This document shows, in pieces, positions 1 through 64,000 of a stretch of DNA of 64,000 nucleotides. This stretch comes from Rubripirellula sp. (GTDB taxonomy: Bacteria; Planctomycetota; Planctomycetia; Pirellulales; Pirellulaceae): NCBI GenBank assembly GCA_012270065.1, contig JAAXJB010000084.1:1-64000 (forward strand), read 5' to 3'. How positions within the stretch are numbered: the stretch's first letter is position 1; the number at the start of each line of letters is the position of its first letter. The position numbers were made by a program, and so were the translations under genes. Below the pieces are notes generated by a model. That model was given only the letters and a program-made list of their open reading frames with translations. It did no database searches and had not been told where the DNA came from.

Positions 1-17
1 CCCCTTGGCATTGCTCA

Positions 18-60
18 GGGACTCAGGTTCGAGGGACTCAGGTTGAGGGACTCAGGTTGA
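18..60. repeat. Tandem repeat, 3 copies of ~14-15 bp unit gggactcaggtt(c)ga
   Basis: Direct reading: units 18-32, 33-46, 47-60. Confidence 0.9.
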
Positions 61-82
61 GGATCCTTCTCTTCGCCACGCC

Positions 83-119
83 AGACGCTGCAGACCAGAC
101 GCCGCAGACCAGACGCTGC
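83..119. repeat. Tandem repeat, ~2.6 copies of 14 bp unit agacgcygcagacc
   Basis: Direct reading: 83-96, 97-110, 111-119. Confidence 0.85.
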
Positions 120-756
120 TTTCTGGGCTGTTGGGAGAGAGAGTCAATGAGTGGTGGCCAGCAATCTTCGGCGGATTCCGCAGCTAGTTGTTTTGGCATT
201 TTTATGTGAAACGGAAAACGCTGCCGTTTTCGATCGCTCGATCAAGTTTTCTGTGTTGGTGACAACTGTTTGCGCGGAAGTTCTGGCAATCATTTAGGAG
301 TGATGAAGAGTTGGATAATACTCTTCGCTGCGCACTTGAAATCAAGTCATCTCCCGTAATAGGCATTTCATTGCTGACGCAGGCAATTATTTGTGGCCTT
401 GCATGCCGGCGTGTAACCGTGTGGGCGATTTCAATCCTAGAAATTCTGGATGGTAGAATGCCGTGGATTCGACGTCTTGTCGCGTGGTGGCGTGACCTGC
501 GAGACCCTTTCCAGAAGGCCATTCGCAGGCAGCAGAAGCAAAGCCGGAAAATGGCGAGGTTTTTGGAGAGGAATCAGCAGGTCCAGAACGATCCTGCTGA
601 AACTGAAGAAAGTGAGTGAAACAAGCCGTATCGCAGCGCGTGTCACGCACAAACCTCTCGTTGCGACACAGACTTGCAATTGGGCAGAAGTTCAATCTGC
701 TGGGGTCCAGGTTGTCATGGGTGGCTGGTGTGGTTGGCTGCATGCGTGGATTGAGG

Positions 757-1854
757 TCATGCTTTGATCAATTTGCTGACCCGGCCTCCACGGACCCACT
801 CGGTGACGAGAATATTTCCTTGTGAATCAAAACAGGCGTCATGAGGGTGAATGAACTTTCCTGGAATCCACTTCTGAGGACTGGTTCGCATGGCTTCTTT
901 TTTGTCGAGCACGCGATTGCGCCACGCTTCATCGTCGCCAAGTTGCGCCAGCGGTTTATTTTCAGCGTCAAGGATCGTGATCCGGGCATGTAGATCCGGT
1001 ACGAGCAGCAAATCACCTTGGCTGTCGATGTCAGCCGGAAAGAGAAAGCCATTTTGAGTGCGCAGGTGGTTCCCCTTCATGTCGAACCACTGCAGTCTTG
1101 AGTTGGCACGGTCTGCGACGACCAGTTTCGGATTTCCGTCTCTTGCATCAAGCCATTGGCCATGAGGTGTTCGGAACTGCCCGTTCTGTTGTCCGAAGCC
1201 GCCAATCGCACGGACAAAATTGTCGTTTGCATCGTAGTGGTAAAGGTACGCACTGCCGTAACCGTCACCGAGGTAATAACCGCCGTCAGGGCGGAAGCTG
1301 ATATTCGTGGGGCGGAAACCCAGTTTCGCTTTCCCGGCGAATCCGGCATGTTCGAAAATCTGGTCACGATCCCGTGTCCACACAAGTTCACCCTTCAGGG
1401 ACATTTTGGCAAAGGACTTTTTTGCATAGGAGGCTGACAGGTAAATGAACTCCTCCGAACCCTCCTTGCGAATGTCAATGCCATGACCACTGGAGGTTGT
1501 AGAGTCACCCTTTTTGACGCTGTGGAAACCTGCCAGACTTCTGATGAATTGTCCGTCGGAATCGAAGACATAAACTGAGTCGGGGGTTCCGGTGTGAGTG
1601 ATGTAGACCTGCCCCTGGCTGTCGACGCATACACCATGGGACGCATTGCCGTAATGATGAGTCGAGGGAAGACTTTGCCGACCCCAGTGATGTATCACTC
1701 GATAAGTGTGTTCTCCGGATCCAACCACGGGTTCACGCGTGCCAGATTTGTTCTGTGCGTTGAGAATCAAAGGGGCGGTTAACGCGGGAAGTGCCAAAGA
1801 TACGCTTGATGTTGTCGTTAGGAACTTCCGGCGAGATGTTTTTTTACTTGGCAT
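757..1854 (-). CDS. Tat-exported NHL-repeat / six-bladed beta-propeller protein
   Basis: 365-aa ORF; Tat-like N-terminus MPSKKTSRRKFLTTTSS; repeated DSQGQVYITHTG / DSQGNILVTEW propeller strands. Confidence 0.8.
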   Translation of the reverse strand: MPSKKTSRRKFLTTTSSVSLALPALTAPLILNAQNKSGTREPVVGSGEHTYRVIHHWGRQSLPSTHHYGNASHGVCVDSQGQVYITHTGTPDSVYVFDSDGQFIRSLAGFHSVKKGDSTTSSGHGIDIRKEGSEEFIYLSASYAKKSFAKMSLKGELVWTRDRDQIFEHAGFAGKAKLGFRPTNISFRPDGGYYLGDGYGSAYLYHYDANDNFVRAIGGFGQQNGQFRTPHGQWLDARDGNPKLVVADRANSRLQWFDMKGNHLRTQNGFLFPADIDSQGDLLLVPDLHARITILDAENKPLAQLGDDEAWRNRVLDKKEAMRTSPQKWIPGKFIHPHDACFDSQGNILVTEWVRGGRVSKLIKA

Positions 1855-1967
1855 GACGATTTGCTGGAATCAAAGACAGTTGTTGCGGGGAGCGGGAATT
1901 GGAGAAAAGTTCTCTGGCCGGTGCTCTGGTTTAAGTTGCAAACCGGGAGCATATCCCGACGGGGCTC

Positions 1968-4900
1968 TTATTTTTTCGGAACATGATTGATGGTCCAGTA
2001 AATCTCGTCCGAGAAATCTTGACCGTCCGATGATTTTAGCCGGAACGAAATATGGGCTTGATCCACAGGCATGAGATCAGGGATTTTCAGTTTTACTGTT
2101 TGACCGTCAGACCCCAGGGTGACGGAATCAAGCTTGATTGGCTCGCTGCCACGTTGATCAGTCAGCGGTGAGTACCGGTCGGAACCGTAACTGCTTCTCC
2201 AGTGGTAGTTCCAGTGTTCAGCTTCGTAAGATGAGATTTCGGTGGCGACTTTGGGGTCAAGGCGGAAATTGAATTGGATCAGTAGTCCGTCTTTTTCAAC
2301 TTTGCAATCTGTGATCATGCGCCATGGTTTGCCGGTGTATCGGATTCGCTGTATTCCGCCGTCCAGCAAACCTGCTCTGCCTCCGCCGTTCCAGCCCTGC
2401 AGTCCGGTGGCGTAGACCTGTCCATCTATCGGGTTGACCCGGGCACGCATGATTCCTGTGCAAAAGTCGAACGGCAGTTTCGCGATAGCCGCTTGTGAAT
2501 GTCCGTCGATATCTTGAATCATCAAGTAAGACATCCAGCCTTTGCCGAAACTCGTGTGCAGAAGATGATTGGACAAGGGGCCCCAACGCGGGTCATCGAC
2601 CCAAAGTTGTCCGCCGGATGAGTTGTCGAAATCTTGGGGCATCCAGATCAGCGGCGGGTCAAACGCAGTCGGCGGAACGACTTTTTTGATGTCAATGTTG
2701 CCACCGTCCGGTTCCCACATTCCTGGAATGGAATACGTCTGAACCCATCCGTAAAACCCGTTTGGCTTCAGTAAACTTACCTTTGACGCAGGTGTCCACT
2801 GACCTTGATTGTCACTTGCCGTGGGCCTTCCATCCGGAAGCATTCCCATTCCGTTCGGGGTTCGGAAGCCTGTGCAATAGACCTCTCGCTGTTTGCCATC
2901 GGCCGATACCTTGATCACGGCACCCGGCAGTTTTGAATCTGCTCCGTGGCCACTTTTGCTGTAGTAAAAGTTGCCCTGAGGGTCGGTCTGAAGGTCGAAG
3001 TTGAAAGCGTGGAAGTTGGCTGACACATCTGTGTCCGGGCTGAAACTCTCGTGATAGTCAGCTTCTCCGTCCTGATTGAAATCATGCAGTTTGACGATGC
3101 GATCCTTGCAGGTCACATGGATATTGTCATCAACGATTTTGATCCCGAACGGCTCATACAGTCCAGCAGCGAATCTTTTCCAACGGATATCGGTCAGATT
3201 CTTGTCGATTCCTGATACGACCCAGATGTCGCCACCATAGGTTGACAGGGCCATTCGCCCATCAGAAAAGAAATCGAGTGCCGAAGTGCGAAACCAGCTG
3301 TTCCATGGGTTGGAGTCTGGAAGGGCAATCGTGTCCAGAGCATATCCAGCTGGTTCCAAGCCGAGGTAACCTTTGGTGCGGAGCACCTCGGGCCAACGCG
3401 TGGGGCCACCTGAAATCATGTCGATAGGCCGAAGTCTGTTTTCCGCCTTGGTGGCCGGCAACGTAGCTAACCATCTTTGCAATGTGTCTTTGTCTGTTCC
3501 GCGAGAACGATGGATGGTAACGTTGCGAGTGAAGTTGTCCTCTGGAAAAATCAGGCAGAAGCGTTTCTTGGAATCAATGCTCCAACGTAAACCTGTTGTG
3601 TCTCCCGTGACGGCTGCAGCCATGAAGCGGGACATGCGATCTTCATCCAGCTGGTAGCTGATGACAAAGTCGGTCTCTGATGAGCCGGTCAACAGGACCG
3701 TTTCGAGCGAGTTCCCACCATCACTCAGGCTTCTTATCGTGCTGGTGGTTTTGAGCGGATGCGTTGGATCTGCACTGGTTAGTTCCTGACCGACCGAAAG
3801 GACCAATGGGGCACCGCCCTTGATCTGCATCCTGTGGCTGAGTTCAGTCCCGTTCTCGTTTGGGACTTCCAGAATTGATCTGTTGTCGATGGAATAACTC
3901 AGAACCACCTCGTTGCCGTGATGGTAGTGACCTTTGTAGTCCATCCAGTTCGCAGGCATTGGTCCTCGTGGCAAAAGCTGCTCGCGCGAGTAATCGAGTG
4001 AGCCGTCATGACCCCATGCCCAGCCAGACCACGCTTGAATCTGCTTCCCGTCCGGGGTAACAGTGCCCTCTCCACGGTCACGGCTGTGTTGTGTCTGACT
4101 GAGATTGAGGCCACCGGTCCAGATGCCAGCTTGATCCATTGAATGCAGGTCGTAGGAAATCGTGGTGTCGCCAAGATCCACATTCAGAACACTGGTGTGC
4201 TGCCGGCCAAGTTGTGAAGCCATCGCACTGCCGTAGTCACGTGCGATGACAGGTTGTTCCGAACCATTGAGCGTTCCTTTAGGAAGCTTTTCCAGATATT
4301 CCTTATCAACTTCAAAGTAGTCGGGGTTGGACGGTTTCATGAACTGTTCGCGAACGTAGTGAATGACCTGATAACGTTCCTTGGGTGTCAGGTGACGCAT
4401 GGCAGACATCAGTCCTTTGCCTTTGGACAAGGTCATGAACATCTGGTAGGGATCCGAACCGTACCGCATCTTGTCTGTGCCAAATGCCCGCGCAGTTGGA
4501 AGAGAGGGCGTGTTGCCATCTGTACCATGGCAATTGAAGCAGTAGCCATGATAAATGCCTTTGCCTGTCTCAAAGTCTCGACTGCGCAGTTTGCTGATGA
4601 TTCCAGAGTGGTCAAGATTGACAGTGTCATCCCTGATTTCCAACTCATCCGGCCGTGGCATCAGGTCCCTCGCGCGATTGGCACCTCCATCCGCCAGTTC
4701 CATCAGATAACGCGTGAGGTCGAGAAAGTCACGCAGGTTGCCGATCACCGCAACCAAACCATCTGGCATCATTGACTGGGTGTTGGGCTTCATCGCTTCA
4801 ATGTCGTCTTTGGAAATCTGGTGACTCTGTTCCAGATTGTCTGCCGAACGCACGGTAATGGTGTCTTGCGTTTCTTTGGTCACCAGAGCAACGATGACTT

Positions 4901-5273
4901 CACCATCAGTCGTCAGAATCGATTGCGTCTGATACTTCTTGTGAATCACTTTCGAAGGATGAATCAGCGATTCGATCAGATGTTCGTCGGAGACATCTCT
5001 GGCAACCGTAAGATCTGGTCCTAATTGGGACTGTTTGCTGTCTTGTGTGTGGCAGCTGACACAGGCAGCTGTTGTGGTGAAAAAAACAAGAGCGCCCCGT
5101 CTTGCGTCGCCTCGCTGCCGCGCCTGAACAGCAAGGTCCTCCAGCGATGCCAGTTTTATCTGTTGATCGAACGTCATGGCCGGTCGTATTGCTTCACCGA
5201 GAGAGGTTGTAGCGACCAGCACACTTGACAGGCAAACGATGAAAACAACGCACGGAATTTGCAAACGAAACAT
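1968..5273 (-). CDS. Large secreted c-type cytochrome / DUF6797-like beta-propeller protein with two CxxCH sites
   Basis: ORF 1968..5408; likely start at 5273 (MFRLQIPCVVFIVCLSSVLVATTSLGEA signal peptide). Heme motifs CVSCH and CFNCH; C-terminal sugar-dehydrogenase-like propeller text (GFRTPNGMGMLPDGR). Confidence 0.8.
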   Translation of the reverse strand: MFRLQIPCVVFIVCLSSVLVATTSLGEAIRPAMTFDQQIKLASLEDLAVQARQRGDARRGALVFFTTTAACVSCHTQDSKQSQLGPDLTVARDVSDEHLIESLIHPSKVIHKKYQTQSILTTDGEVIVALVTKETQDTITVRSADNLEQSHQISKDDIEAMKPNTQSMMPDGLVAVIGNLRDFLDLTRYLMELADGGANRARDLMPRPDELEIRDDTVNLDHSGIISKLRSRDFETGKGIYHGYCFNCHGTDGNTPSLPTARAFGTDKMRYGSDPYQMFMTLSKGKGLMSAMRHLTPKERYQVIHYVREQFMKPSNPDYFEVDKEYLEKLPKGTLNGSEQPVIARDYGSAMASQLGRQHTSVLNVDLGDTTISYDLHSMDQAGIWTGGLNLSQTQHSRDRGEGTVTPDGKQIQAWSGWAWGHDGSLDYSREQLLPRGPMPANWMDYKGHYHHGNEVVLSYSIDNRSILEVPNENGTELSHRMQIKGGAPLVLSVGQELTSADPTHPLKTTSTIRSLSDGGNSLETVLLTGSSETDFVISYQLDEDRMSRFMAAAVTGDTTGLRWSIDSKKRFCLIFPEDNFTRNVTIHRSRGTDKDTLQRWLATLPATKAENRLRPIDMISGGPTRWPEVLRTKGYLGLEPAGYALDTIALPDSNPWNSWFRTSALDFFSDGRMALSTYGGDIWVVSGIDKNLTDIRWKRFAAGLYEPFGIKIVDDNIHVTCKDRIVKLHDFNQDGEADYHESFSPDTDVSANFHAFNFDLQTDPQGNFYYSKSGHGADSKLPGAVIKVSADGKQREVYCTGFRTPNGMGMLPDGRPTASDNQGQWTPASKVSLLKPNGFYGWVQTYSIPGMWEPDGGNIDIKKVVPPTAFDPPLIWMPQDFDNSSGGQLWVDDPRWGPLSNHLLHTSFGKGWMSYLMIQDIDGHSQAAIAKLPFDFCTGIMRARVNPIDGQVYATGLQGWNGGGRAGLLDGGIQRIRYTGKPWRMITDCKVEKDGLLIQFNFRLDPKVATEISSYEAEHWNYHWRSSYGSDRYSPLTDQRGSEPIKLDSVTLGSDGQTVKLKIPDLMPVDQAHISFRLKSSDGQDFSDEIYWTINHVPKK

Positions 5274-5521
5274 GAGGATGTTGGCCAGGCACAAGCAGGA
5301 GACTGAACGATCAGCGAAAGCATAAAGTTTACACAGCTGATCTGGCGTCTGGCTCTTCAATCGACGTCCATTTATCGCTGAATTTGTTCCGGAACAGTTT
5401 CGGTGCAATGCCGGCGATCCAGGTGAGTGACGAAATTCTCAATCATCTGTTTTTTGTTTGCTGCCAAGGCGATTCATGAATGGGTTGGCATCAGCAGGTG
5501 TTCGAGGCGGCAAATTGCAGA

Positions 5522-5555
5522 TGCTGGATGAACGCTGGTGCTGGATGAACGCTGG
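5522..5555. repeat. Perfect 2 x 17 bp tandem duplication (tgctggatgaacgctgg)
   Basis: Direct reading: 5522-5538 and 5539-5555. Confidence 0.9.
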
Positions 5556-5997
5556 GCAATCCTGTCGCTGTTGGAGCAAAGAAAGCCGCCGCCCATGAAT
5601 TCCCTGAGCATGGGGCTTCGTTCAGGTTTGCCTTTTACGATGGAGGTGGGGCGGGGGCATGGCCGAGAAATGTAGGTCCGGTGCGTCTGGGGATTGAGCG
5701 GTTGGGAGTCCAGAGGCAGCCTGCAGACTAGCTCGCGCGTCCTCTTGTGTTGAGGCTGTGCCATTCTGTCTTACGGTCCACCCCCGCAGAGGGGTTCATA
5801 TATTGTGTTTTCAAAAAAGAGAGGGGAATCCCCAAAAAAAAACTTGGACGTGTGCGGCTAACCGCTACTCTATGTCACCACGCCCCGCCGGATTGCAGGA
5901 TGCTTCGACGCGGGGCTTCTCATCTCCACATGTTCAAAGAACGCTACTCAACCTCAGAGCCTTCATTCAGTAGGCAGCAGGTAAACGGGACCTAAAC

Positions 5998-8900
5998 ATG
6001 AGCCAGACCCCCAAGAACCGAGAAAAATCCCTGCGTCGCGCTGCTTCGAGGAGACGTCTCTTCGAAGTTTTGGAAACACGACGTCTGCTTGCAGGAGATG
6101 GAAGTCTCTCTTGGATGGACCCGAATCACTGGCATGGTGGTTGGGAAATGAGCCCGGCTGAGTTCCAGCAGTACGCGCCTTATGGTCCGATGGCGGAAGG
6201 TGCATACGACAATTATCTGAGCAATCTGAACGGTAATAATTGTGATGGTGGAGATGGAGATGGGCCGCCCCACGGTCCAGGGTGTGCCTGTGGCCCCTGT
6301 TCAGCAGCAGGTCCCACCCTGTTTGTTGAACGGCCTGAGCAGACTTATGACTTTATCGAAGAAGGCGGCAGTTCATCGGGCGATTCTGCATCGGCTGCCC
6401 TCGAGGATACATTCCTGCTGCACAGTTTGCCGACTGCCGATCACACGATCTATCTCGATTTCGATGGGCATGTGACAGAGGGAACGACATGGAATGCGAG
6501 CAGCGGGATCTCGAGTATTGTCTCGCCTGCTTATGACCCGGCCGGCAATGGCGCCAGTTTTACGGATGCCGAGTTGACTCGCATTCAGGGGATTTGGAAA
6601 CGGGTTGCCGAAGATTTTGCGCCCTTCGAAGTCAACGTCACGACGGAAGATCCTGGTGCTGCAGCGCTGAGCAAGACCGGTGGCTCTGACACCCAATGGG
6701 GAACCCGCGTGGTTGTGACCGAGGATTGGGATAACTGTGGGTGTGGTGGATTTGCGTACCTGACCAGTTTCAATGATTCGGTCGATGAACCTGTTTTCGT
6801 TTTCACGACCAGTGCAATTGGTGTTTCGGCAGCTACAACGCATGAGGTCGGCCACGCTCTTGGGCTCAGGCATGACGGTACCACATCCGGTGACGCCTAT
6901 TACAACGGTCACGGTACCGGTGATGTCGGTTGGGGGCCGATCATGGGAAGTGGCTACTATAAAAACGTGACCACATGGGATACGGGGCAATACTATCAAG
7001 CCAACAATAGCGAAAACGACTGGCAAATCATCACTACCGACAATGGATTCGGTTATCGGGCAGACGACCATGGTGGCAATTCCAGCAGTGCCAGTGCGTT
7101 AGTTGTTGAAGGGACCAATAGCAGTGATTCGAGTCTTTCGGATGTCAGTGGCTTTGGAATCATTTCGCTGGCTGAAGACCAGGATTGGTTCGAGTTCCAG
7201 ACCGGAGCCGGAGCGATCAACCTTACGGTTGATTCCTATGTTCAGGAAACATATGTGAACAACGGGATCAGTTTCACCCGATCGGTTGAGGCTTCTCCTG
7301 TCGGTGACCAGGGCTCGAATCTCGATGTTTTGGCCACAATTTACGACAGCAACCTGAATGTCGTCGCAACAAGCAATCCAGCTACCGGGTTGAGTGCTTC
7401 GTTCAATGATCTCACCTTGGCCGAGGGCACGTATTACATTTCTGTTGATGGAACCGGGTACGGAAACTGGACTTCCAGTTCGCCAACGGGTTTTGATCAG
7501 TCTGTCAGTCGAGGTCAGTTCCTGATTACCGGTACGGTAGTCACTGTGGATCAGACGCTGAACGCCGGTAATGATTTCGCAACAACTCAGGTTGATACCC
7601 CGGTCGACATCAATGTGTTGGATAATGACTCGGATCCGCAGAATGGTTCATTCGGTATCACGTCGATGACCCAGCCTGGCAATGGTCAGGCTACCGAGGC
7701 GGGTGGTGTCGTCACGTACACTCCTGATTCCGGTTTTGTCGGTACAGACACATTCACTTACACGATCACCGACGATCAGGCAGAGACCGCAACCGCGACC
7801 GTGACGGTCACCGTTGTGCCACCAACACCGCCGGTTCTGTTTGTCGATGATGACCAGGGCCAGACATTCGAACGTTTTTATACGGGTGCTTTGGACGCGA
7901 GTTCGATTGCACACGATACATGGCAGGTGTCATCGCAGGGGTTGCCCGTTGCAGCCGATCTCGCACCTTACAAAGTTGTCGTCTGGAATACTGGATTCGA
8001 TTACTCCGCCGCTGACGCTGGCCTGTCAACCAATGAGCAGGCAGCCTTGTCGACTTACCTTGACGGAGGCGGAGGCGCGTTCCTGATCGGTCAGGACATC
8101 CTCTACAACGGTGTCAGTCCCGCGTTCCAGACCGACTATCTGAAAATCGCTTCTTTCACGAGTGACGTCCGGAATCTGAGCCAGTATGTGGGCGTCAGTG
8201 GCAGTCAAATCAGCGACGGCATGAATTTGAGTTTCAGTCTGCCCTCTGATTTCAGCGCGGACTGGAGTGACTCTTTGTCTCCCACCGCAGCGGGCGAGGG
8301 AGTTTTCTATCGTAACACTGTCAATACTGCCAGCGAACCATTCAACACGGTTGCCTACGGTGGAGAGGATTTCCGGGTTGTCTTCATGGCAGCTCCCTTC
8401 GAAGGAATCAGTACGACGGCCGGAAACCCGAACAATCAGGCGACCGTGATGCAGAAGGTCGTTGAGTTTCTGATGCCGCCAACAGCACCCACTGGTGACG
8501 TGATTGTCACTGATCCGACTCCGTCCTCCGTGACCACAGAGGCTGGCGGAAGTGTCGCATTCACGGTGGCACTGACAGAAGAACCAACAGCGAATGTCAG
8601 CTTTGATGTTTCATCGAGTGATGCTGGTGAGGGCGTGACGGATGTCAGTCAGCTTACGTTCACGCCATCGAACTGGAATGTGGCGCAAGCGGTCACAGTC
8701 ACTGGTGTCGATGACGCCGTTGTTGACGGTGATGCGAGTTACAGTGTCGTCCTCGGAGCGGCAACCAGCAGTGACAGTAATTACAGCGGCTTGGATCCTG
8801 CTGACGTCAACTTGACCAATGCCGATAACGACGTGCCAGTCTTGACCCTGGCAGTGAGTGGCACCGAGGTGGCTGAAACAGGGACCATGTCCGCAACGGT

Positions 8901-11900
8901 TACACGGAACACCGACACGGGTTCACCTTTGACCGTCAACTTGACGAGTGATGATCCGGGCGAAGCAACTGTTCCTGAAACGGTCACGATTGCTGCTGGC
9001 GATACCACTGCGGAATTCACTATCTCCGGTGTTGACGATGCCGTGGTTGATGGCGATCAGCCAGCAAACATCAGTGTGAGCCTTTCTGGCTACCAGAGTG
9101 ATTCGGCTGGAATCGTCGTGACGGATTCGAATCAACCCGTTCTGAGCCTGTCCATCGCAGATTCTTCTATCAGTGAGCAGGGCGGCAGCACCGTCGGAAC
9201 CGTTACCCGGAATGGTGCAGGGCCACAACTTGAAATTCAAGTATTCAGCAGTGATGAAACGGAAGCGACCGTTGGTAGCGTGACGATTGCTGCCGGCGAA
9301 ACAAGTGGTGTTTTCAGTATCCTGGCAGTGGATGATTCTGACGTCGATGGTGATCAGAATGTCACCATCACAGTTGGAGCTGCTGGGTACGTGGGGGCCA
9401 GTGAGGTGCTCACGGTTACTGATGATGAGGTTGCCAGGCTGACGGTCACGATCGAGACCGAGAATATTGCCGAAGGTGCCTCAGCAACGGGGGTGGTGAT
9501 GCGAAACACGGGTACGACCGGTGATTTGCTGGTGACCCTGTCCAGTAGCGACTCGGGTGAAGCTGGCGTACCAGCCACGGTTACAATTCCAGATGGTCAG
9601 GAGCAAGTTGTCTTCACCATTTCGGGTGTTGATGATGGACTCGTTGATGGTGATCAATCTGCAACGATCACTGCCAGTGTGGACGGGTACTTGCCGGGGA
9701 GTGATTCAGTGACCGTTCAGGACACTGATGTGCCAACGCTGGCTGTGAACCTGGCATCTCCCACCGTTTCTGAAGCCGCCGGAGTCGTTACTGCAACTGT
9801 CAGCCGTAATACGGACGTATCAGCATCACTGGAAGTCGCAATTTCTGTTGATGATCCGACCGCCGCCAGTGTACCCGCATTGGTTACGATTCCCGCGGGG
9901 CAGGCGAGTGTCACATTCGACGTCACAGGGGTGGATGATGAGTTGGTGGATGGCGATCAGACCGCAGTGATCACAGCTCTTGTGAGTGGTTTTGTTGACG
10001 GTTCTGCATCAGTGGTTGTTGTTGATGACGATGTTGCCACGCTGACAGTGAACATCGGTATAGATTCCATTAATGAGTCGGATGGAAGTACGACTGCTAC
10101 CATTTCGAGAAATACGCTGACGAACGAACCTCTTACCATCGGACTGACCAGCAGTGACGAATCTGAGGCAACGGTACCCGCTTCTGTAACGATCCCGGCT
10201 GGCGATGCAAGTGTCGATGTTCAAATCAGCATCATCGACGATCAGGAATATGATGGCACACAGAATGTCGTGATCACCGCGACGGTGGATGGATTTGTTG
10301 CTGGGACTGATGCCTTTGATGTGACGGACAATGATCCACCGCCACCCGATCCGCAGATTCTATTCGTTGATGATGACCAGGGAGCAGCCTATGAGCGTTT
10401 CTACACGTCTGCCCTCGATGTGAATGCTCTGAATCACGATACATGGGAAGTCGCCACCTCTGGACTGCCGACAGCAGCAGACCTCAGTGAATACCTGGTT
10501 GTTATCTGGAACACTGGATTCGAGTATTCGGCCACCGGTTCAGGTCTCTCTGCCACCGAGCAGACAGTTCTTGCTTCTTACCTCGATGGCGGTGGAGGTT
10601 TGTTCCTGGTCGGTCAGGATATTCTTTACAACGGCGTCAGCCAGTCGTTCCAGTCCGACTATCTCAAACTGTCCTCATTCACCAGCGATGTCCGCAATCT
10701 GGATCAGTATGTTGGTGTTACCGGCAGTCCAATCAGCGATGGGATGAACCTCAGTTTCAACTTGCCATCTGATTTCAGTGCCGACTGGAGCGATGCCTTG
10801 GCTCCTGCTGCCGGAGCAGAGGGTGTGTTCTACCGGAATGTCGAGAACACCAATTCACAGCCATTCAATACCATCGCCTACGGTGGTGAAGACTTCCGTG
10901 TGGTATTCATGGCCGCACCATTTGAGGGCATCAGTGTCGACGGTGCAAATCCTGACAATCAGGCCTTCGTGATGCAAAAAGTGGTCGATTACCTGATGCC
11001 TCCACCGGTTGCCACTGGGGATGTCGTTGTTTCTGGGCCGACGCCTTCGAGTGTGACAACTGAAGCAGGTGGTGCCGTTGAATTCACCGTCGTGCTGACG
11101 GAGGCGCCCACGGCAGATGTCAGCTTCAGTGTGTCGTCCAGCGATGTCGGGGAGGGCGTCGTTGATTCGAGTGAGTTGATCTTCACACCTGGTAACTGGT
11201 CTGTTGCGCAAACTGTCACCGTGACCGGTGTTGATGATTCGGTCGTTGATGGTGACGTTGGCTATGAGGTTGTTTTGGGAGTCGCCAATACGACTGATTA
11301 CAACTATGCCGGATTGGATCCCGATGATGTCGCACTGACAAATGCCGATGATGATGTGGCGACATTGTCTCTTGATGTCGGTGTCGCATCCGTTGACGAA
11401 GGGGCGACCCTGGTTGGCGTGGTGTCACGCAATACGGATACCGGTTCTCCGCTGACCATCAACCTTGGCAGCAGTGATCTTGGTGAGGCACTGGTGGACG
11501 AGACAGTTACAATCCCCGCCGGCGCGTCCTCCACTCAGTTCCTGATCACAGGTGTGGAGGATGCTTTCGTCGATGGTGACCAGCAGGTGACAATCAATGT
11601 CTCGCTTTCCGGATTTGTTGGTGCTGACGCAGAGATCACTGTCGTGGATACCACGCAATCTGCTCTCAGTTTGAGTCTTGCAGATGCAGAGATCAGCGAG
11701 AACGGTGGAGTGACAACTGGAACAGTCACGAGAAACAGTTCTGGTGACGCCGTGACGCTTGTGATCTCGAGCAGTGATTCATCCGAAGCAGTGGTGGGAA
11801 GCTTGACAATTGCCGCCGGTGAGACCACTGGTACTTTTGAAATCACCGCGCAGGACGACACTGACGTTGACGGTGACCAGGATGTATTGATCAGCGTTGG

Positions 11901-13572
11901 TGCTGACGGTTACTTGAGCGATAGTGAAGTGCTGACGGTTCTTGATGACGAGGAATCGCGACTGACGGTCGTGATCAGCCCCGCAGATGTTGCGGAGGGT
12001 GCTGTCATCACTGGAACAGTTACTCGGAATACCGGGACATCAGGAGCATTGGAGGTCACGTTGACCAGCAGCGATGACGGTGAAGCTCTGGTACCAACTC
12101 TAGTGACGATTCAAGATGGGCAGGAGAGTGCCACATTTTCCGTTACTGGCGTTGAAGACGGTTTGGTTGATGGCGACCAGTCCGTTGACGTTACGGGATC
12201 AGCAACGGGATTTGTTTCGGGAGTGGGAAGCGTCAATGTGCTTGATGTCGATGTGCCAACTTTGACAGTGACAATCGTTGCTGACGAGGTAGCCGAGAAC
12301 GGCGTCGTGACGGCTACCGTTTCACGTAATACTGACACCGGTGTGGCTCTGGACGTTGACCTTGCCAGTTCGGATCCCGGGGAGGCTTCCGTCATTCCAG
12401 CGGTGGTAATCCCAGTTGGTTCGGCCAGTGTTGCGTTTGATGTATATGGCCAGGTGGATGGCGTTGTCGACGGAACACAAACGGTTGTCATCACGGCCAA
12501 TGCAACTGATTTTGTAGAAGGCAGTGATTCCATTGATGTCACGGATACTGATTTTGAACAATCAGATCTGTTTTACTTCTCACGCAAAAATAATGGAACG
12601 GTAGATGGCCTTCTGTTTCAGAACGAGGACATCGTTGCATATGACGGTAGTGAGTTCAGGGTATTCTTTGATGGAACGCCGTGGGTGAGCGGATACACAT
12701 TGGATGCGTTTTACATTGAGGATAGCGGCGACATCCTGATGTCATTCAGTGTTGCGGGATCAGTTGCTGGGCCTTCGCTCGCATTCGATGACTCGGATAT
12801 TTTGAGGTACTCCCCAAGCACGCAAACCTGGCAAATCTACTTCGACGGCAGTGATGTTGGGCTTACCAGTAATGGTGAAGACGTGGATGCAATCGCATTC
12901 GCCCCAGATGGTCGACTTGTGATCTCGACAAGTGGCTCCTGTTCAGCCAATGGAGTCAGTGCACGTGATGAGGATCTGATCGTCTTCAACGCGGGTTCAT
13001 TGGGACCAAACACAATTGGCAGTTTTGATATGTATTTCGACGGCAGTGATGTAGGACTGTCGACCTCGTCCAGCGAGGATGTGGATGCCATTGCAATCAC
13101 GAGTGATGGTGCAATCTACATGTCAACGGTTGGTAGCTTCAGTGTGAACGGCATCAGTGGAGCGGATGAAGATGTTTTTGTTTTCGATCCCGTGACGCTT
13201 GGGAATAATACCGTTGGTTCTTTCCGGTCAGGACTCTACTTTGACGGTAGTGCCTACGGCTTTGGAAACGATGTCGGTGGTCTGGTGGTTCTCGATCCTC
13301 CAGCGAGCGGATCAGGTGCTGCCGCTGCGGCGCCAGCACCCGGTGGTGGAGCCGGGGACGCGGTCATGATCTTGATGCCTCATGTGGAAGACTCGGCTCC
13401 TGAAGAAGTTGTTGGTCCGTTGACTCTGGAACAATGGCAATCCCTCAGCAGTAGCCGGTACTTTGTTGAGCCCTCGATAGCAGTAGTGCCACCATCTGCA
13501 GGAAGTGTGGACGATGTTGATGAGACAAGCTTGATGTGTCTGGATGAAGTTTTTTCCGAGTGGGAAATTTGA
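5998..13572 (+). CDS. Giant secreted multidomain protein: LEPRxLL-like N-terminus, metzincin-type protease domain, pre-peptidase C-terminal-like domain, cadherin/VCBS-like domain, two GATase-like modules, nine Calx-beta-like repeats
   Basis: 2524-aa ORF; LFEVLETRRLLAGD N-terminus; zinc motif THEVGHALGLRHDG (HExxHxxGxxHD); repeats of the type TVTRNTxxxxxLxVxLxSSDxxEAxVPxxVTIPAGxxSxxFxIxGVDDxxVDGDQ. Confidence 0.9.
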   Translation: MSQTPKNREKSLRRAASRRRLFEVLETRRLLAGDGSLSWMDPNHWHGGWEMSPAEFQQYAPYGPMAEGAYDNYLSNLNGNNCDGGDGDGPPHGPGCACGPCSAAGPTLFVERPEQTYDFIEEGGSSSGDSASAALEDTFLLHSLPTADHTIYLDFDGHVTEGTTWNASSGISSIVSPAYDPAGNGASFTDAELTRIQGIWKRVAEDFAPFEVNVTTEDPGAAALSKTGGSDTQWGTRVVVTEDWDNCGCGGFAYLTSFNDSVDEPVFVFTTSAIGVSAATTHEVGHALGLRHDGTTSGDAYYNGHGTGDVGWGPIMGSGYYKNVTTWDTGQYYQANNSENDWQIITTDNGFGYRADDHGGNSSSASALVVEGTNSSDSSLSDVSGFGIISLAEDQDWFEFQTGAGAINLTVDSYVQETYVNNGISFTRSVEASPVGDQGSNLDVLATIYDSNLNVVATSNPATGLSASFNDLTLAEGTYYISVDGTGYGNWTSSSPTGFDQSVSRGQFLITGTVVTVDQTLNAGNDFATTQVDTPVDINVLDNDSDPQNGSFGITSMTQPGNGQATEAGGVVTYTPDSGFVGTDTFTYTITDDQAETATATVTVTVVPPTPPVLFVDDDQGQTFERFYTGALDASSIAHDTWQVSSQGLPVAADLAPYKVVVWNTGFDYSAADAGLSTNEQAALSTYLDGGGGAFLIGQDILYNGVSPAFQTDYLKIASFTSDVRNLSQYVGVSGSQISDGMNLSFSLPSDFSADWSDSLSPTAAGEGVFYRNTVNTASEPFNTVAYGGEDFRVVFMAAPFEGISTTAGNPNNQATVMQKVVEFLMPPTAPTGDVIVTDPTPSSVTTEAGGSVAFTVALTEEPTANVSFDVSSSDAGEGVTDVSQLTFTPSNWNVAQAVTVTGVDDAVVDGDASYSVVLGAATSSDSNYSGLDPADVNLTNADNDVPVLTLAVSGTEVAETGTMSATVTRNTDTGSPLTVNLTSDDPGEATVPETVTIAAGDTTAEFTISGVDDAVVDGDQPANISVSLSGYQSDSAGIVVTDSNQPVLSLSIADSSISEQGGSTVGTVTRNGAGPQLEIQVFSSDETEATVGSVTIAAGETSGVFSILAVDDSDVDGDQNVTITVGAAGYVGASEVLTVTDDEVARLTVTIETENIAEGASATGVVMRNTGTTGDLLVTLSSSDSGEAGVPATVTIPDGQEQVVFTISGVDDGLVDGDQSATITASVDGYLPGSDSVTVQDTDVPTLAVNLASPTVSEAAGVVTATVSRNTDVSASLEVAISVDDPTAASVPALVTIPAGQASVTFDVTGVDDELVDGDQTAVITALVSGFVDGSASVVVVDDDVATLTVNIGIDSINESDGSTTATISRNTLTNEPLTIGLTSSDESEATVPASVTIPAGDASVDVQISIIDDQEYDGTQNVVITATVDGFVAGTDAFDVTDNDPPPPDPQILFVDDDQGAAYERFYTSALDVNALNHDTWEVATSGLPTAADLSEYLVVIWNTGFEYSATGSGLSATEQTVLASYLDGGGGLFLVGQDILYNGVSQSFQSDYLKLSSFTSDVRNLDQYVGVTGSPISDGMNLSFNLPSDFSADWSDALAPAAGAEGVFYRNVENTNSQPFNTIAYGGEDFRVVFMAAPFEGISVDGANPDNQAFVMQKVVDYLMPPPVATGDVVVSGPTPSSVTTEAGGAVEFTVVLTEAPTADVSFSVSSSDVGEGVVDSSELIFTPGNWSVAQTVTVTGVDDSVVDGDVGYEVVLGVANTTDYNYAGLDPDDVALTNADDDVATLSLDVGVASVDEGATLVGVVSRNTDTGSPLTINLGSSDLGEALVDETVTIPAGASSTQFLITGVEDAFVDGDQQVTINVSLSGFVGADAEITVVDTTQSALSLSLADAEISENGGVTTGTVTRNSSGDAVTLVISSSDSSEAVVGSLTIAAGETTGTFEITAQDDTDVDGDQDVLISVGADGYLSDSEVLTVLDDEESRLTVVISPADVAEGAVITGTVTRNTGTSGALEVTLTSSDDGEALVPTLVTIQDGQESATFSVTGVEDGLVDGDQSVDVTGSATGFVSGVGSVNVLDVDVPTLTVTIVADEVAENGVVTATVSRNTDTGVALDVDLASSDPGEASVIPAVVIPVGSASVAFDVYGQVDGVVDGTQTVVITANATDFVEGSDSIDVTDTDFEQSDLFYFSRKNNGTVDGLLFQNEDIVAYDGSEFRVFFDGTPWVSGYTLDAFYIEDSGDILMSFSVAGSVAGPSLAFDDSDILRYSPSTQTWQIYFDGSDVGLTSNGEDVDAIAFAPDGRLVISTSGSCSANGVSARDEDLIVFNAGSLGPNTIGSFDMYFDGSDVGLSTSSSEDVDAIAITSDGAIYMSTVGSFSVNGISGADEDVFVFDPVTLGNNTVGSFRSGLYFDGSAYGFGNDVGGLVVLDPPASGSGAAAAAPAPGGGAGDAVMILMPHVEDSAPEEVVGPLTLEQWQSLSSSRYFVEPSIAVVPPSAGSVDDVDETSLMCLDEVFSEWEI
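7834..10330 (+). repeat. Internal block duplication, copy 1 (GATase-like module + spacer domain + 5 Calx-beta-like repeats)
   Basis: LFVDDDQGQTFERFYTGALD...FNTVAYGGEDFRVVFMAAPFEGIS followed by ordered repeats; matches copy 2 module by module. Confidence 0.85.
10357..12555 (+). repeat. Internal block duplication, copy 2 (GATase-like module + spacer domain + 4 Calx-beta-like repeats)
   Basis: ILFVDDDQGAAYERFYTSALD...FNTIAYGGEDFRVVFMAAPFEGIS; repeat order conserved relative to copy 1. Confidence 0.85.
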
Positions 13573-13942
13573 TCCAGTCATTGGTGGTGGGTGCCGCCGG
13601 CGATTTGGTCACGGTTGTGGTGTGCTACATGACTTGACCCTTTGCGTATTCATGCGTGGGGCGAAAAAGTCACGCTGGTGTCACGAAAGCAGAGCGGCTC
13701 AATTTCCTGTCCGATAATGTGCCTGTTTCGACCAGTCGTGGTTCACGAAGATAACAGGTGTTCGTGGTGACGGTTGGTCTCAAACAGGAGTGGTCCCGGT
13801 CTCCACATCAGGCTCTCAACGCTGTCTGATTGCTGCCTGTTCGCTGCTCCGGCCACCAGAGCCTGCCGTCACCAGAGTCGCCAGTTGCCACAGCCTTGTG
13901 GAATGGGAAGAACGTGCTGGATAGTGAACCCCGGGTGAGTAA

Positions 13943-14224
13943 TCAGCAGCACTGGCTGAGGGCTTCATCCACGATCCGGTCATGTTCCTGTTTGGCATCA
14001 AGCAGGACTTCGAGTTCGTCGCTGGTGAGGAATCCCATTTTTTTGGCGAGTTCACCAAACAGCATCTTGCAGGTCTGTTGTTCATTGCAGACGCGAACAA
14101 CCTGTTCTGTGGTCAGTAATCCTTTTTGAACAGCAATCTCTCCGATTGGCTGTACCCTCAGTTGAATTGATAGAGGGAGATTCTGTTGACGTGAGTTATG
14201 AACGTTCATCACATGCTGCCCCAA
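13943..14224 (-). CDS. Small protein resembling the MshEN / GspE N-terminal helical domain
   Basis: 93 aa: IGEIAVQKGLLTTEQVVRVCNEQQTCKMLFGELAKKMGFLTSDELEVLLDAKQ pattern. Confidence 0.55.
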   Translation of the reverse strand: MGQHVMNVHNSRQQNLPLSIQLRVQPIGEIAVQKGLLTTEQVVRVCNEQQTCKMLFGELAKKMGFLTSDELEVLLDAKQEHDRIVDEALSQCC

Positions 14225-14796
14225 GATCCAGAAATTTGCCAGGTGAATATGCTTGTTTCACCTTGCTGCCCAACCAAACCTTACCTTGCCAACCTGATGA
14301 AGGCCGGTTAGCGAGGAATGTTTTTTTGAAAATACACCTTGAACCAGCCTGATCAGTCTCTGGTTTCCTGTAACATTTTCAGCTTCTGGCCTCGCAAGAC
14401 GAATGGTCCGGAATTTGCATTTCCCCAGTCCCAATACTGTTAATGAAACGGCCAGGTCGACTGCGAAGCAGGTCGTGTGGGATTGTTGGTGGCTTGAGAG
14501 TTGCGAGATCAACGGCTGTGGACATTTTGTGAGTTGACTTGCTTTGTGTCGTAATTTCGGTCCTGCGAACGAGGGAGACAACGGGTTTCGAAAGAATATC
14601 GCTATCCAGTGAAATCGGTTGTGGGATGCGAACGACAGCCTGCAATTGAATGGTGAGGTGCTTGGCGAGGCTCTGGCCCACTGAAGCCGTCTGAAGAAGA
14701 TTCACAGGCGAAACGAATTGATGTGATCAGCCTGTCGGTTGGGGCTCAGAAAGATGAGATCGGCGATCAAGAGTCAAGCCGAGTTGCCCCCAAAAG

Positions 14797-14869
14797 AGGC
14801 GACGGTGGGATTCGAACCCACGAATAATGGATTTGCAATCCATCGCCTTAGCCGCTTGGCCACGTCGCC
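14797..14869 (-). tRNA. tRNA-Cys (GCA)
   Basis: Reverse complement folds as cloverleaf: acceptor GGCGACG/CGTCGCC, anticodon arm ATGGA-TTGCAAA-TCCAT, T arm GTGGG-TTCGAAT-CCCAC, discriminator U73; CCA not encoded. Confidence 0.95.
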
Positions 14870-15417
14870 TATACTGCGCAACCTAGGTAAAGATTGCTGA
14901 CCAGTCAAGATCGGTAGTTTTTTTGTTCTGACGGGTCTGACAGATATGCGGGTAGTATCGTCCGCCATACCCCTTTTACTTGATGAGAGATTGAAAGTTT
15001 TTCCGAGGTTCACTCGCAGTCCATTGGTCAGCTGCAAAGGAGTCATGAGCGGTTGTGCATCGACTCATTTGCATGTCGCAGGGCGGATTGAATACCGGGT
15101 CGAGTCTGGGCGCAGGAATCTGATTTGAGGTGCTGCACACCTGGCTGGGCTTCATATCAGGGAATTTTTGCATGTGGCCGGCAAACCGAAGTCCCTTGTC
15201 ATTGGAGACTGGCCATGCCAATCGATCTCCGCAGGTCCCCAAGTGGCGAGAGCGGGGAGGGTGATTCATGTTGGCGATTTCAAATCGCATTTGAACCGGA
15301 CCGGAAACGGTGTGAAAATGGCCTGCAAGGGGAGAATGTTCGGCGATTTGTTGCGACCGACTGGAAAGACGCCAAATCGGGATCGTGTTTGGCGTCACCG
15401 ATGCGAACGCCGTCGAT

Positions 15418-16929
15418 TCAATACGTTCCCAGTTCGCGACGCTTGATTCCAGTCAACAGGTTGATAAGCGCCATGCGAAGTTCCCGGACCTTCAGTGGTA
15501 AAGGGAGAAGTTTTCGACTCGCTCCACGGTGGGCACCATTGATGATGTGGGCTTGGCGTTTATCGACGAGCAGAATTGCCGGGATATCGCGGGTGTGAGC
15601 ATCAGACGCAAACTTGTTGAATGCTTCGAGGGCAAGGTTGCCAAGTTCCGACGCGCCGAATATGACACAATCAGCGGGGGTGTCTTCCTCCGCCGTGAAC
15701 CTTGCCAAAGCGCGATTCGGATCAGAGATGACCAGAACACGATAGCCGCGTGATTTCAATCGAGCCCGAATGGCGTTTTGCAGGCCGGCTTTCGACTCGA
15801 CGAGCATGACGACATAGCCTTCACCCTCGTTGGTCGGCAGTTCATCATCGTCATGGTGTTCCGCCATTGGCGAGGTAAAGTCCGCTCGCTGCTTTTTGCC
15901 GCTTGCCAGTATGTCGATCGCTTTTTTTAATTCCGCCTGAAGCGCAGCGGCTGATTGAATTCGTTTATCTGGATTGAATTCCATCGCCCTTTGCACAATT
16001 TGATTGGCAATCCCCGGGACATCCGGGACTCGTTCGTGCAGTGGTACGATTTCCTGAAATCTGGTGACATTGAGTCTTTGCAGGCGGTCTCGTGTTTCTG
16101 TTAGAGCCGGTGTCCCGGCGAGCATGTGATAGAGCATGTTTCCCGCAAAGTAAACGTCACTGCGTGGGTCGTCTTTCCGTACGCCCGTACCGCGTTCCAG
16201 TGCAGCGTAATCGATCGCACGTGCATTGGGGCAATCCGCCATCTTGTCAGGATTGTTTCGGTCAGAAAGTGCTGCAAGACCGAAGTCAACCAGTTTGGCT
16301 TTACCATCCGATGAAATCAGCACGTTCGACAGTTTCAGGTCGCGGTGTGCAATCCCGAGAGAGGCCGCGTATGCCAAGCCCGAGGATATTTCATACATCA
16401 AGCGGAGGGCCAGATCCGCTGGCAGTCTACCGCGAATTCGTACAAGTTCACGAAGGGTCTGACCTTCAACAAACTCCATCACCAAGAGAGGATTCCGGAC
16501 ATCCGGGATGACATCCACAATGCTGACAATGTGCGGATGGCGCAGCTTCAGACCCATCCTGCCTTCTCGTAGGAACTGTTCCAGTTCCTTGACCTCATCG
16601 CGGAAACGTTTTCGCAGTACCTTCACCGCATAGATGTCGCCCGAGGCATCGCCTTTTTTTTCCGCGCGGTATACACGAGCGAACGTACCTGCACCGATGA
16701 GATACAGAACTTTGTAGTCTCCGTAGAAATAGCCAATTCGATCACCCTTGAGAATCTTTTCGGTCTGCAGGGTGGTCACGATTCCATGCCGTTGCAGCAC
16801 TCGAATGATGTCTTCGAGTGAATGCTCACCGACTCCCAGTTCACCGATGGCATGATCAACGTTACGACGTTCAGCCAAGCCAAGGTCAGCGACGCGGTCG
16901 GCGAAAGATTGGGGAGTCAGGTCACTCAT
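15418..16929 (-). CDS. Ser/Thr protein kinase with C-terminal degenerate receiver-like domain
   Basis: ORF to 17046; likely start 16929 (MSDLTPQSFADRVADLG). Kinase motifs YAVKVLRK, HRDLKLSNVLI, DFGLA; C-terminal VVMLVESKAGLQNAIRARLKSRGYRVLVISDPNRAL. Confidence 0.85.
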   Translation of the reverse strand: MSDLTPQSFADRVADLGLAERRNVDHAIGELGVGEHSLEDIIRVLQRHGIVTTLQTEKILKGDRIGYFYGDYKVLYLIGAGTFARVYRAEKKGDASGDIYAVKVLRKRFRDEVKELEQFLREGRMGLKLRHPHIVSIVDVIPDVRNPLLVMEFVEGQTLRELVRIRGRLPADLALRLMYEISSGLAYAASLGIAHRDLKLSNVLISSDGKAKLVDFGLAALSDRNNPDKMADCPNARAIDYAALERGTGVRKDDPRSDVYFAGNMLYHMLAGTPALTETRDRLQRLNVTRFQEIVPLHERVPDVPGIANQIVQRAMEFNPDKRIQSAAALQAELKKAIDILASGKKQRADFTSPMAEHHDDDELPTNEGEGYVVMLVESKAGLQNAIRARLKSRGYRVLVISDPNRALARFTAEEDTPADCVIFGASELGNLALEAFNKFASDAHTRDIPAILLVDKRQAHIINGAHRGASRKLLPLPLKVRELRMALINLLTGIKRRELGTY

Positions 16930-17256
16930 GAGGAAAAACGCTGTGATCGCAGGATGCGTTGGATAAGACGCTTGGGTGGTATGATTGGAACAGAAGCCGA
17001 CACTGATACCGCCCCAGCTCCACCCCATTCTACACGGACCTTTCACGCTGGACAGCTGATCCGCGGAATCAGCACATCAGTGACCCTGTTAAAATGCCGT
17101 ATGAGGCGGGAATGCGCGGTTGGCACGCTTTGTTCCGATTTCATTTTTGCCGATCCAGGCTGGGAATCCTTGCTTTTTTGCCCATCTTGCTGTTCTGAAC
17201 GTCAAAAGCTTTTGCCCGTCACCGAAAAACGCGACCCAGACGACACCTGGGATGGT

Positions 17257-19242
17257 CTACATTCTTGAGACTACGTCGATCCCGAGCAGGTTCAGACCCT
17301 TGGCCAGTGTCTGTTTGCATTGAACGACGATGGCAAGGCGTGTTGAGCGGATGGCCTGCGATTCCGCTTTTATCACGTGGCAGTTATCGTTGAAGCGGGA
17401 GTAGGCTTTTGCTGTGTCGAGCAGGTAATCCACCAAATGGTTGGGTGCGTAGTCCTTGTGAACATTGTGCAATGCTTCTTCAAACTTCAGTAGTTGCAGA
17501 ACGAGATTTCGCTCTGCAATGTGGGTGAACTCCAACCCGTGTTCCCTGACCAGGGCCGCGACGTCTTCATCATTCACATTGGCGTTCTGCAGGATTTTCT
17601 GCATCCTTGCGTAGGAATACTGCACATAGGCAGAGGTGTTCCCTTCAAGAGCAACCATCTTGTCGAGGTTGAAACGGTAGTCGCTTGTGCGATGATGACT
17701 CAGGTCTGCAAATTTGATTGCGCCGATTCCAATGACTTCCGCAATGTGCTGCTGTTCTTCCGTTTCCATCGGCGGGGTGAAGCCGGAGAGACGCTCTGGA
17801 TTACAGACGACCTCCTTGGCGCGTTCAACTGCATCGTTGAGAAGACTTTCCAACCCAATCAGGGATCCACTTCTCGTTTTCATGGGCCTGCCATCTTCGC
17901 CCAGAACCGTGCCGAAGTTCACGTGCACCAATTTCACGTCTTTGAGCCCGAAGTGATCGGCGACGGCAAAGAGCTTGTCAAAGTGTTCGCTCTGACGTGT
18001 GTCAACCACATAAAGTATTTCAGCAGGGTTGAACTCGTTAAGCCTGTATTCGAGAGTTGCCAGATCCGTTGTGGCATAGAGGTAGGCACCGTCCTGCTTT
18101 CGAACGATCATCGGCGCGTCAAATTCAGGAAGAAAGACACATAGTGCACCATCACTGTCAGAGGCGAGACCAAGCTGCTCAAGTTTGGATGTTACTTTCG
18201 CGAGCATCGGGTGATAAAAACTCTCGCCAAGTGTATGGTCAAAGTGGATGTCCAGGCGGTTGTACATCCGGTTGATTTCGTCTTTGCAATGTGGCAGGAA
18301 TCTATTCCAAAGCGATAGATTTACTTCGTCACCGCGATGCAGCTTTGCTGTTTCTTCGAGAACGTCTGTATCGATGCTGTCGTGTTCTTTTGCCCTCGGG
18401 CCAAGATCTGGATCCTGATCGATGTTCGAAATTTTTTCTTCCGCCGAAGCCAGGTTTGCCTCTGCACCAAGTAGCCGACGTTCCGTCGCAGAGACTGCCT
18501 TCTTTGCCTTTTTCTGTTGCTTGGAATCTGCGTTTTCGACATCGATTCTCGCCAGAGAAACGGCCTGTTTGGCGTCCTCGATTGCTTGCCGCAATCTTGG
18601 TAAAGACTTGATCGCTTTCTGGTATTCAACCAGCTGGTTCACGATGCGATAAAGCTTGGCCAGTTCGGTGACCGGATCTGCGGCAACTGTTGCCTCGTCG
18701 CCGAAATGTTTGTAGCCGTAGATGATGATTCCGAATTGTGTGCCCCAATCACCCAAATGGTTGTCGGTAACAATGGGGTAACCAAGGAATCCAAGAGTTC
18801 GAGCAAGCGAGTCACCGATGACGGTGCTGCGGATGTGACCCACATGCATTGGTTTGGCGACATTCGGTGATGAAAAATCAATGACGATCGACTTGTCGGT
18901 TTTTACCTGAGTAATCCCACAGCGTTCATCACCAAGTATCTGTTGCAATGTGGTCGTGAGAAAACTTTCTTTCAGCTTCAGGTTGATGAAGCCTGGACCG
19001 GCAATTTCCGGGGGCTCACACAGATCGTCAAGCTCCAGTCGGGCGACGAGCATCGATGCGACTTCTCGTGGATTTCGACCGTCATTCAAGTGTTTTGCCA
19101 GAGGCATCGCGCAATTGGCCTGATAATCGCCATGCTTTGGATCCGAGGTCGCCCGGATCATGGCGGCATACTGGTCAGCTTGATCGGTGAACTCGCTGAG
19201 CGCATCCATGAAACGCTGTTGCAGTAGTTGGGGGACGTGCAT
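17257..19242 (-). CDS. argS: Arginyl-tRNA synthetase
   Basis: 661 aa; SSPNVAKPMHVGHIRSTVIGDSLAR signature; DNHLGDWGTQFG; C-terminal DALR-type anticodon-binding domain. Confidence 0.95.
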   Translation of the reverse strand: MHVPQLLQQRFMDALSEFTDQADQYAAMIRATSDPKHGDYQANCAMPLAKHLNDGRNPREVASMLVARLELDDLCEPPEIAGPGFINLKLKESFLTTTLQQILGDERCGITQVKTDKSIVIDFSSPNVAKPMHVGHIRSTVIGDSLARTLGFLGYPIVTDNHLGDWGTQFGIIIYGYKHFGDEATVAADPVTELAKLYRIVNQLVEYQKAIKSLPRLRQAIEDAKQAVSLARIDVENADSKQQKKAKKAVSATERRLLGAEANLASAEEKISNIDQDPDLGPRAKEHDSIDTDVLEETAKLHRGDEVNLSLWNRFLPHCKDEINRMYNRLDIHFDHTLGESFYHPMLAKVTSKLEQLGLASDSDGALCVFLPEFDAPMIVRKQDGAYLYATTDLATLEYRLNEFNPAEILYVVDTRQSEHFDKLFAVADHFGLKDVKLVHVNFGTVLGEDGRPMKTRSGSLIGLESLLNDAVERAKEVVCNPERLSGFTPPMETEEQQHIAEVIGIGAIKFADLSHHRTSDYRFNLDKMVALEGNTSAYVQYSYARMQKILQNANVNDEDVAALVREHGLEFTHIAERNLVLQLLKFEEALHNVHKDYAPNHLVDYLLDTAKAYSRFNDNCHVIKAESQAIRSTRLAIVVQCKQTLAKGLNLLGIDVVSRM

Positions 19243-19389
19243 GACGTGAGCTTGAATGGAGGTGTCAACAGGTGAATGCCGATGGTCTTGTGCTTCTGGA
19301 AGTTCGTGGCACGAGGTATATCAGCGGCGTGATGTCTAACAGCCGACGATGGGTTGCCGGCAGTTTTGTGGATTATCTGGGCCGTTACC

Positions 19390-19911
19390 TCAGCCTTTGC
19401 CGGGGTTCAGTCCCAACTCATCGAGCGGGATTGATTCACCATCGGCCCATAGTGATTCCAGATCGTAGTAATCACGCGTCTCGTCATCGAAGAGATGAAT
19501 GACGACGCTACCGTAATCAAGGACAATCCAGCGGCTTTCGTCGTATCCCTCAATTCCGAGGCGACGATCGCCAAGGTTCTTTTCGAGTTCATCGTCGATT
19601 TGCTCGCTGATCGCATGGAGTTGCCGCCGGCTTGTTCCAGTCGCAAGCACAAAAAAGTCAAATTCCGCAGACTGGGCTGAAACGTCGATGACCATGACTT
19701 GTTGCCCATTGTTGTCCAGCGCCACCTGGGCGGCGGCTACGGCCAAGGCTCGACCTTCATCCAGTCCGTGTGGACGGATCGCTCTGCTTGGAGCTCCCAA
19801 GGCAGAAGAGTCATCGGGTGAGGCAGATTTCGATGGTTCCACGGTTGATTCCACGGGAGATTCCAAATCGTCAGCGTCGGGTTCGGTAGGAGAGTTTTCA
19901 GTCATGCACAA
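19390..19911 (-). CDS. rsfS: Ribosome silencing factor RsfS
   Basis: 173 aa; VMVIDVSAQSAEFDFFVLATGTSRRQLHAISEQI...WIVLDYGSVVIHLFDDETRDYYDLESLW. Confidence 0.93.
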   Translation of the reverse strand: MCMTENSPTEPDADDLESPVESTVEPSKSASPDDSSALGAPSRAIRPHGLDEGRALAVAAAQVALDNNGQQVMVIDVSAQSAEFDFFVLATGTSRRQLHAISEQIDDELEKNLGDRRLGIEGYDESRWIVLDYGSVVIHLFDDETRDYYDLESLWADGESIPLDELGLNPGKG

Positions 19912-20384
19912 AGTTTAGTGGATTTGTGTTCGATGTCACGGACAGGTAAACGGATCCGAAACAGGAAATGTAAATCCATCCGGGAATCACGGCATTTCTG
20001 GTTTGGCGTTGATGCCGATGGTGATGTGCCAGCAGTTGCCGGGATAGGTAGCTTACGAGCGACGCATGGCAGCATCCCGGTGTCGGTTGAAGCTCTGGTT
20101 GACCTTCCAGCATGTCAATTCAGGCGGTTTTGGGCTGAATTCCAGATTTTCGCATCCAGGTAAATCACTGCTTACCGATCTACCAGACCGGCTTTGCAGC
20201 CCATTGGTCGCGCAGGGGCTGATGTGCAGGCAGGATTCAAGCCCCTATGACGGACATCGCTTTGTGTGGTCGGCAAGGTTCAAATGCCGCAGATTGCCAT
20301 GGTAATTGAGGTTGTTCTGGGGCTTCCCTGCCCAGGATTTGCCACTCAGCGTTCGTGATCGGGAGTTCAGGTTTTACCTTCAAG

Positions 20385-20448
20385 TTCACCGGGCACGGAT
20401 CGTCTTTCACTGGGCACGGTTCGGCTGTTACTGGGCACGGTTCGGCTG
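20385..20448. repeat. Three tandem ~21 bp units (ttcactgggcacggttcggctg) overlapping the 3' end of the symporter gene
   Basis: Direct reading: 20385-20405, 20406-20427, 20428-20448; stop codon of the symporter ORF lies in unit 3. Confidence 0.85.
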
Positions 20449-22377
20449 TTCCTGACTGGTGCCAGTGCTTGAGTCATGAAAGAACTTCAATACAAGTTCC
20501 CGGTTGGGTTTTGGACCCAAAGCAACCACGAGTAAGGCCAACAACAGCGAGCCGACCAGGTCCCAAATGAATGGATTCAGTCCGAGAATTGAGTACGCCT
20601 GGAATTTGTCTTCTTTGATGTATCCCCAACATGTCAGTCCCATATGCATTCCAGTACCACCAAGCATGGCCGCGATGGTAGCACTGGCTGTCATTTTGCG
20701 CCAGTAGAGACTCAACACCATCGGAATGAAGAAACAGGCAGCAAGTCCACCTGTGGCAAACACAATCAGATCCTGCAGATACTGAGGTGGATTCAGCACA
20801 CAGATGATGGCCAGTACACCTATGAGGACGGTAACTCCATAACTGAGCATTTTGATGTGTTTTTCGGGCGCTTTGCGATCAATGTGCTCCTGATAGATAT
20901 CGCGGACAACGGCTGATGACACCACCAACAGGAAACTGTCCACGCTCGACATGACGGCAGCAAACGGTGCGGCAATCAGCAGACCCGCCAGCCATGGAAT
21001 GCCGGCATCCTGCGTTAATTGCGCGGCGAAGGCTGGCATCGTCTGGTCGGGAGCGATCTCCATGCCTGGCATCAGGACCCGGGCACAGCAAAAGATGATG
21101 ATCAGTGCGAAGTAGATGATCGAGTAGTAGACGGCGACAGTGACGATTGAATATCGCAGTGTGCGGGTATCTTTGAATGACAGCAGGCGGACCATGTTGC
21201 TGGGTTGTCCGGTTGCTGCAAATGGCCAGAAAATGAAAAAACTGATCGCCGTTCCGATGGCGAGAAATCCAAGTTCATTGTCTCGGGAAGGACCAGGGTT
21301 GTTCACATAGACACCCGTTTCCCCTGCTCCGTTAATGTACGGTCCCCAGTCGGTCTCTTTTTCCCCCTCCGTTATTCTGACCCGCAAATTCGGATCTGGG
21401 ATCTGTCCGGAGTTCCGTTTTGCATAGATTTCTTCGATTTCAAACGGTGTCGTGATCTTCAGCACTTCTACTGGCCCGGATGATGCCTGTTCCTTCTTCA
21501 GGGTGACCATTTCACGAAGGCGGAAAACATCTCCGGAGTCAAAAAGCCATGTGCCCTTTGGAAGAACAAGGTCGGTTTGGGGTTTCGCGTCAGTGGAGAG
21601 AACTGCCATGCCCGGTTCGGGCGGAGTCATCTTCTCGAGTTTCCTCGTCGCGGTTTCGAGCCCACCAACTTGCCACAGCGCCATGCCCAGCATCAGGATG
21701 ACGCCAACAAACATGACAATCCCTTGCATCACATCTGTCCAAACCACAGCGCGGAAACCGCCGTACACGACGTAGACGATGACCGCCGCAGCAAAAACAA
21801 TCAGGCAAACCAGATAGTCGGGTTCTGCCTGGTTGATCCATGGGATATCCATGGTCGTTTGGCTGACAAATGCAACAGCTGATTGGAAAAGCGGTTCCTC
21901 GGCTAGCAGTGTGCTGAGGATTATTCCTCCTGCTTTGAATTGAGCGAGAAGATAAAAGAACATGAAGAAAATCAGCAAAGCCGTTGCTACCAGTCCAACG
22001 GCAGGGCTTTCAAAGCGAGCTCGCAGTACCTCCGGGATGGTTAAAGCATTGGTCTTGCGAGCGACCTGGTTCATGCGTTTCCCGATCAGTGCCATCGATA
22101 CCAGCGGCATCACCATGTAGGCCGCGATCCAAAACGCCAATGTCCACCCATGCGTATAAATCAACGCCGGAAAGCCAGTGAAAGAACCGCCTGATGCATT
22201 TGTTGCAGCGAACGTCAACGCAAATGCCCAGACTCCAAAACCACGACTGCCCAGGAAATACTCCCCAACAAAGTCTTTTCCCTTGCCAGCACGATTGGAA
22301 AGAATTGCTAAAAAGAAAACGGAGATTGTATATCCGACGAATGTAAGCAACGCGGCAGTCGATCCTTCATTGTTCAT
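20428..22377 (-). CDS. Sodium/solute symporter family protein (PanF-like) with a large non-membrane insertion
   Basis: Likely start MNNEGSTAALLTFVGYTISVFFLAILSNRAGKGKDFVGEYFLGSRGFG at 22377; multiple TM segments; ATNASGGSFTGFPALIYTHGW. Confidence 0.85.
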   Translation of the reverse strand: MNNEGSTAALLTFVGYTISVFFLAILSNRAGKGKDFVGEYFLGSRGFGVWAFALTFAATNASGGSFTGFPALIYTHGWTLAFWIAAYMVMPLVSMALIGKRMNQVARKTNALTIPEVLRARFESPAVGLVATALLIFFMFFYLLAQFKAGGIILSTLLAEEPLFQSAVAFVSQTTMDIPWINQAEPDYLVCLIVFAAAVIVYVVYGGFRAVVWTDVMQGIVMFVGVILMLGMALWQVGGLETATRKLEKMTPPEPGMAVLSTDAKPQTDLVLPKGTWLFDSGDVFRLREMVTLKKEQASSGPVEVLKITTPFEIEEIYAKRNSGQIPDPNLRVRITEGEKETDWGPYINGAGETGVYVNNPGPSRDNELGFLAIGTAISFFIFWPFAATGQPSNMVRLLSFKDTRTLRYSIVTVAVYYSIIYFALIIIFCCARVLMPGMEIAPDQTMPAFAAQLTQDAGIPWLAGLLIAAPFAAVMSSVDSFLLVVSSAVVRDIYQEHIDRKAPEKHIKMLSYGVTVLIGVLAIICVLNPPQYLQDLIVFATGGLAACFFIPMVLSLYWRKMTASATIAAMLGGTGMHMGLTCWGYIKEDKFQAYSILGLNPFIWDLVGSLLLALLVVALGPKPNRELVLKFFHDSSTGTSQEQPNRAQ

Positions 22378-22699
22378 GATCTGGATTTCCCTTATCTGTG
22401 GCCGGGTTTTTTTCCATAACAACACATGAATCGGTTAAGGCGTGGTCTTCGATCTGTGTCAAAGCAAACCAGATGCTGATTGCAGTGGCTGTGATCCATG
22501 GGGCAAAGACTCCCCAGAAAACCCACGAAGGCATTCCCAGTACCGTGCTCAGTGGCTGTTCTGTATCGGGATAGCCAAACGTGTAGCAGTAGCCCAGAAC
22601 CCAGATGAAATGAATGAACCAGATGACGAGAATCCACCTCAGTTCACGTACTGAGCTTTTGAATACTGGATCAAGAGGTGGTTCGGTTTCTTTTAGCAT
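22367..22699 (-). CDS. YhdT/DUF997-like small membrane protein
   Basis: 110 aa, two TM segments; overlaps the start of the downstream symporter gene as in the yhdT-panF arrangement. Confidence 0.75.
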   Translation of the reverse strand: MLKETEPPLDPVFKSSVRELRWILVIWFIHFIWVLGYCYTFGYPDTEQPLSTVLGMPSWVFWGVFAPWITATAISIWFALTQIEDHALTDSCVVMEKNPATDKGNPDHEQ

Positions 22700-23004
22700 T
22701 GGACTTTACCATGCGGTGTGTATGTGCCGTGTCACGAGCAACCATCGAACAATGTAAGGCACTGTCAGCTGCGTTGGGTGTGGTACCACCAATTTTTCTT
22801 TGTTGTGTGAAAACTTTCATGCCTTTGAACGGCTTGGACTTGGCGATCATGCTGCACCTGCGAACTCCAGCCAAAGCCTGACGTGGTTTCTTCCGAGCAG
22901 TGATCCGCCATGTTTGGCGGTTGTTCCCAAATTCAGGTGGTGTCGCCGGTGAGATGGTGGCTCCGCCAAAACCGAATGTGCACCGAGCAGGCAATGGTAT
23001 TCTG

Positions 23005-24105
23005 TTACACGCCAAGCCGCTTGCGAGCTGTGACGATCCACCTCTCGGAACCAACCTCACCATTTCGAATGATCGTCGCGTTTTCGTGAAGCGCGATCGT
23101 CGGACAGATATGACGAGGGAGTGCCAGTAAAGGTTGGCCAATGCAGAGTTCATTGGCTTCGGGGCTTTCGAGTACCATGTGCTCCTCGCTGTGGCTGACG
23201 ATTCTCACATCATCCAATCCGACAACGGTCAGACGGTTTTCAAGTGGCATCTCGGATGCAATTGCCTTGTAGCCGCAGTCCACGCAAAAGAGATCCTTGC
23301 CCGGCTTGCTGATGACTCTCGTTAAAAGTGCGACCGCAATCTCATAGGGCATTTCCTTGAATGCGGTGCAGTAACCCATGTCCCAGAAGAGGGTTGTGCC
23401 TGGTGAGCATTCCCATGATGTGTTTTCGGCCCAGAATTGGAAGGTTGGCGATCCACCTCCCACAACCTCGCCAGACGTGTGTTCCTTGTCGTAGGTCTCG
23501 ACTTGTTTGATGATGTCCTCTGTCGCACGTCGCCTCGTCTCCGCATCAGGTTGATGCAGGTGACCGTCGTAGACATGCAAGCCCTCGTATTCGAGTCCGT
23601 CTTTTTGCTCTATCAGCGCACGCAGTGCGTTCAATGATTTTCCAAAAGGTATGCCGGTGCGGTGCATCCCACAATCGACATCAATCCGAACGCGGAGACT
23701 CAGCCTCGCATTTTGCATTGAAGTGGAAAGTGGATTGACTGCATCCTCGTGGTCAACGATCGCCGCGAAAGAGACTTCCGGGTATTGTTCGATGAGTTGG
23801 ATCAACAAGGGTATGTTCGGACCAATGGGCTGGTAGGCCAGCAGAATATCCTTGCCACCATGCTGGGCAATCATGCTCGCCTCGCTGATCGTAGCTGCTT
23901 TGAACTTGTTGATGCCCGCAGTCACCTGCATTTTGATCACTTCCGCCATCTTGTGAGTTTTTACATGCGGCCGTAATCGCGAGGCATTACCTTTCACTGT
24001 TGACAACATTTGTTGGATGTTGCCCGCCACTCGTTCAGCGTCAATCAGGATGCCCGGGGAGATGCAATCCTCAACACCCACAGGCATGCAGAAATCATCA
24101 TTCAT
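23005..24105 (-). CDS. D-threonine aldolase / D-serine dehydratase-like fold III PLP enzyme
   Basis: ORF 23005..24123; start MNDDFCMP at 24105; RLRPHVKTHKMAEVIKMQ PLP-lysine motif. Confidence 0.85.
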   Translation of the reverse strand: MNDDFCMPVGVEDCISPGILIDAERVAGNIQQMLSTVKGNASRLRPHVKTHKMAEVIKMQVTAGINKFKAATISEASMIAQHGGKDILLAYQPIGPNIPLLIQLIEQYPEVSFAAIVDHEDAVNPLSTSMQNARLSLRVRIDVDCGMHRTGIPFGKSLNALRALIEQKDGLEYEGLHVYDGHLHQPDAETRRRATEDIIKQVETYDKEHTSGEVVGGGSPTFQFWAENTSWECSPGTTLFWDMGYCTAFKEMPYEIAVALLTRVISKPGKDLFCVDCGYKAIASEMPLENRLTVVGLDDVRIVSHSEEHMVLESPEANELCIGQPLLALPRHICPTIALHENATIIRNGEVGSERWIVTARKRLGV

Positions 24106-24109
24106 TTGA

Positions 24110-25177
24110 TCAGGCCCATGCATTCTTCAATAGCGAGAGGAAGTTGCCGTGGCAAATGGATGAAAGCGCTTTTTCATCGTAACCACGATCCTGCAATATG
24201 GTTTGGAATCGATTCAGATCAGCAATGGTATCCAGATCTGATGGGGTTTGCTCCGTTCCGAATCCGCCATCAAGATCGGTTCCAATTCCGGTGTGTGCAT
24301 TCGTACTGAGGAGTTGGCAAATGTGATCAACGTGATTGGCTAAGCCATTCATGTCTGCACCGGGAACTTCATCAGGTTTGCTGATCCCACGTTTCCATCC
24401 CGGAACCACCATCCATACATCGAAGGCAACGCCGATGACAGCGTTGCGGTCCGCCAGAGCGATGATCTGTCGGTCACTGAGTTGTCTTGGGTCATCTACC
24501 AGTGCACGACAGTTGTGGTGACTCGCCCATACCGGACCTTCGTAAACATCGAGTGCATCCCAGAATGTGTCTTCGGCTAAATGTGTCACATCGAGAATCA
24601 TTCCCAACTGATCCATCTCACGCAGTAGTTCGCGTCCTGATGCTGAAAGTGGTCCGGTTTGATCGTGTCCCAGCGCATAACGGCCGATCCCGTAATGGGC
24701 CGGTCCCAATGCACGGAGACCGGCTTCGTGAGCGATTGCCAGGTCATCCAGCGTTCTCAGGGAGTCGGCTCCTTCCAGGCTGAGAATGTATCCGATGGGT
24801 GCCGTTTCCGGAGCTCGAGACCAGGACTCAAGATGAGATTCGAGATCATGCAAATTGCAGATCGGACGGAGTTGCTGGTCTGCTTCCATGGCTTTGTACC
24901 ATGCGAGTTGGCCCTGAGTCATCGCCCACGCTTGAGGAGGAGAGTTCCACATCCCCACGGGGCCAGCCGGTTTCATGCATCCAGCGAGCAGAGTGGCAAC
25001 ACAGATGCCGATCCCCGCCTCACGCATCTCAGGAAAAGCTACCGTGCCGTGGCCACGTCCTGCCAGATCGGACATCCCGATTTCATCGGATCGGATTTGC
25101 GGAACTTTCCGTCGCAGATCACGATTGTATTGCAACGCATTCAGGCTGAGATCGAGGTGGGCGTCAAAAACGAGCAT
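24110..25177 (-). CDS. Membrane dipeptidase (peptidase family M19)
   Basis: ORF 24110..25267; likely start MLVFDAHLDLSLNALQYNRD at 25177; ILDVTHLAEDTFWDALDVYEGPVWASHHNCRAL and HTGIGTDLDGGFG motifs. Confidence 0.9.
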   Translation of the reverse strand: MLVFDAHLDLSLNALQYNRDLRRKVPQIRSDEIGMSDLAGRGHGTVAFPEMREAGIGICVATLLAGCMKPAGPVGMWNSPPQAWAMTQGQLAWYKAMEADQQLRPICNLHDLESHLESWSRAPETAPIGYILSLEGADSLRTLDDLAIAHEAGLRALGPAHYGIGRYALGHDQTGPLSASGRELLREMDQLGMILDVTHLAEDTFWDALDVYEGPVWASHHNCRALVDDPRQLSDRQIIALADRNAVIGVAFDVWMVVPGWKRGISKPDEVPGADMNGLANHVDHICQLLSTNAHTGIGTDLDGGFGTEQTPSDLDTIADLNRFQTILQDRGYDEKALSSICHGNFLSLLKNAWA

Positions 25178-25512
25178 GTCTGAAAATCGTTCGAGGAAGA
25201 TTGGCGGCAGGGAGTGCAAGTGGTCTTGCTGTTGCTTGCCGAGCAGCGGCCACTTTCGCGGTGTCATTCAGGAATGTGATTCCGGAATGGAATCGTAAAT
25301 GGAATCATCCCACCATCCAGACTCGCCGTACACCAGTCGCCGCACAAGAATCCATGTCTGGATGGAAAATGTGGCACGTAACCATGACCGCCGTCAATGT
25401 ACACGAAGGTGTGATTGTGCGTGTCGATGAGAATACTTGACCGTCATGTTTCGGGTAGGACCTGAAACAGAGTGACTGAAAGTAAGGTGGGCCATGTGAC
25501 TCGTTGGCGCAT

Positions 25513-25542
25513 GAAAAAACGCCAGCCTGTAGAGGCTGGCGT
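25513..25542 (-). terminator. Rho-independent terminator
   Basis: Hairpin acgccagcctgtagaggctggcgt with A-run on + strand (U-run on transcript); downstream of the 25596..26195 gene. Confidence 0.8.
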
Positions 25543-25595
25543 CATGGTTGATGTTTGGCCGAATTCGCTCTTCGAACCTGAAGTGAAGGCAAGGC

Positions 25596-26195
25596 TTACA
25601 GGTTCGGAGTCGTATACGGGTCGACATCTCCCACCATGTGGAAGTGGTTGTGGTCAATATAGACAACTTCGATTGCTTCGCGATCTTCCAACGTATGTGG
25701 CACGGGGTAACCGATGATCGTCTCTTCGTCAAAGTAAATCGTGCACTTGTAGTGTGCATGGTGCAACTGAGCGGGGCCAATCAGCGGGTAGAATCGCGGT
25801 GGATCAATGTAGTCCGCGATCTTTTCTTTGATGATACGCACATTGTTGCGTTGCTTTTCCCAAAGCAGTGGGATTCCGCCTTGAACGGGACGAGCAGTTT
25901 CCAATGCGTGCATGATTTCGTCATCGCTAGGAGGATCCAAAGCGACCGTTGGACCACCGGAAGTGGTGGGTCCTAGAATCGGCACGCGGTTGTACCGCTC
26001 CTGCTTCCAGAACTTTTCTTCTTGCTTGTGCTGGTAATAGGGGCTGACGGGTATCGGGAATCCAAGAAACCCGAGGTTGTAGCCGTAGTTGACACCGTAG
26101 CATCCGCTGGACGCGACGGCTAACAATGCCAGGGTACTGAGTGTGATATTTCGAAGCACGCCGTTCTGGCTTCGTTTCTTACCTGTCGCGGCCAT
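25596..26195 (-). CDS. Hypothetical lipoprotein
   Basis: Likely start MAATGKKRSQNG at 26195; lipobox-like LLAVASSGCYGVNYG; followed by terminator. Confidence 0.75.
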   Translation of the reverse strand: MAATGKKRSQNGVLRNITLSTLALLAVASSGCYGVNYGYNLGFLGFPIPVSPYYQHKQEEKFWKQERYNRVPILGPTTSGGPTVALDPPSDDEIMHALETARPVQGGIPLLWEKQRNNVRIIKEKIADYIDPPRFYPLIGPAQLHHAHYKCTIYFDEETIIGYPVPHTLEDREAIEVVYIDHNHFHMVGDVDPYTTPNL

Positions 26196-26394
26196 TTGGT
26201 TTTTGTCGCGATGGGAATTCGAGCTGGTCATCCGAGCAACCTTCCGTGGTTCGTTACCTTCACGTCTGAACTATGACTTCGCATCAATGTGAACAGAACA
26301 GACGCCTTGCTTACCAGTAGTATCGTGTGAACTTATACCGATCTTGCGGATAATTCAGAAGAATCAGGAAACCGATCCGATTCGATCAAAAATC

Positions 26395-26423
26395 GAGTCC
26401 CACATGGAAATCAACAAGCATGC
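26395..26423. repeat. Dispersed repeat copy gagtcccacatggaaatca... (second copy 28239-28266)
   Basis: 19 bp exact match plus similar flank; copies lie either side of the BON-domain gene. Confidence 0.7.
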
Positions 26424-26480
26424 TCCGCAAACCAAATGGTTTCCATGGAAGCCCATGGAGGCGTGAAACTCTCATCGTTC

Positions 26481-26499
26481 CACGAGCCTGCGGCTCGTG
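26481..26499. repeat. Short perfect palindrome cacgagcc-tgc-ggctcgtg (REP-like?)
   Basis: 8-bp perfect stem, 3-nt loop, no U-run. Confidence 0.6.
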
Positions 26500-26553
26500 T
26501 TGCCCGATGCCATGGGACTTGTTCTTTGATAGCAACATCATACTTGAAGTGAT

Positions 26554-26583
26554 AAAAAAACCCGCGTGTCTGGGACACGCGGG
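26554..26583 (-). terminator. Rho-independent terminator of the BON-domain gene
   Basis: aaaaaaa + cccgcgtgtctgggacacgcggg hairpin, oriented for the minus strand. Confidence 0.85.
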
Positions 26584-26643
26584 TCACATGATTTTCGGAC
26601 TGTGCAGTTGGTTCAATGACTGCTGACTTCCGTTGTGACCGGT

Positions 26644-27924
26644 TTAGCGATCAGTGAAGTCAAGGAACCACCAGCCGTCATCCCATTCCAGGCTGATCTT
26701 TCTCCAACCCATGGGCACCTGAGGGTAGGGGTAGAAAGGTCCGATGTAAGGCCAAGCCGATGGGCTGTACTGCTGTGGGTATGTCAGTGCGGCGTAGTTC
26801 GGGTACGCTGCGTAGCCAGGCCAAGCATAGTTCGGCATGTTTGGTGCGTCGTACCGTGGAGCACCAACAGCCGAGTGTGGAGCCATCGGGACAGGCTGGC
26901 CAGCCATGTGGCTTGCTGTGCTAGCAGGCAAAGCCGCCACAGGTGCTGCCTGAGCCCGGTATGGCGTGGTCATTACGGGGGACTGAACCGGAGCGGCCAC
27001 AGGTGCTGCCTCGGTTCGGTTGGAAGCAAGACGACCTGGCTTGTTCACCGGATCCACAGCAACAGGAGCCAAGGCGACTTCCTGCAAGGATGGTGGCTCG
27101 GGGAGTTGCGGAGTTTTTACCTCCGAGACAGGCTTGGCAGTCGGAATCGTGATTGCTTCACGAACGGAAGAGACTCCAACTACATTGCCAGCAATCTTCA
27201 GGATTCGGTCCCGCTGTTGCGAGGAACTGGCGCGTCCCGTCAATTGCAGCACACCATTGTTGCTACGGACATCCACGCCGAATCCAACCAATTCACCCTT
27301 TGCTTTGGCAGCACGCAGGGCACTGACGACAGCGGCTACCACCTCAGCGTCGTTCTTGGGTTCTGCTGCGCTTACGGGCAGAACCTTACCGGGAACCACA
27401 GGTTGGGCCTGTGCTCTCTTCGCTGAGAGTGCATTCCTGAATGAGAATGGGCTTGGCTTCGTTTTGGCAGTCGTTTCAGGAGCTGGCTTGGTAGCCACTT
27501 TGCTCGCTTTTTTCTTGCTTGAAGTCAGCTCGGCCACTTTGGCTTCCGGCTTAGTCTTTTCGACCTTTGGAGCTTTCGTTGGTAGAGCGGCAAGATCAGG
27601 CTTCTTGACTGGTGCCTTGACTGCCGTTGCGGTCTTGGCGGGCACGACCTTGACTTCGTCGGTCACCTTGGCGATTCCGTCGATGTCTTTGGCTGTACTG
27701 AGAACCAGCTGCTTTTGTGCTTCCTTCGAAACACTGCCTCTGAAAAGGACAACTCCGTTGTCGACTTTCATGTCGAGGTTGAAATCCTTCAGAGCTCCTG
27801 AGTCTTTATTACTCTTGAGTCGTTTGATGATCTGTTCAGCGATTTCACGGTCGCCACCCCAGGCCTGCATTGGCCCGAAAGTAGCGATCGCGGCAATCGC
27901 CAATCCGAAATATTTGCGTCGCAT
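26644..27924 (-). CDS. Secreted protein with two BON-like domains
   Basis: 426 aa; signal peptide; DREIAEQIIKRLKSNKDSGALKDFNLDMKVDNGVVLFRGSVSKEAQKQLV and AVVSALRAAKAKGELVGFGVDVRSNNGVLQLTGRAS. Confidence 0.85.
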   Translation of the reverse strand: MRRKYFGLAIAAIATFGPMQAWGGDREIAEQIIKRLKSNKDSGALKDFNLDMKVDNGVVLFRGSVSKEAQKQLVLSTAKDIDGIAKVTDEVKVVPAKTATAVKAPVKKPDLAALPTKAPKVEKTKPEAKVAELTSSKKKASKVATKPAPETTAKTKPSPFSFRNALSAKRAQAQPVVPGKVLPVSAAEPKNDAEVVAAVVSALRAAKAKGELVGFGVDVRSNNGVLQLTGRASSSQQRDRILKIAGNVVGVSSVREAITIPTAKPVSEVKTPQLPEPPSLQEVALAPVAVDPVNKPGRLASNRTEAAPVAAPVQSPVMTTPYRAQAAPVAALPASTASHMAGQPVPMAPHSAVGAPRYDAPNMPNYAWPGYAAYPNYAALTYPQQYSPSAWPYIGPFYPYPQVPMGWRKISLEWDDGWWFLDFTDR

Positions 27925-28712
27925 CGAAATGCCTCCCTGCAGTCCTAAATCACTCTGGGCCCGTGTCCTTTTGAAAATCCCGACGCACGATGCGAGTAGG
28001 AATCAGTTGCCGCGGGTGGCAACTTTGCTCTCCAAAATGGTATTACCAGACCGGTGTTGTTGGTTGTTTCGGCCAGAACAAGGTGGGCAAGGTAGGTTTT
28101 TTCGGATTTTGTCGCTGATTGCGATTGCGATGGACAAAAACGGACTGCTGTTTGGTATTCAAAGCTCGGCAGGTGTCTTCAGGCAGGCCGGGGATATGTC
28201 CGGAAAAACCCCGGAAAATGACGTTTTTTGGGACGTGTGAGTCCCACATGGAAATCACAACCATGCATGAATGACTTATTTTGCTGGAGCTCGCAGATCA
28301 GCTTGCCGCAAAATCAGTAACGTCAGCGTTAATTGCCTGTTTTACCACCTTGCGGTGGCGAAATATCGTTGCTGGACTGAACAATTTCGGACATCTGGCA
28401 TGAAGTCTTGGCGTTGGTGTCAGCCTAACTGTTGGAAAGTCGACGGTGACTTCGTTGATCCGGGCAATCCCGTTGTTCTCATCCTGATAAAGCATCGAAA
28501 AACTCGTATTTTGCCACCGATGAAAACATTTCCGAGTTTTTTGGCAAGAACAGGTTGTTTGAAGCGAATCGCTCAACAGTCAGGATTCATCAGCGATGCA
28601 GAACGGTTTGTGATTTTGTTCGGGGTTGCTTCGGTGGCAGGCTGTTCGGTTTTTCGGCGGTCGAATGCTGAATCAGGTCTTCCAAGTAGTCATTCATTAG
28701 CCTGGAAAAGCG

Positions 28713-29321
28713 ATGTTCATTAGATTCAGTTGCGAGCAGTGCAACAATGAACTGGAGGTCCCGGCCACCGGTGAGGGCAAGAAAGCCAAGTGCCCTGCTT
28801 GCTCGCACATCATGCAAATACCAGAGAAGACTCACGGCGGAAACGCGTCGAAGTCGGATTCAAGGCGGAGTCAGGGGCTTGAGATTGAGAATCATGATTC
28901 CCCGAATCATTCAGACTCGAATCATTCAGACTCAGAGAAACCGCGGATCGGAAAGTCGTTGCCGGGGATGCCGGGTGGGATGGACGATCGAACGTTGGCG
29001 ACTTTGGCGCACGCATCCGGAGTGATCGGCATGTTTTCGGTGGGATTTCTTGGTTTCCTTGGGCCGGCCTTGATCTACGGTGTCTTTGGCGAAAAGTCGC
29101 CGTTTGTTCGTGCCCAGGCCAAGGAAGCTTTGAATTTTCAGATTTCCCTGTTCCTGTTATCCCTGATCATGCTGGTGGCTGTATTTTTCACGTGTGGCTT
29201 TGGGGCACCCGTTCTGCTGGTCGTGCCGAGCATGCAACTCATCTTTGGCATCATTGCACCGCTTCAGGTTTGGTCCGGACAAAGTTACCAATATCCGATG
29301 ACCTTGCGGTTGATCAAATAA
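28713..29321 (+). CDS. Zinc-ribbon + DUF4870-like membrane protein
   Basis: N-terminal FSCEQCNNELEV...KCPACSHIM zinc ribbon; C-terminal TLAHASGVIGMFSVGFLGFLGPALIYGVFGEKSPFVRAQAKEALNFQIS. Confidence 0.85.
   Translation: MFIRFSCEQCNNELEVPATGEGKKAKCPACSHIMQIPEKTHGGNASKSDSRRSQGLEIENHDSPNHSDSNHSDSEKPRIGKSLPGMPGGMDDRTLATLAHASGVIGMFSVGFLGFLGPALIYGVFGEKSPFVRAQAKEALNFQISLFLLSLIMLVAVFFTCGFGAPVLLVVPSMQLIFGIIAPLQVWSGQSYQYPMTLRLIK
28903..28932. repeat. Perfect 2 x 15 bp in-frame duplication (cgaatcattcagact)
   Basis: Direct reading; encodes NHSDSNHSDS linker. Confidence 0.9.
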
Positions 29322-29465
29322 CACCAGAGCATTGCGAATCTGGCAGACAGTTCATTCATTACCGGGTGACAACGAATTCGGGTTCTGCAGTGCGCGACAA
29401 TGACGAACCCATGAAGCAAGTCCAGAAAATCTGGTGACATACACGTCGACGTAATCAGGTTTCTG

Positions 29466-29864
29466 CTACGGCTTCAGGCTGCGGATGATTGTTGTGATAG
29501 CCAGCAATGTCCCCAATGCGGGCACGGCAACGAGGGCAAGGTGGGGACGAGCCGCGATCATGCCTATCGCGATCACGCCGGCAACTGCGATCCCAGGTGG
29601 AAGCCAATTGATGGGCCGCTGCAAGTTGGGCCAGGCAATCCACAGAACACCCATGACGAGGCCGATCCGACCACATGCGTTGGCAAGCATTTTGTAATCC
29701 CCGGTTTGCCCCTCTTGCAAAACAATGATCGCATAGACGGTCAAGAGTACGATGGAACAAACCAAGATCATCAGCCGACGGTAATCGGTCGAGTCGTTGG
29801 TTGAATTGGGCATGGAATGGCGCGCTACTTTGAAATGCAAGTGATGGAACGGAAGCAGCGGCAC
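29466..29864 (-). CDS. Hypothetical membrane protein
   Basis: 132 aa with several hydrophobic segments; no recognised family. Confidence 0.5.
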   Translation of the reverse strand: MPLLPFHHLHFKVARHSMPNSTNDSTDYRRLMILVCSIVLLTVYAIIVLQEGQTGDYKMLANACGRIGLVMGVLWIAWPNLQRPINWLPPGIAVAGVIAIGMIAARPHLALVAVPALGTLLAITTIIRSLKP

Positions 29865-30141
29865 GGCGATTCTGCAATCCTGCTTCCATCAACTGTGCGG
29901 CAGTTGATGGATGGACATGGGATTCGTACTGTGACAGGCTTGAAACAGACGTCATGTGACGCCATGTTGTTCCGAGTTCGGGTGCCCGCTGAAAACTTTC
30001 CGGCTTTGAGCCCCAGTGTAGCGTAATTGTGGTTCTCATGGCATTGACTTGTCGATGTTCGACTTGTTGTCGGTGGCCTTTGATGGCAGGCTGACACGCT
30101 GGTCGTGGTCCATCTCAACAACAAACCAGTGGGTAAAGGCT

Positions 30142-30762
30142 GTGAAATTTTTGTGTTTCAGCGATCTGCATCGCGACGTTGCTGCAGCAGAGCAGCTTGT
30201 AGGGCTTGCGAAGGATGTTGACCTTGTGATCGGCGCAGGAGACTTCGCAACACGTCGGCAGGGAGTAGAAGACACAATTGAGGTTCTGGCTGAGATCGAA
30301 AAGCCGTCTGTGCTTGTTCCGGGTAACGGCGAGTCAGTTTCAGAATTGGAATCCGCCGTACAGTCGGCAGGTTGGTCCAGCGCGCGGGTCTTGCATGGAA
30401 CCGGGTGCAAGCTGGAAACTGTTGAAATCTGGGGAGTCGGCGGCGGCATCCCAGTCACGCCATTTGGTGATTGGAGTTATGACTTTTCTGAAGCTCAAGC
30501 TGAGTCACTACTTGCCGGTTGTAAGCCAATGAGTGTTCTGGTGACGCATTCGCCACCTTTGGACACCGTTGATGAAGACCGAAGCGGGAAAATTCGCGGT
30601 AGCCAGGCGATTCGGGATGTTGTCCTCGCAAAAAAACCAAAATTGGTGGTGTGTGGGCACATTCATAGTGATTGGGGGAAACAGGCACGGTTGGGAGAAA
30701 CCCTCGTGGTGAATGCCGGTCCCAAGGGAATGCTCATTGAAGTTGATTTTTCTGAAGCGTAG
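30142..30762 (+). CDS. Calcineurin-like metallophosphoesterase
   Basis: Likely GTG start at 30142 (VKFLCFSDLHRDV); VIGAGDFA, VPGNGE, VVCGHIHSDWG, VVNAGP motifs. Confidence 0.88.
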   Translation: MKFLCFSDLHRDVAAAEQLVGLAKDVDLVIGAGDFATRRQGVEDTIEVLAEIEKPSVLVPGNGESVSELESAVQSAGWSSARVLHGTGCKLETVEIWGVGGGIPVTPFGDWSYDFSEAQAESLLAGCKPMSVLVTHSPPLDTVDEDRSGKIRGSQAIRDVVLAKKPKLVVCGHIHSDWGKQARLGETLVVNAGPKGMLIEVDFSEA

Positions 30763-30839
30763 CTGATTTTGCTGTGGTTCATCTTTACACCATGTGTTCT
30801 TTTCCAGTACCCCACCTTCAGTGAAGTCTTCTTCCTTAC

Positions 30840-31592
30840 TTGATTTGGGGGCATTCTGTGCGTCTGTTGCCTCATTGGCTCGGCAGGCCGACGCGTATGT
30901 CAAACGCGGCCCGTCAGTTCCGTCATCGTCTTGAATGTTGTGATCGAATATGTCTTGCCGTAGGGAAGAACAGCCACTGCATGGATGGTTGGATCGCTGC
31001 AAAGAATGACGAAATCGATATCGTCGAAGTGACAAGCTGGAGTAACTTTTTCCAGAAAAGTTCTGTGGATGCGATTCTTGCAGAGAATGTCTGGGAACAT
31101 CTGAGTCAGTCCGAGGGCAGAATTGCTGCGCGGAACAGTTTTCAGTTTTTGAGACCCGGGGGTAACTTGCGTTTAGCTGTACCGGATGCGTTTCATCCTG
31201 CACAAAAACGGGCAAGCCTTCTCCGTAGGCGTGGTCGTGTACAACCGACCGGCCCATGTCACCTGTATAACCACCGATCGCTTGCCGAACTGTTTCTTTC
31301 CGTTGGCTTTCAAGTGAAACTGCTTGAGTTCTTCGATGAGAATGGAAGTTTTCATTCCACTCAATGGGACGTTTCCAAAGGTCTTGTGCGTCGAACGCAA
31401 CTGTTCGACAAGCGAAATGTCAAGCAACCCTATGCGTATACCTCGCTTGTTCTCGATGCGATCACGCCCGATTCGCCCGCCATGGGTTGGAGTCGTGACG
31501 CTTCGCAACAAGCCGGGTCAAAAATTCCACCTCACTCAGGTAGAAGCACGACTGGAAGAGGCGAGCCTGCGCAACATCGCAGTGCTGCCTGA
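30840..31592 (+). CDS. Divergent SAM-methyltransferase-like protein (class I, DUF-type)
   Basis: SSVDAILAENVWEHLSQSEGRIAARNSFQFLRPGGNLRLAVPD resembles motifs II-IV; motif I is atypical. Confidence 0.55.
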   Translation: MIWGHSVRLLPHWLGRPTRMSNAARQFRHRLECCDRICLAVGKNSHCMDGWIAAKNDEIDIVEVTSWSNFFQKSSVDAILAENVWEHLSQSEGRIAARNSFQFLRPGGNLRLAVPDAFHPAQKRASLLRRRGRVQPTGPCHLYNHRSLAELFLSVGFQVKLLEFFDENGSFHSTQWDVSKGLVRRTQLFDKRNVKQPYAYTSLVLDAITPDSPAMGWSRDASQQAGSKIPPHSGRSTTGRGEPAQHRSAA

Positions 31593-31659
31593 AACAAGCG
31601 AAAATGTCTGGTGTGACAGCAAGAGGGTGTCACGGATATCGTGGAAATCACCCCGATGC

Positions 31660-32070
31660 TCACAGTATTTCGTCGTATGTCAGACGATCGCTAAACCAGA
31701 TGCGGAAGCGTTTGATCTGCAGACCTCTGGCGAAGTTGATCTCGATTTTACAACTCAATGGAACCGCAGACACTTTTTCAGGCAGATTGAATTCGGCGTT
31801 TCTTTCAATCGTCAGCCAACTGATTTGTGACCAGCAACTAGTTCCGTTGATTTTCACAGTTTGCCGGAACCACCAGCCGTCATAGACCAACTTTGCCTGG
31901 ATCGGGCTGTGGATCTCGATCACCCGGTAGAGAAATCCCTTCCGGATCAGCCTCGCATCGCCAAAAACTCCTCGTTCATCTGGCAGTTGTGTCGGGACCG
32001 AAAATGGATTGGTCGGCATTTCCATTCGCGAGATTGGGGAGGGTTGGGATATCTTGATTGTGCTCGGCAC
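31660..32070 (-). CDS. Hypothetical protein
   Basis: 136-aa ORF with ordinary composition; no family recognised. Confidence 0.45.
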   Translation of the reverse strand: MPSTIKISQPSPISRMEMPTNPFSVPTQLPDERGVFGDARLIRKGFLYRVIEIHSPIQAKLVYDGWWFRQTVKINGTSCWSQISWLTIERNAEFNLPEKVSAVPLSCKIEINFARGLQIKRFRIWFSDRLTYDEIL

Positions 32071-32584
32071 GTGCTGTTCTTGTCACGTTCCTGCTCAGCG
32101 GCACTGGACGCTTGAGCTGTGCAGATCAGGATGCTGTGCTGATCAGGATTACGGGGCGGCGTTCGCGTGTTGTATGCAGTGCACCACACATGAACAATGG
32201 TAGCCCGGCAGAATCATGGCCTCACCCGTCATAATAGACAAGGAGCAAGCTGCACGGGTTTCAGGGGAACTTGCCAGGTTCTTGGATTTCCACCGAAACT
32301 ATCGGCTCTGCCGTCTGCCGTTTTTCGGTGACCCTCGATTGTTTGTTTGCGGAACCTGACGATCAATCAGGACAGGAAACTGCTCCTTGGAAAGATTTTT
32401 TCGGTGCGATTTTTCCGTTTAGAACCCGCAATCTCTGTCTTTGCAGCCGCAAATTCGCGGTGTGTCACCACGGATGGTTCCCAAGCCTCCATAATGAAGA
32501 GCGAAACGAGGGAGGATCGTCTGATCGACCCAAGCGTGATATACAAGTGATCTTTCAGCAACCAACCCGAAAGCCGAGGTATCA

Positions 32585-33718
32585 ATGAGTACGGCGGATT
32601 ACACCGTGAGCGAAGAAGTGGCCCAGCAGGCATCAGAGGCACGTGAACGACTTGATGAACACACGCTCAAAATGGTGCATTGGCATTTCAGCGAGGAAAC
32701 GGGAAGTCCATTCTGGTTGGAGAAAAAGGCTGAACTGAACTTTGACCCGTTGACTGACGTCAAGTCATTCGATGATCTGAAGAAGTTTCCGCATTTTGAA
32801 GACGAGTGGCTCCGTGGAGGCCCTGTACGCCGCTGGGTTCCCAAAGGTCACGCGAACAAGCCGACTTACGTGTTCGAAACGGGGGGCACAACTGGAATCC
32901 CCAAGAGTCGCGTGGTTGTTGAAGATCATTGGACCGACTACGAGTTGTTCAGTGACACTCTGCCGGAGGAGCACTTTCCCAAGGGTGCCAATTGGTTGAT
33001 GCTGGGGCCTAGCGGTCCGCGACGGTTGCGTCTCGCAGTCGAGCATCTTGCTCAGCATCGCGGGGGAATCTGTTTCTGCATTGATTTGGATCCGCGGTGG
33101 GTCGTCAAGCTGATCAAGAAAGGATGGATGGATCATCTTGAAGAGTACAAGAAACACTGCATTGACCAGGCGGTGACTGTTCTGACAGCAGGACATGACG
33201 TCAAATGCATGTTCGCCACGCCGAAGTTACTCGAATCTCTGGGTGAGGCACTGGAAGATCGCGGAACCAGCCTGCAGGAAGTAGGGATCACTGGGATCTT
33301 CTCTGGCGGTACCGAGTTCACGCCACAATGGACTAAGTTTTGTGTCGAGGAACTTCTGGGCGGACCGGTTGAGGAAGGCGGGGTTTACATGACACCGACT
33401 TACGGCAACACGTTGATGGGGCTTGCCTGCAGCAAACCGATCACCGCCGCTGATAACTACAAGATCTCTTACTACGCACCGCAACCGCGTGCTGTTACTG
33501 AGGTCGTGCAATTTGATGACTATGACCAGAAGGTTGGCTACGGTGAGACCGGGCGGGTCAAACTCTACACATTGACGGACGAATTCTTTGTGCCCGGATT
33601 CATGGAGCGGGACGAAGGCGAACGCGAAGCACCCTTCGAAACATATCCATGGGACGGTGTCAGCGGAGTGCGTCCATTCCACGAACTTGCCAGCGCCACC
33701 ACTGTCGGAGTTTATTAA
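32585..33718 (+). CDS. AMP-dependent acyl-activating enzyme (PaaK/LuxE-like)
   Basis: 377 aa; YVFETGGTTGIPKSRVVVEDHW AMP-binding P-loop-like motif; TGIFSGGTEF; TPTYGNTLMG. Confidence 0.8.
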   Translation: MSTADYTVSEEVAQQASEARERLDEHTLKMVHWHFSEETGSPFWLEKKAELNFDPLTDVKSFDDLKKFPHFEDEWLRGGPVRRWVPKGHANKPTYVFETGGTTGIPKSRVVVEDHWTDYELFSDTLPEEHFPKGANWLMLGPSGPRRLRLAVEHLAQHRGGICFCIDLDPRWVVKLIKKGWMDHLEEYKKHCIDQAVTVLTAGHDVKCMFATPKLLESLGEALEDRGTSLQEVGITGIFSGGTEFTPQWTKFCVEELLGGPVEEGGVYMTPTYGNTLMGLACSKPITAADNYKISYYAPQPRAVTEVVQFDDYDQKVGYGETGRVKLYTLTDEFFVPGFMERDEGEREAPFETYPWDGVSGVRPFHELASATTVGVY

Positions 33719-33808
33719 AAATTCCAGCTGAGGGCAGCCGACTCATGATCGGTTCCCTTGTTCATTTCCAACTTCCACTCCATTTTCCGATAGTTATTCA
33801 TTGCAGCC

Positions 33809-35248
33809 ATGATCACGCTTAGTCCATTGCGTTGGGGTAAACCGTACGAATCCCTCGACTTTACAGATGTCGTTCATTTTGACACCGGTGAACCGATTGC
33901 CCGTGTGGGTAACGTCGGTGGCGGGATTGTTGGACGTGACATGCGTAAAGCACACAAAGCCAGGGAAGCTCTGCTGCAATTTTCCCCGGAAGATCTTGTG
34001 GAACGCTGCAAACAGGCGGCTGTGCTGTTCGAGTCCGCCGATTTGACCGTGGGAGATTCGACACAGTCGGTCGATCAGTTCGTGCACCAGCAATCCGCCA
34101 GCACCGGTTTGCCTGAACACATGTGTCGATCGAATATGGCAAAGAACAGTTTCGTTCTCAGCAACATCGACCAGATTCTGGATTGCTTGACACGAGGTCT
34201 GGATCTTTCAATCTTCTCGCGAGGTTACGGGGAGGAAGGACGCGGCGTGATTGTCAGCTACCAATCTCAGACGCCTGTCCTCGGTGCAGTGCTGCCCAAT
34301 AACTCGCCCGGCGTACACACACTCTGGCTGCCAGCAATACCGTTGCAAGTTGGTTTGGCATTGAAGCCCGGTTCTCAGGAGCCTTGGACGCCGTACCGAA
34401 TGGTATCTGCCTTCATCGAAGCTGGTGTGCCAGCGGAGGCGTTTGGCTTGTACCCAGGTGGACATGATGCTGGTGGTGCAATCATGACCAAAACGCCGCG
34501 CAGCATGATCTTCGGAAGTGCGCAGACTGTTGCGCAGCACGAAGGCAATCCAAGAGTACAGGCACATGGCCCCGGTTTCTCCAAGGTGCTTATCGGCGAT
34601 GATGTGGTAGATGATTGGGAGAACTACCTGGACCTGCTCGTTGAAAGTGTGCTCAGTAACTCGGGTAGAAGTTGTATCAACTGCAGTGGAATCTGGGCGA
34701 GCCGACACACAAGGGAAATCGCAGCAGCGATCGCGGAAAAGATCGGACCTGTCGATGTTCTGCCGCCGTCTGATCCGAATGCACAGTTGGCAGCGTTCAC
34801 CGTTCCGGCTATGGCAACCGGAACCCACGCGATGGTACAGCAGGATCTGGCTGAACACGGCGTGGAAGACATGACCGCCGATTTCGGAGAAAAATTGGTC
34901 GAACGCGAACATTGTGCGTACCTGCGTCCGATGGTTGTGCACGCTGACTCTCCTGATCGGCAAGTTGCATCCAAAGAGTACATGTTCCCGTTTGTCAGTG
35001 TCGTGGAATGCCCACAGGATCAGATGCTTAAACGGATCGGATCAACTCTTGTTGGCACCGTGTTGACTCAGGACCCGGACCTCATTCGACATGCCGGTTC
35101 TTCTGTTGACATTGATCGAGTGAACATCGGTCCGATTCCGACCAATCGGTTGAACTGGTTGCAGCCGCACGAAGGGAATCTGATTGACTTCCTCTACAGA
35201 TCACGCGCCTACCAGGTAGCAGACATGCCGGTCGCTGCCCATGCGTGA
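33809..35248 (+). CDS. Aldehyde dehydrogenase / LuxC-like acyl-CoA reductase family protein
   Basis: 479 aa; PVLGAVLPNNSPGVHTLWLPAIPLQVGLALKPGSQEPWTPYRM; catalytic Cys context SNSGRSCINCSGIW; KEYMFPFVSVVE. Confidence 0.8.
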   Translation: MITLSPLRWGKPYESLDFTDVVHFDTGEPIARVGNVGGGIVGRDMRKAHKAREALLQFSPEDLVERCKQAAVLFESADLTVGDSTQSVDQFVHQQSASTGLPEHMCRSNMAKNSFVLSNIDQILDCLTRGLDLSIFSRGYGEEGRGVIVSYQSQTPVLGAVLPNNSPGVHTLWLPAIPLQVGLALKPGSQEPWTPYRMVSAFIEAGVPAEAFGLYPGGHDAGGAIMTKTPRSMIFGSAQTVAQHEGNPRVQAHGPGFSKVLIGDDVVDDWENYLDLLVESVLSNSGRSCINCSGIWASRHTREIAAAIAEKIGPVDVLPPSDPNAQLAAFTVPAMATGTHAMVQQDLAEHGVEDMTADFGEKLVEREHCAYLRPMVVHADSPDRQVASKEYMFPFVSVVECPQDQMLKRIGSTLVGTVLTQDPDLIRHAGSSVDIDRVNIGPIPTNRLNWLQPHEGNLIDFLYRSRAYQVADMPVAAHA

Positions 35249-35306
35249 CTAGCAGGGGAAGCTCGAGGCCTTGGGTGTGTCACACGCCGTAGTTGGGTCG
35301 ATCCGG

Positions 35307-35338
35307 GTTTAGGATGATTCGTGTTTAGGATGATCCGG
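35307..35338. repeat. 2 x 16 bp tandem duplication (gtttaggatgatycgk)
   Basis: Direct reading: 35307-35322 and 35323-35338. Confidence 0.85.
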
Positions 35339-35394
35339 ATGGATCATGTCTGAACGGTGGACAAGTCGTGATTTCATCTTTCAGACATTGGTCC

Positions 35395-35432
35395 GCATGG
35401 GCATCTGGAAAATGCATGGGCATCTGGAAAAG
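35395..35432. repeat. 2 x 19 bp tandem duplication (gcatgggcatctggaaaak)
   Basis: Direct reading: 35395-35413 and 35414-35432, one mismatch. Confidence 0.9.
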
Positions 35433-35615
35433 AGGAGCGGTTCTGGTCCCGGTGATTGTTGCACTGGTTCTCCATGGTTGACTCACTATCAAAACGGTGG
35501 TCGCGTTCATTTCGATCTCCACAAACTATGGCTTCCAGCGAGGCTTTTCCGGTCCCTGCCACTGGCGCGGTGTATAGTTGTGTGGTTAGGTAAAACATAG
35601 CGATGCACAATTGAT

Positions 35616-37202
35616 ATGACCGGAATCACCCTTTCAAAGCCATCTCAAGTCCGTTCGGATTCTCCGCCAAGGGTTTCTGCCGCCGGTAGAGTTGTGCCGA
35701 CTTTGATGGTGAGCATAACAGAGGTGGAAGATACCCCGGCCAATTCAAGACTAAGTGAAGATGAACGCGTGCCGGCGACTTTGATCAGCACCATCGTTCA
35801 CACGACTGCACTTCTGCTCCTCGCTTTTTTCGCTTTACCCGAAGGCGGTGGTACCGACGATGAACTGACTGCCAGGCAGGGACCTGCAAGTTCAGTCGTG
35901 ATTCTGCAGACGCTCGACACGCGTGATGATCAAAGGTTTGACAGTGATGCCATGTCGGATCAGCCCATCGCGGTCTCGATTCTCACACAGGTTTCCATGG
36001 CAACGCCTGCTCCTGTCATGAAGCAGGAAAAGGCTGAGGATGTTCCTTTGGAATTGCAGCAGTATCTCGCTGGCGCTGGTAGTGCATCTGTTGAGCCTCA
36101 GCCTCTGGTCTGTTTGCCGGGTAGCGGCGGTCTTTCAAGACGCACTCCCGAGGGAAGGCTTGAATACGGAGCCAAATATGGTGCGACAAAGGAGAGCGAG
36201 AAGGCTGTGGACGCGGCTCTTGCCTGGCTGGCTGCTCATCAGCGTGGTAACGGTAGTTGGTCGTTCGACCTTGAGCTTGCGCCATGCAACGGTGCGTGTC
36301 GGCACTCGAAGAAAAAAGGTACAGAATCTCCAACACCTGTGACGGGTGCTACCGGACTCGCACTGCTGGCTTTTCTCGGCGCCGGGCACACTCAGCACCA
36401 TGAAGGGCCTTATCAGGAAACTGTTCGGCGTGGGATCTACTTCCTGCGAGATATCGCAGGTGAAGCCGGCGCCGGACTGGATTGGCAACAGGGGAGCATG
36501 TACGGACATGGCATTGCCTTGATGGCTTTGAGTGAAGCCTTGGCGATGGGTTCCCGCGAACGGATTGACGATACGGATCTGCATCGTCTCGTTTCACGAG
36601 GTGTCTCCTTTTCCTGCAATGCCCAGCATGAGAATGGTTCGTGGGGTTATGTGCCAGGCAGCCCTGGTGACATGACAGTCAGCGCCTGGCAGGTGCTTTC
36701 GTTGATTGCTGCAAAGAAAAATCGCGTAGATATCCATACCAATACTCTTTCCGATGCGAAAGCCTTTGCACTTTCAACGTGCGAGGAAGGTGATTTCTGG
36801 TTTGGTTATAAAGGTCCGCCCGGGGAGGAAACCACGACTGCGATCGGTCTGGCACTGATGCTGTATCTGGGGCAATCAATGGAGTACACACCGTTTTACA
36901 ACGCATTGACTGAATTGGCGGATCGCGGTCCGAAACTGACCAATGTTTATCATGACTACTATGCGACCCTTGCCTTGCACCACAGTCGGCACCATGGTTG
37001 GGACGAATGGAACAGCAAGCTTAGAGAACACCTCATTCGAACACAGGCGACGAAGGGGCACGAAGCAGGCAGTTGGCATTTTTCCGACCGTTGGGGCGAT
37101 GTGGGTGGGCGTTTATACACGACTGCAATGTGCGCCATGACCCTCGAGATCTATTATCGATACATGCCACTGTATGGTGAAGTAGAGGAGTTTCCGCTTT
37201 AG
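35616..37202 (+). CDS. Prenyltransferase/squalene-oxidase-repeat (alpha/alpha toroid) protein with N-terminal TM segment
   Basis: 528 aa; DAALAWLAAHQRGNGSWSFD, GVSFSCNAQHENGSWGY, TPVTGATGLALLAFLGAGHT repeats. Confidence 0.85.
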   Translation: MTGITLSKPSQVRSDSPPRVSAAGRVVPTLMVSITEVEDTPANSRLSEDERVPATLISTIVHTTALLLLAFFALPEGGGTDDELTARQGPASSVVILQTLDTRDDQRFDSDAMSDQPIAVSILTQVSMATPAPVMKQEKAEDVPLELQQYLAGAGSASVEPQPLVCLPGSGGLSRRTPEGRLEYGAKYGATKESEKAVDAALAWLAAHQRGNGSWSFDLELAPCNGACRHSKKKGTESPTPVTGATGLALLAFLGAGHTQHHEGPYQETVRRGIYFLRDIAGEAGAGLDWQQGSMYGHGIALMALSEALAMGSRERIDDTDLHRLVSRGVSFSCNAQHENGSWGYVPGSPGDMTVSAWQVLSLIAAKKNRVDIHTNTLSDAKAFALSTCEEGDFWFGYKGPPGEETTTAIGLALMLYLGQSMEYTPFYNALTELADRGPKLTNVYHDYYATLALHHSRHHGWDEWNSKLREHLIRTQATKGHEAGSWHFSDRWGDVGGRLYTTAMCAMTLEIYYRYMPLYGEVEEFPL

Positions 37203-37238
37203 ACGCAGTTGATTGGGGTGCGCTCAGTCAAGTGGCGA

Positions 37239-38303
37239 TTAGCCGATTCCGCCTCGTTCGCCGGTGACGCCAGCAGCGATATCAGCAGCGTAGCACTCAA
37301 TCAGTGTTGATTGATTTGCATTTCGATCAAGTTCGTGAATGGCTCTTACGGAACGGTCAAGACGGGACATGGTAGTAGCGTCGAAGTCGTCTGCGTAAGT
37401 CAGAGCGCGCACTCTGCGGCGGTAATTCTGAACAGCAATGGCGAAGGCATCACGTAAGGCGTGACGCCTTTTTTTTGCGTCTTTGCCCACGGATGTCATC
37501 TTTTCCGTCAAGACACGACTGATTTTCACAGGGTCTGGGGATTTGGCCAGCAGGAGTTTGGTCAGATCGTTGTGGAAGTCGTTGCTTGCTTCGTCAAGCA
37601 GTCTTAGTGCTGTATGCATGTTGCCACCGGCAATCTCGATCGCTTCATCAAGTTGCTCTTCACTGACATTGATGCCGTGTACCTCACGCAACAAGCGTTT
37701 TGCATTTTTTTGGTTGAGAGTAAAGCGGATTATCTGGCATCGGGAGCGAATCGTGGGAAGTTGTTGCTGCTCGACTGTTCCAATGATGAGAATGACGGCA
37801 TCGGCTGGAGGTTCCTCCAGTGTTTTTAAAAGACAGTTGGCTCCCTCTTCGTTCAGGAAGTCGCCATCTTCAAGAATGGCAATCTTTCGACTGCCCACGA
37901 GTGGTTTGAGTTGAATGTCGTGGCAGAATCCTTCTTGCATTCTCGCTTCACGTTCACCTATCAAGTATTCGAGTGGGATGGTTGCTTTATCATCCGGTTT
38001 GGAAACCCGAATCACATCAACATGAGTATCTGCTTCGACCTGTATGCAGGAACTGCAGGTCCCGCAGGGGGACATTGATGCAGGGGCTGTCTGTTCACAA
38101 AGCAACGTCTTGGCAAGGAGTTTTGCAGCAGTTTTCTTGCCGGAACCTGGCGGGCCGACAAACAGCATGCTTCCACCAAATCGTCCTTGCTTAATCGCCG
38201 TGGCGAACCAGTCACGGATCCGGTCATGGCCGATCAGGTCGGACCATGTTCCGGTCATGGGCTGCGATGCGATTTCAGGATCGGTGTTCGTTTGACTCAT
38301 CAC
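37239..38303 (-). CDS. holB: DNA polymerase III subunit delta' (clamp-loader AAA+)
   Basis: 354 aa; Walker A GPPGSGKKTAAKLLAK; CGTCSSC zinc site; EEGANCLLKTLEEPPADAVILIIGT; sensor TIRSRCQIIRF. Confidence 0.88.
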   Translation of the reverse strand: MMSQTNTDPEIASQPMTGTWSDLIGHDRIRDWFATAIKQGRFGGSMLFVGPPGSGKKTAAKLLAKTLLCEQTAPASMSPCGTCSSCIQVEADTHVDVIRVSKPDDKATIPLEYLIGEREARMQEGFCHDIQLKPLVGSRKIAILEDGDFLNEEGANCLLKTLEEPPADAVILIIGTVEQQQLPTIRSRCQIIRFTLNQKNAKRLLREVHGINVSEEQLDEAIEIAGGNMHTALRLLDEASNDFHNDLTKLLLAKSPDPVKISRVLTEKMTSVGKDAKKRRHALRDAFAIAVQNYRRRVRALTYADDFDATTMSRLDRSVRAIHELDRNANQSTLIECYAADIAAGVTGERGGIG

Positions 38304-38345
38304 TGCTCAAGCGAAGTTGCTGGGGCATCCGGAGAATTTCTGCTG

Positions 38346-38807
38346 TCAGGCAGAATGCTTCGAGGACATGGATTCCAATGCGGAGATCTTGTTCACGCGA
38401 TCGGAGTGGCGTCCACCATCGAATTCTGTGTTGAGCCACATCAGGACCAGTTCATCCACGGTTCGATCGCCAATCATGTCTCCCGGCAGGCAGAGGATGT
38501 TAACGTCGTTGTGCCGCCGACTCATTTCCACCATCACTTCATCGTAGCATGACGCTGCACGGACACGTGGAAACTTGTTGGCAGTAATCGCCATCCCAAT
38601 TCCGGTACCACAAATCAGGATGCCCCGGTCTGCCTCTCCATTGCTGACTTTTCTTGCGACCTGCTGCGCATAATCCGGGTAGTCAACGGATTTCTCCGAA
38701 TCGGTGCCTTCATCGCTTACCGGGAACTCATGTGCCTCAAGGGCCTGAATGAGGCGATCCTTGATATGGACGCCACGATGATCGCTTGCAATGGCAACTT
38801 TCAACAT
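38346..38807 (-). CDS. rpiB: Ribose-5-phosphate isomerase B
   Basis: 153 aa; IASDHRGVHIKDRL, SVDYPDYAQQVA, GILICGTGIGMAITANKFPRVRAA. Confidence 0.95.
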   Translation of the reverse strand: MLKVAIASDHRGVHIKDRLIQALEAHEFPVSDEGTDSEKSVDYPDYAQQVARKVSNGEADRGILICGTGIGMAITANKFPRVRAASCYDEVMVEMSRRHNDVNILCLPGDMIGDRTVDELVLMWLNTEFDGGRHSDRVNKISALESMSSKHSA

Positions 38808-38816
38808 CTTTGACCT

Positions 38817-39953
38817 CTACTCTTCAACGGAGACATTGACAGGGAAGAAATCATCGCCAAGAGCTTCCAGCCAGGCTGCAAGTTCCTGATCGATCTGGTC
38901 AGAACACTTTTGGTAGACCTCAACGGGCATGCCAACAGGGTCTGTGATGTCACCCCCGTCTCGTCGTAGCGTATGGACACGATCGGCCATTGTCGGCCAT
39001 GCAGCAAGAATCGCATCGCGATGGCCACGTGTCATTGTCAAAATCAAGTCCGCAACATTCATCACTGCGTCATCCAACGGGCGACTGCTGTGTCCTGTCA
39101 GGTCCAATCCGCGCCCACCCATGACTTCAACCGCTTGCGGGCTGGCTCCGCTTCCGGACCCGGCCGCGACTCCGGCAGACAGTACCCGCACAGTATCTTC
39201 GCTACCCAGCTTTTGACGTATTTGCTCACGCAGGAGTGTCTCTGCCATCGGGCTACGGCAGGTATTACCAGTGCAAACGATGACGATGACGGGTTTTACA
39301 AATTGGTTCATGGCAGCACGTTCTATGGCACCTTCGCGTAGGATTTCCAGCCGATTTCCCCGGACCCGGGCAACGGTCGATGCTCCACCATAGCGTGTTG
39401 GACCGTCGTCGAGCAGCAGTGGCAAAGAATCGGCGAATTGTGCAGCAACTCCTTCCGCCGTTGTGTGGGGGGACTGCCCGCTGAGATTGGCACTTGTCAA
39501 AACCAGTGGGCCCGACAAAAAACGATGAATATGGGAAAGGACACGGTGATCGACGCCCCGAAAACCAACACAGCCAAATTTGCCAGTGATTTGCCGTCGT
39601 ACAACCTCCGGTAATTGTGTCAAAGCGGAGATAGGCGACTCACATGAAGCCACCAGCGTCAAAGGGCCCGGCCAGCACCGATAACTCAAACGCCGAACCA
39701 GCGGGGATGATTTGCAAAGAAAATCCTCAGCTGATTCGCGGCTCCCAACCGAAATTGCAAGTGGCATGTCGAATTGGCGGCCTTTGAGTCGGACCAATTC
39801 CTCAACTGCCGTTTCTGACAGGGCGTCGGCGGCAAGACCGTACACCGTGTCCGTGGGAATGCCCACAACCTGGCCCTCGACCAAGGCTTGTACGGTGCGA
39901 TGAATGATGTCCCGTGGATCATCGGTCGCACGTAAGTCGAGTGTTTTCAGCAT
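38817..39953 (-). CDS. Fusion: threonylcarbamoyl-AMP synthase (Sua5/YrdC/TsaC) + low-molecular-weight protein tyrosine/arginine phosphatase
   Basis: 378 aa; N-half VEGQVVGIPTDTVYGLAADALSETAVEELVRLKGR; C-half VIVCTGNTCRSPMAETLL (CX5R) and TDPVG. Confidence 0.92.
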   Translation of the reverse strand: MLKTLDLRATDDPRDIIHRTVQALVEGQVVGIPTDTVYGLAADALSETAVEELVRLKGRQFDMPLAISVGSRESAEDFLCKSSPLVRRLSYRCWPGPLTLVASCESPISALTQLPEVVRRQITGKFGCVGFRGVDHRVLSHIHRFLSGPLVLTSANLSGQSPHTTAEGVAAQFADSLPLLLDDGPTRYGGASTVARVRGNRLEILREGAIERAAMNQFVKPVIVIVCTGNTCRSPMAETLLREQIRQKLGSEDTVRVLSAGVAAGSGSGASPQAVEVMGGRGLDLTGHSSRPLDDAVMNVADLILTMTRGHRDAILAAWPTMADRVHTLRRDGGDITDPVGMPVEVYQKCSDQIDQELAAWLEALGDDFFPVNVSVEE

Positions 39954-40386
39954 GGCGAATTGTGGAGTTGGTCGTGGCTGCCCAGAAAGTGTCCCGGTGG
40001 AGAGATCATGCCTTTGTGTCGCTCATGATCTGAAACCGTTTCTGAGGACTGGTTCTGCCCTTCACATCTGGTCGATGGCAGTTTGATTTGAAGTTTTGTC
40101 TTGCACCGTCGGAGGCATTGAGAAGTTTGATTGGTCGATACTCTGCCCGCATGCTGTGAAGTTGTTTGAATTCGCAGCTCGATGCAGAAGCCAGTGCCGT
40201 AAATACAACTGCCGTTCCGCCTGTGTTGATGCGTTTGCTGCCGCGAATGTTCACAGTTTCCCTGTCTCCTGATGTCCGACATCGACAGCGGATGGCTATA
40301 ATGGAAAGAGATCGGCGTCCCACTTGGAATACCGCCATTGTAAGACTTCCGGAAATGTCTTCACAAGTCACCCGAAACTTCGGCTC

Positions 40387-41397
40387 ATGAACGAACCAAA
40401 TCGTCGAAAAGTCCTGCTTGATATCGCGGCGGCTGCTGCATGCGGCGGTCTGGCTTCGGTTGGTTGTGTTCCGACGGGGCAAGGACCGCTGCCCGACCTG
40501 GTCTGGGGAAGGAGGGGAATGAGTGAAGGGCGTTTCCTGAAACCCCGAGCGATTACGATCGACGACCAGGATCAACTGTACATCGTGGACACAACCGGAC
40601 GAATTCAGGTATTCGATACTGACGGTAATTTCATTCGATTCTGGAGTACCCCGAAAACGAAGAATGGCAGGCCCACAGGATTGGCGATCAAGTTGGTCAG
40701 GCAAGAAGAGTTAGAAACAGACAATGAGGGTTCCGACGCAACCGACGATCCCAGAAGGCTGTTGGTCGCCGACACGCATTATTATCGAATGCTCTCCTAC
40801 TCACTTGATGGAACACTTTGTCCAGACGAGCAGATTGGCGGGAACTCAGGTCATCTCCCAGGTGACTTTGCTTTTGTTACCGATGCTGTCTGTGACTCCA
40901 ATGGCTGTTTTTACATCGGAGAGTACAACGCATCGGATCGTATCCAGAAGTTTGATCCTGATGGCAAGTTTCTTACCCAATGGGGAGGAAATGGCACCGA
41001 GCCCGGGAAATTTATCAGACCTCAAAGTCTGGTCGTTCGTGAAAACGTGCTTTGGGTGGCAGATTCCTGCAATCACCGGATTCAGAGATTTGACCTCAGC
41101 TACGACACACCGAAGCTGATAGACATCTGGGGGCAACCGGGTGATCGAGCCGGGGAGTTCTTCTATCCCTATGATATGGCGTTTGCGAGTGACGGCAGTC
41201 TTTTGGTCATCGAATACAAGAATGATCGTGTGCAACGATTCGACGCCGATGGTAAGTGGATCGCGACGTGGGGAGGCTCGGGTTTCGAACCGGGCCGGCT
41301 GAACCAGCCATGGGGCGTTGTGGTTGACTCCCGTGACCGCGTGCACATTCTGGACAGCAGTAATCACCGGATTCAGCGAATAGACCTGCCGGTCTGA
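40387..41397 (+). CDS. NHL-repeat beta-propeller lipoprotein
   Basis: Likely start MNEPNRRKVLLDIAAAAACGGLASVGCVPTGQ at 40387; RFLKPRAITIDDQDQLYIVDTTGRIQVFDTDGNFI repeats. Confidence 0.85.
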   Translation: MNEPNRRKVLLDIAAAAACGGLASVGCVPTGQGPLPDLVWGRRGMSEGRFLKPRAITIDDQDQLYIVDTTGRIQVFDTDGNFIRFWSTPKTKNGRPTGLAIKLVRQEELETDNEGSDATDDPRRLLVADTHYYRMLSYSLDGTLCPDEQIGGNSGHLPGDFAFVTDAVCDSNGCFYIGEYNASDRIQKFDPDGKFLTQWGGNGTEPGKFIRPQSLVVRENVLWVADSCNHRIQRFDLSYDTPKLIDIWGQPGDRAGEFFYPYDMAFASDGSLLVIEYKNDRVQRFDADGKWIATWGGSGFEPGRLNQPWGVVVDSRDRVHILDSSNHRIQRIDLPV

Positions 41398-41671
41398 TAC
41401 GTCACATTTCCCCGATTGATTCTCTGATTACCGGTTCTAGATCTTTGTTCCGGTAATTGCGGGTGTTGTTTCCGTATTTGCAGGCGTTCGGCCACAGCAA
41501 ACCCCGCTGTTTGTGGGCAAGCTGCCGACGACGTTTGCCGTTTCACGCCAGTTTGAACCGGCTTTTTTCGCCCTTTTGCCGTTTTTTTCAATGCTCGGAC
41601 CAGACGTGTCAGGACAACATCGAATAACTGAAGTGGTCAGACAGCAGTTGTAGAATTGAAAAGGCAGCACC

Positions 41672-41941
41672 ATGAACCGTATCTTACGCCGAGCCATGCA
41701 AGACTCAGACCATTACGTGATCGAAATGGAATACTCTGACGCGAAAGGAAATCGGACACATCGTTTTGTGAGTCCAATTCGTTTTATGGGTAGCTATCGA
41801 TTTCTGGGACTTTGCCTGTGCCGGGAACAACCACGACAATTTCAATTGTCGAGGTGCAAGAACATCCGTCTGGTGCCCGCCTGCGAAGTACTGATGCCAG
41901 CTCCTCTCCGCGAAGTAGAGCCGGAATTGAGCCCTGCGTAA
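41672..41941 (+). CDS. Stand-alone WYL-like domain protein
   Basis: 89 aa; VIEMEYSDAKGNRTHRFVSPIRFMGSYRFLGLCLCREQPRQFQLSRCKNIRLV resembles a WYL domain core. Confidence 0.6.
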   Translation: MNRILRRAMQDSDHYVIEMEYSDAKGNRTHRFVSPIRFMGSYRFLGLCLCREQPRQFQLSRCKNIRLVPACEVLMPAPLREVEPELSPA

Positions 41942-42270
41942 CCACTGCGGCATTCCATCCAGTTCTCGGAAGCAAATCGAAGTCAAAGTGACTTTGCAGC
42001 CTGGTTTGTCAAGCAGATGGACATTCGGGTAATTCGACTCAACCCGATTTGTGCATCCGTGAACAGCAAGCAGTCACAATGAGCATTTCAGCCGACTCAA
42101 GAACTGCTTGAAATTGAGCGTTTGTGACCATGCGCATCATGCGCAGGAACCAGACATCACAGGGCTTCGTTAATCAGTCTGCAAACGACGAAAAGCCCGA
42201 GTTGCCTGTCGGCAAAACTCGAGCTGTTCGTTTACGAGGACTGTTATTCCCGACGCGAGTGGGTAGTCCT

Positions 42271-42290
42271 CGTAGAGCCTCCGCCCTACG
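42271..42290. repeat. Short inverted repeat cgtagagc-ctcc-gccctacg (REP-like?)
   Basis: Near-perfect stem in the spacer downstream of the TolC-like gene. Confidence 0.55.
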
Positions 42291-42307
42291 GAATGCGTTT
42301 CGTGTTG

Positions 42308-44707
42308 TTATTTTGAGGGCAGTGGTTTTCTCGGAACGGGCAAGGGAGACAACTCGGTTTCCGCGTTGGTTTCGTAACTCATTGGAGCGATCGTTTGCAG
42401 TGATTTGACCTCACGACTGGGTTTCAAAATCGAATGATTGGCGGAGTCGGATTGCGTGGTTTGCGGCTTCGGTAGCGTCGTTGTTTCAGCAGCGGCATTG
42501 CCCGATCGTGTTCGCCTGGGAGAAAGCATTTCGTTCTGCGAAGCACCCAGTTCACTCAAAGGTGTGTCTTCGATTTCCACAGGGCCCGAGGGCAGGATTT
42601 CCATGTCAAGTTGATCTGCGGGATCGGTTCCGATTCCCTCGCTCTCGAGCTGTTCTTCAAGTAATGTTCCACTACCCTCGGCCTCCAGTGCATTCTGTCC
42701 ATCAAGGATGGGGCCGCGTCGGACAACGCCAGGGCGGGTAAAGCCACCGTAATGCTGCTTGCCAGCACTGCGTTCCCGTGCCCGTTCCAACGCATCCCAG
42801 TAGGCCTTCTTGTTCCACGGTCCTTCGGCCAGTGTGATGTTGTTGTTGGCCAGCATCGTGCCTTTCAGGTAGTCGACGTAGTTGATCGATTTGTTGTATT
42901 CGCCGAGAGCACGATAGTAGCTGATCTGTGCATCCGCTCTCCGCTGCTGGCTCTGCAGAACGACGTTGACCGGGCTTCGACCACCCTTGTACTCAGCCAA
43001 ACGAGCTTCAACTTCTTGCTCCGAGGCTTGCCAACGCATGGCATTCGTTTGGACCAGCTGGTAGTGGGTAGCAGATTTTGCAACCGCATCACTCAATTGA
43101 CTGACGAGCAGGCGTTCGGCATCCTGCAAGTAGGCCCGAGACTGTTGCAGCCGCAGCTGGGTTCCCCGGATCCGGGTCAATTCGCGTCTGGCACCGATTG
43201 CTGGTGGTGTTATCTCCAGTCTGACAACACCTTCCTGAAAGTCACCACTGGTAAGACTGCTCAACGCACTGCTGCCGCGGCTCGGAAATCTGTTGTCACG
43301 GCGTTCTGGTGGTCCCAGAGTGTCTCCCACACCGACCCAGCGGTAGAGCAACGACAGGTTGACCTCAGGCAAAATCTGGTTTTTGGCGGATACCTGTTCC
43401 AGTTCACGCTGCTTGATCACGGTTTTTGCGTTCCGCAGTTCCGGACTCAGATAAAGCATTTGTGCAACGCTTTCATTCCAGTCGAATTCAAGACGTGCCA
43501 GACTGGGTTCTTGAATGGGGCGAATCAGACGTCCATCGGTGGCCGCCAATCCCATTAATTCACGCATCACACGCTCGTAGCCATAAACACCGAATCGGTC
43601 ATCTCCGGGCATGTTGGATCCGGCAAGTGCTGAGGAGAGGCGTGCTCGAAAGCCGTAATACTGCTCTTCCGCCTGAGCGAGTTCTTGCTTCGTGCCGGTT
43701 CCGTTGTCGTAGTTCAGTTTGGCAAACTTGGCGGTCGCGATAGCGCTGTTGCGACCAATGATTGCTGCGTTCACGCTGCGATAGGCAACGTATAGATTCC
43801 AGTACGCAACCTCAACATCGCGTACCAGATTACGGACTTGAACTTCGAAGTCTGTGATCGCGACGTCTTCGTTCAGACTGGCGAGCACAACGGGGATCCG
43901 GTTCACAAGCGTTCCGCGGTGGCGCATCAGAGGCTGTTGAATCTGAGCTTCCAGCGTCGCAGTCCAGTCACTGGAGAGTTGTCTCGCCGCGGATTCAGGA
44001 ATGCCAAGTGGCAGGTTGTTGCGTGAATAAATGACTTGTTGACGGAGGGTTGCAACGCTGCCTGTTGCGAACCGTTTGCTGATCGCACTCTGCTGGGTTG
44101 CGTCCTGACCCTGGAAAAATGTCTGTGAAACAGAACTGCTGCCCGTATTTCGTGGCCGGTCGGTTGTGCTGTAGTCGAAGAAAGCACTCGCTTGAGCGTC
44201 AAATTCTGAAAGCGCGTCCTCAACACCACCAATCTGGTTTGCTCGCTGTACGCCTCGAGGTAGGATCCGATTTCCGTTGCCGTCGATCGTCAGTGGGATC
44301 GACTGAGTCGTTGATTGCTGGATGGCGACATCATAAATGCTGCCAAGCTGGTCAGCAGATGCACTTGTGAACTGAGCTGCAATGTTCTGTCGGAATTCGG
44401 CGTTGCCGCTTGTCGTAACAAAGAACTTCGCATTCTGAAGAGCGATCGAGACACAGTCCTCCACGGTCAGGTCCCAAAACTGATAGTCGTGGTTCCCAAT
44501 TGAAAGCGGTCGCTGTGACTCAGTGGTCTCAGCCAGGCTTTCAACTTCTACGTCCGGATACTCAATCTGTGTTGCAGTATTGAGATAATACTGCAGGTCC
44601 GGTGATTCATGCAGGAAGAACGGTTGCGTAGGTGCACACCCTGTTGCCAGCAGGATCGTGAGCAACAGCTGCAGATAGGTGGTTCGTTTTAAAAGCGAGC
44701 GACTCAT
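42308..44707 (-). CDS. TolC-family outer-membrane efflux lipoprotein
   Basis: ORF to 44743; likely start MSRSLLKRTTYLQLLLTILLATGC at 44707; YDNGTGTKQELAQAEEQYYGFR and AEYKGGRSPVNVVLQSQQRRADAQISYYRALGEYNKSI. Confidence 0.85.
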   Translation of the reverse strand: MSRSLLKRTTYLQLLLTILLATGCAPTQPFFLHESPDLQYYLNTATQIEYPDVEVESLAETTESQRPLSIGNHDYQFWDLTVEDCVSIALQNAKFFVTTSGNAEFRQNIAAQFTSASADQLGSIYDVAIQQSTTQSIPLTIDGNGNRILPRGVQRANQIGGVEDALSEFDAQASAFFDYSTTDRPRNTGSSSVSQTFFQGQDATQQSAISKRFATGSVATLRQQVIYSRNNLPLGIPESAARQLSSDWTATLEAQIQQPLMRHRGTLVNRIPVVLASLNEDVAITDFEVQVRNLVRDVEVAYWNLYVAYRSVNAAIIGRNSAIATAKFAKLNYDNGTGTKQELAQAEEQYYGFRARLSSALAGSNMPGDDRFGVYGYERVMRELMGLAATDGRLIRPIQEPSLARLEFDWNESVAQMLYLSPELRNAKTVIKQRELEQVSAKNQILPEVNLSLLYRWVGVGDTLGPPERRDNRFPSRGSSALSSLTSGDFQEGVVRLEITPPAIGARRELTRIRGTQLRLQQSRAYLQDAERLLVSQLSDAVAKSATHYQLVQTNAMRWQASEQEVEARLAEYKGGRSPVNVVLQSQQRRADAQISYYRALGEYNKSINYVDYLKGTMLANNNITLAEGPWNKKAYWDALERARERSAGKQHYGGFTRPGVVRRGPILDGQNALEAEGSGTLLEEQLESEGIGTDPADQLDMEILPSGPVEIEDTPLSELGASQNEMLSPRRTRSGNAAAETTTLPKPQTTQSDSANHSILKPSREVKSLQTIAPMSYETNAETELSPLPVPRKPLPSK

Positions 44708-45024
44708 TCGCTGGACTTCCGGGGTCGTGCCGTCGTGAAACACACCATTACCTTCATCGCACAGCGCGATTCAGTGTGTTTCCGTACTGGCCGAGTGTGG
44801 AAGCCCCCCACGATGTCTTCACCCCTCTTCTGCCCCGGCGGAGCCAGGCAGAATAGCAGCGAGATGACCTCGTCCAATGGGTTCTATCGGAGGATCGCCT
44901 GTTAAACTTTGACGGTTCTGTAAAAAAAATGGATCACTGCCGCCCTTTGATGAGCAGGGAGCAAATATCCACCAGAATGCCCGGTGCGAACCAGAATCCG
45001 CTGCAGCCGTGAGAAAGCAGCAGG

Positions 45025-45609
45025 TCACTCCTGAGATTTGGGCGATGCGTTCGGTTGAGGAATGTTGTCGCCATCAATCAGGTTTTCAAGCTGGTCACTG
45101 GCATCAACCTTCTCAGGAATGGCAGGCAGATCCGATGGTGACGCACCCTCCACGTCTGGATCTTCCAGTTGCTTCAGTAAATCCTCGTCCTTCTGCAGAA
45201 CATCTTGAAGTGTCTCGTCGGCCTGGTCCGCCGGTAACGCCGAGGGCAGGTTTTCCACGTCCGAGACGTTGGTGGTACCAAATCGTGGACCGGTGCGGAG
45301 AGCTTCCCATGGTTTTGGGAAAAAATAGTGCATGACCGTCCGGGGCTTGTGCTCTTTGTACGCGTTTCGATGTTGCGACGCGTGCCAGGACATCGCTTCA
45401 AGGCTGCTTGGGGCGATGTAATACGAGATCTTACCTGCCCAGTTGCTTGGGCGGTTGTAGCGGCGGCGGTAGTCTGGCGGCAAATTGTTTCCCAGCGGCC
45501 CGATCACATCGATTCTCGGGTGTACGGGATAATTTTCTTTATCCGGGTGGTGTGCATATGTATTGCTGGAAAGACATGCAATCACAGTGGCGACAATCAA
45601 CCAACGCAT
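45025..45609 (-). CDS. Hypothetical secreted protein
   Basis: 194 aa; N-terminal MRWLIVATVIACLSSNTYA signal peptide. Confidence 0.7.
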   Translation of the reverse strand: MRWLIVATVIACLSSNTYAHHPDKENYPVHPRIDVIGPLGNNLPPDYRRRYNRPSNWAGKISYYIAPSSLEAMSWHASQHRNAYKEHKPRTVMHYFFPKPWEALRTGPRFGTTNVSDVENLPSALPADQADETLQDVLQKDEDLLKQLEDPDVEGASPSDLPAIPEKVDASDQLENLIDGDNIPQPNASPKSQE

Positions 45610-45817
45610 GACAGATACCGGGAATGTTAGGAAATGCCGGGAAACAGAAGGTGTTCGGGGCGTGAAACTGCAGCATTTGCGGCACGCTCTTCACTGATTT
45701 TTCGTCTTGTCGGCGTGGGTCGCGTGACGTTGCTAATCAAATTGCCGGTTCTGCAACCTGGGCGGAGATTACAACCCCGAGGACAGCTTTGGACATTAGT
45801 GGTGGATGGCCTGTCCG

Positions 45818-46687
45818 CTAGCCTTCCCGCGTTTTCGCCGTCGGCTTGATTTCTGAGGCGTTTGCTGCAGATAGAACAGCGATACTGAAACCAAAAGCGC
45901 CAATGAACAAACCATAGAGTTGAAAATAAACGCCAACGTCTGTGGAGGATTGGCTCGTGAAATGCTCGGCAAAGCCAAGGCCGGTGATCGTCAATGTCAT
46001 AGCCAGAATCAAAAAGGCGAGTACGATGAACTCATGAAACATCACCACCCGAATCGTCAAAGCGGTTATTGTATGCAGCATCACCCAGCTGCTAGCGAGG
46101 ACCGGCCAGTAAACGAGGCTGTTGACTGGGGGAGCGTAACGCAACGTTGCAGCGAGCAGCAGAGCGACCACTGTTGTCAAAGCGATGATCTCTCCGATGC
46201 TAAATTGCGCAACCTCTGGTTGCTGGCTTGTTTCTGTTTTTTGCTTCAGCCTAAATCCCACCAACGTCCCTCCGAGTAATCCTGTCCAATCAGGTATCCC
46301 GAAAAGGAAAAAGACAAAAGGTTGGACGAGGATCAAGCCACTGATGCTGACTGCATGGCGAAGAAGATCCGGTGTGCTGAACCAGGGAAGCAGCAGAAGG
46401 CATGCAATGGCAGCGAGGATGCGTACTGATAACCTTGCGAACGAGTTCGCAAGGCTGGTTGCGAGCCAGGAAACCGAGGCTAGCAGACCGAAAGTGGCAC
46501 CAGACATCCAGCTCCGCCCATTGTTGATCGTGAGAATCGCGTTCTCGGGGCTTGTTTTCGCTGTCGGGGGGGCGGATGCATTGTCGCTGGAGCCAAACAC
46601 GGTGAACGCAAGCAGGTTCAAGGTGAACCAGCCGGCCACAATTACAACGGTCATGCCATTGATGCTCGGACTACGGTATGTTGACAT
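45818..46687 (-). CDS. Hypothetical polytopic membrane protein
   Basis: Likely start MSTYRSPSINGMTVVIVAGWFTLNLLAFTVF at 46687; multiple TM segments. Confidence 0.65.
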   Translation of the reverse strand: MSTYRSPSINGMTVVIVAGWFTLNLLAFTVFGSSDNASAPPTAKTSPENAILTINNGRSWMSGATFGLLASVSWLATSLANSFARLSVRILAAIACLLLLPWFSTPDLLRHAVSISGLILVQPFVFFLFGIPDWTGLLGGTLVGFRLKQKTETSQQPEVAQFSIGEIIALTTVVALLLAATLRYAPPVNSLVYWPVLASSWVMLHTITALTIRVVMFHEFIVLAFLILAMTLTITGLGFAEHFTSQSSTDVGVYFQLYGLFIGAFGFSIAVLSAANASEIKPTAKTREG

Positions 46688-46767
46688 GGAACCTGGTTGG
46701 CAGCTCTGCGGCGATTTTTTTTGACCCATCCACATTAACACGGTATTCCACTTCTGTCGCTTTGAAC

Positions 46768-47496
46768 ATGGACGGCACCACTGAACCCTTATTGACCGTG
46801 ATTGGGAATCCAATCGCTGGAAATCCATCGCAATTTGCCTTGGAGCGTGCAATCGCTGCACTTGGGCTCGATTGGCGCGTTCTTTCCTTCGACGTCGCGC
46901 CCGAAGATATCGCCGCTGCTCTGAATGGCTTTGCGGTCACCGGGATTTGCGGTGTACTCATCGATCCGAGTGTTAGTCATGCTGCATCCCTGTGGCATGC
47001 CGAGCAAACGGGGAACGAGGGGCAGTTGGTTGATTGTCTTGTCAGGAGCGATGATGGACGCTTCATCGGCAGTGATGAGCGATTGTTGTGGATCGAACAG
47101 CAATTCGCATCCAGGGCTGGTGTTGAAGGGCTCTATTTCGGGCATGGCGGAAAAAGTTCGTCATGGAATGCTGCGGCTCTGGGATTGAAGAAAATCTCGG
47201 GTCACATGAGTGCAGAGACGATCGAGTCTGCGCGGACCATCCTTGTGGTTGATGATTTGAGTGGTCCACCCGAACTTGAAGTTGACGAGTGGCCGGAGGA
47301 CGATGGGTCAACTTTGGTGATCGATCTCTCCACGCAGCACCCCATGCAACTCCGTATCAAGGAACTGGGATACGAAGTGGTTTCCCACATTGACCTGCAA
47401 ATCGGAGTTCTCGAGCGAGCGCTGGAAAAGTGGACTCAAATGAAGGTGGATTCTGCCGTGATCCGCGACGCGGTTGAAGAGTATTTAGGGGTTTAG
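46768..47496 (+). CDS. Divergent shikimate-dehydrogenase (AroE)-like protein
   Basis: Likely start MDGTTEPLL at 46768; VIGNPIAGNPSQFALERAIAALGLDWRVLSFDVAPEDIAAALNGF resembles the AroE substrate-binding domain start. Confidence 0.6.
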   Translation: MDGTTEPLLTVIGNPIAGNPSQFALERAIAALGLDWRVLSFDVAPEDIAAALNGFAVTGICGVLIDPSVSHAASLWHAEQTGNEGQLVDCLVRSDDGRFIGSDERLLWIEQQFASRAGVEGLYFGHGGKSSSWNAAALGLKKISGHMSAETIESARTILVVDDLSGPPELEVDEWPEDDGSTLVIDLSTQHPMQLRIKELGYEVVSHIDLQIGVLERALEKWTQMKVDSAVIRDAVEEYLGV

Positions 47497-47540
47497 CCAA
47501 CAACACTGGTTTTGGCATGACGGATTTAAGATGACTTGTT

Positions 47541-48281
47541 TTGGAGTCAACTGTGTCGGGAGCGAGAAAAAAACTCATCGCGGCTGCAAAACGCTTGCGC
47601 CGGGAGGTTGACACTCTGGCGTTCGCTGCACCAGTCACTCATGTGTACAACCCACTCAGGTACGCATGGGACGCGCACGAACTGTATTTGTCACGCATCA
47701 ATGATGAGGGAGTACGGATCCTGCTGCTAGGCATGAACCCGGGGCCTTGGGGGATGGCTCAGACAGGTGTGCCCTTTGGTGAAGTGACTGCTGTAAAGGA
47801 CTGGATCGGAATCAACGTTCCAGTAAAAACGCCAGCCAACATGCACCCCAAGAGACCTGTTTTGGGCTTTGAGTCCAAACGGAGTGAAGTCAGTGGTCGG
47901 CGACTTTGGGGATTGTTTCAGGAGCGGTACAGTGACCCAGCAGATTTTTTTGCAGAGCACTTCGTCGTGAATTACTGCCCCCTCGTTTTCATGGAGGCCA
48001 GTGCGAGAAATCGAACTCCTGACAAGTTGCCCGTGGATGAGCGTGAACTGCTTGATGAAGTTTGCCAGCGTCATCTTTCCAGAGTCTTGAAGGTGCTCAA
48101 TCCCAGCATTGTTGTTGGTGTGGGAGCATACGCGGAGAAGTGTCTCGAACGTACGATGGCAAAAGCTGGTTACCAGGCGCAGCTAGCCAGAATTTTGCAT
48201 CCAAGCCCCGCCTCACCTGCCGCCAACCGGGATTGGGCGGGAACTGCAACGAAACAACTCGTTGACGCGGGAATTTGGTAG
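47541..48281 (+). CDS. SMUG1-like uracil-DNA glycosylase
   Basis: ILLLGMNPGPWGMAQTGVPFGEV and ILHPSPASPAANRDW motifs. Confidence 0.88.
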   Translation: MESTVSGARKKLIAAAKRLRREVDTLAFAAPVTHVYNPLRYAWDAHELYLSRINDEGVRILLLGMNPGPWGMAQTGVPFGEVTAVKDWIGINVPVKTPANMHPKRPVLGFESKRSEVSGRRLWGLFQERYSDPADFFAEHFVVNYCPLVFMEASARNRTPDKLPVDERELLDEVCQRHLSRVLKVLNPSIVVGVGAYAEKCLERTMAKAGYQAQLARILHPSPASPAANRDWAGTATKQLVDAGIW

Positions 48282-48601
48282 GTAATCGTGGAATGCGAGG
48301 TTTTTCTCAAAGGTGGCAGAGAATCCGGTGACGCATGAAGTCTCATCGATCGGCTGCTGACCCACCAAGTGGGGGGCGAGGCGTTTCGTGTGAGGATGCA
48401 GTAGGATGTTCAGCAACAACAAGGTACGACTTCGGTCAATCGAGTTGTTTTGGGGTGGGTTGGTTTGTTCAGGCCGTTGGTAATTTTCTTGCTGGTGGTA
48501 ACTGGTGGTAAGCAGATCAGTGCTGGCGGCAGGAATCTTCGTTCACAGGCCGATTGCGGCCGTTTCAACGTTTTCTAACGCCATGTTTTGCATCGACTGT
48601 G

Positions 48602-49702
48602 ATGTGGATGGTCAACCCGATTGGTGTTGGGACGAAAGGGGCGACTGTTGACAGTGACGCGCGCAGGGTAAAGAAGATGGACGCAGAGGACTTCCAGGAC
48701 TTGTACAAATTGTTGCGTGGCAGTCGCTGCGCAGTGTCCGTGTTGGATGCTCGAGCTCTGTTTGTCGAGAGTAAGTTGGATGATTCACTTGTCAAAATGA
48801 AAGAGGCAAGGGCCAGCTTTGCAGAGAGCAGGCACCGTGTTTTGAGACAGGATCCTGAGAAAGGGATTGACCCCAAGGCGCAGGATTTTGACCGTCAAGT
48901 CAAGAAAGCTCGACGAAAGCAGGAAAAAGCACAGGAAACTCTTGATGCTTTTGACGAGATTTTGCCCAAGCTTTCGAGACTGGCAGAACGACAGGCATCT
49001 CGTCGTGCACGTCAGGCTGGATCAGAGCCAGTTTCGGGCCTTGCCGATCGCACGGTCAACGAATCCGATGCGGCGACGCAGGTCGATGCAGGCGATCAGA
49101 CGGACAAGCATTCGGGGCAAGGCACAAGCAATGGCGACGATGCGGGATTGGATTCCTATTCGGACTTCGAATCCATGGGGGAAGGAGATCTCTCGCAAGG
49201 AGCCCATGAGGTTGTTGAATCAGACTTCACTGGTCCCCAGCGCCCAGCGCACGCCGGTGATTTCTCCGACGAGTTTCTTGGTCAATTCGCAGCTTGTGTT
49301 GGTGATGCAAAACTCGATCTGATCGGGGCAAGTTTCGGTTTTCGTCCGGTGGAAAATGAACTTGATGTCGTTGGCGATGGGGTTTATCTGATTCAGACGA
49401 GCAAGCGGACGATGCTTGTCGTACTGCCTGAGAAGTCATGCGAAGCAGATGAGTTGCGTCTGATCAACTTAGTGGACAGGAAGCGAATCAAGCCGATCAC
49501 TCGTGTGACGTTTCTTGATCTGGGCATGCGACGCAAAATGGTATTGCTGACCTGTGCCGAAACGGCTGGCCATGTGTCAGAGGTTTTTGCACGAGATTTC
49601 GGCTCGGAGAACAAGATGCGGCCTCCAGTTTCCGAAACTGGCGATACGAAGTTGAGCCATGAAACGGTAGTGGGTGAGCCTGGGACAGTCGTCGAAGAGT
49701 AG
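48602..49702 (+). CDS. Hypothetical protein, predicted coiled-coil N-terminal half
   Basis: Long ORF (48554..49702) with ordinary codon use; start uncertain (48602 or 48674). Confidence 0.6.
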   Translation: MWMVNPIGVGTKGATVDSDARRVKKMDAEDFQDLYKLLRGSRCAVSVLDARALFVESKLDDSLVKMKEARASFAESRHRVLRQDPEKGIDPKAQDFDRQVKKARRKQEKAQETLDAFDEILPKLSRLAERQASRRARQAGSEPVSGLADRTVNESDAATQVDAGDQTDKHSGQGTSNGDDAGLDSYSDFESMGEGDLSQGAHEVVESDFTGPQRPAHAGDFSDEFLGQFAACVGDAKLDLIGASFGFRPVENELDVVGDGVYLIQTSKRTMLVVLPEKSCEADELRLINLVDRKRIKPITRVTFLDLGMRRKMVLLTCAETAGHVSEVFARDFGSENKMRPPVSETGDTKLSHETVVGEPGTVVEE

Positions 49703-49712
49703 TCGAAGAGTA
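49691..49712. repeat. Perfect 2 x 11 bp duplication spanning a stop codon (gtcgaagagta)
   Basis: Direct reading. Confidence 0.85.
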
Positions 49713-50269
49713 AGAGTAACTATCGGGTAACTGTTGCGGTGCTGTTCATCCGATATGCGAGCTGGTCAGCGGATATCGATATGAGATTTGTTTCATCGTG
49801 GGGCCTGCCTTGAACTCAGCCAGGGCCATACCGTGGATTTCATAGGAGACCAGGGTTCACAGCTGAAGTTGCCATGGTCCGGTTGCTGGATTGGCGAGCG
49901 TTGGAGGCGTCAAGTCACGGCAAGCGATCACAGCTGGGGAATGGCCGAATCAGGTTGCGAGTGCGGTTTTGAACAGCCACCCAACCGGCACCTGATGCGG
50001 AAACGCGAAGGTGAGCAGATGCGTTGGGAGGGCATGTTTTGGCAATGTCAGGGTCCTCAGGATCGTATTGAGAGCCGAATTTGTTAAAAAACTCGGCAAA
50101 GAAAGTGCGATTGCCGTTGACGATCTTGGTTTTGTCAGCGAAAGTCTGGGTCGCTCGCGGGCTGGCCGCGAGATGTGGGAGAAATTGCCGCCACGCGTTA
50201 CGCTTGAGAAGCACGCGTCGGGACGGGTGATTTCGCCAAACCACCCGACAAAACGAAAGTCGTGACCCT

Positions 50270-50947
50270 ATGGGTAAAAAATCAAAGCGCTATCGCGCTT
50301 CGCTTGAGAAGCAGCCTGCAAATCCGCTCCCACTCGCGGAAGCTGTGGAGGCACTCAAAAAATACGATTCGACCAAGTTTGACCAAACGGTCGAAATTCA
50401 TATGCGGCTGGGAGTCGACCCCAATCAGGCCGATCAGATCATCCGTGGTAGCTTGGTTCTTCCTAACGGGATTGGCAAGACGCAGCGAGTTGTGGTGTTT
50501 GCGAAAGGTGACGCGGCTACTGCGGCCGAGGAAGCCGGTGCCGATGAGGTTGGCCAAGCTGATCAGGCGAAGACGATCAATGATGGCTGGACCGATTTCG
50601 ACGTTTGCCATGCCGCTCCCGCGATGGTGGGGCTGGTTGGCCCTCTGGGACGCGTGCTTGGTCCGCGTGGCTTGATGCCCAGTCCGCGTGCCGGAACCGT
50701 TACTCCCGACGTTGCGAAAGTGGTAGGTGAGTACAAGGCTGGGAAAGTCGAGTTCCGGAACGACAAGGGCGGCAACGTCCATGCCATGGTCGGCAAGATG
50801 AGTTTCGACGCTGAAAAGCTGACAGAAAACATCAACACCTTCGTGAAGTTTATCGAGGGCATGAAGCCACAAACCGTCAAAGGCACTTACATCAAAGGTG
50901 TCGCGATTTGTGGAACCATGAGCCCGAGTGTCCGAGTAGCCTCATAG
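50270..50947 (+). CDS. rplA: 50S ribosomal protein L1
   Basis: 225 aa; [56 protein letters not shown]. Confidence 0.97.
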
Positions 50948-51019
50948 TTCCGCTCTGCGTGAGAATGGGATGAGGCCCCAGTTTGTGATCAAAACGATCG
51001 TATCAAGTGAATCAATCTG

Positions 51020-51544
51020 ATGAGTAAATACGTCAAAGAACTCGTGACCCGCGACATCCGTCGACGACTCGAAGGAGTCGACGATGCTGTTTTGGTCAGT
51101 TGCGTCGGGATGGATGCCAACACCACCAACGAACTACGCGGTGAGCTTGACAAAAAAGACATCCACATGCTGGTAGTGAAGAACTCATTGGCCCGTCGGG
51201 CGACTGAGGGAACACAGCTTGCTGCTGCTTTCGAGGGTGCAGCGGGCCAAGTCGGCATTTGTTGGGGATCGACTGATTTTGTGTCCTTGGTCAAAGAGCT
51301 GGTTGAGCTCGATAAGGATACTGAAAAGTTCGATAATTTCGTCGCTGGCGGCGGCGTCATGGATGGCGAGAAGCTCGATGCTGACGGCCTCAAGGCAGTC
51401 AGCAAATGGCCAAGTAGGCAAGAACAGATTTCAATGCTGGTGGGACAGATTCTTGGACCAGGTGCTCAGATTTCAGGAGCATTGCTTGGCCCCGGAAAAA
51501 CGCTCAACAGCCAAATCAAGAAGAAAGGCGAAGGGGAAGAATAG
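51020..51544 (+). CDS. rplJ: 50S ribosomal protein L10
   Basis: 174 aa; MLVVKNSLARRATEGTQL; position between rplA and rplL. Confidence 0.95.
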   Translation: MSKYVKELVTRDIRRRLEGVDDAVLVSCVGMDANTTNELRGELDKKDIHMLVVKNSLARRATEGTQLAAAFEGAAGQVGICWGSTDFVSLVKELVELDKDTEKFDNFVAGGGVMDGEKLDADGLKAVSKWPSRQEQISMLVGQILGPGAQISGALLGPGKTLNSQIKKKGEGEE

Positions 51545-51620
51545 TCCTTCGCCCGGCCCACTTTGGCGCCGATTACCCCTTTAACTATCAAATCACCAAA
51601 CTGTTTTCGAGGTATTTCCT

Positions 51621-52028
51621 ATGTCTGAAGAAACCGCCGTCGCAGAATTCAGCGATGACACCAAAGAAATGGGCGATAAAATCGCCGAAATGACCCTCAA
51701 GCAAGCCAAAGAGCTTAGCGATTATCTCAAGGATGTGCATGGCATTGAGCCTGCCTCCGGTGGCGGTGCCGTTGTCATGGCTGCCGCGGATGATGGTGGC
51801 GGTGCCGCTGAGGAAAAAACTGAATTCGACGTTGTCTTGACCGGTTTCGGGGACAAGAAACTCAACGTTGTCAAAGTCGTGAAAAACCTGACCGGCGCTT
51901 CATTGATGGAAGCCAAGAAAATGGTCGAGGGCGTTCCTGCGACATTGAAAGAAGGCGTCTCCAAAGAAGAAGCCGAGAAAGTCAAAGGCGAAATTGAAGA
52001 AGCTGGTGGAACTGTCGAACTCAAGTAG
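51621..52028 (+). CDS. rplL: 50S ribosomal protein L7/L12
   Basis: 135 aa; [71 protein letters not shown]. Confidence 0.98.
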
Positions 52029-52060
52029 TTCGTTGCCAATCGGTGATTCAGATAGAAAGA

Positions 52061-52096
52061 AGCCCCACCGGCCTCTGGTCGGATGGGGCTCTTTTT
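52061..52096 (+). terminator. Rho-independent terminator after rplL
   Basis: agccccaccggcctctggtcggatggggctctttttg: AGCCCCA/TGGGGCT stem, U-run. Confidence 0.88.
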
Positions 52097-52255
52097 GTGA
52101 AAAAATGGTTCCGGTTTTCCAGCTCAGTACCCCTCAGAACATGGCCTTGGAAAACACCGGTTTGTCGCTGGTACTCAATCTTGTCAGAAACCCGGATTCC
52201 TGCTTTCTCTGAGATTTCCCTGTGGTCTTCAGGGGTAGGCATCGGAGGAGTCCTG

Positions 52256-53035
52256 TTACCTGAACATCGGCAGCGGACGCTGGTTGGCAATGCCGATCGT
52301 TTTTGATGGTGATGGTAAAGGGTTGGTCGCAGGACTTAGGTCTTGAGCGGTCATTCCACTTTGTGTGTGGTTTCGTGTGTGGAACCCGGTGTTGGGGGCC
52401 GACACGGTTCGGGACGCGATCCGGGGTGGCGCGAAGGTTGTGACTGACATTTTAGAGCGTTCCAGCGACTTGAATGGTGTACTTGCATCAAGTGGCTGCA
52501 ATCTTGCAGCAACCTCGGTGGGCAGGTTGCCACTACTCAGACGCCCCACGGGTTCGTAGGCAATCGAGTGCTCTCGTGAGGTGTGAACCGTTTTGGTGGG
52601 AATTTCCACGGTGCGGTTTTCTGGTACCCATCGTGTTGTTGTTGTCGTGTTCTGGAACACCTCTGTTCTGGATTCCCAGGTGGTATGTGGGACTTGTTCG
52701 TAGCGGATCGATGGTGGTCGGAATGGATTCCAGCGACCGGTCAGTTTGGGCTTCCAGGTGTATCGCACAACGGGAGTCAGAACGGTTCGGTTTTCAGGTT
52801 TGGTTTCGGTCACCGTGTGCGGGCGATAGACAATTTCGCTCTGCTGGCGAATTTTGGTCTCCACCACTGGTTTTTCGACCGTTCGGCTGATTTTGCGATA
52901 AACGATGCCCGTTTCAGGATCGGTGAAATAGCCGGTTTGCGAATGAGCAATGGCACTGGTCAGCAGGAGGCTGGTGCCCGCTGATAGCAATACGGCGAGC
53001 TGTTGGGTAACCTTGGATAAGCTCCGTCCAGTCAT
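52256..53035 (-). CDS. Hypothetical secreted protein
   Basis: ORF 52256..53218; likely start MTGRSLSKVTQQLAVLLSAGTSLLLTSAIAHSQTG near 53035; patterned YRPHTVTETKPENRTVLTPVVRYTWKPKLTGRWNPF. Confidence 0.6.
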   Translation of the reverse strand: MTGRSLSKVTQQLAVLLSAGTSLLLTSAIAHSQTGYFTDPETGIVYRKISRTVEKPVVETKIRQQSEIVYRPHTVTETKPENRTVLTPVVRYTWKPKLTGRWNPFRPPSIRYEQVPHTTWESRTEVFQNTTTTTRWVPENRTVEIPTKTVHTSREHSIAYEPVGRLSSGNLPTEVAARLQPLDASTPFKSLERSKMSVTTFAPPRIASRTVSAPNTGFHTRNHTQSGMTAQDLSPATNPLPSPSKTIGIANQRPLPMFR

Positions 53036-53192
53036 GGCAATCCTTCGCCTGTGATACGGATAGGCTGCAGTGAATTTTGGTATTCTGCGGTCACGTTGGC
53101 TCAACGCTCTGGGTGAGCACATCACCAGTGTTTGGTTTCTTTCTCTCTTATGTGTTTCGGTCCCGCCAGACAGCTGAGCTGAGGGAAAATCG

Positions 53193-53492
53193 ATGCTCGA
53201 TTCAAAAATGCTCGACATGCTTCGTTGTCCTGTCGATGGCGGCAGGTTATTCCCGGTCAGTCATGAGGATCTTCAGCGGATCAATTTGGCGATTCTGTCC
53301 GGAGAGTTGCGGGATCGCTTGGACCAGCGAATCAACGATGGCTTGGATGCTGGGCTCTTGAACAGACAATCGCTTCGGATTTATCCAGTAAGGGGTGGGA
53401 TACCATCGCTGGTAGCTAACGAGGCGATTGAATTACCACAGGGATTTTTTGACGGGACTGAAAATAAGGATGGGCGAGTGGGGGACAGTTGA
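53193..53492 (+). CDS. Trm112-like small protein
   Basis: 99 aa; MLDMLRCPVDGGRLFPV...LRIYPVRGGIPSLVANEAIEL. Confidence 0.8.
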   Translation: MLDSKMLDMLRCPVDGGRLFPVSHEDLQRINLAILSGELRDRLDQRINDGLDAGLLNRQSLRIYPVRGGIPSLVANEAIELPQGFFDGTENKDGRVGDS

Positions 53493-53500
53493 TTTGGTTT

Positions 53501-53755
53501 TTACCAGGATCGGCGTTCTGGCCCGTCATCATCGTCGTCGGGTCGAGTGTCGCCGCACCAACGCGAAAGTGACTTCAGGACCTCGTCTCGACCATTGCTA
53601 TTGGTCCAGAGAGAGTCATCAACATCCAGTCTGACTTCGTAGTCACCCTCATGCATGCATTCGGGTTCGCCGCAGAAGTGTGGCACATCGCTGACCCAAA
53701 CAATTCGATAGAGCGGTATGTGCTTGTCATCGATTTTGATGAGTGGTGAATTCAT
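53501..53755 (-). CDS. Hypothetical small protein
   Basis: 84-aa ORF, acidic C-terminus; no family recognised. Confidence 0.45.
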   Translation of the reverse strand: MNSPLIKIDDKHIPLYRIVWVSDVPHFCGEPECMHEGDYEVRLDVDDSLWTNSNGRDEVLKSLSRWCGDTRPDDDDDGPERRSW

Positions 53756-53905
53756 GGTTTCGCACCTGCGTTTCGGAATGGCTGATAGATGATCGAGTGA
53801 AGACGACGGGCATGGTGTCGATTCTTGCTAATGTATTCAGATTTGATGATCGTGCAGCAGGTTTGGCCCACCGCGTTGTGTCCGCCTTCATCACATCATG
53901 AATGA

Positions 53906-54745
53906 TCAGCCGTCTTCACCCATCTCACGGCTACGCTCGGCTGAGGCTGCCACGGCTTCGATGAGTGCTCCACGCACACCATTCTGTTCCAGCACAGAGA
54001 TGGCCTCAATTGTGGTACCTCCGGGGCTCGCCACTGCATCTTTCAATTCTGCCGGATGTCGTTTTGTTTCTGCGATCATGGTTGCCGTACCGAGTACGGT
54101 TTGCGTAGCCAGTTTCATCGCCAGTGGTCTTGGCAAGCCTGCCAGGACTCCTCCATCGGCCAATGCCTCAATCACGATGCAGACGTATGCTGGGCCGGAC
54201 CCACTGACACCGGTGACCGCATCCATCTGCGATTCCGCGACTTCCACGGCAAGTCCAACTGAATCTAACGCGGACTGGATCCAATTGCGATCTTCCGGGG
54301 AGACCTGACTTCCGCAGCAGTAACCGCTGGCGCCTTGTCCAACAAGGCTGGGCGTGTTTGGCATTACTCGGGCGACTCTCTCGTGTCCCACGCCATGACA
54401 GAGATCAGCCAAGTCAATTCCTGCCGCGATCGATATGACAAGTTTATCCTGCCACCCAGAGCCGATTTCGCAAAGGACATTCGGGATGATGTTGGGTTTG
54501 ACAGCCAGAAGAGCAGCATCGCATTGTGAGACCGCGCCGGCCAAGTCGGCAGAGATGATTTCAGGGTGGTTTTCCGCCCACCAGTCGCGGCTCGCCGAAT
54601 CAGGGTCGACCAGCATGACTTCAGAGCCCGAGATGACGTCACTCGCCAAAAGTCCTCCGACCAGGGCGCGACCCATCTGACCACCACCAATTACTGCAAG
54701 TTTTTGCACACTCATACCGGCTTTCCTTGTTCTAGGCCGTTTCAT
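53906..54745 (-). CDS. proC: Pyrroline-5-carboxylate reductase
   Basis: 279 aa; [78 protein letters not shown]. Confidence 0.95.
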
Positions 54746-54833
54746 AGGGGGTTCTCAATTGACCCTTTCTCGGGCCCACTCTAAATTGATCGGTTTTTCC
54801 CTTCCCGAAAACCCCATTAGCCCCCTCGCTTGG

Positions 54834-55751
54834 ATGATGAAATCGACAATCGCGGAGCGACTGATCGGTGATATTGGAGACTTCTGCGTGGATGAAGCAA
54901 TCGGAAAAGCGAATACGCTAATCGAAGCCATGGGCTGGATTCGACGTTTTCGCGGTAAAACGACCGTTATAAAACTGGGAGGGAGCCTGCTTGATGATGA
55001 AGCCGCTCTGATGCACATCCTATTGGATGTGATTTTCATGGAAACCGTGGGAATGAAGCCGGTTATCGTTCATGGTGGGGGAAAAGCGATCAATCGGGCT
55101 TTGGCCGAAGCCGGAATTGAAGCGAGGTTTGTCCGTGGCAGACGCGTTACCGACGAGGCGACCTTGGAGGTCGTGCAACGCGTTCTGGCCAAGGAGCTCA
55201 ACGTTTTTCTTACCGAAGAAATAGAGCGGCTCGGCGGACGGGGAATGAACCTGTCGTTTGAGACCACCAATGTACTGTTCGGAAAGAAAATGGTGAACGA
55301 AGCTGATGAGGACATCGGTTACGTTGGTGAGGTTACCCGGGTTGATAGAAGCGTCATTGAAGGTCTCTCGTACACAGACCAGGTCCCAGTGATTCCATCC
55401 ATGTGTGAGGGAGAAAATGGGGAGCGGTACAATGTGAATGCCGATACGGCTGCTATGGCAGTTGCTCAGAGTTTGGGTGCAGAGAAACTGGTCTTTCTGT
55501 CAGATGTAAATGGTGTTCGTCGAGATAAAGAAGATCCCAACACGATCATTCACTCGCTCTCGGCGAGTGATGCACGTCAGCTCATAGAAGAAGGGGTGAT
55601 CGATGCAGGAATGATTCCCAAGGTTGAGGCATGCATTGAAACCCTGGGACGCGGAGTGCGCAAGATTCATATCGTTGACGGACGTTTGCGGCATTCGCTT
55701 TTGCTCGAGATCTTTACCACCAGTGGTGTGGGTACTGAAATTCACAGTTGA
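54834..55751 (+). CDS. argB: Acetylglutamate kinase
   Basis: Likely start 54834; [82 protein letters not shown]. Confidence 0.95.
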
Positions 55752-55855
55752 TCGACAGAGCGGTTCCCCAGATGTGATTGAGCGGTGTTTCTGACAGTCA
55801 TCATGTGATTCGCACCATTTTCAACGTGCGATTTTCAACGGATTTTCATGAATGA

Positions 55856-57994
55856 ATGGACGAAGCACGAGTTAACCCGAGAGATCATGAATCAGCAGAA
55901 CTGACGAACGCACTTTCCGCTGGTGACCAGCAGACGGAGCAATGTCACGAGGACGCGGCCAATGAGGAATCCAATGCCGTTGTCAAAATTAATGCCAAGA
56001 CAGGTGAACAGGTCAGTGATGAGCTACTTACGCTAAACCAGACGCAAGGTATCAATTCAATGGATTCAATGGACGAAAATCGTGATGCGGAGAAGCTGGG
56101 CGAAACGAGTGAAGAACAAGATCAGGACAGAAAGTACCAGAACTCAGAGGACGTAGAGGCAGAAGTTGTGGATGAAGAACAAATGCCAGATGTCAACGAA
56201 GAGGAATACGAGGAAGACGAGGACGCGGAATACGAGGATGCGGAATACGAGGAAGAAGACGAAGTAGAGGACGAAGAAGCAGAGTATGAGGAAGAAGACG
56301 AAGTAGAAGACGAGACAGAGCACGAGGACGAAGACGAAGCAGAGTACGAGGACGAAGCAGAGGACGAAGACGAAGCAGAGGCTGAGGCGGAATACGAGGA
56401 AGAAGACTGCGAGGAAGCGGACGAAGCGGCCGCGGCGGATGCCGAGGAAGAAGACTGCGCTCAAGACGATCAAGCAGACGTGGCGGACTCCGAGGAAGAA
56501 GGCGAAACGGAATATGAGGAAGCAGGCTATGAAGAAGACGAAGCGGATGATGAGGAAGACGAAGCGGAGGGCGATGGTTCAGTAGGTGATCGAGAACAAC
56601 AGCCCCCAGAATCCTCCGGAAATGGCTCAGAAGAAGATAGCGACGCAAGCACCGGGGCTGTGTTCGACAGCAGTAGCCAACACGGAAGCCTTGATCAACA
56701 AAACGAAGGGAATCCGGAATTCGCGGCTGTTGCTGCTGAGGTTGGTGCATCACTCAGGAGCGATACACCACCGGACAACAACTTGTCCGCCGGGGCGTCG
56801 GAGCCGAATTCGCGTCTGCATTTTTCGAGGGCTGACTTGCCGATCATGCATGGTGAACCGTTCGGGATGCGCCGCGCGGACGATGATGGTCGCGAAATGC
56901 TGGATGGTATGGCTGGACGTCATTGTGTATTCGGTTTTGGGTGCACTCCGATTCACGAGTCGCTGATCGCCAGTTTTGCTGAGTATCTGGGTGACGGAAG
57001 TTGTTTCGCAAATGTTGCAGGTCATCACCTTTCTGCACTTTCCCGGCAGTTAGAGACGCTGTTCTCCAGATCGTCTTCGGTTTCTGCTGATAGCATGGCG
57101 CTGCTTCCATCGCCGGATCTGGCGATGGAGTATGCGCTGCAGTTGACCCGTCGCTTTCGAGCAGGCAAGTCGTTCAGGACTATTGCCATGTTGGGTAGCG
57201 ATCATGGACGCACCGGTATGACACGGACAGCAAGCGGGCAGCCGGAATTGCATCAAGGGCTCGGCCCCATGATGGCGGGGTTCAGCCACGTTCCAAGTGG
57301 TGATCTGGACGCATTGCGAGCATCGATCGACGATCAGACATCTGCCATCCTTCTCTCACCGGTCGATTTGGCAAGTGGAGCAAAGGCATGCGAGGCGGAG
57401 TATCTTGTCGGCGTCCGGGAAGTCTGTGACAAGCAAGGATTGCTCCTGGTGATGGATGAAACCCAGCTTGTTTACGGTTCGACGGGCAGTCGTTTTGCTT
57501 TTGAATCTTTAGCTGATATCAACGCGGACATTGTCATTGCATCGGCCGGACTGTTTTGTGGTATGCCAGGTGGATTGGTGCTTGCGGCCGAACGTGTGAC
57601 GAAAAGTCCCATTCATGATGTAGACCGGTATCCGTTGCTTGCAGCATCATTGATGTCGACGTTGAGTGAAATGGAAGTGCATGGTTTGCCGGGTGCCGTG
57701 AACGGTGCAGCACGTGAATTTGCCGTTCTGCTCGCCGAAAAGCTGAGTGGATTTGAGTTTGTGCGGGACATGCATGTCACTGGCATGACGATTGGCATTG
57801 AATGCGATATTCATGCTGTCGACATTGTCAGTGCTGCGAGCGCCAATGGCCTGAGAGTTGCGCCAGCTGGAGAAACTGCTGTGCGACTCCAGCCACCGTT
57901 GATCATGAGTGACGAGGACCAGCAGCTTCTGTTGAAACGTTTGCTGAACACAATGAAAGCGGTTGAGCAGGAAACTGTCGACTTAACACTGTAA
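55856..57994 (+). CDS. ArgD-like (class III aminotransferase fold) protein with acidic N-terminal extension; predicted to lack the PLP lysine
   Basis: 712 aa; C-terminal ~400 aa match the ArgD pattern ([55 protein letters not shown]); PLP-lysine region reads [16 protein letters not shown]. Confidence 0.8.
56146..56575 (+). repeat. Glu/Asp-rich imperfect coding repeat (gaggaagacgaagyagag-type units)
   Basis: Translation [69 protein letters not shown]. Confidence 0.9.
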
Positions 57995-58026
57995 AATGGG
58001 TCCAGTCTGGTTTTGAATTGGAAAGT

Positions 58027-58977
58027 GGTATGCAACATTTATTGAGTCTGTTTGATCTGTCATCAGGTGATCTGCGTTCCCTTCTCGCTACGGCTCATGT
58101 TTTGAAAACAAGGCTGGCGGCGGGCGATCGACCACCTGTACTGGAACGCCGGGTTTTGGCGCTTCTTTTTGAAAAGCCCAGTTTGCGTACACGCGTCAGT
58201 TTTGAAACCGGAATCGCCCAGCTTGGTGGATCCAGCCTTTTTCTTGGAGATGACGTGGGTTGGGGGAAACGTGAATCCGCTTCCGATTTTACGCAGGTTC
58301 TCGGCCAGTTTGTTGATGCGGTTGTGTGTCGTGCCAAATCCCACTCCAAGGTCGAACAGCTCGCGAGTTATGACTCACTTCCTGTGATTAACGGGCTGAC
58401 CGATCTGTGTCATCCTTGTCAGGCTCTTGCTGATGTCATGACGATCCATGGTGCTTTTGGAACAGTTTCTGGCAAGCACCTTGTTTTTGTTGGCGATGGT
58501 AATAACGTGGCACAGTCACTCGCATTGGTTTGCGCCATGCTCGACATGCGTTTTACACTCTCGTGCCCGATCGGTTATGAAATGGATAATGGCTGGTTGG
58601 AAAAGGTGTTCGCACATTATCCGGCAGCGAAAATCAGTACTGTTCCAGATGCACAGGCCGCAGTTTCGGATGCTGATGCGATTTACACGGACGTTTGGAC
58701 AAGCATGGGGCAGGAAGCAGAAATGGCAGAACGCCGTGAAGCATTCTCTGCTTATCAGGTCAATCGGCATTTGATGGCCACTGCGCCCAGCCATGCAAGG
58801 GTTCTTCATTGCCTGCCCGCTGTTCGCGGTGAAGAAATTACCGATGATGTGATCGATAGTGACCAAAGCGATGTGATCCAGCAGGCGGGGAATCGCATGC
58901 ATGCCCAGAAAGGCCTGTTGGTCTGGTTGCTCAATCGCACGTGGATCGAACAGAATGTGACAGATTCTGCATTCTAA
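58027..58977 (+). CDS. argF: Ornithine carbamoyltransferase
   Basis: ORF 58018..58977; [53 protein letters not shown]. Confidence 0.96.
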
Positions 58978-58989
58978 TTCCAGTTTCCA

Positions 58990-59703
58990 ATGAGGGTTGC
59001 AAGCATGCGACGCAATGACCAGCTTCGTGACGTTGAAATACAGCGTGGTTACCTTGATTCCAACCCTGCCAGTGTGCTGTACCGTTGTGGGCGTACTATC
59101 GTGTTGTGCACTGCGTCCATCGAAGCCACTGTGCCACCGTGGTTGGAAGGGAAAGGAAAAGGTTGGGTAACAGCGGAATACAACATGTTGCCGGGGAGCA
59201 CGAGTCCTCGGAAACGTCGCGATCGTGGTGGGAAAATTGATGGCAGAACGACCGAGATTCAACGGTTGATCGGACGTAGTCTGCGTGCCGTCGTCGATCT
59301 TGAAAAGCTGGGTGAGCAAATGATCACGGTCGACTGTGATGTTCTTCAAGCCGATGGTGGAACGCGGACCGCATCGATTACAGGTGGCTTCATTGCGTTG
59401 GCGCAAGCCGTCTCGCTGGTATTACCAGAATCGAGAGTCGGCGACGGGCCGTTGACCGATTCGGTTGCCGCCGTGAGTTGTGGACTGATTGATGAACAGG
59501 TAGTTCTGGATCTTGATTACAAGCTCGATTCGGCAGCTGACGTGGACATGAATGTCATCATGACTGGCAGTGGCCGATTTGTTGAAATTCAGGGCACAGG
59601 TGAAGAGGCCACTTTTGATGACCGCCAACTGGCCGAATTGCTAAGGTTGGCCAAGCAGGGGATTCAATCACTCACGGAAAAACAAAAGCAGGCGTTGCAA
59701 TAA
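58990..59703 (+). CDS. rph: Ribonuclease PH
   Basis: 237 aa; GKGWVTAEYNMLPGSTSPRKRRDRGGKIDGRTTEIQRLIGRSLRAVVDLEKLGEQMITVDCDVLQADGGTRTASITGG. Confidence 0.97.
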   Translation: MRVASMRRNDQLRDVEIQRGYLDSNPASVLYRCGRTIVLCTASIEATVPPWLEGKGKGWVTAEYNMLPGSTSPRKRRDRGGKIDGRTTEIQRLIGRSLRAVVDLEKLGEQMITVDCDVLQADGGTRTASITGGFIALAQAVSLVLPESRVGDGPLTDSVAAVSCGLIDEQVVLDLDYKLDSAADVDMNVIMTGSGRFVEIQGTGEEATFDDRQLAELLRLAKQGIQSLTEKQKQALQ

Positions 59704-59831
59704 TCAATCGATGGGCATTTTCAGCAGATGAAGCTGGGAGGGGCAAAGTGCTCACGAGACGCCGAATCGAAAGCAGGCGAGGAAAACGGGTTGGGTCTTG
59801 CACGACTCAAGTGCAACGGGATCGTGCTGCG

Positions 59832-60974
59832 TCACTGACGAGGGTTTTCGTACCAGGCAACGTTGTTACTGGCCCGGCCTGCTACCAGCAGGTCAAGATC
59901 GCCATCCAAATCCAGGTCAAACGTGCGAATGTCATAAGCTTCCTGATTCTCACCAACGAGGTGCGACGTGAACTTGCCCTGCCCATCGTTCTCATACCAC
60001 ATCACGACCTTATCACCAAAAGCACAAGTTGCTGCATCGAGATCACCATCGGCGTCCATGTCCACCACCGCCAAGCAGTGTGCTTCTTGTAGATTGGCAT
60101 CGATTTCATGACATCGCCAGTCTGGAGCTTCGAACCAGATAACGCCTTTCCCGTGACCACGCGAAGCAACGAAATCCATTCTGCCGTCGCCATTGATGTC
60201 CGCTGGATGGATATTGGTTGCTCCCGGCTCTTGGTCACTGATGAGATGTTTTTTCCATACTTGCCTGGGGTTTTCCGGTGCTTCCCACCAAGCGAACCAT
60301 TCACCGGGTGACGTGGCAGTCGGTCCACCCTTGGCGCCGGTGGCTGCATCAAGCCGACCGTCTCCGTTGACATCGCCTACCCCGATGTAATGTGTTAGTC
60401 CGGGGGCATCGTGTCGCGCCAAGGCGAACGTTTGCCACTTGCCAGCGGCATGCGGATCCTTGGGCACTGCGAGCCAGACCAGCGATTCAGGATAAGGTTC
60501 GGTGGGCTGAGCACTGGTGGCCAGCAAGTCGAACTTTCCGTCTCTGTCGACATCACCTTTCATCAGGCCGTGAATACCATGAACCGAGTCGGAAATCAGC
60601 CGTTTTTTCCAACGTTGATCCGCTCCCTTTTTCGGTTGCTCCAGCCATGTAATCAGGCCTGGATTGTAACGGGCAGATAGATAGTCCAGATCTCCGTCAC
60701 CATCAACATCAAAGCATTCGCTGTGAATGCAGCCGCGATCATTGGTGTGGTCATCCAGGACAATCCGACGCCAGTCAGGAGCAGCAAATAGCACTGTCTG
60801 TTCACCTACTTCCGCAATCACGTCCGGCATGCCGTCTCCAGTGAAGTCTCCAGCTACCGCTGTCAGACTCCGTTTTCCTTCTTGAAGAACATGTTTTTTC
60901 CAGCCCTCATCTGCATGAGCATAAAAAGCAAAGCTGGTACACAAGTAAACAAGCGTAAATGGAAGGACTTTCAT
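59832..60974 (-). CDS. Secreted FG-GAP/VCBS-repeat beta-propeller protein
   Basis: 380 aa; signal peptide; repeated DVDGDGDLDYLSARYNPG / DVNGDGRLDAATGAKGG / DLDGDLDLLVAGRASN. Confidence 0.9.
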   Translation of the reverse strand: MKVLPFTLVYLCTSFAFYAHADEGWKKHVLQEGKRSLTAVAGDFTGDGMPDVIAEVGEQTVLFAAPDWRRIVLDDHTNDRGCIHSECFDVDGDGDLDYLSARYNPGLITWLEQPKKGADQRWKKRLISDSVHGIHGLMKGDVDRDGKFDLLATSAQPTEPYPESLVWLAVPKDPHAAGKWQTFALARHDAPGLTHYIGVGDVNGDGRLDAATGAKGGPTATSPGEWFAWWEAPENPRQVWKKHLISDQEPGATNIHPADINGDGRMDFVASRGHGKGVIWFEAPDWRCHEIDANLQEAHCLAVVDMDADGDLDAATCAFGDKVVMWYENDGQGKFTSHLVGENQEAYDIRTFDLDLDGDLDLLVAGRASNNVAWYENPRQ

Positions 60975-61087
60975 CGCTGGACCTTGGAGGTTGGATCAAA
61001 CTCGCTCATGATGTGCGTTAAACTTAATGCGTTGGCTGGCTGCATGCCACTGCACGCCATCTGTTGTTCTGACCGGGTTTGAGTTGA

Positions 61088-61717
61088 TTGCTGATGGCAA
61101 AACTTTATTTCTATTATTCTTCCATGAACGCGGGGAAATCTACCATCCTGCTGCAGTCGAGCTACAACTATCGTGAACGAGGAATGCACACATTGATTCT
61201 TTCCCCAGAATTGGATGATCGGTTTCAGGTTGGGAAAGTGACGTCACGTATCGGAATTGAAGCAGATGCGTTGACTTTCAAAATCAGTGACAATTTGTTG
61301 ACGATGGTTTTGCGTTCGGACGAGAAGAAAAAACTTGCCTGTGTTCTGGTGGATGAGGCTCAATTTCTGACAGCAGCCCAGGTGCGACAGCTCAGCGATT
61401 TGTGTGATGATCACAATATCCCAGTGCTGACATACGGTTTGAGAACAGATTTTCGTGGTGAGCTATTTGAGGGAAGTCAACATTTGTTGGCATGGGCAGA
61501 CAGTCTGGTCGAAGTAAAGACGATTTGTCACTGCGGTCGCAAAGCGACGATGCAGTTGCGAATCGACTCGGATGGGCGTGTGATCAAGGATGGTCGACAA
61601 GTGCAGATCGGCGGTAATGAAAGGTACTTGTCTGTCTGTCGTCGTCACTTCAAAGAAGGAGTTCCAAGTGCCGATTCAGAACCGGTGAGGAACAGAAGCG
61701 GAGACCTGCTGTTTTGA
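61088..61717 (+). CDS. tdk: Thymidine kinase
   Basis: ORF start 61088 (likely 61094); [55 protein letters not shown]. Confidence 0.95.
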
Positions 61718-61958
61718 TCAGCCGTTCCCGGTTGCCTTCGATGGAGAGCAATCGAAGGGCTGAATCTGGCACGCAAAGCCGCGAAGTGTCCATGCCGCGG
61801 AGTGGCGATTGGATCTCGCTGCACAGATGTATGCGGCTGGAGAAAAGTTTTGAGAAGCCTCGGCGAGTGATGGTCGCCACTTGTCTGACCGTATCCGGCC
61901 CGACGATTGGAATTCGTTGCGGGCTTGATCCCGGTGATTTCCTGCAAGCATCAAAGTG

Positions 61959-61997
61959 AAAAAAAATCGGTCCGATTCATGGGATGAATCGGACCGA
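61959..61997 (-). terminator. Rho-independent terminator of the TlpA-like gene
   Basis: tcggtccgattcat-ggg-atgaatcggaccga, perfect 14-bp stem, A-run on + strand side. Confidence 0.92.
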
Positions 61998-62038
61998 ATC
62001 GTGAATTTCACTGGCCAGCTCAGCACTGGATGACTGAA

Positions 62039-63217
62039 TTACTCGGCTGCTGTGTCGTCACTGCCTTTGGGTTCACCAAGCAATTCTTTCAGAAGCCGAT
62101 TCAACTCCTGGCCGCGGGCACGAAGCGATACGACCTTTCCTTCCTTGTCGACAAGAATCGCCGTTGGGATACCGGAGACTCCATAGTATTGGACAAGAGG
62201 GTTGTTCCAGCCCTGTTCGCCCTCTTTTTTACTGAACAGGTTGGGCCAGTCGAGGTTCTCCTGAGCGACATAGTTGTCACAGGCTTCGATGGTATTGTCG
62301 AGATTGATGCCGACAATCGCGAACCCTTGATCACCGTAAAGTGCGAGTTGCTTTTTCATGTTGGGAACTTCGGCTCGGCATGGTCCACACCAGCTGGCCC
62401 AAAAGTCAACGAGAACCGTTTTACCGCGGTAGGAAGCCCAGTCAAATGCTTCACCGGTGGTTGTCGTGCCAGTGATCTCCATCTCGTTGCCCATCAGTCG
62501 CATGCGACGTGCGGCACCAAATGTGTTTTCGGCACGTGACTTGACCATCTCGTCACTGGATTTGAGCATCATTCTGCCAAGCTCATCGTAGAATGAAGCT
62601 GCCAATTCAGTATTTGCTGAAGTTGATAAAGAACGAGCCAATGTGCTTCCCAGCATGAAGCCTTCGCGATCCAGTCCGTCGTCACCAATCATCGTCTTGA
62701 ACTCATTGATCAGTGCCTTCTGATCTTTTTCCGGAGCTCTCCCTGCAGAAGCAACCTTGCTTTTGAATGCTTCCATCTTTCCGAGACGCGCCAGAACTGG
62801 ATTGGTGCTGTTTTCCAGTTCCTTCATCAGGTTGTCCATCTTGGCTTTCATCGCCGGGTTGTACCGACTGAGGAAGTTCAGAGCACCGATTTCTTCCTTG
62901 ATGGCCGCCATTTGAATTGCCTCTGGCACGTCCTTCAGCTTTCGGATGGCTTCGGCTCCGGCAACCGCTGCGGTTGCAGCCCTCGTTACTGATTCCATCG
63001 TATTACCGCGTTTTTGCCTCACGGATGCAATGAACTTCATCAGTTCTTGTGCGTTTGCTCCCACTGGAACGGCAAACGGATCAGCATCTGCCTCCGTCTG
63101 GGCTTGGCCGTCCGCCGGAGCTTGTGCCAGAACTTGAGGGGACAACAGGAAAAGGCCGGCAAAAACGATTGAATTGACGCAGCAAAGATTTCGGCGCCAT
63201 TTGGGCTGGAATGCCAT
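62039..63217 (-). CDS. Secreted TlpA/ResA-like thiol-disulfide oxidoreductase with large N-terminal helical region
   Basis: 392 aa; signal peptide; TVLVDFWASWCGPCRAEVPNMKKQLALYGDQGFAIVGINLD. Confidence 0.93.
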   Translation of the reverse strand: MAFQPKWRRNLCCVNSIVFAGLFLLSPQVLAQAPADGQAQTEADADPFAVPVGANAQELMKFIASVRQKRGNTMESVTRAATAAVAGAEAIRKLKDVPEAIQMAAIKEEIGALNFLSRYNPAMKAKMDNLMKELENSTNPVLARLGKMEAFKSKVASAGRAPEKDQKALINEFKTMIGDDGLDREGFMLGSTLARSLSTSANTELAASFYDELGRMMLKSSDEMVKSRAENTFGAARRMRLMGNEMEITGTTTTGEAFDWASYRGKTVLVDFWASWCGPCRAEVPNMKKQLALYGDQGFAIVGINLDNTIEACDNYVAQENLDWPNLFSKKEGEQGWNNPLVQYYGVSGIPTAILVDKEGKVVSLRARGQELNRLLKELLGEPKGSDDTAAE

Positions 63218-63745
63218 GTTTGATTCTTTGGGCAGGAAGTTAGGTGGGGTCCGGCAGGAACGACATCCCGCTCTCGCACGACCAAAATCGAAGTTTAGCG
63301 GTCATTGCTGCGGGATACAAACCACCCAGTTGAACAGGACGCTTTTTTAGAGGAAATCCTTCCTATTTCGGCCTCAAATTGGAGTCGGAGCCCGGAATTC
63401 GACCATGCGAAGAGAAAAGACATCGGGCGACAAGCTGAAATCCGAATCACCCTGTCGGATGACTCTTCACGCGTGGCAGACTGATTTGCTTCCGGGCTGC
63501 TGTGGCGTGATCCGGGATTTGAATACAAAATCAGAGCTCCTCGCCACGATGGGCTTCCCGTTTCAGTCACGGAACTTCAATTCTGCTTCCCAAGAGGTCA
63601 CACTTCCTTGGTTCCTCGGGGTTCCTTACTTCACTTCCCCGTTTGTCCAATGCAATCGCGTGCGAATCACGGGCGGTCACGAATGTTTGAGCCTGTGCGG
63701 AGCCGATTTCTTTAGCCGCCCAGGAGGATCATGCAACATGCAGAA

Positions 63746-63994
63746 TCAGCATTCCTCGTCTGCTAAATAAATCGCCGGGTTAAGTTGCGGGTCGTTGTAC
63801 ATTTTCAACTGACGATAGGTCTTGTGCTGCTTCACCCCCGAAAACAGATCGTCAAGCAGTTGCTCAAGTGACAATGACAGGTCGCCGTGCTGTTGATGAC
63901 AGAGTTCAAGAGAGGTGGAGACCTGTGTCTGCTGTTCCGGGCTCGTGTCGGACCGTTGAAGCTGTTCGCGGTAGTGATAGATTCGCAGCGACAT
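63746..63994 (-). CDS. Hypothetical small protein
   Basis: 82 aa, MSLRIYHYREQLQRSD... at the window edge; start could lie outside the window. Confidence 0.5.
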   Translation of the reverse strand: MSLRIYHYREQLQRSDTSPEQQTQVSTSLELCHQQHGDLSLSLEQLLDDLFSGVKQHKTYRQLKMYNDPQLNPAIYLADEEC

Positions 63995-64000
63995 GATGGA

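Follow-up and report, generated by a model that had tools for sequence, protein, structure and literature searches.

Proteins of fold type I that have lost the PLP lysine are known from other systems. SPTLC1/LCB1, the lysine-less subunit of serine palmitoyltransferase, is a conserved non-catalytic relative of this fold type. ColD, the GDP-4-keto-6-deoxymannose-3-dehydratase, has histidine in place of the lysine, keeps its cofactor site and catalyses its reaction with PMP. Closer to the case described here are two transaminases of arginine metabolism: ArgD, the N-acetylornithine aminotransferase, which belongs to class III, and AstC, the N-succinylornithine transaminase. In E. coli, AstC and ArgD can stand in for each other functionally, and Arg141 of AstC binds the carboxylate of the substrate (PMC3590144).

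Here we describe gene X, our label for the gene that occupies the argD position in the argB-argF interval of a Pirellulaceae planctomycete with a genome of 7.0 Mb. The gene lies within a window of 64,000 nt, by which we mean the whole stretch of DNA that was analysed. We consider it probable that ArgD was functionally displaced in this family and that some lineages retained the old enzyme as a catalytically inactive pseudoenzyme.

An aminotransferase-fold protein in the argD slot

The locus contains the following features:

53906..54745, reverse strand: proC, pyrroline-5-carboxylate reductase, the conserved divergent neighbour upstream (Pfam match; synteny)
54759..55751, forward strand: argB, N-acetylglutamate kinase, start uncertain with an ATG near 54834 (TIGR00761, 213.6 bits, over cut-off)
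55856..57994, forward strand: gene X, argD-position pseudo-aminotransferase of 712 aa (open reading frame)
55856..56800, forward strand: acidic low-complexity N-terminal tail of X, about 315 aa, with short GA-rich tandem repeats (tail statistics; repeat search)
56801..57991, forward strand: aminotransferase-fold domain of X, 397 aa
58018..58977, forward strand: argF, ornithine carbamoyltransferase, whose start may be the ATG near 58030 (TIGR00658, 339 bits, over cut-off)
58990..59703, forward strand: rph, RNase PH, the conserved neighbour downstream (Pfam match; synteny)

The class III aminotransferase fold of X is supported by three lines of evidence. PF00202 covers residues 337-697 (E 6.7e-35, over the gathering cut-off), the AlphaFold model is confident (pLDDT 88.6, pTM 0.88), and the top PDB matches found with Foldseek are ArgD structures, S. 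typhimurium ArgD being matched with TM 0.80-0.83. The score against the TIGR00707 argD model is 145.4 bits, below the curated cut-off of 410. The order argB-X-argF is the same as the argB-argD-argF order of Pirellulales with a canonical ArgD, and the locus is syntenic throughout. Literature searches returned nothing on the X protein. The neighbouring ArgB carries an N-terminal segment of 18 residues that resembles the N-helix of arginine-inhibited hexameric kinases.

The first-pass annotation of this DNA made no mention of the acidic tail, which is repetitive and consists of 41% D/E. Its length ranges from about 7 to about 340 aa across homologues of X. Long tails are found in most Rubripirellula species, in R. 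maiorica and in one Roseimaritima, and the tail is short or absent elsewhere. Because these other lineages of X have a short tail or none, the tail is a lineage-specific addition that is not needed for the fold. The GA-rich tandem repeats that encode it lie at 56201-56568; the same region breaks the assembly of genome G009, and three further contigs (L008, L010 and L019) start or end within the tail.

Loss of the PLP site

The motifs that bear on catalysis are located as follows:

57104..57130, forward strand: LPSPDLAME, the segment replacing the PLP-phosphate loop NSGAEANE (alignment to ArgD)
57194..57214, forward strand: GSDHGRT, with Asp for the PLP-stacking Phe, and with the His and the substrate-carboxylate Arg kept (alignment; the Arg is the equivalent of AstC Arg141, PMC3590144)
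57455..57466, forward strand: DETQ, the kept Asp-Glu of the DExQ motif (alignment)
57545..57547, forward strand: GCC, Ala564, at the Schiff-base lysine position (translation; profile alignment; homologue column)

It had been proposed from the letters alone that an alanine stands at the Schiff-base position. The reading frame of 55856-57994, the 21-residue segment cited for this claim and the GCC codon were all recovered as described, and in a profile alignment whose match spans the whole domain Ala564 falls on the Schiff-base lysine of T. maritima ArgD. The comparison with ArgD that had been suggested as a check places Ala on this lysine, and the predicted structure matches ArgD structures. 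In 42 distinct homologues of X, drawn from Rubripirellula and nearby genera of the Pirellulaceae, the column holds A (31), G (6), S (3), Q (1) or E (1), and lysine in none (0/42). No substitute lysine was found within six columns on either side, nowhere in these 42 sequences does a lysine column exceed 19% conservation, and no lysine-bearing orthologue emerged. The same alignment has the lysine in 16/16 canonical ArgDs and in 16/16 AstC-like enzymes.

The losses extend to other parts of the site, as seen when 29 main-clade X proteins are compared with 16 canonical ArgDs. The Schiff-base lysine is replaced by A, G or S, the PLP-stacking Phe by Asp or Glu in 29/29, and both the phosphate loop NSGAEANE (NSGxEAN) and the Glu of GEGG are absent. 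The TFG (Thr-Phe-Gly) loop, which bears the partner-loop Thr, is deleted in 24 of the 29. Alignment agrees with the earlier observation that the phosphate loop is replaced by a different stretch of 16 residues, and the Asp of DExQ is retained as had been stated. Also kept are the rest of the DE pair, the His and, in 93% of the main clade, the Arg of HGRT. A further set of residues is fixed and specific to X: R40, S133-D134, C141-R142, H163, C209, G250-L251-F252, R322-D323, D336 and Q364. Among them R40, R142, G250-L251-F252, R322-D323 and D336 are 97-100% fixed in the main clade and differ from canonical ArgD. Judging from the residues lost at the PLP site, X probably binds no PLP.

In the X group of genus g69 (five loci) the Asp-Glu of DExQ has become Asp-His and the protein extends past the domain, changes that hint at further divergence.

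Distribution and selection

Orthologues of X with 41-68% identity were detected in 18 of the 21 genomes of the same genus that were searched, as well as in two other genomes of the family (G032 and G034); further Pirellulaceae genera, Roseimaritima among them, have more distant X proteins. The lysine-less protein is present in the isolates K23_9, CA13 and R. obstinata. True absence from the three remaining same-genus genomes is unlikely: the contig of G009 stops inside the acidic tail, and a stretch of assembly is likely missing from G008 and G011, since neither argB nor argF was seen there either.

The open reading frame is intact in more than 40 species, with no stop within the matches. Between close species, dN/dS of X is 0.07-0.15; the same comparisons give argF a value of 0.03-0.11. 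The rate of evolution of X is about threefold that of argF and also exceeds that of argB. With dN/dS near 0.1, X is maintained by purifying selection. The first-pass annotation had suggested a pseudoenzyme, and this reading is borne out by the loss of several independent elements of the PLP site, by the conservation of this state across genera and by purifying selection. X is a folded and selected relative of ArgD that is very likely catalytically dead.

Origin of X and fate of argD

In the protein tree, X forms a single clade (support 100/100) that adjoins ArgD and sits on far longer branches. In the tree of argB and argF, the Roseimaritima-like X rows group with lysine-bearing ArgD rows (support 93), and it is thus possible that the lysine was lost once or twice.

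Other lineages have no argD-position gene at all: argB directly adjoins argF, with argD cleanly gone, in 25 genomes that lack ArgD and carry an AstC-like gene. At least seven genus-level groups, one of them with Stieleria maiorica, show the clean deletion. S. maiorica Mal15 (G187) has joined argB and argF without argD, and an AstC-like gene is present. In this strain L-serine supports growth as a nitrogen source, and L-leucine and L-arginine do not in the same medium (PMC12254169). Growth with L-serine suggests that Mal15 is arginine-prototrophic without any ArgD. Genus g60 includes both states: G178 and G194 retain X, whereas in five others it is deleted. As one genus thus has species with and without X, the role of X is not required everywhere.

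A candidate replacement from the ast pathway

The first-pass annotation had reasoned that a true ArgD would be needed elsewhere in the genome. This expectation probably holds for the activity but not for the gene: canonical ArgD was found in none of the X-bearing genomes (32 with X among 159 genomes of the family), and an AstC-like transaminase very likely does the job. A search of the window's genome for a second canonical ArgD found none. Loss of the whole arginine pathway was ruled out by the presence of argC in 30/30 genomes checked (29 over cut-off) and of argJ in 24/25.

The window's genome encodes five class III aminotransferases besides X. One of these is the AstC-like gene (G000:C55:86530-87975; loci L004 and L111), a class III transaminase without an NCBIfam equivalog, whose product scores 106.7 bits against the AstC cut-off of 609.95 and 153.4 bits against the argD cut-off of 410. 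The family to which it belongs stands well apart from E. coli AstC, with 105-154 bits in the best models. In addition to the lysine, the stacking Phe, both Glu and the loop Thr are present in all 16 AstC-like enzymes compared. The gene adjoins AstA, AstD, AstB and an M20 hydrolase in three genomes (G062, G087 and G109), and AstA alone in the window's genome. By this operon context the AstC-like gene occupies the AstC position and would encode a succinylornithine transaminase. The ast operons that hold it are those of ArgD-bearing relatives.

The AstC-position family is restricted to part of the Pirellulaceae and occurs in ast operons or alone. In X-bearing genomes the gene often adjoins a MutS-domain protein and a 644-aa protein without a Pfam match (L111:1-6200); in the window's genome and in G016 a DUF1611 protein and an enolase-superfamily protein come after this pair.

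Across the 159 genomes, X is present in 32 and the AstC-like gene accompanies it in 31 of them. ArgD-bearing genomes mostly have both the AstC-like gene and AstB (20) or neither (55), and only one of the two in 2 and 1 genomes. Of the 81 genomes without canonical ArgD, 68 keep the AstC-like gene, and AstB is absent from 27 of those 68. The AstC-like gene is present without AstB in 29 genomes overall, 27 of which also lack ArgD. These counts score G166 as ArgD-less, yet it has a canonical ArgD cut at a contig end, and G169 carries a diverged X. Ten genomes showed no canonical ArgD, X, AstC-like gene or AstB; those with completeness shown are mostly incomplete assemblies.

A process of elimination covering class III transaminases was possible in G016 and G031, where the only such proteins (E<=1e-30 to the ArgD model) are BioA, HemL and the AstC-like enzyme, plus X in G016. 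A GabT-like protein (L001), considered as a general replacement for ArgD, was ruled out since G016 and G031 have no such protein. Retention of the ast-position gene in genomes without ArgD, this elimination and the interchangeability of the E. coli enzymes together make it very likely that in vivo the acetylornithine step passed to the AstC-like enzyme. The proposal rests on the combined arguments because a raw Fisher test is inflated by shared ancestry, and a phylogeny-aware test of co-occurrence, with only about 3-4 independent losses of catalytic ArgD to draw on, is not significant alone.

The history was then probably as follows. X would be the former argD of an argB-argD-argF operon, converted in place to a pseudoenzyme without PLP. 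N-acetylornithine transamination would have passed to an AstC-type succinylornithine transaminase from the ast (arginine-succinyltransferase) pathway, which made catalytic ArgD dispensable. Afterwards argD would have been deleted in some Pirellulaceae lineages, and in Rubripirellula, Novipirellula-like, Roseimaritima-like and related genera it would have lost its lysine and PLP site instead.

Possible present roles of X

We favour a selected, non-catalytic role for X, with a ligand- or protein-binding regulator of arginine metabolism as the preferred candidate. Ligand binding is suggested by the kept carboxylate-binding Arg together with a newly acidic pocket. A more specific version, in which PLP-free X would sense an arginine-pathway metabolite and, from its place in the operon, control ArgB, ArgF or the AstC-like enzyme, can be put forward only tentatively. 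If true, an aminotransferase fold would have been turned into an allosteric regulator with the long acidic tail as its interaction module. It is also possible, at similarly modest odds, that X is a slowly decaying relic of argD with no selected function of its own, heading to the clean deletion seen in related genera. Deletion of X in several species of a genus whose other species retain it, drift of the lysine column among A, G, S, Q and E inside one genus-level group, evolution faster than that of argB and argF, and the variable length of the tail would all fit such decay. However, dN/dS near 0.1, reading frames intact in more than 40 species and the near-complete fixation of X-specific residues in the main clade count against a relic.

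We find it doubtful that X serves as the non-catalytic partner of an active class III transaminase (probably the AstC-like enzyme), in the manner of SPTLC1 and SPTLC2. Class III transaminases form dimers in which active-site loops are shared across the interface (PMC3590144), and X-bearing genomes nearly always carry the AstC-like gene, but X lacks the loop that enters the PLP site of the partner and many argD-deleted genomes have the AstC-like enzyme without X. An enzyme with changed chemistry had been offered as the alternative to a pseudoenzyme; it would act either through lysine-free use of PLP or PMP as in ColD or through a PLP-independent reaction. His, Arg, Asp and Glu do remain in the pocket, with X-specific residues around it in the sequence; yet the stacking Phe, phosphate loop, Thr loop and GEGG Glu are lost along with the lysine, and the g69 group also turns the DE pair into DH, which makes this reading very unlikely. 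An artefact of sequencing, assembly or alignment that hides a lysine is hardly credible. Some assemblies do break within the repetitive tail, but nothing was found in favour of the lysine, and the same state recurs in 42 distinct homologues of independent genomes, the three isolates among them. Sequencing error, frameshift and a misplaced lysine are ruled out by the full-domain alignment and by orthologues without the lysine.

Comparison with known systems

Pseudoenzymes are already known, and here the steps can be traced within one bacterial family: from a catabolic paralogue beside ArgD, through loss of catalytic ArgD, to a conserved dead protein or a clean deletion depending on the lineage. 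The case puts to the test whether an enzyme of core metabolism, once displaced, can take on a regulatory role. It also matters for annotation, as X genes exceed the aminotransferase family cut-off and are likely filed as acetylornithine transaminases, and none of the curated models fits the enzyme that probably does the work. To what was first noted at this locus we add a proposed replacement enzyme, a history across the family and evidence that the dead protein is under selection.

X shares with ArgD its fold, its slot between argB and argF and the HGRT and DE motifs. It differs from ArgD in lacking the Schiff-base lysine, the phosphate loop and the TFG loop, in having Asp for the stacking Phe and in its added acidic N-terminal tail. 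AstC has its superfamily and fold in common with X, but AstC-type enzymes keep all catalytic residues and X does not. Like SPTLC1/LCB1, X is a conserved, non-catalytic fold type I relative without the PLP lysine; the two belong to different families, and SPTLC1 needs its catalytic partner, whereas any partner of X is hypothetical. Finally, ColD and X are both fold type I members that lost the PLP lysine, but ColD retains the cofactor site that X has lost.
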